A stretch of 64,000 bases of DNA from Planctomyces sp. (GCA_016795105.1 JAEUIH010000015.1:62001-126000); one strand, 5' to 3'; positions 1 through 64,000 are shown, counted from the stretch's first letter. Notes: generated from the sequence alone by a model not told the origin. A program made the numbers and translations.

Positions 1-2
1 AG

Positions 3-3000
3 GGAAATACCCGATTCACGGAAGCACAGATTGTTGGCCTGTCGGAGTCCGAAAACGAATCGAGAGCAGGAGTTCTCATCGACATTGGACCATCAGATGG
101 TACCGGCTACACGCTGGAAGCCAAACACGTCCTGGACTCTGATTTTGCTACGGGACTGGGCATTGTTGCGAAGTTGTCAGCAGAGAACAAAGCAACTGCC
201 GGCGCTGGCGTCACCAGCGAAGACACAAGTCCTGGTTACGTCTCAAAATTCAAAAGTGCAGTCGGCAATGCTTCCGTCAATGGCCTGTTCGGGAAACTGA
301 CCAAATCATATGCCGACAATGTCTCCAAAGCGAACACGGCAGCCGGCAACACAGGCGCCAGCAACAGCGTTTCCGTCGCGGGAGCACTTGCGTTTACTTT
401 CGTCGAACACAATGTCATCACGAACGTCGGCAGTACAGCGGTACTGAAGTCGAACGAAGATCTTGAAGTCAAGGCGCTGATTTCGCAGAAGTATACTCTG
501 GGAGCCGAGAGTAATGCAGAGCCGCAGGAAGGTTCACCGAGTGCTGATACAACGGCCAGTGTGGCGGTAAATATTGGAGTCTTTAAAAATACTGCTCAGG
601 CAACAATTGCTTCGAATGCACAACTGGACGGTCTTCGCGCGACTCGAGTCATCAGCGATGTGAGCTATCCGTTTCTGCAGCGTTTTGACGAGTATCTGCC
701 TTTGAGCTGGGGCGAATTGGTCGACGGCATTCGCAATGACGGGTTGGAAGCCGTAACAAAATACCTCAACACGAACCTCGGATTTAAGGACTCGTTCTTC
801 AATACGTGGGTGGCAAGCACGGCTAAGGGCGAGAAACTCGGAATTGCAGCATCCATCAATGTTGTGACTCTGACAAACGTTTCCGAAGCGGTTGTGAAGT
901 CGGGAGCGAAAATTAATCAGGATGTCAACTGGCACGACAAGGATACGGATCCTGCCGGCAGTGATGTCAATGTCCATCCCAACCAGGCTCAAAACCGAGC
1001 CGACGGAAACGATGGTGATGGAAAGGGTGAGCAGGTCGTCTCGATCGAAGCCACCAACTATCAGCAGACCATCAACATGACCGGGAACTTTAAGTTGCCC
1101 GATCTGAGTCTTGATGTGGTGGATGATCCAGACAAGTCTACCGCTGCACAAAAACGCTATAAGGCAAAGAAGGACTACAGCCTTAATCCAGCTGGTACTG
1201 GAGGTTCGAGTGGAGGGGCTGGAGGCTCAATTTTCATCACAGTGCAGAACAATACCACTCATGCCATCGTTGAAGACGACGTGGAGATCTATAGCGGTGG
1301 CGACGGTGGCTTCAACATGAAGGCTGAAGAAGCACTGCTGAACGTCAACCTCGCTCAGGCCTGGGCGAAAGGGGGAGGCTTTGCTATTGGAGGGACGCTG
1401 ATTTATGCGGGACAGAAGAGTAACACAATAGCACAGTTGAGCAACGAGGCTGAGGTCACTGGTCGCGATGCGAGAATCTACGCGGGTGATTTGACTACTA
1501 ATGTGTCATGGGCCGGAGGGATTGCCAGCGGCGAATCTCTCGGGATGGGAATATCGATCGCGGTCAACGACATTGATCGCACAACACTCGCTCTTATTGG
1601 AGACGAAACGGTTACGGCTGGAACGCCGTTGCGCACTGACACGTCAATCGATGTCACAGACAGTGTTCAGACGCTCGCCCGCGTGAGTGGCGATGTGTGG
1701 TCATTTACGATCGCTGGCGCTCTGGTTGCGGAAGACAAGAAGAAAGATGACACCGCAGCTCAGCCACAGTCTCAGGATCCAACCAAGATTGCCAATGGTT
1801 CGCAAAGTGCAGATCTCAGCAAAGTTACGGACAACAACACTGGCGGATCGGGGACTGGGGTCGGCATCGCCGCAGCAGCTTCCGTCAACATCATCAAAAA
1901 CACAGCGATTTCACGAATCGCGGATGCCGGCAGTATCCACGCCGGGTACGTTTCTGTCAAAGCTGATAACGACACAGGTGTCGTCGCCGCGACCGGTGGC
2001 CTCGCCATTGTCGCCGGAAAAAGCGGAGATACTTCAATCGCACTGGCTGGTGCGTTCAGCGTGAACATCATTACCGCCGATACGATCGCGGAGGTTCAGG
2101 ACACTGAACTGACTTTGACCGGAAATGCTGCCGAATCTCAAAGCCACGTACTGAATGTCAATGCAGTAACGGGCAGCAGCATCTTCGCAATTGCGGCAGG
2201 AGGAGCTGGCAGCATTGCATCTGGAAAACCCAAAGATGGTGGTGCCGGTGGTGGCGGTCAAACTGCTGTTTCTGTTGCCGGCTCGGTTGCTGTCAACTCA
2301 ATTTCCGGTGATACCACATCGGACGTTCTCTACGGATCCGTGACTGTTACGGATGGAGATGTACAGGTCGCAGCCAGCGACGATTCGAGTATTTTCGCGA
2401 TCGCCGGCGGTTTATCTTTGTCCATTGCCACCGGAAAGCAGGGATCGTCAACAGCCGTCTCAGCGGGAATTGCGATTGCAGTGAACCTGCTCGATAGCGA
2501 TGTTTCCGCCGAGATCGAAAACAACACAACGACGTGGATCGACACCGGGGACGGCAGTCTGCTTCTTGAGGCCGTCAATTCTCGTGACATAGGAGCCTAC
2601 ACTCTGGCGGGTGCCGTCAGTGTGGCGTCTGGAACTCAGGGCAATGGGATTGCTGGTGCCGGAGCAGCATCTGGGTCTGTGAATCAGATTTCAGGTGATA
2701 CCATCGCGGCTGTAAGTCATAGCACGGTTGTGGTACCCGATGGATTCACCGTTCGTGCAACCGACGACTCAGAAATTATTTCCGCGGCTGGTGGAATTGC
2801 AGTGTCGGTTGGGTTGTCCGGTAAGGGCAACGGTGGTGCAGGAGCTTTTGGAGCAGCCTTTGCAATTAACAACATCGGACGATCTGCCGACAACAATACC
2901 ATTGAAGCGAAAGTGTCCGATTCCAGCATCACCTCCGGCGGTGCCATCCTGATCTCTGCCAAGTCCGAAGCTGACATTTTCGCGTTAACAATCGGGGCTG

Positions 3001-6000
3001 CAGGAAGTGTATCCAGTTCCGGCAATGGCAGCGCTATTGGGATCAGCCTTGCTGGTTCGTTCACAGTGAACGACATCCATGTCAGTACTCTGGCTCAAGT
3101 CACGAGTGAAAGCACACTCACGACAAAAGCGGGCAGCGCTGCTGGTATCAGCGTTACCGTCTCGGACGATTCGAAAATCAACGCAACGGCTGGCGCGGCC
3201 GCACTTTCGATTGCTCTCAGCCAGAAAACCGCTGTTGCGGCGTCACTCGGTCTTTCTCTGACCGTTAATGAAATTGCGAATACAACGAAAGCCGTTGTTG
3301 AGGATTCAGTGCTCAATTCGGACGGCACAGTGACTGTGAGTGCCACGAGTACTGCGGACATCGACTCAGTCGCATTTGGGATTGGTGTGGCTGTCGCGAT
3401 TAGTGGAAATGCGACTTCGATTTCCGTTGCCGCCACAGGGGCGATCGCATTCAACGAAATTGACAATATCGTTGAAGCCACCATTCAGGACACCTCGGAC
3501 GCTGGTTCAACGACCATTAAGTCTAAAGGAGCACTGAGTGTCACAGCCAGCGATGAATCCACGAGCAACGCGTTCGCTCTGGCCGCCTCTGCAAGCATCG
3601 CAGGAAGCACGTCTGCCAATGGCATTGCAGTAACAGTAGGCCTGGCCCTCGCTCACAATACGATCGACAAAGATGTAAACGCCAGCATTGTCAACGTTTC
3701 CAGCGTCCTTACGGGCGGTGGTGACGTGACAGTGAAAGTTGAAGACAATTCAGAAATCGAAGTCTACTCGTTTGCCGTTGCGGTCGCGGTTGCCGTCAGT
3801 GGTAACATCAGTGTGGCAGTGGCCGGAGGGGCCGCCGAGTCCACCAACATCATTCTCAATCGCAGCAATGCATGGATCAGTAACAGTAATCTCGGAACTG
3901 TCGCGGAGAAGGTGGGCAAAGTCGACCTTGATGTGGACAGCTCCGCGAAGATCGACGCAGTCGTCGGAACGATTTCTGCAGCCGTTGCCCTTGGAAAGAC
4001 AGCCGTGGGTGTGGCAATCGGAATCTCCGTAGCTCGCAACTTCATTGGTTGGGGTATCGATGACAGCGTCACTGGAGACTACGAAACAGAAACCGGCCTG
4101 CCTCAGGGTTCGACCCTTGCAAAGAACCAGAAAGTGAAGATTACAGACGGAGCTCGCAAGGGTGACGTCTACAAGTATCTTGGCAACGACCAGAGTCAGC
4201 CTACAGCCACGGCCAACTCCTCGCAGACAAAGTCCCTGACAAAGAATTCGGATTATGTGTTGATTTCTGACACCTACACGGGCACGACAGCAACCGTAGG
4301 TGCGATCTATAAGTTTGTTGGCGATAATCGCGCCAATGTGGTTCTGGCGAATGAAGATTACACGGATTCAGACAATTGGGAATTGGCCAGCATTGATCTG
4401 CGTATTCAGGACTACTCCGACCGCAGGCTCTGGGAACAGGTCAACCTGGACTCATCACCCGCCGAAGCAGAAGCATGGATTCAGAACAGTTCCATTCAGG
4501 CATCCGGTGATCTGACAATTGACGCAATCACGGATCAGGAAATTGACGCGGTCGTGTTTGCAGGTTCGGTCGCTCTCGCCGGAGGACTGCAGGCAGGTGT
4601 GGGTGTCGCAGGTGCTGGTGTTTACACCGAGAACAAAGCAGAAACCCATATTTCAGCGTACATCGATGGTGATGGCGGAACGGGTATTTCCGCGGCGTCG
4701 CTGGCATTGAAGGCTGACGACACCTCAATCATCACGGCGGATGCCGGCGCTGCGGCGCTGTCTGCTGCGTTTGGCCTGAACGTTGGTGTTTCAATTGCTG
4801 TCGGAATTGCTCTGGCAACGAATGAGATTAATAATGACATCTCCGCCTACATTACAAACGCAGATCAATCAGTAAGTGCAACGACGGGCGGCATTTCAAT
4901 TTCTGCCTCCGAGACAGCTACTATTGACGCATTGTCGCTCGCCGCTTCGATTGCTCTCGGAGCAGGTTCAACCGCCGGAGTCGCCGTCAGTGGCGCCGGC
5001 GCATGGGCTCGAAATGTGATCCTGTCTGATATTAATGCTTACATTCAGAACAGCGAAGTCGACAGCCAAACCTACGTCGATATCGATGCAGCGAACGATG
5101 CATCGATTGATGCCACCATTGTGGCTGCTTCAGTTGCGGTCGCAGGTGGTACAACCGCTGGGGTCGGCGTTTCGATCGGCATTTCCATCGCAGAGAATCG
5201 CATCGGAAAGACGGATGATTCGGCGGAAGTACGCGCATGGATCCAGAATTCCGCAGTGAACGCTAAAACGGGTGCGTTGACTGTAAATGCTGATGGGCTC
5301 CAATCTGTTGATGCTGTTGTATTTGCCGGATCGGTGGCCCTGGCGTTCGCCGGAACCGCCGCTGTGGGACTCAGTGGAGCTGGTGTAGGGGCGACAAATC
5401 TGATCGTCACCGACATTCATGCATTCATCAAGGATGACGACAACAACAGTTCAGCGACGGTCAGCGGAATTCACGCGGCCAGCATCGAAGTCAAAGCGGA
5501 TGACCGATCGACAATTCATGCTGACGCTGCCGCAGCCTCAGTCGCCTTTGCTCTGGGTGGACCAGTGGGCGTCGGTTTGTCAATTGGCGTTTCAAGCGCT
5601 CGAAATGAAATCCGCAACGATGTGGCTGCATGGATCGAAGATGCCGCAGATGTGGAAGCACGAACCGGAAGCATCGTGATCGATGCGGGCGTTGAAGAAG
5701 ATCCCACGGGACTTCCGTCCGACTACAACACCTCTCAAACTGTGGCCCTGAAGAAGGGCGACACCGTCACAGTGGGCAGCGATGTTTATCGATTCCTCGG
5801 TGAAGGCGCCAAGGTTCGTCCTAACTACGAATCGTCGGCCACTGCTGTTTATCTGAAGAATGGCGAACTTGTTAAGGTGCTGGATGGCGAGAATAACGGA
5901 GGTCAGGAAGGATCAATCTACAAGTATCTGGGCACCGATATTGATGCGCCGGCAGACGAAGATGACGACGATCTCGCCGTTGACCTGTCCGAAGAAGATT

Positions 6001-9000
6001 ACTCAGACACCGCATTATGGGAACTTGTCGATGAATTCGATCTCTACGATTCGAACACCGGCGAGGTTGATATCGAAACGGGTGATCTCGTTGAGGTTGT
6101 TCCAGGCTACACCATTTTGTTCAGCAGTGATGACACCGATGTTGATCTTGTGCAGAACAAGGTCTATGTCACCACTGACGATGGATTGGTCTACAAGTAT
6201 GTCGGGACCAGCCGTAACAACGTGGATCTGGATGACGAGGACTACTTCGATACGTCAAAGTGGCAAATCGGTTCACCGACTCAGGATGAATTCGGTGTGG
6301 GCGGGACCTTCTATCGATATCTCGGTGGTGACACCACGGATCTGGATCTTTCCGTTCAGGACTACAAGAATACTGCACTCTGGTCACAGGTCACACGCAA
6401 TCTGAGCGACTCTGTCCAGAACTACAGTACCAACACATCATACTGGACAGAATCTTCGTCGATCGAAGCCCTTTCGCTGGCGATTTCAGTCGGTATTGCA
6501 GTGGGTGGTGTTGCTGGAATTGGAATCAGCGGAGCTGGGGCAGAGGCTACCAACGTCATACTGACGGATGTCAACGCCTATGTATCGGACAGCAAGCTGA
6601 CGGCCGAGAATGGCGATGTCACGATTGAGGCCACGAATACCGCCAGCATTGATGCGTCGGTCGTTACGGTTTCTGCAGCGTTTGGTGCTGGCGGAAAAGC
6701 GGGAGTTGGCGTTTCCCTCGGGGTCGCTGTCGCTCGCAATTATATTGGCTGGGACACAAGTTCTGACCTGATTCCCGACGCGGCGATTGACTTCGCAACC
6801 GGCGATGCTGCCCGAAATCAGTTCACTCGCACGATGCCATTGAACAACGGAGATCTCGTTCGAATTGATGCTGGCGCGAGGGCTGGCGACGTCTATCGCT
6901 ATATAGGCGATACGATTCAGGCTGACTTCAGCACCGATCAGGGAACGAGAACTGTCAGCGAAGGCGATATTGTCTTTGTGGCATCAAATTTCACCCGTGA
7001 CAGCGACGCTGATGGAACTCCGGATGGCAAAATTGGAGGGCTCTATGAGTTCGTTGGCAGCGATGGAAGCCGTAACCTTTCAACTCAGGACTACACGGAC
7101 ACCGACAACTGGGTCTATGTCGGCTCTACATATTTGTCTGAACAGGATTACGGGAACACTGACTACTGGCAGCAGGTCAATCTGGCAAAGACATCAGCCG
7201 AGGTACAGGCCTATGGCGAAAGGTCGAGTATTACGGCCGGTGGCGTCCTGAAGATTGAGTCCACCTCAGACAACACGATTGATGCGGTGGTCGTTGCCGG
7301 ATCAGTCGCATTGAGTGGTGGATTCGTGGGTGTTTCGGTCAGTGGAGCCGGTGTGGGGGCCACGAACCGAATTTCGACACTTGTGCATTCATACCTCGAT
7401 GGTGATGGAGCGGACGGCATCGATGTCGGCAGCCTGTCGATCAAAGCCGAAGATACGTCGCGCATCGATTCCGTTGCCGTCGCAGCATCGCTGGCCGGTG
7501 CTCTTGCTGGCGTTGCCGTTGCTGTATCGATTGGCGCTTCGGTCGCCGAAAATGTTATTACCAACGACGTTTCGACGTTTATTGTCAATGCCAACACGGG
7601 CGTCATCGCTCGCACAGGCGAGATCCGGCTCGAGGCATCGGAATCTGCAAGTGTGGAATCCGACGCAGTCGCCGCTTCCGTCTCTGTTGCGATTGGTGTC
7701 ATCGGTGTTGCACTGAGCGGAGCGGGAGCAGATGCAACGAATCTGGTAGCGAACTCGGTGACCAGTTTCATTGAGGACAGTGCTGTCGCAACCGAGGTTC
7801 CTCAGGACTACACATCAAACCAGCAGATCAATGTCCTGGAAACCGGGAAGCGGGTTCTGATCGTGGATGATTCTACCGGTGCGGACGGATTCCGCGGTAC
7901 TGTCGGCCAGGTCTATGAGTACGTTGGAACCACGACCGGTTCAGCGACTGACCCGGTTGGACTTCGTGGGGAACGATATCTGGATACAAGTCTCTGGCAA
8001 CTGGTCACAGTGGGCAGTAAGAACATTGTGATCGATGCCGCGAACACGTCCAGTATCAGTTCGGTTGTTGGCGCAGTCGCAGTTTCGGCAAGTGTGGGAT
8101 TGATTGCCGCTGCGGGCTCTATTGGCGTTTCGCTGTCGGACAACATTATCGGTACCTTCGAGCAGAAGGCCTTCAATCCTGCAACTCTGGCCTTTGAAGA
8201 CCTGACGTTTCGAAATCAGGCAATGTCATGGATTGAAGATTCTGTGGTCAGTTCGGCCCAGGATCTGTCCGTAACGGCATCCTCTGCAGAGACGATCGAC
8301 TCCGAGGCCTACGCTGGCTCGGCTGCGGTCGCAGTTGGTGTGGGAGCAGCACTTGCCGGAGCCGGTGTTGAAGTCACCAACGTCTTTGACACTTTGACAA
8401 ATGCCTGGATTGAACAATCGGATGCGGCTGCGGGGGGCAATCTCACGGTTCAGGCGACGTCAGACAGTGAACTGGTGAGTTCCTCAGCGAACGGTGTGGC
8501 GATCTCCGTCAGTGTGGGAAGTCTGTCCATTGCAGCATCGCTGGTTGACACGGAGATTACCAATGATGTGCAAGCCTGGATTAGTGGCGACTCCGATGAC
8601 TCTGTCTTTGCGGGTGGAGATCTGATTGTCGATGCTTCCGTGCTGGGTGCCAGAATCCAGGATGTCGGAGCAACAACTGTCGGACTTTCCATTGGGTTGA
8701 TCACTGTCACGGGCGGTGGTCTCGATATTCAGAACACAATCGACAACAATGTATCGAGTACTGTCAGCGGCGACCTGACGATCGTTGTCTCCGGTGATAT
8801 GGAAGTGACGGCCAGTGAGAACGCGTATCTGGAAGCGGATGCTGCGAATGTTTCGCTGGCAATTGGGCTTGGCCTGGCAATTGGCGTGTCGCTGGTCAAG
8901 AACGAGGTGTTGAGTGATATCTCCGCATCAGTTGCGGGAACTTTGTCGAATGCTCTCGCCAATGTGACGGCAGCCAACCTCACTGTGCTGGCTCAGTCAA

Positions 9001-12000
9001 CCGCTGACATTGAGAAGACGGACACTGTCGGTGTGGCAGGTGCCCTTCTGGGGGCGGTTGGAAACCGGGCGGACGCAGACATTAAGACTCAGGTTACTGC
9101 CAACGTTTCAAACGCGGTTGTAACTGTCGCGGGAACAGTCACTGTCAACGCAAACGCAGTGAATTCGGCAGATGCTTACGCCGGTGGCGGGGCCTTTGGA
9201 GGTTTTGCCGCTGGTGCCATGATCGCGGATATCGAAGTGGGCCGAGGAACGAGTGTTGACGAGGTCCGTGCCACCATCGGTGACAACACGACCATTAAGG
9301 CTGATGCACTTGCCGTCAACGCAACGGGAGTGGATACGCTTCGAGCAACGTCGGTCTCCGCGGCTGTCGGTGCGATCAGCATTGCCGGTGCACAATCGGA
9401 TGTAGACAGCGATCAGTCGACACTTGCTTCGATCGGAGAAAATGTTTCTATAACCGTTGGCTCACTCACCATGAGTTCCGTTCAGTCCCAGGACTTTGAT
9501 GCTCAGTCCGACGCTGTGTCATTCGGGCTGGCGGCCGGAACTGGCGCGGGCGTCGACAACGATGTCAACACGCGTGCCAACATTGACATCGGCACCGGCA
9601 GCGGTGGAGGAACTGTAATCACGGCTGACACAATCTATATCACCGTGCTCAACAACTTCGCCAAGGATGAGTACGCTGAAGACAATAACCTGCGATCCGG
9701 TTCGTTCAGCGGCATTTCACTGGACTGGCTCGAAAGCTCCACGACACTGACGACAGAAGCCACTGTGGATATTGGTCCTGGAACCGTGATCACTGCCGTT
9801 GGTACGAATGCGACACCAGGACGAGTGCAGATTGCTGCGGTAAACACAGGAACGGCACTTGACAGCGTCCGAATGGAGTCGTTCTCACTGCTCGGTGCAG
9901 CGCTGACGGTCGGTCGATCCATCATTGATTACACGGGTGATGCCGAAATCAATCTCGATGGTGCCTACATCGAGAACAAGACCGGCGATGTCTCTTTGTC
10001 GACAAGTTCCGAAACTCAGATTCGAGGAACAGCCAGCCTGTTCATTGCTTCAACGCTCTCCGGTGCAGCCGGTGCAGACGTTGATACTGACAACAATGTC
10101 AATAATGTCATTACAATCGACGATTCGACAATCAAGGGGAATGACGTTGACCTGATGTCTGGTCTCACAGCGAATGGCACAGTCAATCTGCTCGACGCAT
10201 CGGCGAATGCGGAGATCTTTGCGATCTCTATGTATCCAAACATAGTCGTGCCGGTTGTGACTGCAGATATCGTGGAAACGAATCAGGTAGACGTTTTGGG
10301 CAGCTCAATCCTGCAGGCTTTGCAGGATGTCAGCCTGCTGACAAATTCCGGAATTGGCGACGATCGGGCATCCACTAGTGGAACCGCTATGTCGCTTTCG
10401 CTGATACCGTATGGATTCCCGGTTCCGGATGGCGCGAATGATGCCGTCAGCAACGTTGTAAACATTGATGCCACGGCGTTGATTGAAGCCGGGTTATACA
10501 ATATGAGCATTGTGCAGGCTCTGCCGGTCACTGTGAATGGCAATGTTGAAGACGACCTGCTGGGTGGCAGCATCCTGGATCGCCTTAACAGCACGAGTGA
10601 TGTTCCGGGTGTTGGGCGACGACTCAGCGATGCTGAACTGGCCGCGATGAGTCCGCCTCTGCCCGCTGGTCTGAAGTACGAATACGCCTGGATCGATGTG
10701 GACGCAATTGAATTTTCGATCAGCAGAGGGACGATCGTTCAGGCCGTCGCGGGTGCAAACCGTGGTGGTATTGTTGGCCACTACTATAAGTATCTTCCCA
10801 GCACCGCGGACGGTCCTGATCGCATTGTGATGGAACACCAGGATTTCAGTGATCGTAAACTCTGGGAAGACCGCGGCGCGGCATTGAACGACAATGATAA
10901 GCTGAAGCCCGTCTATCCAAGTGACGTGACCGTTGCCTTTGCTGCGACTCTGGACAACAAGTTCTATGTCATCAAGCCTGTTGAGCTGCCAACTCCCAAA
11001 GTCAGCTATGTCAATGTCGGCAATCTGCTCCTGGAACAGCGAGAGGAAATTCTCAGTTGGATTATCAGCCACGCCGGAGACACGGAAGCGCTTGCCAGAT
11101 ATCAGGCGCAGCTTGATCAGCTGGACAGAACTCTCGAAGAACTTGGGCTGACGGAATACTTCACGGTTGTCAGAGAAAACGATGTTGTCTTCGATGTTGT
11201 GGGCCAGCGCCGTTATCAATACGAAGGCGACAACGAAGCAATTGTTTTGACGAAGGAAGATTTCAGCGACACGGCTCGCTGGGTACCAGTCAACGGCACC
11301 AGACAATCCGGGGACATCGTCAGTGACAACAAGCTTGGCGAAATGCTGGTCAAGCGTGAACTGGATACACTGTTCCTGAATATCCCCAGCATCTACGCTT
11401 CACCAGGGTCGGTGTATATTGAACGGGAGGACCTGTCCACAACCGATGAAACGGCGGCCCGTACGACATATCAGAACCTTGTGAACGCCGGCCGCATCAT
11501 TGCTCGATCTGGTGCTCAGGTCAGTATCAACAATCAAACGCCATTTACGACCGTCATTAACGATGCCATCATTCGAGACAATAAGCGCGTCGAAATCATT
11601 GATGACGTTTACACCGTGTTTGAACCAGGTAACGTCTGGCTCAATTCTTATAAGTTCACTGACAACTCGAATGCAGCTCCTCCTCAGATCTCAATCACGC
11701 AGGATTCCTTCCCAATCGGATATTACGACTTCGGAAGCAACGCGAGCCTGACCAAAGTGCTGACCAACCTTGATCAGGATATGTACCTGGTTGGCGATGT
11801 AATTAACGAGAATGGAGCACTGTTTGTTGATAACCGTGAAGGCAGCATTATCGTTTCCGGTGAGCTCCGTGCGGGAAGTATTTCAGTTACGGCAATCCGT
11901 GATTTCAATCTCAACACCGAAGGCTGGCTGCACGCTGGCAAAGATCCTCGCCAGTACCTCACCTGGGAAACTCAGCGTGCTTCAGCAGTCACCGATGCAG

Positions 12001-15000
12001 ACAATACCCTTGTTTATTCATCGAGCAGCAATGTAGATGGACTGCGAGATTCCATCATGGCACCCACTGCCCGAATTCTCGCCCAGGGGCGGGTAAGCAT
12101 CAATGCTAGACTCCTCAACGTGAACGGACTGATCCAGAGCGGGGTCGACACGATCACTCTGAATGTTGCCTCAAACTTCCGACCGGCAAATCGAACCGTC
12201 AATCTGACGGACAAAAACGGCGTCGCACAACCGGGGATTAGCTTCGGGTCGGCTAATATTCCCGTTGACGGTTTCTTTGATTCAGCTCGCCAAGCCATTG
12301 TGATCGAAGACATCATCCCAACGGGCGGTGAAATCGTGATTGCCGGTCAGATCCTGAGCACCGGCAACGGCATGTTGCGAGTTGCGAATGGGTACACGAG
12401 CGTCGATATCACGAATGATTCAGGATACGACCTTGTTCTGAATCGAATCGACACCACGACGGATCGCAAGGGCCGGATTACCATCATCGATACCGGTCGG
12501 GGAACTACCGTCCATAAGGATGTCTACGAGGTATCTGCCGGACGTGTCGAATACAAGCACTATACCGGTGTTGAAGCTGATCAGCCGATCAATAGTGATG
12601 GAATCGTCTCAGCAATCAATTACACGCTGCAGTCAACCACTGACGCCGGTCCAGTGACGTCCGGTGTTGAGACAGAGTATGCGACTCGAGAAGGCCTGCA
12701 GTATGTCTGGGTCGAAGGTCAGTCCAAGACAAAGACCACGTATACGGAATACCAGACCAAGAGCTTCAATCTGCTGGGTGATAACTCACTAGCCGACTGG
12801 CTGGTCAAGGATGCGAATATTACTGAAGGCCCGACCATCAACTACACTGATGATCAGCCGTTGCTCGAATCAGAAACGCTGGAAGTCCAGGGGACGTCAC
12901 GAGTGCCAGCGTATGCCAACAACAGTGCTTATTCGATCAAGTATGAACAGATCGGCGATACCAACATCGATGCCGTGAAGAATGTTACGAAAGTCTACGT
13001 AGGTGGGGATGAAAGCAACGGCGAAGGTGGCCAGTGGTATCTGTATGTCGCAGATAATGCCAACATCTACCTGCCAGGACAGACCTATGCATCGAACACC
13101 AGTGTCTGGCAGGTGAGGTCCGTTGAGGACCTCGGTATTATCGTAAATTCTGATCCGGATATCGGGGTTCTGAATCGTGCGCTCAATCAGTACCCTGACA
13201 GCTTTAATGGTACGTCCGTCGATACTGACACCTGGACCGAAGGTGGCGGATGGATGCGTAACAAGACGGTTTATTCGTCAACCACAACCATTGAAGGTCT
13301 GAAGGATGTCTATACATCAACACTGAAAGCAAGTTACCCTATCAGTCTTGACTTTTTGCAGGGACCGACTGCACCGAGAATCAAAGTTCAAACGAAGAGT
13401 AATTTGATTCTTGAGGGCGACATGGAGTCGCCCGAGCATGGGTCAATCAGTCTGTTTTCGAACTTTGGATCGATCACGAGTGCCTCCGGGGTCGCGATCT
13501 ACGGTGCTACACCGCAAATCACTGCCGGCTCTGGCCTCGATGACATTATTTCTCTCAGCATCGAAGGCAATAAGGTTTCTTCCGATGCACAGCACAGCAA
13601 GACTGCCAATCAGGTGACCCTGCGAAAGGGTGAACTCGTTGAGCGAAATGATGGGCTCTACCGATTTACCGGAAACGGAAACGTTGTCGATACCGCTGGT
13701 AACTCAGTCACTGTGGGCTCAGCCGGAGTTCAGGTATTCCTCAACAACCAGACCTACACCGATCAGCGAAACTGGCTCAAGGTAGCCGACGCATCACTGA
13801 ACGCGGAAGCTGGCGGCGATATCACCCTGAATGCTGTTTCACTGAACAACAGCAGCAGCCGATTCAAGATTGGTGAAATCGAGTCTGCAGGGGCCAACGT
13901 TCTGATCAATGCTCCGGATGGAATCTATGCAGGCACTGCCAACTCGTTCATTAAGGGCGAACTTGTAGAACTTGATGCGTTCCGTGGCGCGATTGGAAGC
14001 AGTTCTCTGCTTCTTCGCGTAGACACCGATCTCGACGGAATTGCCTCTACAGGTGGCCTTGCCGCCAGAGCCCGTAACGACATCTTTATTACCGAGGCAA
14101 ACACGACCGGTACTGCCGGCAACCTCAAGCTGGCGGCACCAATTCACTGGAATGCAAACGCATCGATTGAATCTACGTCGGGAGCTGTACATCTGGAGGC
14201 ACAGGCAGGATCGATTATCGACGGCAATGTTGAACTCTTCCGCCCAGCGGACCAGGGAATTGTGTTGACCTATAATGATCTGTCTGATGCTCTCAAGGAA
14301 GACTTCAACAACGGCGTCTTCACTCTGGATTCTGTCAGCTACCCGGTTTCCCCCGGTCTGATGAGGTTCCTGTTCCCGCATACAGAATTCAAGGGACTTG
14401 CGCAGCCAACCTCAACCGTTGAAACACCAAACATCATCGGTGCCAGTGTGACGCTGGTCGCTGGTGGAAGCATGGGAGCAGTGGGTCGTCGATCCGGCAA
14501 AGAATCCCTGAATCTGGCAACGGACTGGTCATTGCTGAGTACCGCTCAGAAGGAGTTGCTCGCAACTGCGACGGCCGAAGACGTAATCGGTGCCCATTAT
14601 GAGTTGTATGTCTACACCGGCAGTACGACTTCCGGAGTTGACCTTAGCAGCGTCAACTTCACCGGCAACTGGCAGAAGATCAACGTCAACTTCGTAACCA
14701 ATCTCGATCGAACCTCGAGTCAGACGGTGGCCATCCGTCGCGATCAGAAGGTACTCGTTCAATACGCTGCAGATGAATTTGGTCTGTATCAGTTCCTTCA
14801 GGGAAGCACCACAACTGACACCAGCATTAACCTCGCTACGGAAACGTTTTCTGATTCGTCACGATGGCAGCGGATTGACTCTGACCACGCGACCGACAAC
14901 ATCGGTACTGTAACGCTCGCTAACGGTGACATTGTTCAGAATAAGCGAGTCATTGAGCGACTGGCGCTGCAATTGTTTGATGATATCGACATTGAGGCAT

Positions 15001-18000
15001 CCGCTTCGTTGTCAGTGGATGCTGGTGGTGCCGTGATCATCGGAACAACGAGTGACTTCCTGATTGACCACATTAAGACGGGTGATATGGCCCGCATCTT
15101 CGCAGGCGGCAACATTCTGGATTCGGGAACCGACAGCGAAGCCGCAATCAGTGCGGTTGGCGACCTGATTCTGAACGCCGGGAACTCGATCAGGACACCT
15201 GCTCCGAACAACACGGGATCATTGCGTCTGCAGCTTGCCCCAACCAGCAAGTTGAGCGTTGATGCTGTTGGTGACGTGCGTCTTCAGCAGGTTTCACACG
15301 ATCTGTCGAACAGCGACTTCAATAAAGCCGTTACCGGAATCTCCACACTTGCGATCAACGATCTGATTGCTTATCGAATCAACGCCGGAGGCACTGCAGA
15401 GAGCGCCGACGGCGTCGCGAAGATCGAGGTTCTTGAGGGAGACCTGTATCTTGGTCGCGTGACATCTGAGACATCTGTCGACCTCCGGGCGGAAAGTGAT
15501 ATCCTGGACTATCTTGACGATTCCGCTTCGCCCGTCGTCAACATTCGAACCGGCAATGCCACTGCACCGAAGACCGGCAACGTCTACCTGCAAACAACCA
15601 ATGGAAATGTTGGCACAGCCACGAATTCGATTGAAGTTGAAATTCTACAGGGTGATCTCAACGGACAGGTGAAACTGAGCAGCTGGATCCACAGTGTTCG
15701 TGACCTGAACGTTGGTGACTACTCTTCAACGGATGGAAATGTCACCCTGCAGGTTGACGGACAAACAAACATCGGACTCATCACCGCACTTGGTGATGGC
15801 GTTACAGATACGTTGAATTCACTGACCGATGGACTCGTGACGATCAATGCAGCGTCTTATATCGTTGATCGCAGAAATGACACCAACACGAACATTCAGG
15901 CGACCGGTGCAATCCTCAATGCGGGACTGGGTGTCGGAAGTTCGAGCAATCCTCTGGATGTCCAGATTCTCAGGCTGGAAGCCAGCGTTTCCGGTGGCGG
16001 GCTGTGGCTTATTAACAACAGCAGCCTTGTTATCGGCAATATCAGTTCAGCCGTTGGTATCCAGACCCTCAACACGATCAACGTAACATCCACGGAATCC
16101 ATTACTGTCGCAGAAGCTGTCGACAGTGCCAGCGGACCAGTTCTGCTTGATTCGGTCCTCGACATTATTGTCAATGCCGGAATTACAAGCGGAGGCGGCG
16201 CCGTTACGTTGCTGGCTGACCGCGGTGTGCAATTTGCTGCGACAGGCTTCATCGACACAGAGTCCGGCGGATCCACCGTCACGGTCACGGCCGATGCCGA
16301 CAATTCAGGCGGCGGCGGAATTGACATGCTGGATGGGTCATACGTCGATGCGACAGATGGGTTCATTGACTTTAATGCCACCGGGAATATCCTCCTGAGC
16401 CACCTCCGAACGACTCTTCAGGTGGACGTCGATTCGGCTACAGGAAGCATCTTCGACAACGGTGATAGTCAACTGGAAATCGTTGCATCAAAGGTTCAGC
16501 TTGCTGCTCGAGGAAACGTCGGGCTCAATACAAATGCACTCGAAATCAATGCACAATTCCTGGAAGCATCCAGTACGGTTGGTGGCATCTATATCGACGA
16601 TTTGAATGGACTCGTGGTTGGTCAGATCGGACTCGTCGGAACGCCTGCATTGAATACGATGATGACCGGCCTCAAAGCTGCTCAGACCATCCGAATTACG
16701 ACCACAGGCTTCCTTAAGGTTGAAGAGGATGTCGAATCCACCCAGTCAGAGGTGATCCTGCAGGCTGTTGATTCAGCTGCCATGACTGTGATCCCTCTGG
16801 CGGATGGTCGACGGTTCGTGACTGCTCTTGATGGTTCTGATCTTGATGAAGACCTGATTGTGGAGTCTGACGCCGACATCAAAGCCGCGACACGGGTGAC
16901 TCTGCTTGCCGGCGATGACATGCTGATTGCTGCGGGCTCGATGATTACGACCGACGCAGATGGCGTTACTCTTCAGACTGACGAAGTGATCCTGCGAATC
17001 GACCATACCGACGCCGACGACAACTCCAGCACAGACTCAAACGGCCTTCCACGGAACACCGGCGCTCGCTTCGATCTGCTGGGGTCAGTCGCCACCAACA
17101 GTTTGCTGATCACTGGTAATCGCGACGATGATACGCTCTATCTGCATCCGCAGTCACTCAGCGGTCATACACGCATTCTGGGCGATATCAGCGATACTGC
17201 GGGTGGTACCGACTGGTTCATTCTGGATCATCTGCCGACGATCAGTACAAGTCATAATCGGCCAAACCATTTGCTGGCCGATGGCTCAGATGGTGCTGTA
17301 CGAGACACGGTGGATCTGGATGGACGCGGTGGTACGGACCATTATGTGGTGAATGTCAGCGGCGGTCAGACTTCGTATCTGGTGAACGTCGTTGACTCCG
17401 GGGCACCAAACGATGGTGCCGACACTCTGCGTGTCCACTCCCTGAATTCCGTCGGAACCGGTGCATTTGACTGGGACCATGCTCAGCAGGCCAGCACAGA
17501 CCCGGCTCGAAATGACGTGTTCCTTCTGCGGAAAAACTTTGTCGCTCTGCTCACTCAGACCGGAACCGATGCGGATAACCGACCAACGTTCTCGAACGCT
17601 GCCGAAAGAATCAATTACAATGGCACCATCAATGGCCGATTGCTGGTCAGCGGCGGTGACGGTGATGACCAGTTCTATGTCGACGACAACAGTTCGATCA
17701 CCACACTTGACGGCGGTAAAGGAAAAGACCTGTTTCAGATGGGACAGGTCTTTGGTACCAATCCGAATGGATTCGACTACGCTCCCGGCGATCGCCCGGA
17801 CGATGTTCGCGTTGTTGCCAACGATACTCAGAACATTGACCTCGCTTCCGACAGTGACGACATCAGTCTGCTGCGAATCACTCGTGGCTGGCTGAGCTCA
17901 GGTATCAGTCAGCCTTTGACTGCCTTTGGCGGTGAAGGTGCTGATACGTTTAATGTCTACAGCAACAAGGCGGTTCTCCGAATGGAAGGTGAGTCAGGGA

Positions 18001-21000
18001 ATGACAACTTTGTCATTCGAGCCTTCCTCGCGCAGGACAACATTATCGCTGAGGGCGGGGATGATGATGACAACTTTGAGTACAACATCAATGCTCCGGT
18101 CAGCATCAATGGCGGACTCGGATTCGATACTGTCGTCGTTTTGGGAACTGAGCAGTCCGATGCATTTATCATCACTGAAGACGGAGTATTTGGTGCCGGA
18201 CTAAATGTCAGGATTGATGGAGTTGAAGAATCCCTGGAAGTCGATGGGCTCGAGGGAGACGACTACTTCTATATCCTCAGCACCCGAGGAAACGTCGTCA
18301 CGACTGTGATCGGCGGACTTGGCAGCGACAGCTTCAATGTCGCAGGCGACGTCCTCCAACCAGTGATCAGTCAGAACCCCGATGGCACCTCATCAGTTGT
18401 GAATCATGGAGCGGTGAGTTCGCCGGGCAGTGCCTACGATCAGTTGCTGGTTGACGGAGTGGCTGTCTCGGTTGCTACAGTTACTCAGAACAAGGTGCTG
18501 ATTACCGAGACAGGCGGCTCGACCGAGCTGGTTGAAGACCAGGGTGGCTTTGATTCGTACCAGATTTCTCTCTTTGACCCATTGAATCTGAACTCGGCGA
18601 CTGTGGCTTATCTCACAGTCTCTGCCGGGCTGGCGTCCACTTATGATCGACGTCTGGCTAAGCGAAACACGGGTGATCCAAACGGCCCGCATGAGGCCGA
18701 AAGCGTGTTGTTGTCGGTGGACGGTGGCTTGACGTGGGTCTCTTCCGGGGTTCTCACATTCACCGCAGCGAACTGGTCAACTCCGCAGACCGTACTGGTC
18801 AAAGCAGCTCACGATGACGCTATTGAAGGCGAGCGCAAGGTGATGCTCAGCCACAGCCTGACTGTTCTGAGCCCGAGCGCGGCTGACGTGACAGCCTTTG
18901 ACGGCGTGCCGATTCCGAATGTAGAAGTCCGCCTGCTTGACGACGACCTTGGTTCGCTGCTGATTCGTCAGACCGCGAATTCAACGCGTGTCCTTGAAGG
19001 CGATGCTGCTTCTGAGGTCAGCGACACCTATGAGGTCCGACTCGCCGTTGATCCGACACAAACGGTGACCGTAAATCTGGGATTCAGTGAATCCGGTCAG
19101 GTTCGGGTGTTTGACGAGTTCAACAATGAGATTACAAGCCTGACGTTTGGGCCAGGCAACAACAACTGGCGCACAATCCGCGTCAGAGCGGTTGACGATG
19201 TGACCCGGGAAAACACAGGCGTCGTCACCATCAGTCACTCCTTTACGAGTGCAGATCCGGTTTATAGTTCAGCAGAGCCTGTCGAACTTGACGTTCGCAT
19301 TTTTGATAATGACTCAGCGAATGTACTGGTCACAGAATCAGAAGGTTCGACGCGTGTCATCAAGGGTGGAGCAGGTGATGACTACACTGTTCGACTCGTA
19401 AGTCAGCCGACATCTGATGTCTACATCAATCTGTTTGGTGATGGGCAAACGGTATTCACAAGTGCGAACACCATGGGCCAGGCCGACGATCGTCTCGTCC
19501 TGCGACCGTTCGGAGACGCACTTAGTTCAACGGTTGACTTCGCAGCAAATGGAGCAGATCCGGATACAATCACTCGCGCCGGATTCAGCTGGACCACTGA
19601 TGGCTTTACAGTGGGGACTCTGATTCAGATCAATGGCAGCGGACCGCTATACAAGGTCAATGCCGTTAAGGATGTACGCAACAACGGAGTCGTTGTCAGC
19701 AGTGCTCTCGTTCTGACGCTCGATGGCAACGTCTCAGGTCTGACAGATGGTGTCGTTTCTCTGCAGCGAATGGTCTGGGCCGTGAAGTTCACGGCAACGA
19801 ACTGGGCCCAGGAGGTTCGCGTTTCGGTTGCCGCTGATAACAACTTTGTTGCGAATCCGGATCAACAGTTCGTTCGAAATGAACCCGTGCGAAATCATGT
19901 TGTCGCCAGTGTGCGTGGGCCGCTTATTATCGAGGGCGGAGTTTCAGAAGGTAAGGATCGCACGATCAGACCTGCCGTCATGCTTCCAACCGAACAGACT
20001 GGAAAGCCGATTGACGTTAATGTTTTGACTGACGAAACAAAACAGGCGGATCGCCTCAACGTATTCAACGACTCAAGCAAGGCGGATGATCGCGGCTGGA
20101 TGACGGCAGTTGAACTTCGCAACGATTTCATCAAGCTGGGTGATTCTGATCCTGCGAATACAGTCCGACCAATCAATCTGTCGGGTTTGGGAATGCGACC
20201 GGGTGCCGATGGACGAAGCCGGGATCTTATTGTCGACATCAGTGAGGCCCAGGACGGCAGTGGCAACATCACAATTCCAGGTGGCATCACTTTTGACGAC
20301 ATTGAGATCACCGAAATTCTTCTGGGACAGGGCAATGACCAGTTCAATATTGCAGCGACGAGTACCGGCACGCCCGGTGCATCCGCCAATGTTGTCACAG
20401 TTGTTCATGGCGGTGGAAATACTGCCCTGAGCACCGGCGTCATGGGTGGCGATACGATTGTTGTGACCGGTGGCGGCGGGGCGTTGGCTCCTCTCGTGAT
20501 CTTTGGTGACACCTCTCAGGACGGACACCGCTATTCGTCGCGTCCTGAACTTGGAGTCTCCTCTGCCAATGCAGTTGCGTTTCAGAATTCCGGAAATGAC
20601 ATCATCGATGCGTCCGCATCTCAAGGCGCCGTGACAATCTACGGCGGCAGCGGAAATGATGTCATTCGTGGAAGCCAGGGCGCTGATCAGCTGGCAGGTG
20701 GATCGGGTGACGACACGATTTCCGGAGAGGGTGGCAACGATCACATTTATGGAGACTCCGGTTTCAATCTGTCCATTGACGTTACCAAAGATTCCAACGA
20801 CGCAGCGATCGTGCCTCGGCTCCTATCGGTTCCGACGGTGGATACGTCCAATGTGTCGGTCCGAGATCGTCTGTTGACCGGGCAGGATACAATTTCCGGC
20901 AACGCGGGTGACGACACGATCTTTGGTGATCATGGAGTTATCAACCAGTCAGCCGGCACCGTGAGGCTTGTCAATAACGGCAATGTTACCCTCGTTCGCA

Positions 21001-24000
21001 CCGATCGGCCCGAAATGGGTGCGATCGATGTGATCAATGGCAATGACGGCAACGATCGCATTCTGGGTGGACTCGGCGGAGATACCATCAACGCGGGTGA
21101 GGGCAGAAACATTGTTGTTGGTGACCATGGTCAGGCGACATTCACCTCAACTGGACTGCTCTTTGAGATCACTTCAACTGATCCGACGTTGGGAGGCAAC
21201 GATACCATTACCAGCGGCGCCAGCAACGATCTCATCATTGCTGGAACGGGAAGTGACATCGTTTCATCTGGAGGGGGAAATGACCTGATCTTCGGGGATC
21301 ACGGACGAGTTACCGGAGGAATTGATTTGTCACTACTGCCTCAGGCTACAAGCCATCCCGCTGTTCTGCTGATCTCAATCGCAACTCAGAACATTGACCT
21401 TGGCGGCGATGACTTCATCACTGCCGGGGCGGGTGGAGACATTGTCATCGGGGGTCAGGGATTCGATCGCATTCTTGGTGGATCCGGTGACGACGATATT
21501 ATTGGTGGTCATACTGTGGCGGATGGGCAGGATACGGGTGACTGGCTCGACGGCGGTGCAGGGAATGACTACATCGCTGGCGACAATGCCTATATTCGTC
21601 GCGACGCAAGCCTGACGGATTCGCGAGTTCGTTCGCTGACAGGGACAGAACTGGTTAACGTCAATGGGACAAGCAACGTCACAGCAACGGCTCAGACCAA
21701 TCCAGCGGGCACAGCGAAGCGAACTGTCACACTGCTGAACCATTCGTCTTCTACGCCACTGGGCGTTTACGGCAACGACGCAATTGCCGGGGGCTCAGGG
21801 CATGATACGATCTTCGGCCAGCTGGGTAACGATGCGATTCAGGGTGACAGTGCCGTGTTGGATGCCCTCGGAACACTGATTTACGATGTTGCGGTTACCA
21901 AAACATCCGCTGATGACATCGATGGTGCTGGTACAGACGGCGACGACTACGTTGAAGGTGGTGGCGGAACTGACACGATCTTTGGTAACCTCGGGCAGGA
22001 CGATCTCATCGGTGGCAGCTCAAGTCTGTTCGGAACGACAACAGCGGCAGACCGGCCGGACGGAAGCGACCTGATCTTTGGCGGTTCCGGAATTCGTATT
22101 TCCCGCAACGATGTCGGTGATGAATCTCTCAATGGTCATGCTCGTGATGCCGATGTGATTCTGGGCGACAACGGAAACATCTTCCGAATTGTTGGGATCA
22201 ACGGAACAGCCGGCAGCAACTTCCTGGCATTCAACTACGACACATACGGTTCAATTCGTATAGTGCCCCGTTCAACTCAGTACCTCGATTACGCTCCTGG
22301 CGACGCCAACAACAACGCATTCAGCGATGAAATCCATGGCGAATCCGGTGATGACATCATTCATGGGATGTCAGGCAATGACGTAATCTTTGGCGATGGC
22401 CAGGACGACGACCTGATTGGGGGATCTGGAAATGATCGAATCTTCGGTGGAACCGGAGAAGACGGAATCCTGGGTGACGACGGCCGTATCCTGACCAGCC
22501 GCAATGGATTGACCGAAGGATTGTACGGTGTCACTGTTCCGTCGGTTCAGGGGGACATTCGCCTGCCCAACACGATCATTGGTGCGATTACGAATGTCAC
22601 CGGACGACTGAAGAAGACAGTGGATCTTGCTGCGTATCGACTGGGTGGTCACGACGTCGTCTATGGTGGACTTGGCGATGACTTTATCCACGGTGGATTT
22701 GGGGATGATGCGATCAGCGGCGCTGAAGCCCAAACGGCATGGTTCCTCACCACTCCTCTCGGGGATGAGTCCGTTCTGAACTACAACTCTGCGACCCGCA
22801 TGTTTGCGGCTTACAATCCTGTGGATTCCCTGTCGAAGATTGCGAACTTCGTCCTGAATTTCGATGCAACAGATTCCAAGGGCGCCAAAATCAACGACGG
22901 CATGGACAGTCTGTTCGGTGACGAAGGAAATGACTGGATCGTGGGCGGAACCATGAACGACCGCATGTTCGGTGGCATGGGTGACGACCTCCTGAACGGC
23001 GATGATAACCTCGAAACCAACGCCGGGCTGAACAACGCCCCCGATATACCTCTGTATGCGGATCCCGACTTCGCCTTCGGGGGCGGCGGGTTTGATGTGA
23101 TGATTGCAAATACCGGAGCCGATCGACTCATCGACTGGGTCAAACGCTTCAACACATACGTGGTTCCGGTAATTCCGACTGTGGAGCATCCGGCCGTCGC
23201 CAGCCCAACGGTGATTCGTGAGTCGTCGCCTTTGCTGACTCAATTCCTGCGTGACCTCGCTTTCTCGGCTGGTTTCGATGCCGATACAGATGAACTCTCC
23301 AACGAATTCTTCGCGGAACTCGGCCTTGTGACGAGCGAAGATGGCCAGACCTGGTTCGATCAGATCTGGCAGAGACCGGACCGAGATCCACTGCCGGCAA
23401 ACCTCTATACCGGGATCGATACGCTCGGTGGGTTCGAAGCGTTGCCGGTGGCTGGAATCAGCATCGTCGAGACTGAAGGGATTGCAGTCAGCGAGTATCA
23501 GGACAGCAATTCTATACTGGTAGCTCTGACATCACCGCCTCTGCAGAATGTTGTGCTCACAATTGTGTCGCAGAACACCGCAGAAGTTCAGGTCAATACA
23601 GCAACTCTCACTTTCACTCCACTTAACTGGAATGTTCCTCAGACGGTGAGAATCACGGGTGTGGACGATTCAGTTGTCGATGGGCATAAGCTCGTCAATG
23701 TAACGATCGCCGTCAACACTGCGTTGTCAGCAGCTTCCTATGCAGGAGTGGCTTCACAGACCGTCACTGTTACGAACAGAGATAACGACTTGTCACGTCC
23801 GGTAATCAATGGACCTGCAGCCACAACAGCTGAACAGCGTCCGACGATTACATGGTCGATCGATCCGGCGGCGGCAGGCTACGATATCTGGATCGCGAAT
23901 GCTTCCACAAAGCAGAATCCGTACCTTCTCGCGTCATCGAACACCAACAGCTTTACGCCAACTTCAGATCTCGGTATCGGCATGTTTGATATCTGGGTTC

Positions 24001-25187
24001 GCTCGTTCCGCTCCGACGGGAGCAAGGGCGCGTGGTCTGTGATGTATCGAACTCAGGTGAATTCTCCCGTCGCGATGAACACGGTTGCTGCGGTGCAGGG
24101 GATTTATCGTCCGACGATTACATGGGCCGCACTTCCAGGAGCCGTTCGGTACGACATCTGGGTCGATAATCTGTCCACCGGCCAAAGCCAGGTCGTCCGA
24201 GAACAGAACCTCACAACGACGTCATGGACCCCAGCATTCGACCTTCCGATTTCGGCCTATCGTATCTGGGTACGCGGTGTTGACGCCGGTGATCGATTTG
24301 CTCGCTGGAGTACTGCGGTCAATGTTCGGGTTGCTACTGCACCGACGCCGGTCGATCCGATTGCTTCGACGTTTGATCGAACACCAACGTTCAACTGGAC
24401 GGCGGTTACCGGGGCGGTCACATATTCGTTCCAGCTGAGGAACATGAATACGGGTGTAACTGTCTACAATATCCAGAACCTGCCTTCCCCGACCTGGACA
24501 GCGCCGACAGATTTGCCAACCGGAAACTACCGCTGGTGGGCTGTTGCTGTCGGAGCAAATTCCGTGCAGGCGAACTGGTCTGTCCCAACCGACTTTTACG
24601 TCGGAGGATGGGCGAAGTTTACAACGCCTTCCGGCACCTACGGCACCACGCCAACATTCAACTGGCTGGCAGTTGGAGAAGCCGCGCGGTATGAGATTCA
24701 GATCATCAGGATACAGGCAACTCAGACAATTGTTGTCAACGAAAAGAATGTCACAGGTACAAGCTTCACGGTTCCAACTCCACTTGTCGCGGGCGGACAG
24801 TACCGCATCTGGATTCGCGCGATCAGCACGTCTGGCGAAGTTGGAATTTGGAGCCCTGCACTCGACTTCTCGGTCGCGACAACCGACTCTTCACCTGATG
24901 AGAATGAGCCTGTCTTCGAACTCGTGAATCTCGACGCACTGAATGGGATGCTGGTTAAAGTTCGCCGCAACCACGCTCAACCAGGTAACAGCGACGCTCA
25001 TCACAACGAGAAGAGAACTGCGGAATCTGCGTCTGAGGCAGAATCTGTTGATCTGAGCGAGACAATGGTCCCAGGACTGATACTGAATTCTGGTACGTCG
25101 TTCGGAACGGAGAATGAAGGTATTGAAGTCGACGATTTGATTGACGACATCGTTATGGATCTGTTGTTCAGCAACCCCGTGATCTGA
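3..25187 (+). CDS. Giant RTX/beta-repeat surface protein, 5' partial
   Basis: The frame is open from base 3 with no stop until the TGA at 25185-25187, giving at least 8,394 residues. The TTG at 174 is not a convincing start, because coding-like sequence continues upstream, so the N-terminus and any export signal lie outside the window. Order of parts: Ala/Gly-rich beta repeats (to about 9600) with tryptophan-ended modules interspersed (about 4080-14880), a beta-rich middle, Calx-beta-like repeats (18540-19860), RTX calcium-binding nonapeptides (20580-23080), another Calx-like unit, four FN3-like domains (23797-24891) and an acidic tail. I noticed no cysteine. RTX and FN3 content in such proteins is known from secreted adhesins; a cell-surface or secreted adhesive/structural role is inferred. 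No enzyme domain was recognised. The next gene starts 26 bases downstream. The coding assignment is certain, the function only broadly so. Confidence 0.93.
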   Translation, partial: GNTRFTEAQIVGLSESENESRAGVLIDIGPSDGTGYTLEAKHVLDSDFATGLGIVAKLSAENKATAGAGVTSEDTSPGYVSKFKSAVGNASVNGLFGKLTKSYADNVSKANTAAGNTGASNSVSVAGALAFTFVEHNVITNVGSTAVLKSNEDLEVKALISQKYTLGAESNAEPQEGSPSADTTASVAVNIGVFKNTAQATIASNAQLDGLRATRVISDVSYPFLQRFDEYLPLSWGELVDGIRNDGLEAVTKYLNTNLGFKDSFFNTWVASTAKGEKLGIAASINVVTLTNVSEAVVKSGAKINQDVNWHDKDTDPAGSDVNVHPNQAQNRADGNDGDGKGEQVVSIEATNYQQTINMTGNFKLPDLSLDVVDDPDKSTAAQKRYKAKKDYSLNPAGTGGSSGGAGGSIFITVQNNTTHAIVEDDVEIYSGGDGGFNMKAEEALLNVNLAQAWAKGGGFAIGGTLIYAGQKSNTIAQLSNEAEVTGRDARIYAGDLTTNVSWAGGIASGESLGMGISIAVNDIDRTTLALIGDETVTAGTPLRTDTSIDVTDSVQTLARVSGDVWSFTIAGALVAEDKKKDDTAAQPQSQDPTKIANGSQSADLSKVTDNNTGGSGTGVGIAAAASVNIIKNTAISRIADAGSIHAGYVSVKADNDTGVVAATGGLAIVAGKSGDTSIALAGAFSVNIITADTIAEVQDTELTLTGNAAESQSHVLNVNAVTGSSIFAIAAGGAGSIASGKPKDGGAGGGGQTAVSVAGSVAVNSISGDTTSDVLYGSVTVTDGDVQVAASDDSSIFAIAGGLSLSIATGKQGSSTAVSAGIAIAVNLLDSDVSAEIENNTTTWIDTGDGSLLLEAVNSRDIGAYTLAGAVSVASGTQGNGIAGAGAASGSVNQISGDTIAAVSHSTVVVPDGFTVRATDDSEIISAAGGIAVSVGLSGKGNGGAGAFGAAFAINNIGRSADNNTIEAKVSDSSITSGGAILISAKSEADIFALTIGAAGSVSSSGNGSAIGISLAGSFTVNDIHVSTLAQVTSESTLTTKAGSAAGISVTVSDDSKINATAGAAALSIALSQKTAVAASLGLSLTVNEIANTTKAVVEDSVLNSDGTVTVSATSTADIDSVAFGIGVAVAISGNATSISVAATGAIAFNEIDNIVEATIQDTSDAGSTTIKSKGALSVTASDESTSNAFALAASASIAGSTSANGIAVTVGLALAHNTIDKDVNASIVNVSSVLTGGGDVTVKVEDNSEIEVYSFAVAVAVAVSGNISVAVAGGAAESTNIILNRSNAWISNSNLGTVAEKVGKVDLDVDSSAKIDAVVGTISAAVALGKTAVGVAIGISVARNFIGWGIDDSVTGDYETETGLPQGSTLAKNQKVKITDGARKGDVYKYLGNDQSQPTATANSSQTKSLTKNSDYVLISDTYTGTTATVGAIYKFVGDNRANVVLANEDYTDSDNWELASIDLRIQDYSDRRLWEQVNLDSSPAEAEAWIQNSSIQASGDLTIDAITDQEIDAVVFAGSVALAGGLQAGVGVAGAGVYTENKAETHISAYIDGDGGTGISAASLALKADDTSIITADAGAAALSAAFGLNVGVSIAVGIALATNEINNDISAYITNADQSVSATTGGISISASETATIDALSLAASIALGAGSTAGVAVSGAGAWARNVILSDINAYIQNSEVDSQTYVDIDAANDASIDATIVAASVAVAGGTTAGVGVSIGISIAENRIGKTDDSAEVRAWIQNSAVNAKTGALTVNADGLQSVDAVVFAGSVALAFAGTAAVGLSGAGVGATNLIVTDIHAFIKDDDNNSSATVSGIHAASIEVKADDRSTIHADAAAASVAFALGGPVGVGLSIGVSSARNEIRNDVAAWIEDAADVEARTGSIVIDAGVEEDPTGLPSDYNTSQTVALKKGDTVTVGSDVYRFLGEGAKVRPNYESSATAVYLKNGELVKVLDGENNGGQEGSIYKYLGTDIDAPADEDDDDLAVDLSEEDYSDTALWELVDEFDLYDSNTGEVDIETGDLVEVVPGYTILFSSDDTDVDLVQNKVYVTTDDGLVYKYVGTSRNNVDLDDEDYFDTSKWQIGSPTQDEFGVGGTFYRYLGGDTTDLDLSVQDYKNTALWSQVTRNLSDSVQNYSTNTSYWTESSSIEALSLAISVGIAVGGVAGIGISGAGAEATNVILTDVNAYVSDSKLTAENGDVTIEATNTASIDASVVTVSAAFGAGGKAGVGVSLGVAVARNYIGWDTSSDLIPDAAIDFATGDAARNQFTRTMPLNNGDLVRIDAGARAGDVYRYIGDTIQADFSTDQGTRTVSEGDIVFVASNFTRDSDADGTPDGKIGGLYEFVGSDGSRNLSTQDYTDTDNWVYVGSTYLSEQDYGNTDYWQQVNLAKTSAEVQAYGERSSITAGGVLKIESTSDNTIDAVVVAGSVALSGGFVGVSVSGAGVGATNRISTLVHSYLDGDGADGIDVGSLSIKAEDTSRIDSVAVAASLAGALAGVAVAVSIGASVAENVITNDVSTFIVNANTGVIARTGEIRLEASESASVESDAVAASVSVAIGVIGVALSGAGADATNLVANSVTSFIEDSAVATEVPQDYTSNQQINVLETGKRVLIVDDSTGADGFRGTVGQVYEYVGTTTGSATDPVGLRGERYLDTSLWQLVTVGSKNIVIDAANTSSISSVVGAVAVSASVGLIAAAGSIGVSLSDNIIGTFEQKAFNPATLAFEDLTFRNQAMSWIEDSVVSSAQDLSVTASSAETIDSEAYAGSAAVAVGVGAALAGAGVEVTNVFDTLTNAWIEQSDAAAGGNLTVQATSDSELVSSSANGVAISVSVGSLSIAASLVDTEITNDVQAWISGDSDDSVFAGGDLIVDASVLGARIQDVGATTVGLSIGLITVTGGGLDIQNTIDNNVSSTVSGDLTIVVSGDMEVTASENAYLEADAANVSLAIGLGLAIGVSLVKNEVLSDISASVAGTLSNALANVTAANLTVLAQSTADIEKTDTVGVAGALLGAVGNRADADIKTQVTANVSNAVVTVAGTVTVNANAVNSADAYAGGGAFGGFAAGAMIADIEVGRGTSVDEVRATIGDNTTIKADALAVNATGVDTLRATSVSAAVGAISIAGAQSDVDSDQSTLASIGENVSITVGSLTMSSVQSQDFDAQSDAVSFGLAAGTGAGVDNDVNTRANIDIGTGSGGGTVITADTIYITVLNNFAKDEYAEDNNLRSGSFSGISLDWLESSTTLTTEATVDIGPGTVITAVGTNATPGRVQIAAVNTGTALDSVRMESFSLLGAALTVGRSIIDYTGDAEINLDGAYIENKTGDVSLSTSSETQIRGTASLFIASTLSGAAGADVDTDNNVNNVITIDDSTIKGNDVDLMSGLTANGTVNLLDASANAEIFAISMYPNIVVPVVTADIVETNQVDVLGSSILQALQDVSLLTNSGIGDDRASTSGTAMSLSLIPYGFPVPDGANDAVSNVVNIDATALIEAGLYNMSIVQALPVTVNGNVEDDLLGGSILDRLNSTSDVPGVGRRLSDAELAAMSPPLPAGLKYEYAWIDVDAIEFSISRGTIVQAVAGANRGGIVGHYYKYLPSTADGPDRIVMEHQDFSDRKLWEDRGAALNDNDKLKPVYPSDVTVAFAATLDNKFYVIKPVELPTPKVSYVNVGNLLLEQREEILSWIISHAGDTEALARYQAQLDQLDRTLEELGLTEYFTVVRENDVVFDVVGQRRYQYEGDNEAIVLTKEDFSDTARWVPVNGTRQSGDIVSDNKLGEMLVKRELDTLFLNIPSIYASPGSVYIEREDLSTTDETAARTTYQNLVNAGRIIARSGAQVSINNQTPFTTVINDAIIRDNKRVEIIDDVYTVFEPGNVWLNSYKFTDNSNAAPPQISITQDSFPIGYYDFGSNASLTKVLTNLDQDMYLVGDVINENGALFVDNREGSIIVSGELRAGSISVTAIRDFNLNTEGWLHAGKDPRQYLTWETQRASAVTDADNTLVYSSSSNVDGLRDSIMAPTARILAQGRVSINARLLNVNGLIQSGVDTITLNVASNFRPANRTVNLTDKNGVAQPGISFGSANIPVDGFFDSARQAIVIEDIIPTGGEIVIAGQILSTGNGMLRVANGYTSVDITNDSGYDLVLNRIDTTTDRKGRITIIDTGRGTTVHKDVYEVSAGRVEYKHYTGVEADQPINSDGIVSAINYTLQSTTDAGPVTSGVETEYATREGLQYVWVEGQSKTKTTYTEYQTKSFNLLGDNSLADWLVKDANITEGPTINYTDDQPLLESETLEVQGTSRVPAYANNSAYSIKYEQIGDTNIDAVKNVTKVYVGGDESNGEGGQWYLYVADNANIYLPGQTYASNTSVWQVRSVEDLGIIVNSDPDIGVLNRALNQYPDSFNGTSVDTDTWTEGGGWMRNKTVYSSTTTIEGLKDVYTSTLKASYPISLDFLQGPTAPRIKVQTKSNLILEGDMESPEHGSISLFSNFGSITSASGVAIYGATPQITAGSGLDDIISLSIEGNKVSSDAQHSKTANQVTLRKGELVERNDGLYRFTGNGNVVDTAGNSVTVGSAGVQVFLNNQTYTDQRNWLKVADASLNAEAGGDITLNAVSLNNSSSRFKIGEIESAGANVLINAPDGIYAGTANSFIKGELVELDAFRGAIGSSSLLLRVDTDLDGIASTGGLAARARNDIFITEANTTGTAGNLKLAAPIHWNANASIESTSGAVHLEAQAGSIIDGNVELFRPADQGIVLTYNDLSDALKEDFNNGVFTLDSVSYPVSPGLMRFLFPHTEFKGLAQPTSTVETPNIIGASVTLVAGGSMGAVGRRSGKESLNLATDWSLLSTAQKELLATATAEDVIGAHYELYVYTGSTTSGVDLSSVNFTGNWQKINVNFVTNLDRTSSQTVAIRRDQKVLVQYAADEFGLYQFLQGSTTTDTSINLATETFSDSSRWQRIDSDHATDNIGTVTLANGDIVQNKRVIERLALQLFDDIDIEASASLSVDAGGAVIIGTTSDFLIDHIKTGDMARIFAGGNILDSGTDSEAAISAVGDLILNAGNSIRTPAPNNTGSLRLQLAPTSKLSVDAVGDVRLQQVSHDLSNSDFNKAVTGISTLAINDLIAYRINAGGTAESADGVAKIEVLEGDLYLGRVTSETSVDLRAESDILDYLDDSASPVVNIRTGNATAPKTGNVYLQTTNGNVGTATNSIEVEILQGDLNGQVKLSSWIHSVRDLNVGDYSSTDGNVTLQVDGQTNIGLITALGDGVTDTLNSLTDGLVTINAASYIVDRRNDTNTNIQATGAILNAGLGVGSSSNPLDVQILRLEASVSGGGLWLINNSSLVIGNISSAVGIQTLNTINVTSTESITVAEAVDSASGPVLLDSVLDIIVNAGITSGGGAVTLLADRGVQFAATGFIDTESGGSTVTVTADADNSGGGGIDMLDGSYVDATDGFIDFNATGNILLSHLRTTLQVDVDSATGSIFDNGDSQLEIVASKVQLAARGNVGLNTNALEINAQFLEASSTVGGIYIDDLNGLVVGQIGLVGTPALNTMMTGLKAAQTIRITTTGFLKVEEDVESTQSEVILQAVDSAAMTVIPLADGRRFVTALDGSDLDEDLIVESDADIKAATRVTLLAGDDMLIAAGSMITTDADGVTLQTDEVILRIDHTDADDNSSTDSNGLPRNTGARFDLLGSVATNSLLITGNRDDDTLYLHPQSLSGHTRILGDISDTAGGTDWFILDHLPTISTSHNRPNHLLADGSDGAVRDTVDLDGRGGTDHYVVNVSGGQTSYLVNVVDSGAPNDGADTLRVHSLNSVGTGAFDWDHAQQASTDPARNDVFLLRKNFVALLTQTGTDADNRPTFSNAAERINYNGTINGRLLVSGGDGDDQFYVDDNSSITTLDGGKGKDLFQMGQVFGTNPNGFDYAPGDRPDDVRVVANDTQNIDLASDSDDISLLRITRGWLSSGISQPLTAFGGEGADTFNVYSNKAVLRMEGESGNDNFVIRAFLAQDNIIAEGGDDDDNFEYNINAPVSINGGLGFDTVVVLGTEQSDAFIITEDGVFGAGLNVRIDGVEESLEVDGLEGDDYFYILSTRGNVVTTVIGGLGSDSFNVAGDVLQPVISQNPDGTSSVVNHGAVSSPGSAYDQLLVDGVAVSVATVTQNKVLITETGGSTELVEDQGGFDSYQISLFDPLNLNSATVAYLTVSAGLASTYDRRLAKRNTGDPNGPHEAESVLLSVDGGLTWVSSGVLTFTAANWSTPQTVLVKAAHDDAIEGERKVMLSHSLTVLSPSAADVTAFDGVPIPNVEVRLLDDDLGSLLIRQTANSTRVLEGDAASEVSDTYEVRLAVDPTQTVTVNLGFSESGQVRVFDEFNNEITSLTFGPGNNNWRTIRVRAVDDVTRENTGVVTISHSFTSADPVYSSAEPVELDVRIFDNDSANVLVTESEGSTRVIKGGAGDDYTVRLVSQPTSDVYINLFGDGQTVFTSANTMGQADDRLVLRPFGDALSSTVDFAANGADPDTITRAGFSWTTDGFTVGTLIQINGSGPLYKVNAVKDVRNNGVVVSSALVLTLDGNVSGLTDGVVSLQRMVWAVKFTATNWAQEVRVSVAADNNFVANPDQQFVRNEPVRNHVVASVRGPLIIEGGVSEGKDRTIRPAVMLPTEQTGKPIDVNVLTDETKQADRLNVFNDSSKADDRGWMTAVELRNDFIKLGDSDPANTVRPINLSGLGMRPGADGRSRDLIVDISEAQDGSGNITIPGGITFDDIEITEILLGQGNDQFNIAATSTGTPGASANVVTVVHGGGNTALSTGVMGGDTIVVTGGGGALAPLVIFGDTSQDGHRYSSRPELGVSSANAVAFQNSGNDIIDASASQGAVTIYGGSGNDVIRGSQGADQLAGGSGDDTISGEGGNDHIYGDSGFNLSIDVTKDSNDAAIVPRLLSVPTVDTSNVSVRDRLLTGQDTISGNAGDDTIFGDHGVINQSAGTVRLVNNGNVTLVRTDRPEMGAIDVINGNDGNDRILGGLGGDTINAGEGRNIVVGDHGQATFTSTGLLFEITSTDPTLGGNDTITSGASNDLIIAGTGSDIVSSGGGNDLIFGDHGRVTGGIDLSLLPQATSHPAVLLISIATQNIDLGGDDFITAGAGGDIVIGGQGFDRILGGSGDDDIIGGHTVADGQDTGDWLDGGAGNDYIAGDNAYIRRDASLTDSRVRSLTGTELVNVNGTSNVTATAQTNPAGTAKRTVTLLNHSSSTPLGVYGNDAIAGGSGHDTIFGQLGNDAIQGDSAVLDALGTLIYDVAVTKTSADDIDGAGTDGDDYVEGGGGTDTIFGNLGQDDLIGGSSSLFGTTTAADRPDGSDLIFGGSGIRISRNDVGDESLNGHARDADVILGDNGNIFRIVGINGTAGSNFLAFNYDTYGSIRIVPRSTQYLDYAPGDANNNAFSDEIHGESGDDIIHGMSGNDVIFGDGQDDDLIGGSGNDRIFGGTGEDGILGDDGRILTSRNGLTEGLYGVTVPSVQGDIRLPNTIIGAITNVTGRLKKTVDLAAYRLGGHDVVYGGLGDDFIHGGFGDDAISGAEAQTAWFLTTPLGDESVLNYNSATRMFAAYNPVDSLSKIANFVLNFDATDSKGAKINDGMDSLFGDEGNDWIVGGTMNDRMFGGMGDDLLNGDDNLETNAGLNNAPDIPLYADPDFAFGGGGFDVMIANTGADRLIDWVKRFNTYVVPVIPTVEHPAVASPTVIRESSPLLTQFLRDLAFSAGFDADTDELSNEFFAELGLVTSEDGQTWFDQIWQRPDRDPLPANLYTGIDTLGGFEALPVAGISIVETEGIAVSEYQDSNSILVALTSPPLQNVVLTIVSQNTAEVQVNTATLTFTPLNWNVPQTVRITGVDDSVVDGHKLVNVTIAVNTALSAASYAGVASQTVTVTNRDNDLSRPVINGPAATTAEQRPTITWSIDPAAAGYDIWIANASTKQNPYLLASSNTNSFTPTSDLGIGMFDIWVRSFRSDGSKGAWSVMYRTQVNSPVAMNTVAAVQGIYRPTITWAALPGAVRYDIWVDNLSTGQSQVVREQNLTTTSWTPAFDLPISAYRIWVRGVDAGDRFARWSTAVNVRVATAPTPVDPIASTFDRTPTFNWTAVTGAVTYSFQLRNMNTGVTVYNIQNLPSPTWTAPTDLPTGNYRWWAVAVGANSVQANWSVPTDFYVGGWAKFTTPSGTYGTTPTFNWLAVGEAARYEIQIIRIQATQTIVVNEKNVTGTSFTVPTPLVAGGQYRIWIRAISTSGEVGIWSPALDFSVATTDSSPDENEPVFELVNLDALNGMLVKVRRNHAQPGNSDAHHNEKRTAESASEAESVDLSETMVPGLILNSGTSFGTENEGIEVDDLIDDIVMDLLFSNPVI
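330..9600 (+). repeat. Ala/Gly-rich ~100-residue beta repeats in the giant protein
   Basis: The protein repeats a unit of roughly 90-115 residues: a polar strand of the type A-x-D-x-S-x-I-D-A, then a hydrophobic Ala/Gly/Val/Ser run such as AASVAVAGGTTAGVGVSI, then an asparagine-containing strand (x-A-x-N-x-I-x-x-D-V-x-A-x-I) that often ends AWIQNS or AYIDGDG. The units are divergent at DNA level. The alternation suggests a beta-solenoid or stacked beta-sandwich with unusually hydrophobic faces. The family name is not certain; the repeat itself is plain in the translation. Confidence 0.75.
4081..14880 (+). repeat. Interspersed tryptophan-ended Y-x-Y-x-G modules
   Basis: A second repeat type interrupts the beta repeats. 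Its core is a strand pattern V-Y-K-Y-L-G, a variable loop, then D-Y-S-D-T-x-x-W-x-x-V. Blocks lie at about 4081-4450, 5700-6412, 6830-7190, 7801-8012, 10720-10870, 11155-11290, 12980-13125, 13610-13790, 14590-14690 and 14720-14880, with at least 14 tryptophan-ended units. The conserved Tyr, Gly and terminal Trp resemble the layout of small carbohydrate-binding modules such as CBM5/12, but this is only a resemblance; I cannot place it in a named family. Confidence 0.6.
11020..11160 (+). other. Predicted alpha-helical insertion in the giant protein
   Basis: About 45 residues starting at LLLEQREEILSWI and running to LDRTLEELGL are rich in Glu, Gln, Leu and Ala with heptad-like spacing, unlike the beta-rich surroundings. 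It lies between two tryptophan-ended modules, so it may be a helical hairpin or coiled-coil spacer. This is a judgement from composition only. Confidence 0.5.
18541..19860 (+). repeat. Three Calx-beta-like repeats
   Basis: Three segments share a beta-sandwich pattern: a strand Y-x-V/I-x-L, a P-T-x-x-V-x-V/I strand, then a phrase of the type LTFTAANWSTPQTVLVKA followed by an acidic DD turn. A fourth unit with LTFTPLNWNVPQTVRIT lies at about 23446-23790, after the RTX block. Calx-beta domains are known calcium-binding extracellular modules; calcium binding here is inferred. Confidence 0.6.
20580..23080 (+). repeat. RTX hemolysin-type calcium-binding repeats
   Basis: Many nonapeptides of the form G-G-x-G-N/D-D-x-I/L-x occur, for example GGSGNDVIRG, GGSGDDTISG, GGSGNDRIFG and GGLGDDFIHG. 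In known RTX proteins each pair of turns binds calcium in a parallel beta-roll after secretion. The blocks are broken by loops of about 30-50 residues that often begin GDHG, GDNG or GDDG. The match to the nonapeptide is direct. Confidence 0.9.
23797..24891 (+). repeat. Four tandem FN3-like domains
   Basis: Four units of about 85-90 residues each have a strand of the type RPTITWAALPGAVRYDIWV, a middle strand with T-S-W/F-T-P, and a closing strand Y-R-I-W-V-R followed by W-S. The pattern (early Trp, Tyr-x-Ile/Val-W, late W-S) fits fibronectin type III-like sandwiches. They sit just before the acidic C-terminal tail and probably act as spacers or binding modules at the end of the giant protein. 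Confidence 0.7.
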
Positions 25188-25213
25188 TCACATGAATTTC
25201 GGAGTCGGATTCC

Positions 25214-26023
25214 ATGGTGACACATGAACCCGCCTTAAATGAATGGCTGAACATCATGGCTGGCTGCCCAATCGTGGGGGCCGAGGCGTCAATAAAGCTC
25301 TCGGCCCGCAGGATTTGCACAGACCGACTTCTTGCCGCAGTCGAACGCAGGAGTCTTGACTGGAGTCAGCTTCGAGAACTCTGTGAATCGATGAAGCTTC
25401 GTGAAGATGACCTTGCCCCATTCAGCAGGGCCTTTGAAGAAGCCAATCAGGTGGGCTTCGGAATTGAAGTGGAACAGTCCCGTGTAGTGTACAAGTTGTA
25501 TTTTGAATTCTGGGATCGGCTTGTTCGCGAGATCCGTTCCGATCCACGGAACGTGACTCCACGTCCGCTGCATCTGGGTCTGAAATGGGAACCCTCTGCT
25601 CCCGGCAAAGTGACATCTGCAACATACACCTGCTTTCCCCTGCTGTCGATCATCGGAATACAGGACCGGCTCACGGCGTTTCAGGACTCAAACAGTATTT
25701 CTATGCGGACAACTCAGGCCATCATGAGCCGGACTGCCCCTCGTCTGCGGAGCGATTCTTTCATCTACCTCGAGGCCGGCGAGGAATCGACGAAACGCCG
25801 ATCATACGACCTGAACTTCTACAAGGCAAAATGCAGAGTGGCTGAGGTACTGGACATTCTGGACTCAGCCCGAGCTGCCTATGGCCTTCCTGCGCAAGCA
25901 ACCTGGCAACTCGAATCAGCCAGCAATCATCTGCTCGGACACATTGGAGGAGGTCAGGGAAGGGATGGTCATGACTATCTGACGATCTATTACGAAATTG
26001 ACCGGATTCCAGCTGGCGTTTGA
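25214..26023 (+). CDS. Hypothetical protein linked to the giant gene
   Basis: A 269-residue soluble protein without signal peptide or membrane segment. It begins at an ATG 26 bases after the giant gene's stop, so the two are probably co-transcribed. Visible features are a mixed alpha/beta composition, the phrase VVYKLYFEFW in the middle, GLKWEP after it, and a C-terminal segment with HIGGGQGRDGHDYLTIYYE that may be part of an active or binding site. I do not recognise the family. Its location suggests a cytoplasmic role connected with the giant protein, for example in modification or secretion, but nothing in the sequence proves this. Confidence 0.8.
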   Translation: MVTHEPALNEWLNIMAGCPIVGAEASIKLSARRICTDRLLAAVERRSLDWSQLRELCESMKLREDDLAPFSRAFEEANQVGFGIEVEQSRVVYKLYFEFWDRLVREIRSDPRNVTPRPLHLGLKWEPSAPGKVTSATYTCFPLLSIIGIQDRLTAFQDSNSISMRTTQAIMSRTAPRLRSDSFIYLEAGEESTKRRSYDLNFYKAKCRVAEVLDILDSARAAYGLPAQATWQLESASNHLLGHIGGGQGRDGHDYLTIYYEIDRIPAGV

Positions 26024-26168
26024 AGCCTGTTAGTGAGAGATTCGACGGCGATTCAAAGTGCAATCGAGCAGGAAGTACTGTCACTTTGGTTGAATTGGCG
26101 GTCCGCGTTGCGATCATTGTGATTTTTTCCGCCGTGTTTCCGGGCTCGGAACGGATGTTGTTCTACGA

Positions 26169-26822
26169 ATGGATATGATGACGCAGGAAATCTGGCCGAT
26201 CCTTTCGTTGTCACTGTATGTCTCAGTGACTGCGGTCGTCATTAGCTGCATTCTTGGGATTCCAATGGGCGCGTGCATTGGCTTCGGGAAAATGCCGGGC
26301 CGATCAATTCTCAAGGCTCTGGTTTTCGCCGGAATGGCCACACCTCCGGTCGTGGTGGGACTTGTACTCTATCTGCTGTTGTCCCGGTCTGGTTTGTTCG
26401 GCAGCCTCCAGTGGCTCTTCACTGCAAAAGCCATGATTCTCGCACAGGTCATATTGGATCTCCCGTTTGTCATTGGCATCACGATGACGGCAGTCGAAAC
26501 TCTACCGGAGGAACTGCGGTTTCAACTGCAGAGTCTGGGAGCAACTCCATGGCAAATCCGCTGGACACTTCTCTGTGAATCACGACACAGTCTGGTACTT
26601 GCCGGAATCACGGCTCTTGGAAGAAGCATGTCTGAAGTTGGGGCCGTTCTGATGATTGGAGGAAACATCGAGCATCATACTCGAATGATGACAACGGCCA
26701 TTCTTCTGGAGACGAATCGTGGGCGATTTGGGATTGCACTCTCTCTGGCTGCAGTATTGATGACGCTGGCGCTGATCATCAATCTTATGCTCATCCGTTT
26801 ACAGATTCGGCATTCCCGATGA
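26169..26822 (+). CDS. tupB: Tungstate-type ABC transporter permease TupB
   Basis: A 217-residue inner-membrane protein with about five or six hydrophobic segments. The cytoplasmic coupling loop is visible as LQSLGATPWQIRWTLL (a variant of the EAA-G motif), followed by SMSEVGAVLMIGGN, which is typical of TupB/WtpB permeases. It would form the membrane channel for tungstate or a similar oxyanion, delivered by the TupA lipoprotein encoded two genes on. Its stop overlaps the start of the ATPase gene (ATGA), which indicates an operon. About 145 bases separate it from the upstream gene. Family is confident; tungstate rather than molybdate is taken from the TupA partner. Confidence 0.85.
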   Translation: MDMMTQEIWPILSLSLYVSVTAVVISCILGIPMGACIGFGKMPGRSILKALVFAGMATPPVVVGLVLYLLLSRSGLFGSLQWLFTAKAMILAQVILDLPFVIGITMTAVETLPEELRFQLQSLGATPWQIRWTLLCESRHSLVLAGITALGRSMSEVGAVLMIGGNIEHHTRMMTTAILLETNRGRFGIALSLAAVLMTLALIINLMLIRLQIRHSR

Positions 26823-27547
26823 ACTCAGAGCCTGTCTATAAGATGTGTCAGGTACGTCGAGTCCTGAGCGACGAGTTCGCTCTGAATATCGACAATTTGG
26901 AACATGCTCGAGGTGAAACGCTGTGTCTGATTGGACCTACGGGATCCGGCAAGACGACGTTTCTGAAAATCCTGACGGGACTAACGCCAATTCAAAGAGG
27001 GTCCATTGAATATAACGGACATCAATGGACAGGCGGATTAGGTTCCTAAAACGAAATCCGCAACATCGCCATGGTACCTCAACGGCCCCTGCTGTTGTCT
27101 CGAACCGTGCGAGCTAACTTTGAATATGGCCTGCGATTACGAGGCATCTCTGACGACCATCAAGTCAGCACGTTGCTTCATCGTCTGGGGCTCGTAAAAC
27201 TCGAATCAAAATCAGCACTTTCTCTTTCGGGTGGTCAGACTCAACTGGTTGCACTGGGACGCGCTCTTGTCCTGCGTCCCACTGTACTGCTGCTCGATGA
27301 ACCCACAGCGAATCTTGACCCCGCATATGTTGCTCTTGTAGAAGAAGTCCTTCAGGAATGGCGAACTCTTTACAATACGACACTGATCTGGGCGACACAC
27401 CAGATATTTCAGGCACAACGTGTGGCCAACAGGGTTGCTCTGTTTCTTGACGGCAGAATTGTGGAAATCGCAGCTCGTGATCAGTTCTTCGATGATCCTG
27501 TTGACCCTCGTACTCGGGACTTTGTTCAGGGAAAGATGGTGTACTGA
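26819..27547 (+). pseudogene. tupC: ABC transporter ATPase TupC interrupted by in-frame TAA
   Basis: Read through, this is a 242-residue ATPase of normal length. Walker A (GPTGSGKTT) lies before and the signature (LSGGQ) and Walker B (VLLLDEPTANLD) lie after an in-frame TAA at 27047-27049. The bases on both sides stay in one frame and encode conserved sequence (NEIRNIAMVPQRPLL, the Q-loop region, directly after the stop), so this is a single nonsense codon, not a frameshift. An ATG at 27071 has no obvious ribosome binding site. The start overlaps tupB and the TGA overlaps the tupA ATG. It is either a recent inactivation, a sequencing error or a split but complementing pair; with Walker A and B on different peptides, function is doubtful. 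Confidence 0.8.
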
Positions 27548-28380
27548 TGGGCGGCCGTTTGGTAACGATCCTCGTTTTGACCAGCCTGCTTTCTGCAGTC
27601 GGGTGCACCGAACCGGTTCCTCCCAGGAAACCCGATCCTCCGAAGCAGACGCTGACACTCGCAACAACAACCAGCACACGGGACAGCGGTCTTCTGGATG
27701 CCATCCTTCCCGCGTTCCATGATCAGACAGGGATACAGACCTTTCTCTTCGCTATAGGTTCCGGGCAAGCACTCGAATTCGGCCGAAGAGGCGATGCTGA
27801 TGTGCTGCTGACGCATTCACCAGCCGCCGAAATTCAATTTGTCCTTGATGGGTTTTCTGACAAAAGGGTTCCGGTCTTCTACAACGACTTTGTTCTCATC
27901 GGCCCCCCGAACGGTCCATTCCACGAGAAGCCACCCACTTCTTTGGATGATGCTCTGCGGACAATCGAAGCCGACAACATGATATTCATTTCAAGGGGTG
28001 ATGATTCCGGCACTCATCGAAAAGAACAGGAACTGTGGGACTCCGCCGGGATTACGCCTGAGTTTTCAAATTACCTGAGTGCGGGCAGCGGTATGGCTCA
28101 GACGCTGCGGATTGCGGAGGAGAAGCAGGCCTACACTTTGACGGACCGAAGCACGTTCCTCGTGCTGCATTCAGAGCTTAATCTGGAGGTTATTGTTGAA
28201 AAAGACTCTCGGATGCTGAATCACTATTCGGTGATGGCTATTGACGCGGATCGGCACCCTCACGTAAAGGCCGAGAACGCTCAGAAATTTGTTGACTTCC
28301 TTCAGCAGGAATCGACGCGGCAGATGATCAGGGAGTTCGGTCGAAAAGAGTACGGACAGCCATTGTTCTTTGTGGAATAA
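27547..28380 (+). CDS. tupA: Tungstate-binding lipoprotein TupA
   Basis: A 277-residue substrate-binding protein. A hydrophobic N-terminus ends in a lipobox (LLSAVGC), so it is probably a membrane-anchored lipoprotein outside the inner membrane. Family hallmarks are LATTTSTRDSGLLD near the mature N-terminus, GRRGDADVLLTHSP, and VFYNDFVLIGP, all close to TupA consensus; the TTS segment contacts the oxyanion in known TupA proteins. The start ATG overlaps the ATPase stop (TGATG), so it is translated with the other tup genes. Tungstate is the likely ligand by family; molybdate cannot be excluded. Confidence 0.88.
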   Translation: MGGRLVTILVLTSLLSAVGCTEPVPPRKPDPPKQTLTLATTTSTRDSGLLDAILPAFHDQTGIQTFLFAIGSGQALEFGRRGDADVLLTHSPAAEIQFVLDGFSDKRVPVFYNDFVLIGPPNGPFHEKPPTSLDDALRTIEADNMIFISRGDDSGTHRKEQELWDSAGITPEFSNYLSAGSGMAQTLRIAEEKQAYTLTDRSTFLVLHSELNLEVIVEKDSRMLNHYSVMAIDADRHPHVKAENAQKFVDFLQQESTRQMIREFGRKEYGQPLFFVE

Positions 28381-28435
28381 GTCGGGCCGAGTTGACTCGT
28401 GCCATGCGGACTCAAATTCAGCTTCAAGGCACAAA

Positions 28436-28753
28436 TTACTGCATCCCGGAACCTCCAACATCCCAGTGATAAATCTGCTTTTTCGGTGCCGTGCGTTTAG
28501 CTGCCAGCATGACCTCCGAAACAGGAACATCACTGTCCATATGCTCGCTTCCCAGACCACGCCCCAGGTATCCTTCAGCTTCCTTCAGGTCAAAAAGGCC
28601 TACCGTAATAACGCCGGACCCCTGTGAATCGATAATCAGGGCTCGGCCACCCTCATCCTGCAATTTCACTGCAGATGCAATCGCCTCACCAAGTGAATCG
28701 CAAAGCGCATGGCTCACACCGGATGATTGATTTGTCACCACGTAACGTTTCAT
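28436..28753 (-). CDS. Small conserved-looking hypothetical protein
   Basis: A 105-residue protein beginning MKRYVVTNQSSG. I chose this start because GAGAGGAGAAG lies just upstream of it, whereas the longer in-frame version would run into the preceding gene. It is the last gene of the minus-strand cluster, 35 bases after an amidohydrolase gene. The first half has alternating hydrophobic residues (ALIIDSQGSGVITVGLFDL), which suggests a small alpha/beta fold. No signal peptide or catalytic motif was seen. Function unknown. Confidence 0.7.
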   Translation of the reverse strand: MKRYVVTNQSSGVSHALCDSLGEAIASAVKLQDEGGRALIIDSQGSGVITVGLFDLKEAEGYLGRGLGSEHMDSDVPVSEVMLAAKRTAPKKQIYHWDVGGSGMQ

Positions 28754-28788
28754 CCCGACTTCTCCTCTCAGGCAATGAGTTCGCCGGA

Positions 28789-29634
28789 TCACAGACCCAG
28801 TAACGGCAGGCTGTCACGAAAAATCAGGTTTTCGATTGCCGCTGGATCGAGACGTGGCAGCGAGGTTCCCTCCAGCATCGAGTTGAGTCCCCGGAGTCCA
28901 TCGATCGAAGCCTGAACTGTGGTAAATGGATAGTCGGTTCCGAAGAGCACTTTGTCCCAAACGCCATACTCCTGCACCAGCATCAGGCTGTGATACAACT
29001 GAAACGGGCGATAATGAAGTGCGGACAAGTCGGCGTAAACATGGGGGTGCTTGCGAATCACGGCCACGCATTCACCTTCATAAGGATGTCCAAGATGTGC
29101 GAGGATCAGTCGCAGCTCAGGGTAACGTGCTGCGACGGGGTCAAGATGTCGCGGCAGAGTGCAGTCGAGTGGAGCCTGCGAAATGAATGTCGTCCCGGTG
29201 TGCAGCAGCACAGGGAGTTGATGCTGTTGAGCATACTCCCAGAGTGGGGCGAGCCATTCTTCGTCGGGACGAAATCCGGCATACATTGGCATCAGCTTGA
29301 TGCCGCGAAGTCCGAGTTCCAGGTGTCCGGACCTGAGTTCACTCTCCCATCCAACCTGAGTCGGATCAAGTGACAAAAAGCCGATCAATTGATCTGAATG
29401 AGCGTCGACATAGTCGCGAACAGCCCGATCGTCGACCCAAAGCCCGCTGAGCCTCGCTTTGCCTCCAAACACGATTGTTCGCACATCTGGAACGGAAGTC
29501 CGTTGATAGTCCTCAAAACGAACAGTCAGATCCAGTTCAACGCCCGCTTTAGCGCGCCGACCCTGTTTCCGAAAATCGTCGTTGAAGTGATCCGGGTATT
29601 GCCAGAAATGACTATGGACATCAATGATCGGCAT
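28789..29634 (-). CDS. Amidohydrolase family 2 (ACMSD-like) enzyme
   Basis: A 281-residue TIM-barrel metal-dependent hydrolase or decarboxylase of the PF04909 type. Metal ligands are visible in order: DVHSH near the N-terminus, LLHTGT in the middle, LILAHLGHP and FGTDYP toward the end. The chosen start (MPIIDVHSHF) has GGTGGAG upstream. The gene overlaps the end of the MFS gene by 14 bases, so the two are translationally coupled. Together with the enolase-superfamily enzyme and carrier it probably acts in breakdown of an organic acid or lactone; the substrate is not readable. A paralogue lies at 33348-34253. Confidence 0.85.
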   Translation of the reverse strand: MPIIDVHSHFWQYPDHFNDDFRKQGRRAKAGVELDLTVRFEDYQRTSVPDVRTIVFGGKARLSGLWVDDRAVRDYVDAHSDQLIGFLSLDPTQVGWESELRSGHLELGLRGIKLMPMYAGFRPDEEWLAPLWEYAQQHQLPVLLHTGTTFISQAPLDCTLPRHLDPVAARYPELRLILAHLGHPYEGECVAVIRKHPHVYADLSALHYRPFQLYHSLMLVQEYGVWDKVLFGTDYPFTTVQASIDGLRGLNSMLEGTSLPRLDPAAIENLIFRDSLPLLGL

Positions 29635-30958
29635 CGTGCGACTCCACCGTTTTGAACACAAACGTCGACCACAACAGTCCGGCAGTCATCAATACAACAA
29701 CGTTAATATAGAAGATCGGATCCCATTGATCCCGCCCGGAGAATCCTCTTGCACCCAGCAAGTCAGCGAGTTTTCCAACCAGATACTGGGAGCTCAGTGC
29801 ACCAAAGACGCCGACGGAGTTCATCAACCCAAACAGGGCACCGATGTGTTTTCCGCTAATCCCGATGGAACACGTCCACCACAGAGGCTGAGTTGCCTGC
29901 GTTGCAAAACATGACAGGGCAGCAAAAAAAGCTGCGAGCCATGGATTGTTGGAAAGCAGCCCGCATGCCAGCATTGCGGATGCAAGAAAGAACGAACAGC
30001 CACCCAACAGTCGCTTTCTGCCAATGCTTCCATCAGCCGCAAAACGGTCCAGCAGAAATCCACCCGCTAGAGTACCGGCCGCTGAAAACGCAAGAACCAT
30101 TGAGGCCATCATCCCGGCTTCTGTCACAGCAACCCCCCGTCCGGACTGGAGATACTTTGGGAACCAGGAGAAGTAGATGTAGCTGTTAAAAGAACCACAA
30201 GCCATGATCAGACTCAGAAACCAGATGCTGGGATTGCTGCCCACCAGTGCCCATGGAATCTGTGTATGAACATTGGCTGCTGAAGCACCACGGCCGATGT
30301 AAGCAACTTCATTTGCGTTAGCGGCACTGTGATCCGCTGGATCATCGCGGAACCAAACATAGAATCCCGCAGCCCAAACAGCACCAACACTTCCGAATGC
30401 TGCAAATGTCCAGCGCCATCCAATCGTCTGGATCAGAATAGCGGCCAAAAACGGTGCCACCGCCCCTCCGACCTGAGAGGCCGCCAGCAGAACACCCTGC
30501 GCTCTTCCGCGTTCGTGGTCGGGAAACCAGCGTGCCATGACTCGGGCAACATTGGGAAATGCGCCAGCCTCTCCTGCCCCGAACAGAAAGCGGACTGTCA
30601 CGAGAGACCAGAGACCGAAACACGCGCCCGTCAGCGCCGTAAAGACCGACCACCACAGCGAAATCCTCGTCAACACACGTCGTGCGCCAAGTTGATCTCC
30701 CCAGCGACCGGTGGGAATTTCAAAAAGCCCATATGCCAGCGTGAAGGCCATCAGAAAGTAGCTGGTTTCCGTATTGGTGATCTTTAGGTCAGCCTGAATT
30801 GAATCGACGGCCGCTGAAATACAAATGCGGTCCAGGTAAAGCACTCCGGACAACAGACAAAGAACGGCAAGAACTTTGAAGCGAGCTTTCGAAATTCCCG
30901 AGGATGACGTTGCTACGTCGTCGAATTCAGGTTCCTGATAGACATTTCGCTGCGTCAT
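29621..30958 (-). CDS. MFS transporter, anion:cation symporter type
   Basis: A 445-residue carrier with about 12 hydrophobic segments. Family signs are YLDRICISAAVDSIQADL in the first helix, GRWGDQLGARRVL in the first cytoplasmic loop and GAGEAGAFPNVARVMARWFP, which is characteristic of the ACS family (hexuronate, glucarate, phthalate and similar acids). It would import an organic or sugar acid with protons or sodium. I chose the ATG of MTQRN; a TTG seven codons upstream is possible. It lies between the enolase-superfamily and amidohydrolase genes on the same strand, so it most likely supplies their substrate. Confidence 0.87.
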   Translation of the reverse strand: MTQRNVYQEPEFDDVATSSSGISKARFKVLAVLCLLSGVLYLDRICISAAVDSIQADLKITNTETSYFLMAFTLAYGLFEIPTGRWGDQLGARRVLTRISLWWSVFTALTGACFGLWSLVTVRFLFGAGEAGAFPNVARVMARWFPDHERGRAQGVLLAASQVGGAVAPFLAAILIQTIGWRWTFAAFGSVGAVWAAGFYVWFRDDPADHSAANANEVAYIGRGASAANVHTQIPWALVGSNPSIWFLSLIMACGSFNSYIYFSWFPKYLQSGRGVAVTEAGMMASMVLAFSAAGTLAGGFLLDRFAADGSIGRKRLLGGCSFFLASAMLACGLLSNNPWLAAFFAALSCFATQATQPLWWTCSIGISGKHIGALFGLMNSVGVFGALSSQYLVGKLADLLGARGFSGRDQWDPIFYINVVVLMTAGLLWSTFVFKTVESHDADH

Positions 30959-31027
30959 GAAGTCGTTTTCACTGAACAAGTTGGGATTGGATCATGCAGG
31001 CATTGAAGGGCCGATACTGAAAACTGT

Positions 31028-32146
31028 TCAGCGATCAACCCGATATCGCTCCAGCAGGTGTTCATCGATTTCAACACCCAGCCCGGGACCGTCAGGCACG
31101 AAGGCCGATGGTGGTCCAAGATTCAAAGGTTGAGTCAACAGGTCTGATTCATGATAGAGTGGTCCAATCGTATCGGCAGGAAACGCATCCACATCGATTT
31201 CCGGAAACGCAGCGGCTACATGCAGCATCGCGGCAGTCCCAACTCCAAGTTCAAGATTGCTGCCAATGGTACATCGCAATCCGGCAGCTCGAGCGATCGC
31301 TACGATATCAGTCGTGGCGGAAATCCCACCATGCTTCCCAGGATAGATACTGAATACGTCCACAGCGCGATGATTTGCCAGCAACCATGCATCCTGCAGA
31401 GTGAAGATACTTTCGTCGGCCATCAACGGAGTTGAAGTCGCTCGCCGTAGTTCCGCCATTCCTGCATGATCGCCAGGTGGAATTGGCTGTTCTGCGAGCA
31501 GCAATTTTACGTCCTGCAGTTCTCGCAGGCAGTAGTGAGCCTGTTGAATCGTCCATCCGCAGTTTGAATCAATCGTGATCGGGATTTCAGGGCCGCAGAC
31601 TTCCCGCACGGCTCGGACTCGTGCAATGTCGGTGACGGGATCGAGTCCCGTCTTGACTTTTACACAGGTCACCCCGAGGGCCAAATGTTGTTCAGCCATT
31701 CGACGAGACCCGGCAATATCACGAGCCCAGACAACCAGTTTGATGCGCACCAGATCGCGAACCTTCCCACCGAGCAGTTGATAAACAGGCAGCCCGACCG
31801 CTTTGCCGGCGATGTCCCACATCGCCATTTCCACAGCGGCCCGGGTAAACGGATTGAGTTTTACTGCAAGCTCCATCGCACGCCGGATGGCTGTGATGTC
31901 GCGGGGATCGCGCCCGAGCAGCACTGGTTCGATACAGTCTCGAATGACGGCCATTGCCGTCGCCTGATTCTCTCCGGTCCAAAGAATTGAAACTGTCGCT
32001 TCACCAAGCCCCGTGATTCCCTGATCGGTGTGCACACGAACGATCACCAGCGGTGAAGTCGCATGCTCGCCATGGGCCGTCTTTGTTGTCATGCCCGGTT
32101 TCAGGGGAACACAAACAGGAATTGCTTCAATCTGAGTAATCTTCAT
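31028..32146 (-). CDS. Enolase-superfamily enzyme, muconate-lactonizing subgroup
   Basis: A 372-residue enzyme with an N-terminal capping domain and a C-terminal barrel. Catalytic features of the MLE subgroup are visible: VKVKTG (the K-x-K lysine pair), then metal ligands in TIDSN, LLAEQP and MADES, and a final lysine in YPGKHGG. Known members lactonize muconates, epimerise dipeptides or racemise acyl-amino acids; the substrate here is unknown. Position between a Kelch gene and an organic-acid carrier suggests an acid-sugar or lactone pathway. The start MKITQIEAIPV is typical for the family. Confidence 0.87.
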   Translation of the reverse strand: MKITQIEAIPVCVPLKPGMTTKTAHGEHATSPLVIVRVHTDQGITGLGEATVSILWTGENQATAMAVIRDCIEPVLLGRDPRDITAIRRAMELAVKLNPFTRAAVEMAMWDIAGKAVGLPVYQLLGGKVRDLVRIKLVVWARDIAGSRRMAEQHLALGVTCVKVKTGLDPVTDIARVRAVREVCGPEIPITIDSNCGWTIQQAHYCLRELQDVKLLLAEQPIPPGDHAGMAELRRATSTPLMADESIFTLQDAWLLANHRAVDVFSIYPGKHGGISATTDIVAIARAAGLRCTIGSNLELGVGTAAMLHVAAAFPEIDVDAFPADTIGPLYHESDLLTQPLNLGPPSAFVPDGPGLGVEIDEHLLERYRVDR

Positions 32147-32207
32147 GCTGTTTTATCTTTATAGAAACGGTGGACCCGTTTTAGTTGTGCAGTGTTCGAA
32201 AGCCCCA

Positions 32208-33278
32208 CTATGGAGACTTCTTGCTCAGACGCCAGACATCCGGCTGCATGTTATTTCCCGCGATCATCCACAATGTACCATTGTGAACCACCAGACTTGC
32301 GGCATGTCGCGGCGTCCAGGGAGTGTCCTTAAGTTCCTTCCAGCTGACTCCATCCGCTGAATACCATACGTCGTTTCGGTTCCCACCTTTTTCGTGATAC
32401 CCTTCCATCACCCACAGTTGCCCGTCCCAGACAGCAACATCATGATACTGCCGCGGATGCCAGGGGGCTTCTGAGGTGTGTTGTGTCCAGTGAATGCCGT
32501 CCGCCGAACTCCAGACATCATTGTGGAATTTACGTTTGGGTGTTTGGGGAGTATCGTAAGTTCCTCCGCCGAGAATCCAGATGCGGCCGTTCATGACGGC
32601 GCTCCCGCCGATCATTCCTCGGGCGGACCAGCATGGTTCTTCGGGCAGAAGCTGCTTCCACTCAACTCCATCTGTCGATGTCCATGCATCTCGATAGAAC
32701 TTTTCATCCCCACCCGCAAAACCGGGCATGGACTGACCTCCAATCACCCACAGCTTGTCATCATGTACAACCGTGTAATGAAGTACTCTGGGGCCCCATG
32801 GGACATCAAATCCTTTATTGACGTATTGCCAGGTCTTTCCGTCACTGGAGTTCCAGACATCGTTCTGATAATGCTTCTGGTTGCAGTCTCCACCAATGAT
32901 CCACATCTTTTCCCGGTACACGGCATAGCCGGCGGTATGCCGTCCTTCCCAGTCGCTGGCGGGGTCAAACGAACGGTCTTTGAATGTGTTCTGCTTGATC
33001 AGTGACCAACTCTCTCCGTCTTCTGACGACCAAACTTCATTATTGCAGATCAACGGAAAGAACTCGCGACTGGCCGGACTGGGATTCCATCCCCCCAGAA
33101 GCCACAGCTTACCCCGATAACTCAGCAATCCTGCGCCGTCTCGAGCTGCCCAGGGCGCGGTCATGGTGATCGACTGCCATTCATACTCGGGACTTTCCGC
33201 TGCCTCAATCGCAGATGCAGCGGTAAGGAGAAGCAGAAAAACGGCTATACCCTGCAGGCTGCGAAGCATCGTCAACAT
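32208..33278 (-). CDS. Exported six-bladed Kelch-repeat protein
   Basis: About 356 residues: an N-terminal signal peptide (LQGIAVFLLLLTAASAIEAA) followed by six repeats. Each repeat has the pattern hydrophobic-G-x-L/I-W-x-x-G-G, then N-D-V-W-x-S-x-D-G-x-x-W, so a six-bladed propeller is expected outside the cytoplasm. I chose the second of two adjacent ATGs, just downstream of GAAAGGAAGG. Kelch propellers of this sort bind or epimerise sugars in some bacteria (for example sialate epimerase NanM), but no diagnostic residue lets me claim an enzyme. It sits between the paralogous amidohydrolase and the enolase-type enzyme, with 60-70 base gaps. Confidence 0.85.
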   Translation of the reverse strand: MLTMLRSLQGIAVFLLLLTAASAIEAAESPEYEWQSITMTAPWAARDGAGLLSYRGKLWLLGGWNPSPASREFFPLICNNEVWSSEDGESWSLIKQNTFKDRSFDPASDWEGRHTAGYAVYREKMWIIGGDCNQKHYQNDVWNSSDGKTWQYVNKGFDVPWGPRVLHYTVVHDDKLWVIGGQSMPGFAGGDEKFYRDAWTSTDGVEWKQLLPEEPCWSARGMIGGSAVMNGRIWILGGGTYDTPQTPKRKFHNDVWSSADGIHWTQHTSEAPWHPRQYHDVAVWDGQLWVMEGYHEKGGNRNDVWYSADGVSWKELKDTPWTPRHAASLVVHNGTLWMIAGNNMQPDVWRLSKKSP

Positions 33279-33347
33279 CATCCTTCCTTTCGGCAAGCGA
33301 GGACTGAAATCCTGGTGACTTCGCACACAGTACACGATGCAGGGCCG

Positions 33348-34253
33348 TCAGAGGTACTCCGGCAGGAAACGTTTCCAGTTTTCGTAGATGATGTTATGAA
33401 TCATTTCATCCGGGATTCTCGGAAAGCTGGTTCCGCGAACAACATCGTTCACCTTGTGCTGGCCAGCAATCACCTGATCGGGAGTGGCGGAAGGAAAGTC
33501 CGAACCAAAAATCAGCTTGTGTTCGACGCCGTATTCCACGGCTGTCATGAATGCCTGATAGTGACGCATCGGTCGATAATGCAGAGCGGAGATATTTGTA
33601 TACAGGTTAGGGTGTTTGCGAATCAGTACAACGCATTCGGTTTCCCACGGATGTCCCATATGAGCAATAACGATCCTCAAATCGGGACACGCCAGAGCAA
33701 TATCTTCCAGCAGAATCGGATTGGCATACTTCAATGGACCAGGTCGAACAAACGACGTCCCCTGATGAATATTGACCGGTATCCCGAGCGATTCAGCCTT
33801 TCTGAATAGTGGCAGATGTTTCGGATCCTGAGGATTCCAGTTCTGATAGATCGGCGAACACTTCAGGCCCCTCAACCCGAGGTCATTGACGTAGTACTCC
33901 AGTTGTTCAACACAGTCTGCATCGTTTGGATCAACAGAACACCAGCCGATGAATCTATCAGAGTTCTCTTTGACGAACTTTGCGATGAGCTCCTGGTCAG
34001 CATTGATTCCGCAGAACGGAGCCTTGATGCCAAACACAATCACTTTGTCAGCATTGGCCGTGGCCTCCAGAAGTTGTTGCGGACGTGAATCAAACGCATT
34101 GGCCTGTGGACTGTCACTGCCGGCAAAATAGACATCCGGCGTGAGTTTCATTTTGGCACGCTTCGCCTCCCATGCAAACTCCACGAACTCATCCGAGAGA
34201 TGTTCCGGATACCACATCAGGTTGGTATGAGTGTCAAACAGCATGAGCCGCAT
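33348..34253 (-). CDS. Amidohydrolase family 2 paralogue with altered metal motif
   Basis: A 301-residue protein clearly related along its length to the product of 28789-29634: shared phrases include SALHYRP, IRKHP and GTSFPR/GTSLPR. The first metal motif is DTHTNL, so the second histidine of the usual H-x-H is an asparagine; the later ligands (NIHQGTS, VIAHMGHP, FGSDFP) are kept. It may still bind metal with a different ligand set or have shifted chemistry. It is the first gene of the minus-strand cluster, so the cluster promoter is probably in the gap before it. Two starts (M1 and M4) are possible. Confidence 0.83.
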   Translation of the reverse strand: MRLMLFDTHTNLMWYPEHLSDEFVEFAWEAKRAKMKLTPDVYFAGSDSPQANAFDSRPQQLLEATANADKVIVFGIKAPFCGINADQELIAKFVKENSDRFIGWCSVDPNDADCVEQLEYYVNDLGLRGLKCSPIYQNWNPQDPKHLPLFRKAESLGIPVNIHQGTSFVRPGPLKYANPILLEDIALACPDLRIVIAHMGHPWETECVVLIRKHPNLYTNISALHYRPMRHYQAFMTAVEYGVEHKLIFGSDFPSATPDQVIAGQHKVNDVVRGTSFPRIPDEMIHNIIYENWKRFLPEYL

Positions 34254-34585
34254 CCCGTGGGCGTCGATTGAGAGCGTACCTGATCATCACGGCGTTCGTG
34301 ATTGTAGGTTATCCCATAAATTCGCGGTGAACAAGACTGGGAGCCAGAACTGGTCATCGCACTTTGCTGTCCTCATTCAGTTGATAAAGGCATAAGAGAC
34401 AACCGTCGACAGCGCAGGGACACTTCTAAACGACTAGACTACCAGCAGAAGTTCGAAGTGTGGCCGAACAACCAATGCTGAACGATTCATTTCGATTCAG
34501 CCAAATACTTCGGCCATATGTGACGGCGAATACAGAGCGACTGCTTCAGTGTCGCTGTTCAAATCTCTGACGACTGAGGAATTCG
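34254..34585. other. Intergenic region between divergent genes
   Basis: About 330 bases separating the catabolic cluster (minus strand) from tspO (plus strand). Both promoters and any operator must lie here. A ribosome binding site (TGAGGAATT) precedes tspO. I saw no convincing hairpin, RNA gene, strong promoter box or long repeat. Confidence 0.5.
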
Positions 34586-35068
34586 ATGAAAAGTGGAACC
34601 CACTGGGTTGGATTGGTTCTGTCCGTTGCTGTCTGTATTGGCGCAGCCGGACTTGGTTCTGCTGCTACGACCCCGGAGATTGGCGGCTGGTATCAGACAA
34701 TCGTTAAGCCGACATGGAATCCGCCCAGCTGGTTGTTCGCTCCGGTTTGGACAACCCTGTTTGTCATGATGGGAATCTCGGCATGGCTGATCTGGAGGCC
34801 AGCAGGATTTATGGGGGCACCAAGACCGCTGGCACTGTTCGCAACTCAACTGGCACTGAACGTCGCATGGTCGTGGATCTTTTTTGGGATGCACCAGATC
34901 GGCTGGGCGTTTTTCGAGATCGTGATTCTTTGGTTGGCAATCGCGGCCACAATGGTCGCTTTTTTTCGCCATTCGAAACCGGCGGGCTGGTTATTGGTTC
35001 CGTATCTTGGTTGGGTAAGCTTTGCGAGCGTTCTGAATTTCACGCTCTGGCAGCTCAACGCCACCTAA
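34586..35068 (+). CDS. tspO: TspO/MBR family membrane protein
   Basis: A 160-residue protein with five predicted membrane helices. Family signature residues are visible: [20 protein letters not shown] in the first loop and [15 protein letters not shown] in the third helix region, with [12 protein letters not shown] after it. TspO proteins bind porphyrins and related compounds and modulate tetrapyrrole-linked responses in bacteria. GAGG lies seven bases before the start. It is transcribed away from the catabolic cluster, and about 100 bases separate it from the esterase-like gene on the same strand. Confidence 0.93.
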
Positions 35069-35169
35069 CAACGGTTCTCTTTTTTCTCTGATGCGAGCCT
35101 TCTCCCTGGCCGATTCAGGACTCTCCGAGAAATCGTCCACCGCAATTGATCACGACATGGAACCAGCGA

Positions 35170-36861
35170 ATGCGCCACTCACCCGAAAGATGTTCTCCAG
35201 CGGACCACGGTGTTCTTACACATTTGCTGATCACGCTCTTATTGACTCTCTGTAGTTCGAGTCTTTTAAAGGCGGACGACGACATGACGCTCCGAGTTTT
35301 TATCTTCGCAGGGCAGTCGAACATGGTGGGGTCCGACTCAAAGGTGCAGGACATTCAGACCTTTCCTCCGTTTGCAGGTCTGGAGTCCCCTCAGCCAGCA
35401 GTTCGTTTCTCATACTGCCTGGGACGTGAAGACAAAGTGACCTCAGATGGCTGGGTCGACCTGCAGCCGGTCGACGAGGTGGTGGGCCCGGAGCTCAGTT
35501 TTGCCCGCAAAGTGACACGCAGCATTAAGGCGCCGATCGCCATTATCAAGGTTGCTGCTGGCGGAACGCATCTCGGCGGAGACTGGAATCCCGACGACCC
35601 GAGTGGTTTCAAAATGTATCCACTGACGCTTCAATGGATTCGAGATGCGCTCGCCGATCTGGAAAGGCAGGGAATCAAGTATCGTCTTGAGGGATTCATG
35701 TGGCATCAGGGCGAGAACGATATGTTCAACCAGGACTACATGGATAACTATGGCAGGAACCTGAAGAACTTTCTGGCAAGCTGGCGTCGAGACCTGAATG
35801 CACCGGAACTCAGGTTCTATGTGGGAGAACTCTGTACGAAGACGATTTGGGGCATGGACCTGCGCCCGCGAATGTACGCAATCAGCCTCGGGCAGAGGCA
35901 GGTCACCGACAGCGATCCGCTTGCACAATACATACCAACATCGCATGTTGGAGTTGAAATTGGTGGCGGAGTTGGTCTGCATTATCACTATGGAACGCTG
36001 GGACAGTTAGAACACGGAGAGAACTACGCTGACGCTTATCTCAGGAATATTGGTCAGCTGAGGGAAACGAAACGCCCGCTCACCGCATGGCCCTATACGA
36101 AGAACTCAACCGTGAAGCTATTCGTGCTCGCTGGCCACCGAAACATGGAAGGAGAACGCGCCTTTGTTCAGGAACTTGCCAAAATGGCTGACAAGGCGAA
36201 GTTGCTGGAAGACAACCCGACAATTGCATTTAAGTACAACATCGGAGGCGGCTACAAGGTCGCTGACGGTTGGGAACCTCTCGGACCTGCCGGCTTCTAT
36301 GACACGTTTGGCCCGGAACTAAGTTTCGGATTCACTTTGCAGAAAAGTGGAGTGACAAACGTGGCAATCTCCAAATTCACGCATAGTGGATCTCAGATCA
36401 TTGACTGGACTCCGGAGGGCAGCGAAGCGAAATCGCGGAACCTGTACCCGGCATTTATATCGTTCGTCCGTGAGTCGATTCAGGAGCTTGAGGATAAGGG
36501 CCACAAGGTCGAGTTGTCAGGCATCTTCTATCATCTGGGTGAGAACGACATGTCGTGGGGACCATTTCGAGAAGGAGCTCCGAAACGTCTGATGTCCCTG
36601 GTCACTCAGAGCCGCAAAGACCTTGACCTGCCCGCTCTCAACTGGTACGTCAGCCAGCAGCCACCCACGAATGACAAGGATGTCAATCACATTGACGTCA
36701 CCGCCGCATTTGAAGCCGCTGTCGCAGCCGACAAACACTTGATTCACATCAAGGCCTTCGACCTGCCCGAGCAGAAAAAGCAACTCGTGATCGATACCCG
36801 TGGCATTGTCTGGCTCGGAGAAACCATCGCAAACAAATATATCGCTCGTTTAATCGAGTAA
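35170..36861 (+). CDS. Exported tandem sialate O-acetylesterase-like protein
   Basis: About 563 residues from the chosen ATG (a TTG eight codons earlier is the alternative). A signal peptide (LLITLLLTLCSSSLLKA) is followed by two copies of an SGNH/SASA-type domain. Copy 1 has the nucleophile motif FAGQSNM (Ser codon at 35317), GGTHLGGDW and WHQGENDM, as active members do. Copy 2 repeats the layout but reads LAGHRNM (Ser replaced by Arg at 36139) and YHLGENDM, and its C-terminal catalytic His region is IDTRGIVWLG, without His. So copy 1 is likely an active carbohydrate esterase and copy 2 a non-catalytic duplicate. Likely located outside the cytoplasm. Confidence 0.85.
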   Translation: MRHSPERCSPADHGVLTHLLITLLLTLCSSSLLKADDDMTLRVFIFAGQSNMVGSDSKVQDIQTFPPFAGLESPQPAVRFSYCLGREDKVTSDGWVDLQPVDEVVGPELSFARKVTRSIKAPIAIIKVAAGGTHLGGDWNPDDPSGFKMYPLTLQWIRDALADLERQGIKYRLEGFMWHQGENDMFNQDYMDNYGRNLKNFLASWRRDLNAPELRFYVGELCTKTIWGMDLRPRMYAISLGQRQVTDSDPLAQYIPTSHVGVEIGGGVGLHYHYGTLGQLEHGENYADAYLRNIGQLRETKRPLTAWPYTKNSTVKLFVLAGHRNMEGERAFVQELAKMADKAKLLEDNPTIAFKYNIGGGYKVADGWEPLGPAGFYDTFGPELSFGFTLQKSGVTNVAISKFTHSGSQIIDWTPEGSEAKSRNLYPAFISFVRESIQELEDKGHKVELSGIFYHLGENDMSWGPFREGAPKRLMSLVTQSRKDLDLPALNWYVSQQPPTNDKDVNHIDVTAAFEAAVAADKHLIHIKAFDLPEQKKQLVIDTRGIVWLGETIANKYIARLIE

Positions 36862-36917
36862 CTGCCCAAAAATACGGCCGAACCAAACTGCTGATCGAAG
36901 TGTCGATCACAAACGTT

Positions 36918-37733
36918 ATGAAAATCATCAGTTTTACTCCCGAACCCATCGCAACATTCACTTTCCTGAACGCGGGCAGAGGCCCGGGGATGTTCTACGA
37001 AGATCGGCTGCCCATACATCATGGGCGCGTCGATCGGCTTCCGGAAGGCATCTCGGCGTTGGTTGTCACGGCCGATCTGCAGGGACGTGAACGATTTCAG
37101 GATTCGCCGGACGGGACTCCTCGACTGCTCGGAGAAGCGGTTCCACAGAGACTCGCTGAAGACGTGCTTCCGACGCTGGGAATTGAAAACCCACATCATG
37201 TTGCAGCGTTGCTTGCCGGAGACTTCTACACAGTACCGGCACTCGATCGACGTGGTGGAACGGGAGACGTGACGGCAGTGTGGCGAGCATTTGGTGAGCA
37301 GTTTTCGTGGGTCGCAGGCGTTGCCGGAAATCATGATGTGTTTGATGAAGACCGGAAAATGCGACCTCGCTTCCATTCGCCACTGCATTACCTCGACGGA
37401 GATTCGATCAATGTCGGAAATATGCGAATCGCAGGCATCGGAGGCATCATCGGCAACCCTTCACGTCCGCAGCGACGCACGGAAGCGGACTACCTTACAA
37501 CACTTGAGCAGCTGCTTGATGAACCGAACGAAGTCTTATTGATGCATGAAGGTCCTGATGGGCCTGGACCACGACAGCGAGGAGACTCCCGAATTCGCGA
37601 ACTTCTGGAAAGGCCGAGAACGGAACCGTGCCTTGTTGTCCGGGGACACGCCCATTGGGACGATCCATTCGCGGAGTACTCCAATGGACTTCAGATTCTG
37701 AACGTCGACGCACGAGTCGTTATTTTGACGTAA
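36918..37733 (+). CDS. Calcineurin-like metallophosphoesterase
   Basis: A 271-residue cytoplasmic enzyme. The five metal-binding blocks can be followed: VVTADLQG (unusual D-x-x rather than D-x-H), LLAGDFY, GVAGNHD, LLMHEGP and VVRGHAHW. The GNHD and GHAH blocks are typical of the calcineurin-like superfamily. The substrate, a phosphomonoester or diester, cannot be read. I prefer the ATG at 36918 over an upstream GTG because the sequence from MKIISF looks like the first strand of the fold. It follows the esterase-like gene on the same strand by about 55 bases. Confidence 0.82.
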   Translation: MKIISFTPEPIATFTFLNAGRGPGMFYEDRLPIHHGRVDRLPEGISALVVTADLQGRERFQDSPDGTPRLLGEAVPQRLAEDVLPTLGIENPHHVAALLAGDFYTVPALDRRGGTGDVTAVWRAFGEQFSWVAGVAGNHDVFDEDRKMRPRFHSPLHYLDGDSINVGNMRIAGIGGIIGNPSRPQRRTEADYLTTLEQLLDEPNEVLLMHEGPDGPGPRQRGDSRIRELLERPRTEPCLVVRGHAHWDDPFAEYSNGLQILNVDARVVILT

Positions 37734-37741
37734 CTGAGCAG

Positions 37742-37860
37742 ACGACACCTGGAAAGTGGCTGCTACAGTAGGATGGGCATTCCTGCCCGTCCAAATCGCA
37801 TTGCGCGGTGGCGGACGGCACTTGGAAAGTGCCTGCTACATGTAGGATGGGCATTCCTGA
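37742..37860. repeat. Two direct copies of a REP-like hairpin repeat
   Basis: A unit of about 45 bases occurs at about 37742-37785 and again at 37814-37859, sharing CTGGAAAGTG or CTTGGAAAGTG, CTGCTACA and GTAGGATGGGCATTCCTG. It contains hairpins: GGCACTT-GGA-AAGTGCC (37817-37833) and, in the first copy, GGATGGGCA-TTCC-TGCCCGTCC (37771-37792, one G-T pair). This is the layout of bacterial REP sequences. The second copy merges into the left inverted repeat of the insertion element. Confidence 0.75.
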
Positions 37861-39772
37861 CGCGCCCGACATTGTGACGGTCGTGATTATTGAGGTCGGG
37901 CAAAAATTCGCGAATGATTTTTGGGGAAACTAGGTTTCGGTATCCGGGAATGTTCCGCGTTTGGCAGGAGAGTTGTCCGGAGTCGTGTGATGGCCTGTTT
38001 GCGGGCATTGAAACAGGGGCGCGAGGGCCCTTCCGGGCCTTAGGCTGGCTTTGCCTGAAGCGAATTGACCGATTTTTGCGTATGAAGGCGCATGGCGACC
38101 GCTCGAAGAATGTTCCATGCAGCCAATTTGAGCATGATGGTTAACTTCACGGCCTTCATGCCGCGGACACGCAGACGATTCAGGCCAAGGCGGCGTTTCA
38201 ATCCGCTATTGGTTGATTCGATGCCCGCACGCCAGCGATATGTTCCTCGAAATTCTTCTGTCTGTTCGTGACGGCGGCGTCGAGCAGCGCGCGGAGCGTC
38301 GGCGCGAAACTGAACACGTCCATTGGGTTCGCCTGTCGTCGTGTCTTTCTGAACTCGGCAGTGAGCAACAAGCGGGCACTCTCGGCACAACGCCGGGTCC
38401 ATTTGAGCCCACACGGAGTTATTCTGTTCGTTAAAATGCGAAGACTTTGGGGCGTGGCCTGCCGGGCACGCTGTCACTTCATTCTTGTCTGAGAGTACGA
38501 ACAGGTCGTAGCCAACTTCGTTGGGATCAAAGTTCTTTCCACCCGGAACCGGTGCCGTCAGAGTCACACCTTTCGACTCTGCAAGCGTCACGTTTTCATC
38601 GCTTCCATAGCCTGTGTCAGCAGTCAACTCATCGGGAAGAAGACCGCGATTCTCAAGGTCTTCCAGCGTGCCTGCGACGGCATCAGCGTCACTGCAGACG
38701 GCTGTTTCCACGATCGCCGATGTGATCAGATTTGGCTGACCGTCTTCGTTGAATGTTTCACAGATCTGGACCTGATAACCGACGCCTTTATGGCCATCGT
38801 AAGTGGCATCGGGGTCAGATGGATTCTGAATGACATGACCGCCGGTTTTCTTGCGAATCTCGACAAATTCCTCGCGAATCTCGCACTGTTGATCAAAGAT
38901 TGTCCGGAGATTTAGAAACGTTTTCCATTCCTGAATCACAGGAGTGTCTGCAAACAGCGACAGCACGCAGGCCATGTCCTCAGCGACCTGCTGCAATGCA
39001 AGACGTCGCTTTTCCGTCGTATTGGCGTCGCTGAAAATACGACTGTCTGACTGCTTGCAGTATCGCTTCTGCAAGTCTTCAGAAATGCGATCCAGTTGTT
39101 CGGGAGTATGCTTGATGATCTGATGCAGGAATCGCTTCAAAGCGACTCCCATCATCCGACTTCGCCCCAAAACGGCCATGTCGCTCAGGAAATGTGTCGA
39201 ATCCAGACGCTGCTTCTTAACTTTTACTTCCAGCGACGTAAGCAGTGTGTCGGTAACGCGGGTAAAGATCTCTTCACTGACATGCTCGGTGCTTTGCAGC
39301 TTACTTAGATAACGTTCGATGGTTCGCTGAGAGACATCAAAACCCGGCTCAAGATTCACGGCAAATTGAATGTCAGATCGAAACAGAATCACATCGTGAG
39401 TCTCCGGAACCGTCCAGCCATGAAACTCGCGAATCAGCAACAGCCCAATCATCGAATACAATTCAGCGGATGGACGCCCCTCGGATTCGCTCATCTGGGC
39501 GGACACCTCCTTCACAGGCATCTGCTCCAGCAGAACGTCACGAAACAACGATTGCCATCCAGTCTCAATCTTCTTCCAACCCGTCCGACCGATCACGCCC
39601 TCGAACGGATTAAACAACCGCCGCTCCGACGGATTTCTGATGGTTTTCATTGCTTCTCCCCGCAAAAATCAACACATCAGAGTACCTTAGGGAACTCTCA
39701 GATCCCACGCCAGGTCAGTCCTTGATGTTTCCTGGACTTTTGTCGGGCGCGTCAGGAATGCCCATCCTACAT
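37840..39772. mobile_element. IS1182-type insertion element with 32-bp inverted repeats
   Basis: A 1.93 kb segment bounded by perfect 32-base inverted repeats at 37840-37871 and 39741-39772 (each contains GGCATTCCTGACGCGCCCGA or its complement). It encloses one transposase gene on the minus strand, and the size fits IS1182 elements. No matching direct duplication was found just outside the repeats. The outer 18 bases of the repeat also occur in a nearby REP-like unit, so the true element ends could lie further in. The boundaries are therefore less certain than the element itself. Confidence 0.7.
38040..39650 (-). CDS. IS1182 family transposase
   Basis: A 536-residue DDE transposase, apparently intact. 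The N-terminal domain (MIGLLLIREFHGWTVPET) is of the DUF772 type; RLDSTHFLSDMA holds the first catalytic Asp, LTADTGYGSDENV the second, and the C-terminal RWRAGIESTNSGLKRRLGL gives the Glu in the usual IS1182 layout. A cysteine group (CRECPLVAHC) precedes it, as in other members. The start was chosen at MKTIRN because GGGGAGAAG lies five bases before it. Full length and motifs suggest that it could still be active. Confidence 0.9.
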   Translation of the reverse strand: MKTIRNPSERRLFNPFEGVIGRTGWKKIETGWQSLFRDVLLEQMPVKEVSAQMSESEGRPSAELYSMIGLLLIREFHGWTVPETHDVILFRSDIQFAVNLEPGFDVSQRTIERYLSKLQSTEHVSEEIFTRVTDTLLTSLEVKVKKQRLDSTHFLSDMAVLGRSRMMGVALKRFLHQIIKHTPEQLDRISEDLQKRYCKQSDSRIFSDANTTEKRRLALQQVAEDMACVLSLFADTPVIQEWKTFLNLRTIFDQQCEIREEFVEIRKKTGGHVIQNPSDPDATYDGHKGVGYQVQICETFNEDGQPNLITSAIVETAVCSDADAVAGTLEDLENRGLLPDELTADTGYGSDENVTLAESKGVTLTAPVPGGKNFDPNEVGYDLFVLSDKNEVTACPAGHAPKSSHFNEQNNSVWAQMDPALCRECPLVAHCRVQKDTTTGEPNGRVQFRADAPRAARRRRHEQTEEFRGTYRWRAGIESTNSGLKRRLGLNRLRVRGMKAVKLTIMLKLAAWNILRAVAMRLHTQKSVNSLQAKPA

Positions 39773-39876
39773 TTGTTTGAGGTGGGTAAGGGGAATTGAC
39801 AGGGGGGCGAGTGGAGGTTAGGGTCAGGCGTTATTCCTGCCTTCGAATAGACTTGTCTGTTCAAAAAAGTCCCACC

Positions 39877-42800
39877 ATGTTGTCTTCATTTCACAGAACG
39901 CTGTTGTTCTATCGACCTCTGCGAATTGCAGAAGTGCTGTGCATCACATGGCTTTTGCTGTGCCCGGTGCATGTGTTGGGCAGTCTTCAGGAGGATGATG
40001 AAAGCTATTTTCGTGAACGTGTCGAGCCGGTGTTGAGACGTCGTTGCTTTGCCTGTCACTCGCACACTGCCGAACAAATGGAGGGAGGACTGGCCCTTGA
40101 CTGGAAGAGCGGCTGGGAAATCGGAGGTACTCGCGGGGCGGCGATCAAAGCGGGCGACCCTGACGGGAGTCTGTTGATTCAGGCGATTCGACATATGAAT
40201 CCTGAGCTGAAGATGCCGGACGATCGCCTGCCGGACGAAGAGATTGAAACATTGGCTGAATGGGTTCGTCGCGGTGCATTCGATCCCCGAGTCAGCACCC
40301 CTAACGAAGACGACGGACGCATTACGGACGACTGGTGGTCTCTGAAGCCGCTCGTCCGGCCGACGGTACCGGAAAGCGTTTATTCGAATCCAATTGATGC
40401 CTTCATTTCGGACCGACTGAAACAGAACGGACGTTTCGCCTTGACCTTGCAAGCGAATGAGCGACAGGGAGTATTGTCTGAATCCGCAGATCGGAGGACG
40501 TTAATACGCCGGCTGACAGTCGATCTGCATGGGATGTTGCCGGCAGTTGAAGATGTTGGAGCCTTCGTCAGCGACGCATCGCCACATGCAGTTGACGAGT
40601 TGATTGAGCGATTGCTTGCCTCGCCAAGATATGGAGAACGGTGGGCTCGACACTGGATGGATACGATTCACTATGCAGACAGTCATGGATTTGAGCACGA
40701 TGTCTTTCGGCCGAATGCCTGGCGATTTCGTGACTACCTGATTGAGAGTCTGAACAACGACAAACCGTGGGGGCAGTTGATTCGGGAGCAACTTGCTGCA
40801 GATGCCCTGTATCCAAATGACTCCCGAGTGCTTCCGGCCATTGGATTTCTGGGAGCTGGCACTTACGATCACAGCGCTGCCGCGACTGCGCCAAAGTCGT
40901 TTGAGAATCTTGATCGCGACGACATGGTGACACAGACGATGGCAGCATTTGTGAGCACAACAGCCAACTGTGCTCGATGCCACGCGCACAAGTTCGACCC
41001 GATCTCACAGGAGGACTACTATTCGCTGCAGGCCGTGTTCGCCGGAATTGGCAAAGGAGAAATCCCGTATGATGCCGATCCCGCTGTCTCAGAGGCTCGG
41101 CAACGCTGGCAGACTTTGAAAGCGGCCTGTGATGCACTTCAGCAGAACGTCCTGCTCAACGAGACGAATCAGCAGTTAGTCAATGACTGGGAAAACAGCC
41201 GAGACGGTGTCGCGACGTGGAAGCCGCTTGAGGTGGAATCGTTTGTCTCGGTCGATGCCGCCCAGCTTCAGCGACTTCCGGACGGTTCGATACTTTCCAA
41301 GGGACCGCTTCCGGAAAAAGAAACGACGACTGTGACTGGAAGTACGCAGCTTAGCCGAGTGACGGCCGTGCGACTGGATGTGTTGCCACACGAAATGCTC
41401 CCGGGACAGGGACCGGGGCGTGCTGAGAACGGTAATCTCCACCTGAACGATGTTGAGCTTCGCGTGTTTCGTCCGAATGCAGCCGAGGGTGAACGGCTGA
41501 AGATTCGTACCGCCACTGCTGACTTCGATCAGGAAGGCTGGACGATTCAGCATGCGATTGATGGAAATCTTGCCACAGCGTGGGGCATACATCCCCAGGA
41601 AGGAAAGCCACACTTTGCAGTGTTCGAACTGGAGACGCCCCTTCAAATGGAACCTGGGATGACGCTGCATATTCTGCTGCGACAAATCCATGGTCGATTT
41701 CATATCATCGGTCGGTTTCAGTTATCGGTGACTGACGCAGATCCTCAGACGACAGTTGCACTGTCTCAGAACATCGTGGACCTGCTGGAGATTGCTCGAG
41801 AACAGCGAACGCCCGAACAGCAGACTCAACTGTCCGCTGCACTGCTGAAGCCCATTGCCGATGCCGAACTACGAAAGCTGCCGCTTCCTCAAAAACTGTA
41901 TGCGGCGGCAACGGTGGCGGAGAATGAACGAGGTGTGATACGCTTTGATGTTCCGAGAGAGATTCGAATTCTTAAGCGAGGAGACGTCGAACAGCCGGGA
42001 GAGTTGGTTGGTCCTGGTGCACTTTCTGCATTGAAGCATCTGAACGCAAGATTTGATCTACCCCCCGGACACCACGAGTCTGCTCGCAGAGTCGCATTGG
42101 CCGAATGGCTGGCCAGTCCGGAGAATCCTCTGACCTGGCGAAGCATTGCTAATCGTGTCTGGCACTATCATTTTGGGCGAGGACTTTGTGACACTCCCAG
42201 TGACTTTGGCCGCATGGGAGGAACTCCCAGTCATCCGGAACTACTTGACTGGCTGGCATGTGAGATCCGCGATTCGGGTGGATCACTGAAGGGGTTACAT
42301 CGTCTGATCTGTTCAAGCCGGACATGGCAGCAGACTTCTTCGGTGCACGGAGATCTCGCAGAGATTGACCCCGAGAATCGTTTACTCGGGCGGATGAGTC
42401 GGCAACGGCTGGACGCCGATTCGTGGCGTGATTCAGTGATGCTTGTCAGTGGCCGCCTTGATTTCACAATGGGAGGCCCCGGGATTTCACAGTTCTCCAG
42501 CAGACCGGGTGCTCAGCTCACACCAATCCTCGATTACAGCCAGTTCGATTGGGATGGTCCTGGAGGAAATCGACGGAGTATCTATCGAGTCGTCTGGCGA
42601 GGGATAGCGGATCCGCTGCTGGAGCCGCTCGACTTTCCGGACCTTGGGCTGTTAGCTCCCGTTCGAGGGTTCTCCGCATCGCCGCTTCAGGCTCTGACGA
42701 TGATGAACAACCGCTTTGTGCTGCATCACGTTGAGCATATGGCGAAGCTGGTGGAGGCAGCCGCTGACGGGGTTCCTGAGAGAGTGCGATTTGCAGTTCG

Positions 42801-42927
42801 GTTGGCATGGCAGCGAGAACCTGACGACTATGAGATGGCGATATTGAGTCGGCTTGCGGAGAATCACGGCATGGTGGCGGTCTGCCGAGTATTGTTGAAC
42901 AGCAATGAGTTCCTGTTTGTGGACTGA
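39877..42927 (+). CDS. Planctomycete PSCyt1/PSCyt2/PSD1 protein (DUF1549/DUF1553)
   Basis: About 1,016 residues, exported. A hydrophobic N-terminus (VLCITWLLLCPVHVLG) is followed by a cytochrome c-like PSCyt1 domain with CFACH near residue 57, a PSCyt2 domain with a second C-x-x-C-H motif (CARCH near residue 364), a discoidin-like region in the middle (NLHLNDVELRVFRPN) and a PSD1 domain at the end (PLTWRSIANRVWHYHFGRGL). The two heme motifs suggest covalent heme and electron transfer, but the reaction is unknown for this family. The next gene, 38 bases on, encodes its usual DUF1501 partner. I used the ATG before the signal; the frame extends 27 codons further upstream. Confidence 0.9.
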   Translation: MLSSFHRTLLFYRPLRIAEVLCITWLLLCPVHVLGSLQEDDESYFRERVEPVLRRRCFACHSHTAEQMEGGLALDWKSGWEIGGTRGAAIKAGDPDGSLLIQAIRHMNPELKMPDDRLPDEEIETLAEWVRRGAFDPRVSTPNEDDGRITDDWWSLKPLVRPTVPESVYSNPIDAFISDRLKQNGRFALTLQANERQGVLSESADRRTLIRRLTVDLHGMLPAVEDVGAFVSDASPHAVDELIERLLASPRYGERWARHWMDTIHYADSHGFEHDVFRPNAWRFRDYLIESLNNDKPWGQLIREQLAADALYPNDSRVLPAIGFLGAGTYDHSAAATAPKSFENLDRDDMVTQTMAAFVSTTANCARCHAHKFDPISQEDYYSLQAVFAGIGKGEIPYDADPAVSEARQRWQTLKAACDALQQNVLLNETNQQLVNDWENSRDGVATWKPLEVESFVSVDAAQLQRLPDGSILSKGPLPEKETTTVTGSTQLSRVTAVRLDVLPHEMLPGQGPGRAENGNLHLNDVELRVFRPNAAEGERLKIRTATADFDQEGWTIQHAIDGNLATAWGIHPQEGKPHFAVFELETPLQMEPGMTLHILLRQIHGRFHIIGRFQLSVTDADPQTTVALSQNIVDLLEIAREQRTPEQQTQLSAALLKPIADAELRKLPLPQKLYAAATVAENERGVIRFDVPREIRILKRGDVEQPGELVGPGALSALKHLNARFDLPPGHHESARRVALAEWLASPENPLTWRSIANRVWHYHFGRGLCDTPSDFGRMGGTPSHPELLDWLACEIRDSGGSLKGLHRLICSSRTWQQTSSVHGDLAEIDPENRLLGRMSRQRLDADSWRDSVMLVSGRLDFTMGGPGISQFSSRPGAQLTPILDYSQFDWDGPGGNRRSIYRVVWRGIADPLLEPLDFPDLGLLAPVRGFSASPLQALTMMNNRFVLHHVEHMAKLVEAAADGVPERVRFAVRLAWQREPDDYEMAILSRLAENHGMVAVCRVLLNSNEFLFVD

Positions 42928-42965
42928 AACAATTCGTGGACTGACGCAACCGGGAGACTGGAAAT

Positions 42966-44414
42966 ATGTTATCGCATTCACATCACTCGTATTATCCATC
43001 CCTCACACGGCGAGAACTTCTCCAGCAGGCAGGAGGAGGATTTGGAGCACTTGCCTTTGCTCAGCTGTTGACCGCTGACGAGACGGACGGGAAGGAATCT
43101 GGCGGGAACGGATTGAACGGAGGACTGCATCATCCGGCGAAGGTGCGACGAGTGATTCAGCTGTTTATGAATGGCGGCGCGAGTCCGATGGACACTTTTG
43201 ACTACAAGCCGGAACTTGAGCGACTGCACGGACAGATGCTTGGTCCAAAGGAAAAACCAGAAGGATTCACCGCCCCGGCGGGTGCGGTGATGAAGAGTCC
43301 TTTTTCGTTTTCGCAATATGGTGAAACGGGCCGTTGGGTCAGCAGCATGTTTCCGCATCAGGCAAAGATCATCGATGAGCCTGCGTTTCTGATGGCGATG
43401 ACGACGAAGACAAATGTTCATGGTCCTGCCAGCTATATGATGAATACAGGATTCATGCTGCCAGGGTTTCCGTGTCTGGGAGCGTGGGTTACGTATGCAC
43501 TCGGAAGTTTGTCGGAGAACTTGCCTGCGTTTGTTGTACTGCCGGATCCGAGAGGATTGCCGTACAACCAGAAGGGCAATTTTAGTGCGGGCTTTTTACC
43601 GGCGAGATATCAGGGGACCATCGTTGATGCATCGGCCACAGCGCCGATTCCCGACTTATTTGCAGATACGAGATATAAGTTTGCTCACGGGAGTGCCGAC
43701 TCTGAGACTCAGCAGGCGATTCTTGAATTGAATCGTCGCCACGCAGAGAGTCGTTCTGGAGACACACGGCTGGAAGCGCGGATTGTTGCCGGCGAGCTCG
43801 CTGCGAGGATGCAGTTGAGTGCCCCGGAAGCCTTTGACCTTTCGTCTGAATCTGAAGCGACTCATGCGGCGTATGGATTGAATCAGGCGGCGACTCAGGA
43901 TTTTGGACGTCGCTGTTTATTGGCACGCCGATTGATCGAACGCGGAACGCGGTTCGTGCAGGTCTGGAGTGGACCTCAGGGAGCCGTCGACAACTGGGAC
44001 AATCACGGGAACATTCAGACGGAACTTCCTCCAATTGCGAAGAACGTCGATCAGCCGACTGCGGCGTTGTTGATTGACCTGAAGGAACGCGGTCTGCTTG
44101 AGGATACGCTGTTGATCTGGACAACGGAATTTGGCCGCACACCGTTTGCTCAGGGTAGTCTTGGACGGGACCACAACCGAGGCACATTCGTCACCTGGCT
44201 GGCGGGAGCCGGCGTCAAATCCGGGAGTACTCATGGGAAGAGTGACGACCTTGGATACGAAACGGCCGAGGGAAAAACGTACTGTTATGATTTGCATGCC
44301 ACCATTTTGCATCTGATGGGGCTGAATCACGAACGTGTTACATTTCGAACATCCGGAGTGGACCGCCGACTCACTGACGTACATGGCCACGTAATCCACG
44401 AAATCCTGTCGTAG
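42966..44414 (+). CDS. DUF1501 family exported protein
   Basis: A 482-residue protein with a twin-arginine-like leader (TRRELLQQAGGGFGALAFA), so probably exported in folded form. Family marks are QLFMNGGASPMDTFDYKP near the start, TNVHGPASYMMNTGFMLPG, and ILTEFGRTPF-like WTTEFGRTPFAQGS toward the end. The fold is related to alkaline phosphatase/sulfatase, but the activity of DUF1501 is not established. It pairs with the upstream DUF1549/DUF1553 gene, as throughout planctomycetes, and the two probably act together outside the inner membrane. The gene is followed by a palindromic element and a terminator. Confidence 0.9.
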   Translation: MLSHSHHSYYPSLTRRELLQQAGGGFGALAFAQLLTADETDGKESGGNGLNGGLHHPAKVRRVIQLFMNGGASPMDTFDYKPELERLHGQMLGPKEKPEGFTAPAGAVMKSPFSFSQYGETGRWVSSMFPHQAKIIDEPAFLMAMTTKTNVHGPASYMMNTGFMLPGFPCLGAWVTYALGSLSENLPAFVVLPDPRGLPYNQKGNFSAGFLPARYQGTIVDASATAPIPDLFADTRYKFAHGSADSETQQAILELNRRHAESRSGDTRLEARIVAGELAARMQLSAPEAFDLSSESEATHAAYGLNQAATQDFGRRCLLARRLIERGTRFVQVWSGPQGAVDNWDNHGNIQTELPPIAKNVDQPTAALLIDLKERGLLEDTLLIWTTEFGRTPFAQGSLGRDHNRGTFVTWLAGAGVKSGSTHGKSDDLGYETAEGKTYCYDLHATILHLMGLNHERVTFRTSGVDRRLTDVHGHVIHEILS

Positions 44415-44420
44415 CCCATA

Positions 44421-44518
44421 GTCGTGGATCGCTCCGCGATCCCTCGCCCCGCCACATCATCTTTGAACTTTACGAGCTCGCAGTTGACGGGCTTTGGATC
44501 GGCGGAGCGATCCACGAC
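44421..44518. repeat. Paired-hairpin intergenic element, type 2
   Basis: Near-perfect inverted repeats at 44421-44442 and 44496-44518 (GTCGTGGATCGCTCCGC and its complement, one base indel) enclose 53 bases. Each arm is itself a hairpin, for example GGATCGC-TCC-GCGATCC. It starts seven bases after the DUF1501 stop. The arms share the CTCCGC core with the type 1 elements at 49899, 57415 and 62085. Confidence 0.75.
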
Positions 44519-44523
44519 AATAA

Positions 44524-44553
44524 AAACAGCGAGCCTGATGGGGCTCGCTGTTT
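44524..44553. terminator. Bidirectional rho-independent terminator
   Basis: A perfect 12-base stem AAACAGCGAGCC / GGCTCGCTGTTT with a six-base loop (TGATGG). A-rich sequence on the left and T-rich sequence on the right allow it to stop transcripts from both sides. It lies between the convergent DUF1501 gene and the small lipoprotein gene. Confidence 0.85.
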
Positions 44554-44597
44554 GCGTTTACTGAGACCGGAGTGTTCACGAAGAACACTTTGTCAAA

Positions 44598-44777
44598 CTA
44601 CGGAGTCGCTGGGGCTGGGCTGCCACCGGCAACACCAGAGCCAGCTTCTTCGCCGCCAGCAGCTGGAGTTGTTGGTGTTGTGCTGCCGCCAGTGCTTTCG
44701 CTTGCTGGGGTGCATCCAACTGAAAGAGAAACACATGCCAGGAGAACAAGCATGCTGAGATTTCGAACGAACTTCAT
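44598..44777 (-). CDS. Small lipoprotein, Pro/Ala/Gly/Thr-rich
   Basis: A 59-residue protein: MKFVRNLSMLVLLACVSLSVGC is a typical lipoprotein signal with the lipobox cysteine at residue 22, leaving a short mature tail rich in Pro, Thr, Gly, Ala and Glu. An AAAGG sequence lies at fair spacing before the ATG. Such very small lipoproteins are frequent in planctomycetes, and no function is known. It is convergent with the DUF1501 gene through a shared terminator. Confidence 0.75.
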   Translation of the reverse strand: MKFVRNLSMLVLLACVSLSVGCTPASESTGGSTTPTTPAAGGEEAGSGVAGGSPAPATP

Positions 44778-45022
44778 TTCAAAAACCTTTCCGTACAACG
44801 AACTGACCCAGTCAATAGATTCATCTTATTGCCGCACGTCCCCGAGACGGCATTCCACCAATCTGAATTGGTTTCCAGGAAATACACTACGGGCTGATGA
44901 AACAGAATCAATCCCTTGAGAACTTGAATTCTGATAAGTCTCAGGAATAAGGAGTTCAGTGGAGTTAAGGGCTTGACATGTGACAACTTTGACGATCGAG
45001 AAAGACTCGACCGTTGTGTCAA

Positions 45023-45604
45023 TTATTCTGAACGAATGCTGTCTACTTCCGGCTGGAGACTGTTCTCCGGAACACTGCCGCCGGATTGAACAGGGTCGCT
45101 ATCCTCAACGGTGTCATCAGACTGCAATTCCAGTTGTTGAAATCGCTGCCTGAACTTCGACCAGTTTTGTTGCGTCACAGTTGCATTTCGAAACAGAGCA
45201 AACGTCACTCCAAGCATAATTGCTACGGCGACGAGTTCTCGTTTTGTGATGGTTCGGGTTCGTTGGAAGCGAGAGACATAGATGAGCGTGACGATGAGAG
45301 TCCCTGCGCCGGCGAGCACCGCTGTGAGGAGCAGATAGAATCCGGTGGCATCAAGGAGCAGGAAGTTTTTGATGGCGCCGATGAAGAACGTTCCAAAGCC
45401 GGCCATGAGTGCACGGCTTTCCCATTCATAGCGGTTTGGAGAATCGTCATCGTCTGACAGATCATCCGTCACGGCAGGCGCAGTTCGACGCTGCAGGCCA
45501 GCCCGCTGGGACTGAGGCACAGGTGGAGTCAGACCGGGCTCCGACAAATGCGGCGCGGGCGGTTGGAGCGATGTAGGTTGTGAATCGTCTGGGGGAGAAG
45601 ACAC
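45023..45604 (-). CDS. Membrane protein encoded after the ECF sigma gene
   Basis: A 193-residue protein. A proline-rich, probably disordered N-terminal third ends in an acidic stretch (DDLSDDDDS) and is followed by three likely membrane helices (ALMAGFGTFFIGAIKNFLLL, FYLLLTAVLAGAGTLIVTLIYV, ELVAVAIMLGVTFALF) and a polar tail. The GTG start lies four bases after the sigma factor stop, so the two are co-translated. It has no zinc-binding anti-sigma motif (H-x3-C-x2-C), but its position makes a role in controlling the sigma factor possible. Family not recognised. Confidence 0.8.
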   Translation of the reverse strand: MSSPPDDSQPTSLQPPAPHLSEPGLTPPVPQSQRAGLQRRTAPAVTDDLSDDDDSPNRYEWESRALMAGFGTFFIGAIKNFLLLDATGFYLLLTAVLAGAGTLIVTLIYVSRFQRTRTITKRELVAVAIMLGVTFALFRNATVTQQNWSKFRQRFQQLELQSDDTVEDSDPVQSGGSVPENSLQPEVDSIRSE

Positions 45605-45607
45605 GAG

Positions 45608-46165
45608 TCAGTGGGCTCCGTCTGAGAGAATCTCTTCGATGTTGGGGAGTTGCCGAGCGGCCTGGATCGCGTGGTGGAGTCTGGACTTGACTGTACCGAG
45701 AGGCAGGCTGAGGGCTTCTGCGATTTCGGGTTGAGTCATATCATCAACAAACCTCATGAGCAGGATTTCCCGATGAGCGGAAGAAAGTGCAGCGAACACG
45801 GTATCAAGTTCATGGGGCAGGCGTGAGGTTGGGGAAGGGCTTTCGAAGAATTCGGGATCAGATTCAATACCCGCAGATTTCTGTCGTTTTCGTCGTGCTG
45901 CAATGGACAGATTTCGGACAGCCGGGTAGAGGAATGTGGTGAGCGCAGCGGAAAGTCGAAAGCCGGGGAATTTTTTGGCGAAGTAAGAAAAGGTCTCCTG
46001 CAGGACATCCAAAGCGTCTTCTTCGTGTCCGGTAAACCGCCATGCAAGCCGCATCACCCAGTCTTTGTAGCGGAAATAGAGAATATCAAAGGCGGTACCG
46101 TCCCCCTCGTTCAGACGCTGAATCAACATCTGATCAGTCTGGTTGGAGGACGATTCGGGCGGCAT
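45608..46165 (-). CDS. ECF RNA polymerase sigma factor
   Basis: A 185-residue sigma-70 family regulator. Region 2 is seen as FDILYFRYKDWVMRLAWRFTG then EEDALDVLQETF, and region 4 as LSSAHREILLMRFVDDMTQPEIAEALSLPLGTVKSRLHHA, which is the promoter-recognising helix-turn-helix. No extra C-terminal domain is present. It would direct RNA polymerase to a small regulon. A GGAAC-N17-CGTC site directly upstream suggests that it drives its own operon. The divergent genes encode a membrane-anchored dockerin protein, a cohesin-like protein and a VIT/VWA lipoprotein, which are the best candidates for its regulon or its signalling partners. Confidence 0.92.
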   Translation of the reverse strand: MPPESSSNQTDQMLIQRLNEGDGTAFDILYFRYKDWVMRLAWRFTGHEEDALDVLQETFSYFAKKFPGFRLSAALTTFLYPAVRNLSIAARRKRQKSAGIESDPEFFESPSPTSRLPHELDTVFAALSSAHREILLMRFVDDMTQPEIAEALSLPLGTVKSRLHHAIQAARQLPNIEEILSDGAH

Positions 46166-46210
46166 AAAGTTCTCGCAGACTTCCGGGAAATGCCGAGTTC
46201 AGGTTGCTAG

Positions 46211-46236
46211 GACGACCGAATTGTGCAAAAAGTTCC
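46211..46236 (-). promoter_or_regulatory. Putative ECF-type promoter for the sigma gene
   Basis: On the minus strand GGAAC (46236-46232) is followed after exactly 17 bases by CGTC (46214-46211). This is the classic -35/-10 arrangement of many ECF sigma promoters. The expected transcript would start near 46204, about 40 bases before the sigma factor ATG. Autoregulation is inferred; the sequence match is direct. Confidence 0.55.
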
Positions 46237-46291
46237 ACTTTGTTTGAACCAATTGAGCCCACAAATCACTTCAGGAGGTGGAGGCTGAATC

Positions 46292-46840
46292 ATGTCACAT
46301 CCAGAACACGACGATTCGACCGAAGATCTTCTTCCGGAAGCATTTCGGTCGTTCCTGAACAATCGCTACGGGACTGTACCACAAGTCCCGTCGAGCGTGG
46401 ATGAGCAGATTTTGCGGAATGCTCGTGAGCAGTTCGCAACAAAAACCGGGGGCTCTGGTGGACACTGGAGAAGCCGTTCGTGGTTCTTTGCAGCTGCTGG
46501 CACTTCAGTGGCCGCAGCCGGGTTGCTTGTAACCGGCTGGATGACCAGCCAATTCGCAAATCATTCGGAATCAAGTCCGCTTGTGGCAGACATGAGTCCT
46601 GGTGGCGGAGGTGGCGGAGGCGAGGGTCTGATACGAGAAAGACCGCCCGCAATGATGGCCGCCGTGTCTGATCCTCAGGATGTAGACCGCAGTGGACGAG
46701 TCGATATTCTCGATGCATTTGCTCTGGCAAGATCTCTCCGGAATGGAACGGCCGGCAATGGACGAAACGACCTGAATCAGGATGGTCGAATCGATGACGA
46801 GGATGTCGACCTGATTGCAATGAGGGCTGTGGCACTTTGA
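46292..46840 (+). CDS. Membrane-anchored dockerin-domain protein
   Basis: A 182-residue protein with a strong ribosome binding site (AGGAGGTGG). Residues 1-62 are polar and charged (cytoplasmic), 63-84 form one membrane helix preceded by HWRSRS (positive side inside), a glycine run follows (104-110), and 128-182 form a dockerin-like pair of calcium loops: D130-x-D132-x-S134-G-x-x-D138-x-x-D141 and D160-x-N162-x-D164-G-x-x-D168-x-x-D171. Dockerins bind cohesins; the next gene encodes a cohesin-like protein. The cytoplasmic part lies beside an ECF sigma gene, so it might act as an anti-sigma-like transducer, which is inference only. Confidence 0.8.
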   Translation: MSHPEHDDSTEDLLPEAFRSFLNNRYGTVPQVPSSVDEQILRNAREQFATKTGGSGGHWRSRSWFFAAAGTSVAAAGLLVTGWMTSQFANHSESSPLVADMSPGGGGGGGEGLIRERPPAMMAAVSDPQDVDRSGRVDILDAFALARSLRNGTAGNGRNDLNQDGRIDDEDVDLIAMRAVAL

Positions 46841-46844
46841 TTAG

Positions 46845-46919
46845 ACAGTGCCGCTCTGAAAACAGTGGCACTCTGAAAACAGTGCCGCTCTGAAAACAGT
46901 GGCACTCTGAAAACAGTGT
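46845..46919. repeat. 17-bp tandem repeat
   Basis: About four and a half copies of a 17-base unit, AACAGTGCCGCTCTGAA alternating with AACAGTGGCACTCTGAA, giving a 34-base higher-order period. It fills the gap between the dockerin gene and the cohesin-like gene and ends next to the latter's start. Its function is unknown; it may change length by slippage. Confidence 0.9.
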
Positions 46920-46943
46920 GATCCAGTGGGGTATTCGTGGGAA

Positions 46944-47516
46944 ATGATCATGATCAGTGAACTGGCGGGAAAGTTTTCGATTCCAATTCCTCGACTGAGA
47001 ATTCCTCGGTCCTGGGGAATTCTGATCGCGCTGGATTTCTGTCTTATCGCCTTTGCGATCGCTCAGGATAATTCTCTACATGGACAGTCCGGGATGACGA
47101 CAGATCGTCCGACGTACTCGGAAATCGAAGATCTTGGGAGTCACTCCACCGGAGATGTACGATTCGATGCAATCGATGTGTTCGTGGATTCAGGAGACGA
47201 TTTGCTGGCAGCGTACCAGCTGGAGTTTCTGAGTGACGCCGAAGGCGTTGTGTTTGTGGGTATCGAGGGTGGTGAACATCCGGCGTTTCTTCGACCTCCA
47301 TATTACGACCCTCGAGCGATGAACAACAATCGCGTCATTCTTGCATCCTTCAACGCGGGCCTCGACCTGCCAAAGGGCCGTAGTCGGGTGGCTCGAATTC
47401 ATATTCAGATGAGCGGTCCGGCAAGTCGGAAGTTTCAGACGTCTCTGATGGCTTCGGCAACTCGTGACGGCCGTCCGATTCCCGCCGACATCTCAATTTC
47501 TCGCGTCGTGCGTTAG
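46944..47516 (+). CDS. Cohesin-like exported protein
   Basis: About 190 residues from the ATG at 46944; a GTG at 46926 is the alternative start. A hydrophobic segment (SWGILIALDFCLIAFAIAQ) is a signal peptide or anchor. The rest reads as one beta-sandwich: VRFDAIDVFVDSGDDLLAAY, then EFLSDAEGVVFVGIEGG, NRVILASFNAGLDLPKG and VARIHIQMSG. This order resembles cohesin domains, which bind dockerins. Cohesin identity is by pattern only, but the adjacent dockerin gene supports it. No enzymatic motif was seen. It lies in an apparent operon with the VIT/VWA gene, 76 bases downstream. Confidence 0.6.
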   Translation: MIMISELAGKFSIPIPRLRIPRSWGILIALDFCLIAFAIAQDNSLHGQSGMTTDRPTYSEIEDLGSHSTGDVRFDAIDVFVDSGDDLLAAYQLEFLSDAEGVVFVGIEGGEHPAFLRPPYYDPRAMNNNRVILASFNAGLDLPKGRSRVARIHIQMSGPASRKFQTSLMASATRDGRPIPADISISRVVR

Positions 47517-47592
47517 ACGTCTGCAGATCTCCGGTTGGCTCTGAATTCGCACCTGTGTTGACCTGAAGTTGACCTGAAAAGGACATGCGCAC

Positions 47593-49896
47593 ATGCTGAT
47601 GGACCATCTACGCACCAGGAATTTACTGTTCGCAGTGATTCTGCTGGCCATCTGCGGTGGCTGCGGGGAGAGTGATCCTGAGCGAAGTGTCGCTGCACCT
47701 GGTGCTGCAGCTCCTGACGCAATGCCTCCTGCCGGTGCCGAAGCCTCAACTGCAGCCGTACCTGTTGACGAGGTACCGTTCGATGCAGGACAGGCTGAAT
47801 ATTCTGAGCCACCCGCAGCAATGAAGGGGGCAACTGAGGCGATGCAGAGTGCGCCAGAGGCGATGCAGGGGGCGCCAAGGCGGGCGAGAAGTGCACCCGG
47901 GGCGGCGTTGCCTGCTCCGGCCGCTGAGACGGAAAGCCCCGACATTGCTTCTGAGCCGGACAGCGAAAGGAACACAAGTGCAGAAAGCCACCTTGATTCG
48001 AGCGAGCGGTCTTTGACCAGCAGACGAAACGGAGTGGGAGAGGGATTCGCGAGTGAATCGCCGATACAGAACCAACCGTTACACAGCGAAGAACTTTGGA
48101 TCATCACCGCCGCGGATTCTCAGGTCAGTAAGCAGGAGTCCGAGAGTGGACTGGGCGCCGCCGGCCTGTTTGAAGTGGATGGTACAGGGAAGCAATACGT
48201 GGAGGTGCCGCTGAAGAAGACAACGGTGACGGGGCGGGTTGATGAATATGTATCGACTGTAAAAGTGAATCAGCGATATCACAACACCTCCGATCGAACC
48301 ATCGAGGCTGTCTATTCGTTTCCTCTTCCTGACGATGCAGCAGTGGATGAGTTCATCATGACGATTGGTGAACGCAGGATTCGAGGAATCATCAAGAAAC
48401 GCGAGCAGGCGGAGCAGATCTATCAGAACGCGCGGCAGCAGGGATTACTGGCGGCACGAATGGACCAGCAACGTTCTAACGTTTTTACTCAACACCTTTC
48501 CAACATTGAACCGGGAAAAGAGATCGACATCGAGATTCGCTACTTCAGTCCTCTGAAAACTCAAAACGGCGCATACGAGTTTGTGTTTCCGATGGCAGTG
48601 GGACCGCGCAGCAGAACGGTACACAGTACTGCGATTGGTGTGGAGGAGCCTGAAAGTGATGAGGCCGTCGATGTGCAGTATTTGACCGATGCCGAGAGGG
48701 CGACTCAGAGTTTTGAACTCGTGTTAGATGTCTATTCGGCTGTTCCTTTGATGATGGTGGAATCTGTAAGTCATGAGGCGAAGGTCAACGTGGAGTCTCC
48801 TTCTCATGCTCACGTCGAATTGACTGTTACCGGTGAACAATCCAGCAGCGACTTCGTTTTACGATATCAGGTCTGTGGTGGTGAGATTCGTACAGCGATG
48901 ATGACGGACAAGGATGAATATGGCCAGTACTTCACAATGATGGTCTATCCCCCGGCTCAGGTTATTCAGTCAGAGCGCATTCCGATGGAGATGGTTTATC
49001 TGCTCGACTGTTCGGACAGGCTGCAGGTCCGATCGCTGGAGCAGGCGAAATCCGCTGCCGCATGGTCGATGCAGAATTTGACATCGAGTGATTCGTTCCG
49101 AATTGTCGAACCCTCGGGTCAGTTCCCCGGGCCTGCGTCTTCTCCTCTGGTGGCAACCCCGGAGAACATTGCTCAGGGGCTTGAGTACCTGAAAGCTCTG
49201 GGCGACAGCGGTGATAAGAATCTGCTGATGCTTACAGAGACAGCACTGGAGTTTCCGCATGATGAAGGGCGACAAAGAACCGTCGTGATGATGACCGATG
49301 GTTTTGTTGACAATGAGGATCTCTTCATGAGAACTCTAGCCGAAGGTCTGAGCTCGTCGCGAATCTTCGCATTCGGCATCGGGCAGTCGGTGAACAGAAG
49401 CCTGATGGATCGCATGGCAATCACTGGACGAGGCGCGGTTTCCTATCTGAGTGAGAGTGATGAACCGACGCAGATTATGGAACAATTTCAGAATCAGGTA
49501 TCACATGTGGCGATGACAGACATTTCCATCAGTTTTGGCACAATGGAAGTCATGGATTTGTACCCTCGTCGCATTCCCGATCTTATCGTTGATCGGCCAA
49601 TTCTGCTCACCGGTCGGTACCGCGGAGATCCTTCTGAGGTGATCGTTTCAGGCCGCGTCAACATGACACCAGTAACGTTTGCAGTTGACGTCGATTCGGC
49701 CGACAAACGAACGTCCGAGATCGGTCTCAGATCCAGTGTTGCTCCGCTCTGGGCTCGACACAGGATCGCCGATCTGATGTCGCCAGGCCAGCCCGAGAGT
49801 TCACTCAATGAGATCATTCAAACAGCACTCAACTACAACCTGACCACTGAATACACATCGTTCATCGTCGTCGATGCAATGTCTTCGTCACCGTAA
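47593..49896 (+). CDS. VIT plus von Willebrand A domain lipoprotein
   Basis: A 767-residue lipoprotein (lipobox LLAICGGC). A long Ala/Pro/Glu-rich linker with repeats such as EAMQSAPEAMQGAP is followed by a VIT domain (about residues 190-330, with AVYSFPLPDDAAVDEF and NVFTQHLSNIEPG) and a VWA domain (about 465-640). The metal site is degenerate: YLLDCSDRL has D-x-S but not the final serine of D-x-S-x-S, while MMTDGF is kept. In animals VIT and VWA together form matrix-binding proteins; in bacteria the role is poorly known, and surface protein-protein binding is likely. It ends two bases before a paired-hairpin element. Confidence 0.88.
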   Translation: MLMDHLRTRNLLFAVILLAICGGCGESDPERSVAAPGAAAPDAMPPAGAEASTAAVPVDEVPFDAGQAEYSEPPAAMKGATEAMQSAPEAMQGAPRRARSAPGAALPAPAAETESPDIASEPDSERNTSAESHLDSSERSLTSRRNGVGEGFASESPIQNQPLHSEELWIITAADSQVSKQESESGLGAAGLFEVDGTGKQYVEVPLKKTTVTGRVDEYVSTVKVNQRYHNTSDRTIEAVYSFPLPDDAAVDEFIMTIGERRIRGIIKKREQAEQIYQNARQQGLLAARMDQQRSNVFTQHLSNIEPGKEIDIEIRYFSPLKTQNGAYEFVFPMAVGPRSRTVHSTAIGVEEPESDEAVDVQYLTDAERATQSFELVLDVYSAVPLMMVESVSHEAKVNVESPSHAHVELTVTGEQSSSDFVLRYQVCGGEIRTAMMTDKDEYGQYFTMMVYPPAQVIQSERIPMEMVYLLDCSDRLQVRSLEQAKSAAAWSMQNLTSSDSFRIVEPSGQFPGPASSPLVATPENIAQGLEYLKALGDSGDKNLLMLTETALEFPHDEGRQRTVVMMTDGFVDNEDLFMRTLAEGLSSSRIFAFGIGQSVNRSLMDRMAITGRGAVSYLSESDEPTQIMEQFQNQVSHVAMTDISISFGTMEVMDLYPRRIPDLIVDRPILLTGRYRGDPSEVIVSGRVNMTPVTFAVDVDSADKRTSEIGLRSSVAPLWARHRIADLMSPGQPESSLNEIIQTALNYNLTTEYTSFIVVDAMSSSP

Positions 49897-49898
49897 AA

Positions 49899-50053
49899 AA
49901 AGTACTCATCACGCTCCGCCGTGATGTCGAGCCCTGGTTACGATTCCACACGTCGCACCGGGACAACGTTATGGGCGACGCATGTCAGGGGGCTTTATTC
50001 GACACTGCGCGGAGCCAGGATTCGTCATCACGACGGAGCGTGATGAGTACTTT
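49899..50053. repeat. Paired-hairpin intergenic element, type 1, copy A
   Basis: 28-base inverted repeats (49899-49926 and 50026-50053) around a variable centre, total 155 bases. Each arm has AAAGTACT followed by a hairpin CATCACG-CTCCGC-CGTGATG; the right arm differs at one base. It begins two bases after the VIT/VWA stop and lies between convergent genes. Confidence 0.9.
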
Positions 50054-50068
50054 AGTGGGAAGTGGGTT

Positions 50069-50557
50069 TCAGGGGGTCGGCTTTGCGACGTGTTGATCGA
50101 TGAGGATTGGATTTCCATCGGGGTCTTCCAGCAACAGTGCGGCGGGGCCCGTGGAGGATTCATCGGCCGCGAGAGTGAATTTCAGGCCCAGAGCTTTGAG
50201 TCGTTTCTGGATATCCCGGACGTCGTCAAACTCTGGTAGTGTTGAGGCGTTGCGATCCCAGCCCGGGTTATATGTGAGCATGTTCTTTTCGAAGTGACCA
50301 TGAAAAATGCCAATGGTGCTGGAGTCATTCTGAAGGATGTACATCCTTGATTCCTCGCTTCCGACGAAGGCTTTGAAGCCAAGTTTCTCGTAGAACTCCT
50401 TTGATGCTTTCAGGTCTTTGACGTTCAGGCTGATGGAGAAGTTGCCAAGACGAATGGATTTCTCTTTTGCCTTTGAGGTGTCGTCTGTCTTCTGAAAATG
50501 AACACCGGATGCAAACGCGGTCAGGCAGAGAGTTGCGGACAGAATCAGTTGCTTCAT
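50069..50557 (-). CDS. Exported VOC/glyoxalase-fold protein
   Basis: A 162-residue protein with a signal peptide (MKQLILSATLCLTAFASGVHF) and one vicinal-oxygen-chelate module pair: NFSISLNVKDLKASKEFYEKLGF at the start and ALLLEDPDGNPILIDQH at the end. VOC proteins are dioxygenases, isomerases or resistance proteins; the substrate cannot be read. An export signal is unusual for this family, which is mostly cytoplasmic. It is convergent with the VIT/VWA gene across a paired-hairpin element. Confidence 0.85.
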   Translation of the reverse strand: MKQLILSATLCLTAFASGVHFQKTDDTSKAKEKSIRLGNFSISLNVKDLKASKEFYEKLGFKAFVGSEESRMYILQNDSSTIGIFHGHFEKNMLTYNPGWDRNASTLPEFDDVRDIQKRLKALGLKFTLAADESSTGPAALLLEDPDGNPILIDQHVAKPTP

Positions 50558-50660
50558 TGTACGGACCTGTTCAAGTAAACTAGGGAAATAAAATTCCGAA
50601 ACGTGCGGAAGTCGTTGGGCACAATGTTAATGAGACACTGAATCTCGGACTTGTCAAATC

Positions 50661-51584
50661 TTGCGAAAACAGAAAAAACAGCAACCGTCTACAGCGTCGG
50701 CATACGTTGAACGAATCAATCTGGTGATTGACTACATCACCAGTCATCTGTGTGAGCCGCTTCCATTGAAAGAGCTGGCTCGTCGAGCCATGATATCGCC
50801 CTTTCATTTTCACCGAGTCTTCCAGGGAGTGGTTGGAGAAACTCCTCATGATTTCATTAAACGCCTTCGACTCGAGCGGTCACTGCATCTGATGTCGCGG
50901 CCAGGGAAGCAGGTTTCGCTGACGTCGATTGCATTGGACTGCGGCTTTTCGTCGTCATCTGATTTCTCGAGATCCTTCCGGCAGCGATTCGGGACGGCGC
51001 CTCGCCAGTTTGATCTGGCAGAATGGAAACAACAGCACGCTGAAGCTTTTGATGAGGTGGTTTCTCGACCGGACATGTCCCGGGTTCGATTGCCGGGGCG
51101 AGAGAATCCAGATGGATTCAGAGTCAAGATTCGGGAATTGCAAGCACGAACTGTAGCCTACATTCGTGTGCTGCGTCCATATGTGGATAACCGGGCTTAC
51201 CTGGCGACGATCCGACTTCTGGCATGGGCAGAAAAGCACAGAGTCGATAATGAACAGTGGCTTGGCTACCAATGGGAGAGTCCTGAGCTGACAGAATTGA
51301 ATGACTGTAGATATCACATTGCCGTGGAGACTTCGAAGTTTGAGCCTCGCGGAGAAATCGGGAAGTTTCGGTTTCCCCCAATGACGGTGGCGGAAGTGGA
51401 AATTTCCGGGGATATCTGGAAGGAGCTGCGAGCTCTTCGGTGGCTGTATGGAGTGTGGTTGCCACGGAGTGGCTGCGTGCCGGCAGATCAGCCATGTTTT
51501 GAAGCGTGGAATGGAAGACCATTCGCCCATGGCAATGAGCACTTCGAATTGCGAATTCAGCTTCCGATTGAGAGACTGCGGTGA
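50661..51584 (+). CDS. AraC-family regulator with GyrI-like effector domain
   Basis: A 307-residue cytoplasmic transcription factor. Two helix-turn-helix motifs are in the first 120 residues (LPLKELARRAMISPFHFHRVF and VSLTSIALDCGFSSSSDFSR) followed by FGTAPRQFD. The remainder is a GyrI/SbmC-type ligand-binding domain (VKIRELQARTVAYIRVLRPY and MTVAEVEISGDIWKELRALR), so it probably responds to a small hydrophobic or drug-like compound. The start is TTG, and no strong ribosome binding site was seen. It is divergent from the VOC gene, which may be a target. Confidence 0.88.
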   Translation: MRKQKKQQPSTASAYVERINLVIDYITSHLCEPLPLKELARRAMISPFHFHRVFQGVVGETPHDFIKRLRLERSLHLMSRPGKQVSLTSIALDCGFSSSSDFSRSFRQRFGTAPRQFDLAEWKQQHAEAFDEVVSRPDMSRVRLPGRENPDGFRVKIRELQARTVAYIRVLRPYVDNRAYLATIRLLAWAEKHRVDNEQWLGYQWESPELTELNDCRYHIAVETSKFEPRGEIGKFRFPPMTVAEVEISGDIWKELRALRWLYGVWLPRSGCVPADQPCFEAWNGRPFAHGNEHFELRIQLPIERLR

Positions 51585-51663
51585 TCGGCTGTTCGGTTCC
51601 TGATCTTTCCAGTACTCTGATGCAGAGTTGGTCGAACGGTTTTTATTCGGAAGGCGATGAGCA

Positions 51664-52530
51664 ATGAACTGGCGACGCGGAATTGTTTTGGCTTTGGTTG
51701 TTGTCCTGCAGATGTCAGCCTGCGTGAGAAGTGATGAACCTGCAAATGCAGTGAGTTCGAGTGCCGCAGCAGACCTGGAGGCCATGCTGCAGACATTCCG
51801 GAAAGAGTTTGTTGCGATTTCTCCGGGTAGCTCCGGGTTTCCTGCTCAGTACACCTTTGGACCAGACGCGAGCGCGGCTGAACTCCGAGTTTCAGTTGGA
51901 AACTCATTTGAGGTGTCGAAACTTGAAATGTATCAGTCGCTCTATGAAGCGGTGACTGGCAACAACCCGAGTCGGTGGAAAGGAACTCGGAACTCGGTTG
52001 AACAAGTGACCGGGGACGATGCAATTGCCTTCTGTCAGAAGGTGACGGAGTTAATGCGAATGTCAGAATTGATTGATGCCGATCAGGTCGTGCGCCTGCC
52101 CACGGAAATTGAATGGGAGTACTTTGCTCGAGCCGGGACCACGACACGCTTCAGTTTTGGAGATGAAGCACAGGCTGCCGGAGACATCGCACCGATTGCC
52201 ACACTGCTCGATCCTTACGCATGGCATACTGGAAACGCAGCGGGAAACGATCCTGCGGTCGGAGTTCTGAAACCAAATCCCTGGGGACTTTATGACATTC
52301 ACGGGTATCTCTGGGAAATCTGTGCAGATGACTGGACGGAATCATTGAAAGAGGTTGCAGACAAGTCGACTGCGTCGGACCGTTCGAAAGAGCTGTCGAG
52401 AGTCATCGTGATGCGAGGTGGTTCATGGAAAGACAAGTACTCACTCCTGGAATCGTCCTCCAGAAAGCCCTTCCAGCGAGTGACAGGGCGTGACGATGCC
52501 ATCGGCTTCCGCTGTGTGATCAGCCGATGA
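51664..52530 (+). CDS. Exported formylglycine-generating-enzyme-like protein
   Basis: A 288-residue protein with an N-terminal lipoprotein-like signal (VLALVVVLQMSAC, cysteine at the end). The FGE-sulfatase fold is seen in DDAIAFCQKVTEL, VRLPTEIEWEYFARAG, KPNPWGLYDIHGYLWEI, VIVMRGGSWKD and IGFRCVI. The typical GNVWEW phrase is GYLWEI here, and I do not see the paired catalytic cysteines of true sulfatase-activating enzymes, so a binding or other role is likely. The stop codon lies inside a 23-base tandem repeat. Confidence 0.83.
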   Translation: MNWRRGIVLALVVVLQMSACVRSDEPANAVSSSAAADLEAMLQTFRKEFVAISPGSSGFPAQYTFGPDASAAELRVSVGNSFEVSKLEMYQSLYEAVTGNNPSRWKGTRNSVEQVTGDDAIAFCQKVTELMRMSELIDADQVVRLPTEIEWEYFARAGTTTRFSFGDEAQAAGDIAPIATLLDPYAWHTGNAAGNDPAVGVLKPNPWGLYDIHGYLWEICADDWTESLKEVADKSTASDRSKELSRVIVMRGGSWKDKYSLLESSSRKPFQRVTGRDDAIGFRCVISR

Positions 52531-52591
52531 GCCACCGTAGGCGGAGCCGCTGAGCCACCAGTTGCGGAGCCGCTGAGCCACAGTAGACAGA
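52523..52591. repeat. 23-bp tandem repeat overlapping a stop codon
   Basis: Three 23-base units of the type GCCGCTGAGCCACC, then a variable part, then GCGGA, in a head-to-tail array. The first unit contains the TGA stop of the upstream gene, and the last ends just before the ribosome binding site (AAGGGGAG) of the oxidoreductase gene. GCGGAGCCGC within it is self-complementary. Confidence 0.85.
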
Positions 52592-52602
52592 AGGGGAGCT
52601 AA

Positions 52603-53688
52603 ATGAAGGCAGTGGAGTCAGATCGTCGAACGTTCCTGAGTTCAGTGGCAGCAGTGGGGGCTGGGTTATGGGCGGCGGCCGGTGCAAAGGCTGCTCCAAA
52701 TCGTTCCGGGCGAATTCGAGTTGGTCAGATCGGTGTCGGACATGCTCATGCGAGTAAGTTGTCTGTCTATCGAAATTCTGCCGACTACGAAGTTGTTGGA
52801 GTTGTTGAACCGGATGAAATGCTCCGAAGTGAAGCTGAGACTCAGGCTGCCTTCAAAGATCTGCGCTGGATGACTCAGGATGAATTGCTGAACACTGAGG
52901 ACCTGCAGGTTGTGCTGGTAGAAACCCGCGTTCGGGATTGCCTGCGGACAGCTGAGGCGTGTATCGCCGCAGGTAAGCACATTCATCTTGATAAGCCTGC
53001 GGGTGCTTCACTTCCTCAGTTTGAACGAATTCTGAAATCAGCCGAGAGGCAGGGCCTTCTTGTACAGATGGGCTACATGTATCGCTACAACCCAGGGATT
53101 GTGTTGTTGCGAGAATTTCTGAAACAGGGTTGGCTGGGTGACATATTTGAAGTTCATACCGTGATGAGCAAAGTTGTGGATGCGGAAGCACGCAGGCAGT
53201 TAGCCGAGTTTTCCGGAGGAATGATGTTTGAGCTGGGATGCCATGTTCTGGACCTCGTCGTCGGGGTGCTGGGAGAGCCCGCTTCTGTCACTGCGTATCA
53301 CCAGCATGTGAGCGATCAGGCAGATGGCTTAGCAGACAACACGCTGGCAGTGCTTCAGTACCCCGCTGCAATCGCGACAGTAAAGTCGAGTGCTCAGGAA
53401 GTGTCCGGCGGGGAGCGTCGACATTTTGTCGTGTGTGGTACCGAGGGAACGTTTCACATTCAGCCCCTGGATCAGCCATCGGCCAGAATTGCACTCTCTA
53501 AGCCACGCGAACATTATCATGTTGGGTATCAGGACGTAACCTTTCCGAAGTATACTCGCTATGTTGACGATGCTGCCGATATGGCAAGAATTCTTCGTGG
53601 CGAAAAGAAGACCGACTATACGTACACGCACGATCTGGCGGTTCAGCGGACACTGCTGAAGGCTTCTTTGATGCCGGTGGATCGCTGA
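52603..53688 (+). CDS. Gfo/Idh/MocA family oxidoreductase, Tat-exported
   Basis: A 361-residue NAD(P)-dependent dehydrogenase-like protein. It has a twin-arginine leader (DRRTFLSSVAAVGAGLWAAAG), the nucleotide-binding turn IRVGQIGVGHAHAS, the family lysine in HIHLDKPAG, and the C-terminal beta domain (GGMMFELGCHVLDLVVGVLGEP). Members oxidise or reduce sugars and inositols; planctomycetes carry many exported copies. AAGGGGAG lies six bases before the start. About 45 bases separate it from the deacetylase gene on the same strand, so co-transcription is possible and the target may be a carbohydrate. Confidence 0.9.
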   Translation: MKAVESDRRTFLSSVAAVGAGLWAAAGAKAAPNRSGRIRVGQIGVGHAHASKLSVYRNSADYEVVGVVEPDEMLRSEAETQAAFKDLRWMTQDELLNTEDLQVVLVETRVRDCLRTAEACIAAGKHIHLDKPAGASLPQFERILKSAERQGLLVQMGYMYRYNPGIVLLREFLKQGWLGDIFEVHTVMSKVVDAEARRQLAEFSGGMMFELGCHVLDLVVGVLGEPASVTAYHQHVSDQADGLADNTLAVLQYPAAIATVKSSAQEVSGGERRHFVVCGTEGTFHIQPLDQPSARIALSKPREHYHVGYQDVTFPKYTRYVDDAADMARILRGEKKTDYTYTHDLAVQRTLLKASLMPVDR

Positions 53689-53733
53689 GAAGAGAGATCA
53701 CAAAGACGAAAAGATTGCACAGGAAAGTCCCGG

Positions 53734-54654
53734 ATGGAAACAGTTGGGAAACGAAATCGAGCCAGCTTGTGGCTGATGTTGAGGATTGCAGCGGTATGGC
53801 TGTGCTTCATATCGCTGTCGACTCAGATTTGTTCTGCGGATGACAGGAAATCCGAGAGTGAAGCAGCGAAACAGGCGACTCGCAAATCGATACCCGACCG
53901 AACAGTTGTGCTGACATTTGACGATTCGTCAAAGTCTCACTTTACGGTCGCTCGACCGCTGCTCAAGGAATACGGTTTCGGAGCCACGTTTTTCATTACC
54001 GAGGGATTTGATTTTCGCGAGAATAAAAAGGACTACATGACATGGGACGAGATTCGTCAGTTGCATGAAGATGGCTTTGAGATTGGCAATCATACTCGCG
54101 ACCATCTGGGGATCAGTGACTCCAATATACAGCAGCTTGAAGAGCAGCTGAACGGGATATCGATGCAGTGCGAGTTGCATGGAATACCAAAGCCGATCAC
54201 GTTTGCGTGGCCAGGTAACGCAATGACTCCGGCTGCGTTTGAAGGACTTCAGAAGCACGGGATTATTTTCGCTCGCCGTGGTGGGGCCCCGGAATATCCT
54301 TACGACGAAGGACGAGGGTTTGCATTTGAGCCGGGCGCCGATCACCCTCTTCTGCTGCCTTCCGCCGGGGATGCTCGACCAAAGTGGACTTTGCCCGACT
54401 TGATCCGAGCTGCTGAACAGGCGCGCGACGGGAAAGTTGCCATTATTCAGTTTCACGGTGTTCCGGATACAGCACATGACTGGGTCAGCAGTTCACAGCA
54501 GAACTTTGAAGCCTATCTTCGTTACCTGAAGCTGGAGAACTATAAAGTTCTGGCACTCCGTGACCTGCGAGAATTTGTCGATCCTTCTGTTGTGCCCGCC
54601 GACCCGAACGCCGTCATTGAATCACGCAAGCGTCGCGTGTCGATGCCAGAGTGA
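53734..54654 (+). CDS. Exported polysaccharide deacetylase (NodB-like)
   Basis: A 306-residue carbohydrate esterase family 4 type protein with an N-terminal signal (LMLRIAAVWLCFISLSTQICSA). Metal and catalytic blocks: VVLTFDDSS (motif 1), IGNHTRDH (motif 2, H-x3-H), FAWPGNAM (motif 3 variant) and IIQFHGVPD (motif 5). It should remove acetyl groups from an extracellular or periplasmic glycan, probably via zinc. It follows the oxidoreductase gene on the same strand. The region 54655-54907 after it holds no gene I can support. Confidence 0.88.
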   Translation: METVGKRNRASLWLMLRIAAVWLCFISLSTQICSADDRKSESEAAKQATRKSIPDRTVVLTFDDSSKSHFTVARPLLKEYGFGATFFITEGFDFRENKKDYMTWDEIRQLHEDGFEIGNHTRDHLGISDSNIQQLEEQLNGISMQCELHGIPKPITFAWPGNAMTPAAFEGLQKHGIIFARRGGAPEYPYDEGRGFAFEPGADHPLLLPSAGDARPKWTLPDLIRAAEQARDGKVAIIQFHGVPDTAHDWVSSSQQNFEAYLRYLKLENYKVLALRDLREFVDPSVVPADPNAVIESRKRRVSMPE

Positions 54655-54907
54655 TCTGGTAACCACCAAAGACCCAGCGCGGCTTCGCTTCACTCAGCGG
54701 CAACCAAGTTCAGTCGAAGGAATCGAACCGTTGGTTGAATTCGAATCGCAGGCAGGACTCGCGATTTGACCACGGAACACTCCGAACAAACGGAAACCCA
54801 CACGGCAAAGGACAAGCACCCTCAACACGTCCCGTCTGCAAAGACTTGCTCCATTCGTCGAATGATACTTGGTGGTGGCTAAGTAAAGCGGCGCTCGGGA
54901 ATTCAAT

Positions 54908-56515
54908 TCACTGGTGATCTGCTTCATTCGGCGTGTTTGTAATGCGTTTTGGATATCTCGCGCTGGAGCGACTGGCTACATGCCGTACACAGACAAGAAC
55001 TGTCAGGACGCTCAGGATTGAAAGGAAGATCTGGTGTGAGAGGCGGTGACGAGGAGGAATGTCCCAGACAGCGAGCCGATGATCGGCAGGGCTATTTCCA
55101 GTCGATGGGATCAGGAGTGCACTTCGGGAGTCAGCAAGTTGAACATCGGGCATTTCAAAGAAAGTTGCCACTCGGATACGAAACGTCGTGCTGCCGGAAT
55201 TTAAGTTGATTCCCCGGATTTCGCTGTACATGTTAAGTGGGCCGGTGGGAGAGATGATCTCCATGAAACGACCGGAGAGGATCTTCTTTATGTTGGAATC
55301 CAGTTCCGTGACGTGAAGCAGAAGAGTGCTGCCATCGGAAGTGAAATCAACCGGAGAAAGTTGCCCGCATTGTTCGTATTCGGTGGGCGGCCCTGGTCGA
55401 ATTTCCGTTTTCAGCGTTCCTGTTGTTGGTTCAGTGATCTCAAGATACTGATCGACTAATGAAAGCCCCGTTTCAGTGTTGATCGTCTTCTGCTGTGTTG
55501 TCGCGACAAACGTTTCATCGGCTGTGAACGCAGGAGGATGAAGGGTCTGTGTAACTTGCTGAGGCGGCAGTTTTGTCAGCGACCACGCAAAATGGACTAT
55601 GTCGTTTTCAACTCCATACAGAATCGTATCATTGCCCCTGAACTGTACGCGATCAATTTGCCTTCTGGACGCCGGGATTGTTGCCACATCCCGTTGACTG
55701 ATACAGTCATACAACCGGATGACCGCGTGCTGCGGGTCATCTGATGATCCATCGCAGCTGGCAGCACTGGCGAGCAGTTTGCCATTCGAAGAAAACGAGA
55801 GGGCGTTTACTGGGAAAGGGTTCGGAGAAAACTCGGCCAGCGGCGTTCCCTGAACCGGGTCCAGCAGAACGATGGAGTTCTGAATGGTGGACGCGGCAAT
55901 TAAAGATCCGCTGGACGTAATTGCCACGGGTGCCTTTCCCTGAGGAATGTTGAGTTTGGAACCAGTGCTGAGATCGATCACTGTGACACCGGAATTCTCC
56001 GATGGGCCTGCAAAGATCAGACGTTTACCAGTTGCATCCAGAGCAATCGCTGCTTCAAAATTGTTGTTTATGTGTACGAGCTGAAATGGTTCGGTCTGCA
56101 ATTTTCCGGACGCCGTTTCATAGACGGAAGCAAGTCCGGTCTGGGAGATCCCGACTAAGGTTGCCCCATCGGCGGATGGTATCCATGTGCCGATAGACGG
56201 AGAGACCTCGAATTCGACGGTTTTGCATCCATCTGAGAGGCGGTACAACGCGATTCGCTGAGTGGTTCCGGGAGGGGGTTCTGGATCAGTGGGATCAGAG
56301 AAGCCGGTGGCATCAGACGTTGGGGATTTCTGAGTATCGCCTTGTGGGGGACGCTCGAGCGTTGCGACGAACAAAGTACGGCTGTCACCTGTTAACACGA
56401 CTTTCGAGTTTGAAACAGGAATTTCGTAGCGGGGATACGCTGGAAGAAACCACCATGCGAGTATGATCGCTGTGATCCAGAAGACGGCAGAAATCTGACG
56501 AAAAAGTTTCGGCAT
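54908..56515 (-). CDS. Membrane-anchored WD40-like propeller protein
   Basis: A 535-residue protein with a membrane helix at each end (AVFWITAIILAWWFL near the N-terminus and IFLSILSVLTVLVCV near the C-terminus). Between them lie weakly conserved beta-propeller repeats, for example VNALSFSSNGKLLASAASCDG followed by AVIRLYD. The repeats have lost most WD dipeptides. Propellers of this sort scaffold protein interactions, and no catalytic motif was seen. The long Pro/Asp linker near residues 60-85 is probably flexible. It is divergent from the zinc peptidase gene. Confidence 0.8.
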   Translation of the reverse strand: MPKLFRQISAVFWITAIILAWWFLPAYPRYEIPVSNSKVVLTGDSRTLFVATLERPPQGDTQKSPTSDATGFSDPTDPEPPPGTTQRIALYRLSDGCKTVEFEVSPSIGTWIPSADGATLVGISQTGLASVYETASGKLQTEPFQLVHINNNFEAAIALDATGKRLIFAGPSENSGVTVIDLSTGSKLNIPQGKAPVAITSSGSLIAASTIQNSIVLLDPVQGTPLAEFSPNPFPVNALSFSSNGKLLASAASCDGSSDDPQHAVIRLYDCISQRDVATIPASRRQIDRVQFRGNDTILYGVENDIVHFAWSLTKLPPQQVTQTLHPPAFTADETFVATTQQKTINTETGLSLVDQYLEITEPTTGTLKTEIRPGPPTEYEQCGQLSPVDFTSDGSTLLLHVTELDSNIKKILSGRFMEIISPTGPLNMYSEIRGINLNSGSTTFRIRVATFFEMPDVQLADSRSALLIPSTGNSPADHRLAVWDIPPRHRLSHQIFLSILSVLTVLVCVRHVASRSSARYPKRITNTPNEADHQ

Positions 56516-56618
56516 GCAAACCAGCGGCTGAGTGTCGGTGGGATCGTCTTCCAGGGTGTTGTAACGTTATATATGACAATTACGAGGTGCACCAACTCGG
56601 GAAGAAAGAGCAGTGTCA

Positions 56619-57407
56619 ATGGTTTCACTTTTGATTCAGATTAATTCCCTGTGTGTCATACTTTCATTCATTCAATCAGGAATTTCAGGAGTACTCGCAG
56701 TTGGCGATTGTCCATGCGATGTCTCGATTCCCCAGGAGGAGTCTCCGAGTGAGACGCCGTCGCAGAGTCAGCGTGAAACACGACTTGTTTCCGGCTGGAA
56801 AGTCCATGTCAGTCAGCAGTTGATCGATCGGGACAAGGAGGCTGTTGACAAGGCGATCGGGCTGCTGAAGAAGCAGCTGGACGAGGTGATCCGCGTCGTT
56901 CCAAAGCAAGCCGTGAAAGAACTTCAGAAGGTTCCGCTCTACTTTTCTGATGAATATCCAGGAGTTGGTCCGCGTGCGGAGTTTCATCCCGGAGAGGAAT
57001 GGCTCAGAGACAATGGGCGTGATCCGGCCATGGTGCGTTCCGTGGAGTTTACAAATATTCGGATCTTTGAGGAGGAGATGGACCGAATGCCGAACTTCGC
57101 GCTCCATGAACTTGCTCATGCGTATCATTTCCGCTTCCTGAAGGATGGGTACGGAAATGCAGAGATTATGGCTGTATATGATCGGGCAAAGCAGAGTGGT
57201 GGCTATGATCGAGTTGAGCGGCGACTCGGAGGAGATCGACCGAACCAGTTCGAGGCCGCCTATGGAATTTCGAATCCTCCGGAGTACTTCGCGGAAACCA
57301 CTGAAGCGTATTTTAGCCGCAATGACTTTTTCCCGTTTAATCGAGCCGAACTGCGGAAGCACGACCCTGAGATGCACGACCTTTTGAAGGAGCTCTGGAA
57401 TCCCTGA
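56619..57407 (+). CDS. Putative exported zinc metallopeptidase
   Basis: About 262 residues with a hydrophobic N-terminus (VSLLIQINSLCVILSFI). The zinc signature HELAHAYHF (H-E-x-x-H) and a downstream EYFAETTEAYF, which would supply the third ligand, mark a gluzincin-type fold. A positional GTG start at 56613 is also possible. The substrate is unknown; location is probably the periplasm or cell surface. The gene ends seven bases before a paired-hairpin element. Confidence 0.8.
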   Translation: MVSLLIQINSLCVILSFIQSGISGVLAVGDCPCDVSIPQEESPSETPSQSQRETRLVSGWKVHVSQQLIDRDKEAVDKAIGLLKKQLDEVIRVVPKQAVKELQKVPLYFSDEYPGVGPRAEFHPGEEWLRDNGRDPAMVRSVEFTNIRIFEEEMDRMPNFALHELAHAYHFRFLKDGYGNAEIMAVYDRAKQSGGYDRVERRLGGDRPNQFEAAYGISNPPEYFAETTEAYFSRNDFFPFNRAELRKHDPEMHDLLKELWNP

Positions 57408-57414
57408 CCTGCAG

Positions 57415-57510
57415 AGTACTCATCACGCTCCGCCGTGATGACGAACCCTGGTAACACCTCCGCAAACTGAGCCCTGATACTCGACATCACGACGGAGCGT
57501 GATGAGTACT
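57415..57510. repeat. Paired-hairpin intergenic element, type 1, copy B
   Basis: Inverted arms at 57415-57440 and 57485-57510 around 44 central bases; total 96 bases. Arms are AGTACT plus CATCACG-CTCCGC-CGTGATG and its near complement. It lies between the convergent metallopeptidase and uvrB genes, seven bases after the former's stop. Confidence 0.9.
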
Positions 57511-57531
57511 TTGGGGAGGGCTCGTTATCGG

Positions 57532-59607
57532 TTACCGTTTCTTTCTCTTTCCGCCTCGTTTTCCCGGGACTCCCTTCTTGGCGAAGCCGGGAGTATTTCC
57601 GGATTCGTCTTCAGGGACAGGTTGTCCGATTTGTTTGCGCAGCTGCTGGACACGGTCACGAAGATGAGCAGCGCGTTCGAAGTCAAGAGCCTGCGCGGCT
57701 TCGAGCATTTCTCGTTCAAGTTCAGAGATAAATTCCTGGGTGACAAACTGAGTTTCGCTCGTCACACCGGAGGATTCGCGTTCAATCTGCCGTGCGGCAA
57801 TTTCCTCTTCGATCCCTTTACGGATCGCTTTTCGAATTGTTTCCGGAGTAATACCATGAGACTGGTTGTACTCCATCTGCAGCTTTCGGCGACGATTGGT
57901 CTCGTCGACTGCACGCTTCATAGATTGCGTGACGGTATCTGCATAGAGGATGACTTCCGCATTGACATTTCGTGCGGATCGACCGATCGTTTGAATCAGG
58001 CTTGTTTCGCTTCGAAGAAAGCCCTCCTTGTCGGCATCGAGGATCGCAACGAGCGAGACTTCGGGAAGGTCCAGACCTTCGCGGAGCAGGTTGACTCCAA
58101 TTACAGCATCGTACTTTCCTTCCCGCAGTTCACGCAGGATTTCCATACGTTCGAGGGCATCGAGTTCAGAGTGCAGCCATTGGCACTTGAATCCTTCTTC
58201 TTTCATATAGCGTGTCAGGTCTTCTGAGAGACGCTTTGTGAGCGTTGTGATCAGTACACGTTCTCGCATCTGAATACGTTTGCGAACCTGATCGAGCAGG
58301 TGTGGCACCTGACCTCGCGCTGGTATCACATGGATTACGGGATCCACGAGGCCGGTTGGGCGAATGACCTGTTCGACAACTTCGCCCTGCGTCTGTTCCA
58401 GTTCCCAATCGCTCGGAGTTGCTGAGACCAGGACTCTGTTGCACTGTTTAGCATCCCACTCATCGAACTTCAGAGGGCGATTATCCTTTGCCATTGGCAG
58501 TCTGAAACCATGATCGACGAGTGTTGTTTTTCTGGCATTGTCTCCGGCGAACATTGCTCGGATCTGCGGGATTGTGACATGTGACTCGTCAACGAACATC
58601 AGGAAGTCATCGGGGAAAAAGTCATAAAGCGTGTATGGTGGTTCGCCCGGTTTTCGCCCTGCAAGAGCTCGACTGTAATTTTCTATTCCCGGACAAAACC
58701 CTGCCTCTTTCATCAGTTCGAGGTCATGGCGGGTTCGAGCAGCGAGGCGTTGAGCTTCGAGGAGCTTGCCTTCTTTCCGGAAGCGTTCAAGAGACTCTTC
58801 AAGTTCCTGACGGATTTCGTCGAGAGCAGCGTCGATTCGACTTTGAGGCAGGACGAAGTGCTTGGCAGGATAAATGTAAATGTCTCTCAGTGATTTGGAC
58901 TCCTTTCCGGAGACCGGGTCAATCATGCTGAGCTTTTCGATTTCGTCGCCCCACAGTTCAACTCTGTAGGCGAATTCTTCGTATGCCGGCCAGATCTCAA
59001 TGACGTCTCCACGGACGCGGAACTTAGCTCTGCTCGGATCAAAGTCATTGCGGTCGTACTGGATGTCAATCAGTCGAAGAAGCAACTGATCTCGGTCGAC
59101 CTGCTGCCCTACATGCAGCGGGATCATCATGGCGAGATAGTCTTTGGGAGAACCAAGACCGTAAATACAGCTGACGCTGGCGACCACAATGACATCGTTT
59201 CGACTGACCAGAGCGCTGGTGGCCAGCAATCTTAGTCGGTCAATTTCTTCGTTGATCGAGGCGTCTTTTTCGATGTAGATGTCTCGTTGAGGAATGTAGG
59301 CTTCCGGCTGATAATAGTCGTAGTAGCTCACGAAATAGGTGACGGCGTTGTTTGGGAAGAAGTCACGAAATTCCGCGTAAAGCTGAGCTGCCAGTGTTTT
59401 ATTGTGTGACAGAACGAGCGTCGGTTTCTGGATGTTCTGAATCACATTTGCCATTGTGAACGTTTTTCCGGAGCCGGTGACACCGAGAAGAACCTGTGTC
59501 TTCTTGCCTTCCTGAATCCCGCGCGTGAGGGCCTCAATGGCTTTCGGCTGATCGCCTGCCGGCTGATATTCACTGGATAACTCAAATCGACCGGATTTTG
59601 CTGCCAT
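57532..59607 (-). CDS. uvrB: UvrB, excinuclease ABC subunit B
   Basis: A 691-residue helicase-like DNA repair protein of nearly normal length. Walker A is GVTGSGKT (residues 42-49), the beta-hairpin is [17 protein letters not shown], a DESH box follows, then the helicase motifs [28 protein letters not shown] and QTIGRSARN, and a C-terminal UVR motif ([24 protein letters not shown]). It verifies damage and loads UvrC after UvrA. The basic tail [10 protein letters not shown] is an extra. Divergent from nadD across about 75 bases. Confidence 0.98.
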
Positions 59608-59681
59608 TGTTTCCAGATTTGTTTCTGAGAAGATACTGCATTATTAAACGAACATCGGTGTCATTGTATGAAAGACTGCTC

Positions 59682-60284
59682 ATGCGACTGGGGATTCTTG
59701 GCGGAACATTTGATCCTGTCCACTATGGGCATTTGCTGATGGCTGAAATCTGTCGGCAGGAGCTTCAACTGGAGAGAGTTCACCTGCTTCCTGCCGGGAA
59801 CCCGCCCCACAAGCCAGGGCGGAAGATCGCTGACGGGCATTCCCGTGCAGATATGCTTTCGTTCGGGGTGTCTGGAATGCCGGAGTTTGTCGTTGATCGA
59901 CGAGAATTGCGGCGGCAGGGGCCATCGTTCACAGTGGATACTTTGCTGGAGTTTCAACGTGAGTTTCCGGACGCCGAGCGATATCTGATCATTGGCGCAG
60001 ATTCTCTGAGAGATTTTCTGACGTGGAAGAGTCCTGAACGGATCGCGGAACTTGCAACAATTGTTGTCTGCAATCGCCCCGGATTGCCGCATCCATCGCT
60101 CGAACAAATCGAAGAATGGGTTGGGAATTCGATTTCTAAGTCAGTTGTTTTGGTGTCGATGCCGGGGACGGACCTGTCAAGTACTGATCTTCGGGATCGA
60201 ATTCGTTCTGGTCGGAGTATTCGCTTCATGACACCACGCGCTGTTGAGGCATTTATACAGCAGCACCGATTGTATCTCGACTGA
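59682..60284 (+). CDS. nadD: Nicotinate-nucleotide adenylyltransferase NadD
   Basis: A 200-residue enzyme of NAD synthesis that adenylates nicotinate mononucleotide. The start at MRLGILGGTFDPVHYGHL carries the G-x-F-D-P-x-H-x-G-H nucleotidyltransferase signature, and the C-terminal LSSTDLRDRIRSGRS is the second motif (I/L-S-S-T-x-I/L-R). The frame extends 28 codons upstream into the uvrB gene, but the family aligns from the ATG chosen here. It is transcribed away from uvrB. Confidence 0.95.
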   Translation: MRLGILGGTFDPVHYGHLLMAEICRQELQLERVHLLPAGNPPHKPGRKIADGHSRADMLSFGVSGMPEFVVDRRELRRQGPSFTVDTLLEFQREFPDAERYLIIGADSLRDFLTWKSPERIAELATIVVCNRPGLPHPSLEQIEEWVGNSISKSVVLVSMPGTDLSSTDLRDRIRSGRSIRFMTPRAVEAFIQQHRLYLD

Positions 60285-60440
60285 AGCATGGCTTCCGGAA
60301 AATTCCTGTTTCTGGTGGTGGAACGGTAACACGACGCCGTGTGAGTCGTTATAAGCACTGGAAGTCATTCCAGAGCCTGAGCTCTACCCATCCAAAAGTG
60401 CCCACCCAGACATCGCCAATTCCACGGAGTGAATCCTGAT

Positions 60441-62072
60441 ATGGCTGAACCGAGCAACACCGGAGACACAGGGGAACAGTCGAGCCGAACATCACAGATT
60501 GCCACGCTGATCGCGGCTCTGCTTGGCTGGATGTTTGACGGTTTTGAAATGGGGCTGTTTCCGTTGATCGGAAAACCGGCCATCGGTGACCTGCTTGGGG
60601 AGGGGGCATCGCCAGACGATGCCGCAGCATGGTTTGCAAGTATCATTGCAGTATTTCTGATTGGTGCCGCGACTGGGGGCGTGGTTTTCGGCTGGCTTGG
60701 CGACAAGATCGGTCGCGTGCGTGCGATGTCACTCAGCATTTTCACCTATGCTGTTTTTACCGGCCTGTGTGGTTTTGCCACTGAAGCATGGCAGATTGCA
60801 GGTTTGAGATTCATTGCATCGCTCGGCATGGGCGGAGAATGGTCATTGGGCGTTGCTTTGGTCAACGAAATCTGGCCCGGAAAGTCGCGTGCCTTTGTGG
60901 CGGGTCTGATTGGAGCTGCCGCAAATGTGGGATTCCTGCTGGTGGCGGTGTTGAGTATGGGACTGACTGGGTTTATTGAATCCGTTGGTGGCATGCTGGA
61001 AGCCATCGGTGTTTCAAAGGAGAGTGCGGACAGTCTGTTGGCCAACAAAGCATGGCGATTCCTGATGATCACCGGAGCTGTTCCGGCATTGCTGATTTTC
61101 TTCATCCGGATTTTTGTCCCCGAATCGAAAAAGTGGGAAGCCGAAAAGTCTCGTGGAGCAACATCTCACTGGCAGAATCAGGAGTTGTTCGGGGTCCTCG
61201 TTGGCTGTCTGGCAGCACTGGCGATTATTGTCGTCTGGTCCCCGATGCTGAAGAACAAGGAAGGTAACTTCCCGATACCGGTCGCTGTTCAGGTGGGTGT
61301 GACACTCATCGGATTGGTCATCGCATTTCTGGGGTATCTGTTCCCGGTACGTGGCTATCTGAAACGAAGTGTGTCGGCAGGAATGCTCAGGCAGGGCAGC
61401 GAAGGATTTGTCCTGAAGCGAATGGTCCTTGGTGCGGCACTTGCATCAGTTGCTCTTTTGGGTACCTGGGGTTCTCTCCAGTGGGCACCTCGATGGGCCT
61501 CAAAGCTGGCAGATGACGCTGCTAAGAAGGTGCAGGCATCTGTGGATCTTGCTGTCAGCGGATCGGAGACACCAGCTGAGGCGCCAAAAGTTGCTGCCGC
61601 CCCACATTTTGCTGCGGAGAAAACTCAGATGGCAACCGCCATAGGAGCGATTATCGGGACGATTGTTGCAGCGATGTCGGCAGAATACTGGGGGCGTCGA
61701 ATCACGTATTCAGTGATGTGTGCTGGCTCAATGGGAGCCGCCTTATTGTTCTATGGAACAAACCTTGAATTTAACTCGATGTTCATTGTGACAGCATTTA
61801 TCGCTGGTGGTGTCACGGCCTCGTTTTATGGATTTTTTCCGTTGTACTTTCCGGAATTATTTCCCACGGCTGTTCGCGCGACCGGTCAGGGATTCTCCTT
61901 TAACTTTGGTCGCATCGTTGCCGCTGTGGGGGGACTTCAGACTTCGAACCTCGAATCCTACTTTGGCGGCGACTTTGCCAAAGCCGGGTCAGCACTGTCT
62001 GTGATCTATCTGATCGGAGTAGCAATCGTGTGGCTCGGGCCCGAAACCAAGAACGCCGCCGTCCCCGACTGA
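60441..62072 (+). CDS. MFS transporter, metabolite:proton symporter type
   Basis: A 543-residue carrier with about 12 membrane helices. MFDGFEMGLFPLIGKPAI in the first helix and GWLGDKIGRVRAM after the second are typical of the sugar-porter/AAHS group, and LGMGGEWSLGVALVNEIWP is the motif of aromatic acid and sialic acid carriers. A long loop of about 50 residues, rich in Ala/Lys/Glu, follows the sixth or seventh helix. I chose the ATG over the GTG four codons earlier. The substrate is unknown; no catabolic gene adjoins it. Confidence 0.87.
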   Translation: MAEPSNTGDTGEQSSRTSQIATLIAALLGWMFDGFEMGLFPLIGKPAIGDLLGEGASPDDAAAWFASIIAVFLIGAATGGVVFGWLGDKIGRVRAMSLSIFTYAVFTGLCGFATEAWQIAGLRFIASLGMGGEWSLGVALVNEIWPGKSRAFVAGLIGAAANVGFLLVAVLSMGLTGFIESVGGMLEAIGVSKESADSLLANKAWRFLMITGAVPALLIFFIRIFVPESKKWEAEKSRGATSHWQNQELFGVLVGCLAALAIIVVWSPMLKNKEGNFPIPVAVQVGVTLIGLVIAFLGYLFPVRGYLKRSVSAGMLRQGSEGFVLKRMVLGAALASVALLGTWGSLQWAPRWASKLADDAAKKVQASVDLAVSGSETPAEAPKVAAAPHFAAEKTQMATAIGAIIGTIVAAMSAEYWGRRITYSVMCAGSMGAALLFYGTNLEFNSMFIVTAFIAGGVTASFYGFFPLYFPELFPTAVRATGQGFSFNFGRIVAAVGGLQTSNLESYFGGDFAKAGSALSVIYLIGVAIVWLGPETKNAAVPD

Positions 62073-62084
62073 TCTCGTTCCCCT

Positions 62085-62199
62085 AAAGTACTCATCACGC
62101 TCCATCGTGATGTCGAATCAGGGTGAGGGTCGGCGTGTTGGTTCCTGTGAGAGACGCGGCAAGGGGCTCGTCATCACGACGGAGCGTGATGAGTACTTT
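62085..62199. repeat. Paired-hairpin intergenic element, type 1, copy C
   Basis: 28-base arms at 62085-62112 and 62172-62199 (left arm CATCACGCTCCATCGTGATG, with two changes in the loop), total 115 bases. It starts 12 bases after the MFS stop and precedes a co-directional gene, so unlike copies A and B it is not between convergent genes. Confidence 0.9.
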
Positions 62200-62362
62200 G
62201 GGAGAGGCCTTTGGAATAAATCCGTGGAAATTCAAGGGAATTGACCAGGAATTCCGCTGGTGGATCGACATGCGGGACGGAAGAATACGGTATCGGGAGA
62301 TCCAGCTCCGGCAGGACTCTTTTGAAATCCCGAAGAATTCAGGGAACTCAGGAAAATTTGAT

Positions 62363-63385
62363 ATGCGTCTCAGAGAATTGTTTCGTGCTGTCGCCACCCG
62401 AATCGTTCCAGTCGCTTTGCTGACTCTAAGCGTCATTGGGATAGACACTTGCCTTGCTCAGGAGGTGACCAAACCTGCTGACAAGACTGAGTCGGGAGCT
62501 GACAAGACTGAGTCGGCAGAAGAAGAGCAGTTGTATGTCAGGCTCACGAAGAACCGTCGCAATCTTGTTCAGGAGCTGCAAACATCGATCGTCACCCTGA
62601 AGAACTCAAAGAAGTATCCGGGAACTCAGGTGGATTTGGTTGGAGCGATTCACCTTGGAGAACCAGCGTATTACACGGCGTTGAATGAGAAGTTCAAGGA
62701 ATACGATGTCGTGCTGTTTGAAGCGGTGATGCCCGAAGAAGCAGTTCGTAAGGACTGGCGACCGGGAGCTTCAGGTTCCGGCCGGCCGGCGATTTCTGAT
62801 GAGGAAGAGTGGACTGAGGCAAAAGTCGGACTTGCAGCAATTTCGGTTGTGCAGTTGGGAATGAAAGACGCGCTGGGTTTTGAGTTTCAGCTGGGGGCAG
62901 TGGACTATTCTCCAAAGAACTTTGTGCACGCGGACATGACAGCCGAAGAGTTTGAAGAATCGATGGCACGTCGAGGAGAAACATTTTCGAAAATGATGGC
63001 ACGCGAGATGAGCAAGTCGATGATTGAACAGCAGAAGCAAAATCCGCTGGCAATGAATCTGGACATGATGGTGTCGGCACTTGCCTCTGACAGATTGTAT
63101 CGAGTCCGCAGAATTGCGGCTGCTCAGCTGGCAAAGGCCGGAGAAGGTGATGCGTTCGCTGGCTACGATGGGACATCAACAATTATCACTGAACGCAACA
63201 TCAAATGTCTTGATATTCTGAAAAAACAGCTGACCGCAGAATCAAAGCCGAAAAAGATTGCAGTCTTCTACGGAGCTGGGCATTTAAACGACATGGAGAA
63301 GCGGCTGACTCATCTGTTTGGCTATGAACGCACAGGTGAAGAATGGCTGACAGCCTGGAATCTGCGACCACCTGAACTGAAGTAG
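62363..63385 (+). CDS. Exported TraB/PrgY-like (TIKI/erythromycin-esterase-like fold) protein
   Basis: About 340 residues with a signal peptide (RIVPVALLTLSVIGIDTCLAQ). The TraB-family blocks are VDLVGAIHLGEPAYY near the front and IAVFYGAGHLNDMEKRL near the end, each with the characteristic glycine and histidine. Such proteins are thought to be metalloprotease-like; PrgY in enterococci blocks a peptide pheromone. The role here is not known. AGGAAAA precedes the chosen ATG. The reading frame is open 80 codons upstream but that region overlaps an intergenic element. Confidence 0.83.
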   Translation: MRLRELFRAVATRIVPVALLTLSVIGIDTCLAQEVTKPADKTESGADKTESAEEEQLYVRLTKNRRNLVQELQTSIVTLKNSKKYPGTQVDLVGAIHLGEPAYYTALNEKFKEYDVVLFEAVMPEEAVRKDWRPGASGSGRPAISDEEEWTEAKVGLAAISVVQLGMKDALGFEFQLGAVDYSPKNFVHADMTAEEFEESMARRGETFSKMMAREMSKSMIEQQKQNPLAMNLDMMVSALASDRLYRVRRIAAAQLAKAGEGDAFAGYDGTSTIITERNIKCLDILKKQLTAESKPKKIAVFYGAGHLNDMEKRLTHLFGYERTGEEWLTAWNLRPPELK

Positions 63386-63434
63386 AATTGCCTCAGGATT
63401 CGATCCGTACAGTGTGTCGGGAAAGCAGACGCTG

Positions 63435-64000
63435 ATGTTGATTAGCGGAATCGACCAGTTGATCATTGTGGTCTATCTCGCCGCTGTAACAGTTACTGGT
63501 CTGTGGATCGGTCGAAACAACAGGAACGTGGCAGACTACCTTCTCGGAGGGCGCAATCTGCCATGGTGGGCGGTACTTGGTTCGATTGTTGCCACAGAAA
63601 CAAGCACCGCTACATTTCTGAGCATCCCAGGATTGGCCTTCGATCCTAAGGCCGGCAGCTTTCGCTTTCTTCAGTTGGCGTTTGGGTTTGCGATCGGACG
63701 ATTGATCATTTCTGTGACCCTGCTTCCACTGTACTTTCGTGGAGAGCTGTTTACTGCGTACGAAGTGCTAAACAAACGCTTTGGCGGACTGACTCAGAAG
63801 ACAGCATCCGTCTTGTTTCTGATCACCCGGAATCTGGGCGATGGATTGCGGTTGTTCCTGACTGCGATTGTCGCGAACAAGGTCACGGGCCTCGAAATGT
63901 GGCAGTGTATTGTCCTTGTTGGAATTGCAACAACTGCATACACGTTTGTGGGTGGAATCAAAGCAGTGATCTGGAGCGACTGTCTGCAGTTCACGGTGTA
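63435..64000 (+). CDS. Sodium:solute symporter, 3' partial
   Basis: 188 codons are visible from an ATG; the frame runs off the end of the window. Family marks of the SSS group are seen: an initial helix with VYLAAVTVTGLWIGR, then DYLLGGRNLPWWAVLGSIVA and the phrase ATETSTATFLSIPG, the usual SSS region of the second helix, followed by a LPLYFRG helix and VGGIKAVIWSD. It would import a solute with sodium. It starts about 50 bases after the TraB-like gene. Confidence 0.88.
   Translation, partial: MLISGIDQLIIVVYLAAVTVTGLWIGRNNRNVADYLLGGRNLPWWAVLGSIVATETSTATFLSIPGLAFDPKAGSFRFLQLAFGFAIGRLIISVTLLPLYFRGELFTAYEVLNKRFGGLTQKTASVLFLITRNLGDGLRLFLTAIVANKVTGLEMWQCIVLVGIATTAYTFVGGIKAVIWSDCLQFTV

Follow-up and report, generated by a model that had tools for sequence, protein, structure and literature searches.

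A dockerin-bearing putative anti-sigma factor and its cohesin-like neighbour at an ECF sigma factor locus of Planctomycetota

The locus analyzed here raises the question of what role a dockerin and a cohesin-like protein might play beside the gene of an ECF sigma factor. Few known protein clasps match the strength of the cohesin-dockerin pair, and to our knowledge the pair is known almost only as an enzyme scaffold. The locus occupies positions 45023-49896 of the window, which is the whole stretch of 64,000 nucleotides from Planctomyces sp. that was analyzed, counted from its first nucleotide. The original prediction placed five open reading frames here, all of which were found at their predicted coordinates, and held that the dockerin could carry a docking state outside the cell to the sigma factor inside. 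The sigma factor gene is divergent from a three-gene operon encoding the dockerin protein, the cohesin-like protein and a VIT/VWA lipoprotein.

Gene products of the locus

The sigma factor (45608..46165, minus strand; 185 aa) contains the Sigma70_r2 and Sigma70_r4_2 domains with scores of 43.6 and 49.6 bits respectively, both well above the Pfam cut-offs, and as these sigma2 and sigma4 domains are the only ones present it is an ECF sigma factor as predicted. A genuine open reading frame for a three-helix membrane protein is found on the same strand at 45023-45604. This protein had been taken as a part of the system, a role that does not hold because it is absent from the relatives, and it was dropped from the conserved unit.

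The dockerin protein (46292..46840, plus strand) consists of a cytoplasmic head (residues 1-58), a membrane helix (64-82), a linker and a C-terminal dockerin (129-182). The dockerin scores 27.3 bits against the Dockerin_1 cut-off of 22.9 (PF00404) and contains two calcium loops, DVDRSGRVDILD and DLNQDGRIDDED. In the window protein and in nearly all of its homologues the positive charges lie mainly ahead of the membrane helix, so the dockerin should lie outside the cell; together with the profile match and the two loops, this charge pattern agrees with the predicted one-helix membrane protein carrying an outer dockerin. The structure model has three short cytoplasmic helices (10-13, 16-26 and 34-52), the membrane helix (64-88) and two confident dockerin helices (139-151 and 169-181). 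The sole confident fold matches of the model are 2vn6_B, at an rmsd of 1.6 A, and 4uyp_B, both of them dockerins whose complexes with cohesins have been solved.

The product of the next gene (46944..47516, plus strand) is an exported single-domain protein of 190 aa in which a signal peptide is followed by a beta sandwich at about residues 56-190. It has no match in Pfam, the Cohesin family (PF00963) included, and none in NCBIfam. An AlphaFold2 model built from seven homologues (mean pLDDT 80) was found to resemble cohesins. The six best Foldseek matches are all cohesins with probabilities of 0.99-1.00, and so are the first 47 rows of VIA-align (Z 9.9-6.6), where the best match has a Z of 9.9 and an rmsd of 3.0 A over 123 residues. 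The cohesin fold on which the original prediction had been staked beforehand is thus borne out in the model, and we call the protein cohesin-like because it has the fold although it does not match Pfam Cohesin. One homologue, in locus L116, narrowly passes the Pfam Cohesin cut-off (24.8 against 24.1), giving a sequence link between the family and cohesins in addition to that of fold. No significant match was obtained when the PDB was searched by sequence with the cohesin-like protein, and no relative was found in viral contigs. The window's genome contains no Pfam cohesin anywhere, and this protein is its single match to the cohesin-like family; no candidate partner for the dockerin other than the neighbour was therefore detected. 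Two candidates from other genomes were rejected: a cohesin beside a dockerin in G019 proved to be an unrelated secreted protein with both domains, and an apparent cohesin-VIT/VWA fusion in L047 resolved into separate reading frames.

The last gene of the operon (47593..49896, plus strand) encodes a lipoprotein of 767 aa in which, as predicted, both a VIT domain (114 bits) and a VWA_3 domain (33.2 bits) exceed the Pfam cut-off. The TIGR03788 marine proteobacterial sortase targets share its VIT-VWA architecture over most of the length, but the window protein falls below the cut-off of that family (377 against 552 bits) and differs in being a lipoprotein in which no sorting tail is evident. The VWA metal site is degenerate, with DCSDR in place of the DCSGS of the relatives and GDK in place of their GGT, and the proposed role of this protein as a surface binder is therefore doubtful in the window's genome.

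Conservation of the gene group

Relatives were gathered with the cohesin-like protein alone, giving 48 loci after the removal of duplicates, so the neighbouring genes constitute independent evidence. A dockerin protein is encoded directly upstream of the cohesin-like gene in 46 of the 48 loci, the other two being short contigs that reach no further than 0.8 and 1.1 kb upstream. An ECF sigma factor of the same family was found in 39 loci, or in 37 of the 41 that have at least 2.5 kb of upstream sequence, and the orthologues in five related loci are 57-64% identical. With 84 sigma70_r2 matches in the 8.9 Mb of the window's genome, a sigma gene would fall within 3.5 kb upstream by chance in only about 3% of cases, so the linkage is far above chance. 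The VIT/VWA gene occurs in 38 loci and all four genes in 31; because they recur together in so many genomes, the grouping is not a chance one. The original prediction made its case depend on these genes staying together in related genomes, and for the four they do.

The orientation of the sigma gene is variable: it is divergent in the window and in twelve loci related to it, and collinear in the remaining 26 sigma-bearing loci. Of 392 evenly drawn Planctomycetota genomes, 27 encode the cohesin-like protein. The reverse view from the same genomes gave a consistent picture, as each of the 21 strongest matches to the dockerin protein has a cohesin-like neighbour; this includes an apparent exception (G110) in which the neighbour was found on inspection. 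As labelled, the loci come from Planctomycetaceae, Phycisphaerae, Sedimentisphaerales, other Planctomycetota and one Verrucomicrobiia metagenome-assembled genome, and most of them are from such assemblies; G045, a complete genome on a single contig, is probably from an isolate. One locus labelled Kuenenia (L032) is likely mis-binned.

The deepest members (L112, L113, L114, L116, L163 and L164) have the sigma factor, the dockerin protein and the cohesin-like protein without the VIT/VWA protein, so these three form the core of the group. The start of the cohesin-like protein reads as a lipoprotein signal in these members, and in L163 a DUF4349 protein occupies the place of the VIT/VWA protein.

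The dockerin protein as a putative anti-sigma factor

Class I anti-sigma factors (ASDI) have been defined previously together with their H-x3-C-x2-C zinc signature, which is optional for the class and occurs in about 56% of its members, and the presence of zinc and non-zinc members within one group is normal (PMC7406223). The head of the window protein is short, at about 58 residues, and was found to have no match to a Pfam anti-sigma family or to any other Pfam family, and no H-x3-C-x2-C motif. Class I heads are N-terminal sigma-binding domains of four helices, and the model of the window protein has three helices before the membrane helix. The position of the gene next to that of an ECF sigma factor, another feature of the class, is observed in the 37 of 41 loci with enough flanking sequence.

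Among homologues encoded at the equivalent position, heads with the H-x3-C-x2-C motif were found in seven members of the 48-locus set (L050, L100, L101, L112, L113, L114 and L116) and also in L163 and L164. In L113 a single protein matches both zf-HC2 (38.0 bits) and Dockerin_1 (36.2 bits) above the curated Pfam cut-offs. A profile made from the non-zinc heads detects the zinc heads of L100 (1.5e-9) and L050 (5e-6), against a best value of 0.02 among 3000 shuffled heads, while L101 (0.024) and L116 (0.56) are indistinguishable from the shuffles. The homologues with zinc anti-sigma heads therefore make a good case, at the level of sequence, for the dockerin protein as an anti-sigma factor, and this putative assignment is the most likely one. 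A sequence search of the PDB with the L050 anti-sigma factor returned nothing significant. We found no earlier description of a dockerin-bearing anti-sigma factor in the open-access literature, which is not proof of absence.

A promoter-like element, TTGAACC-N17-ACTTCA (46244..46273, plus strand), precedes the dockerin operon in the window and recurs in the relatives. The pattern TGAAC-N18-[ACG]CT[TGC][CA]A was found upstream of the dockerin gene in sixteen of the eighteen loci in which the sigma gene is divergent or unlinked, that is, in 12 of the 13 divergent loci and in four of the five without a local sigma gene. The spacing is identical throughout, other spacings occurring in at most one locus, and dinucleotide shuffling leads to an average expectation of 0.10 divergent loci and 0.03 loci without a local sigma gene. 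As the pattern was derived from the divergent loci, which make up most of those in which it was then counted, the four matches without a local sigma gene are the fairer test. The element is also present where an unlinked sigma factor is kept elsewhere in the genome: L041 and L042 each retain a close orthologue (7.7e-92 and 3.7e-66, with next best values of 4.2e-19 and 4.5e-24 respectively). Only two of the 26 collinear loci have the element, so the promoter type differs there. Taken with the zinc-head homologues, the conserved element strengthens the predicted action of the dockerin protein on the sigma factor.

The strict element has six matches in the window's genome as against none for the reversed control. 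Of the five outside this locus, four fall within reading frames and the fifth precedes another sigma gene, and the loosened pattern matched no more often than chance in the window. We claim no further target, and since the other strict matches are mostly inside genes the sigma factor may mainly control its own dockerin operon. A candidate ECF-type promoter of the sigma gene itself, GGAAC...CGTC, was found at 46211..46236 on the minus strand; GAAC followed by CGTC with a spacer of 16 or 17 occurs in five of the 13 divergent loci, which is weaker evidence than that for the dockerin-operon element.

A proposed docking switch and its alternatives

We consider it probable, from the sequence and genomic context, that the locus is an ECF sigma/anti-sigma signalling unit in which a dockerin, paired with a cohesin of its own, serves as the outer sensor. 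That the docking state outside sets the activity of the sigma factor inside, across many Planctomycetota families and reaching Verrucomicrobiota, is a further step that we favour slightly. We infer that the N-terminal head of the dockerin protein would bind the sigma factor and keep it off RNA polymerase, while outside the cell the dockerin would dock into the small exported cohesin-like protein. The loss or gain of docking would alter the stability or shape of the anti-sigma factor, or expose it, and so free the sigma factor, which would then transcribe the operon; the anti-sigma factor, the cohesin and the VIT/VWA protein would be remade as feedback and the lock restored. The likelier direction would be that the docked cohesin stabilises the anti-sigma factor and undocking triggers release, although this is a guess by analogy with RseA/RseB that stands about level with its reverse. 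Undocking might be caused by calcium loss, by envelope damage or by competition from the VWA lipoprotein or its ligand.

The alternative that survives best is a structural one, in which the dockerin anchor holds the cohesin-like protein, and thereby the VIT/VWA lipoprotein, as an adhesion or envelope-integrity complex, with the sigma factor merely regulating the operon and being controlled otherwise. All well-studied cohesin-dockerin pairs serve as assembly modules, and VWA lipoproteins do recur, the VIT/VWA protein in the 38 loci and a YfbK-type VWA protein taking its place in L164. We regard this alternative as unlikely in view of the zinc anti-sigma heads found on the same dockerin proteins beside a sigma factor. 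In addition, the surroundings of the sigma/dockerin/cohesin trio in L113 and L116 yielded no VWA gene, so the core can do without the VWA protein.

The dockerin protein could also be an anti-sigma factor whose dockerin binds other cohesins or serves as a bare calcium sensor, with the cohesin-like protein acting elsewhere, for example on the VIT/VWA protein. The calcium loops are indeed retained in most members of the family. However, the loop-1 calcium ligands are missing in six homologues (L046, L047, L049, L106, L109 and L111), and L050 and L114 have half a dockerin only, so calcium control cannot be general; the loss of the ligands likewise argues against calcium as the general signal. The homologues lacking the ligands keep, or nearly keep, the stretch D-I-[LV]-[DE]-A-[FYL] at the start of the first dockerin helix, which points to selection on the docking surface and not on loop-1 calcium binding, and the hydrophobic DI[LV]DA[FY] face of this helix fits such a surface. 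As the dockerin and cohesin-like genes are also strictly adjacent and no other partner was detected in the window's genome, we judge this alternative quite improbable. It is very improbable that the locus is what remains of a cellulosome-like enzyme assembly, for example the proposed 'planctosome', or a small relative of one. Non-cellulosomal cohesin and dockerin proteins are known in freshwater Phycisphaerae (PMC6461901), but the genes present at the loci largely refute this reading, there being no multi-cohesin scaffoldin and no dockerin-bearing enzyme beside the single-domain cohesin-like protein.

The docking switch has partial counterparts among known systems. In RpoE/RseA/RseB, an ECF sigma factor is combined with a one-helix anti-sigma factor and a periplasmic protein that acts on the outer part of the latter. 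The window locus has the same three kinds of component, from which a similar mode of working may be suggested by analogy; however, RseB is not a cohesin, and RseA, a class I anti-sigma factor (PMC7406223), has no dockerin. In SigI/RsgI of Clostridium thermocellum, the sigma gene adjoins that of a membrane anti-sigma factor with an N-terminal cytoplasmic sigma-binding part, one membrane span and a C-terminal extracellular binding module, and SigI autoregulates (PMC4711584). The sensors of that system are carbohydrate-binding modules or GH10 and its sigma factors are of the SigI type (PMC4711584), whereas here the sensor is a dockerin with an encoded protein partner, the sigma factor is an ECF one and no polysaccharide enzymes are linked to the locus. 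The window unit belongs to neither system.

The 'planctosome' of Nemodlikiaceae is alike in its use of non-cellulosomal cohesin-dockerin modules within Planctomycetota but its proposed role is in assembling peptidases, its anchoring and adaptor proteins are large and multidomain, and in the parts of that source considered here no link to a sigma factor is described (PMC6461901). The type I cohesin-dockerin complexes of cellulosomes (such as 6kgc and 2vn6) share the fold of both modules. The locus is not a cellulosome, having a single cohesin-like protein and neither scaffoldin nor enzymes, and in contrast to cellulosomal type I dockerins the recognition positions hold Ile-Leu in loop 1 but polar residues in loop 2, which makes the two halves of the dockerin unlike.

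The modelled cohesin fold and the co-occurrence of the genes support the predicted non-cellulosomal use of cohesin-dockerin pairing at a sigma factor locus. No earlier description of a membrane switch in which such a clasp controls a sigma factor was found in the open-access literature. If the proposal is true, the coupling of such a clasp with an anti-sigma factor would represent a new mode of transmembrane sensing, and orphan cohesin and dockerin genes outside cellulosomes would gain a function. Planctomycetes have very many uncharacterised ECF sigma factors, and for one of these the unit would offer a first input that can be tested, its parts being small and soluble enough for direct tests.

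Window proteins compared with relatives

The VIT/VWA lipoprotein (window 47593-49896) has a degenerate VWA metal site, which reads DCSDR and GDK, whereas DCSGS and GGT are found at this site in almost all of the other loci. It also lacks the C-terminal tail '[GT]TV.VPVPVPEGVRYDTTV' that closes nearly all of its homologues. The three-helix membrane protein (window 45023-45604), whose gene starts 4 bases past the sigma stop, is lineage-specific; no relative was found in 97 of the 98 other genomes, and the remaining one gave a single marginal match.

Repeats, dockerins and promoter matches

Most of the intergenic stretch that separates the dockerin gene from the cohesin-like gene is occupied by a 17-bp tandem repeat (window 46845-46918; 4.4 copies, 89% matches, consensus ACAGTGCCACTCTGAAA). 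Three further dockerin matches were observed in the window's genome (L001, L003 and L004), in frames of 1300-1500 amino acids, two of them sharing one contig with about 5 kb between them. The strict form of the bipartite promoter pattern also occurs upstream of another sigma gene, at positions 1567-1596 of L154, where a divergent ferredoxin gene adjoins.

DUF4349 proteins in related loci

Among the relatives' loci, a DUF4349 protein recurs in three, its gene being placed between the sigma and dockerin genes in L025 and L032 and downstream in L163. ORFs similar to this protein were observed in L026 and L031. The DUF4349 protein may be an accessory part of the locus.
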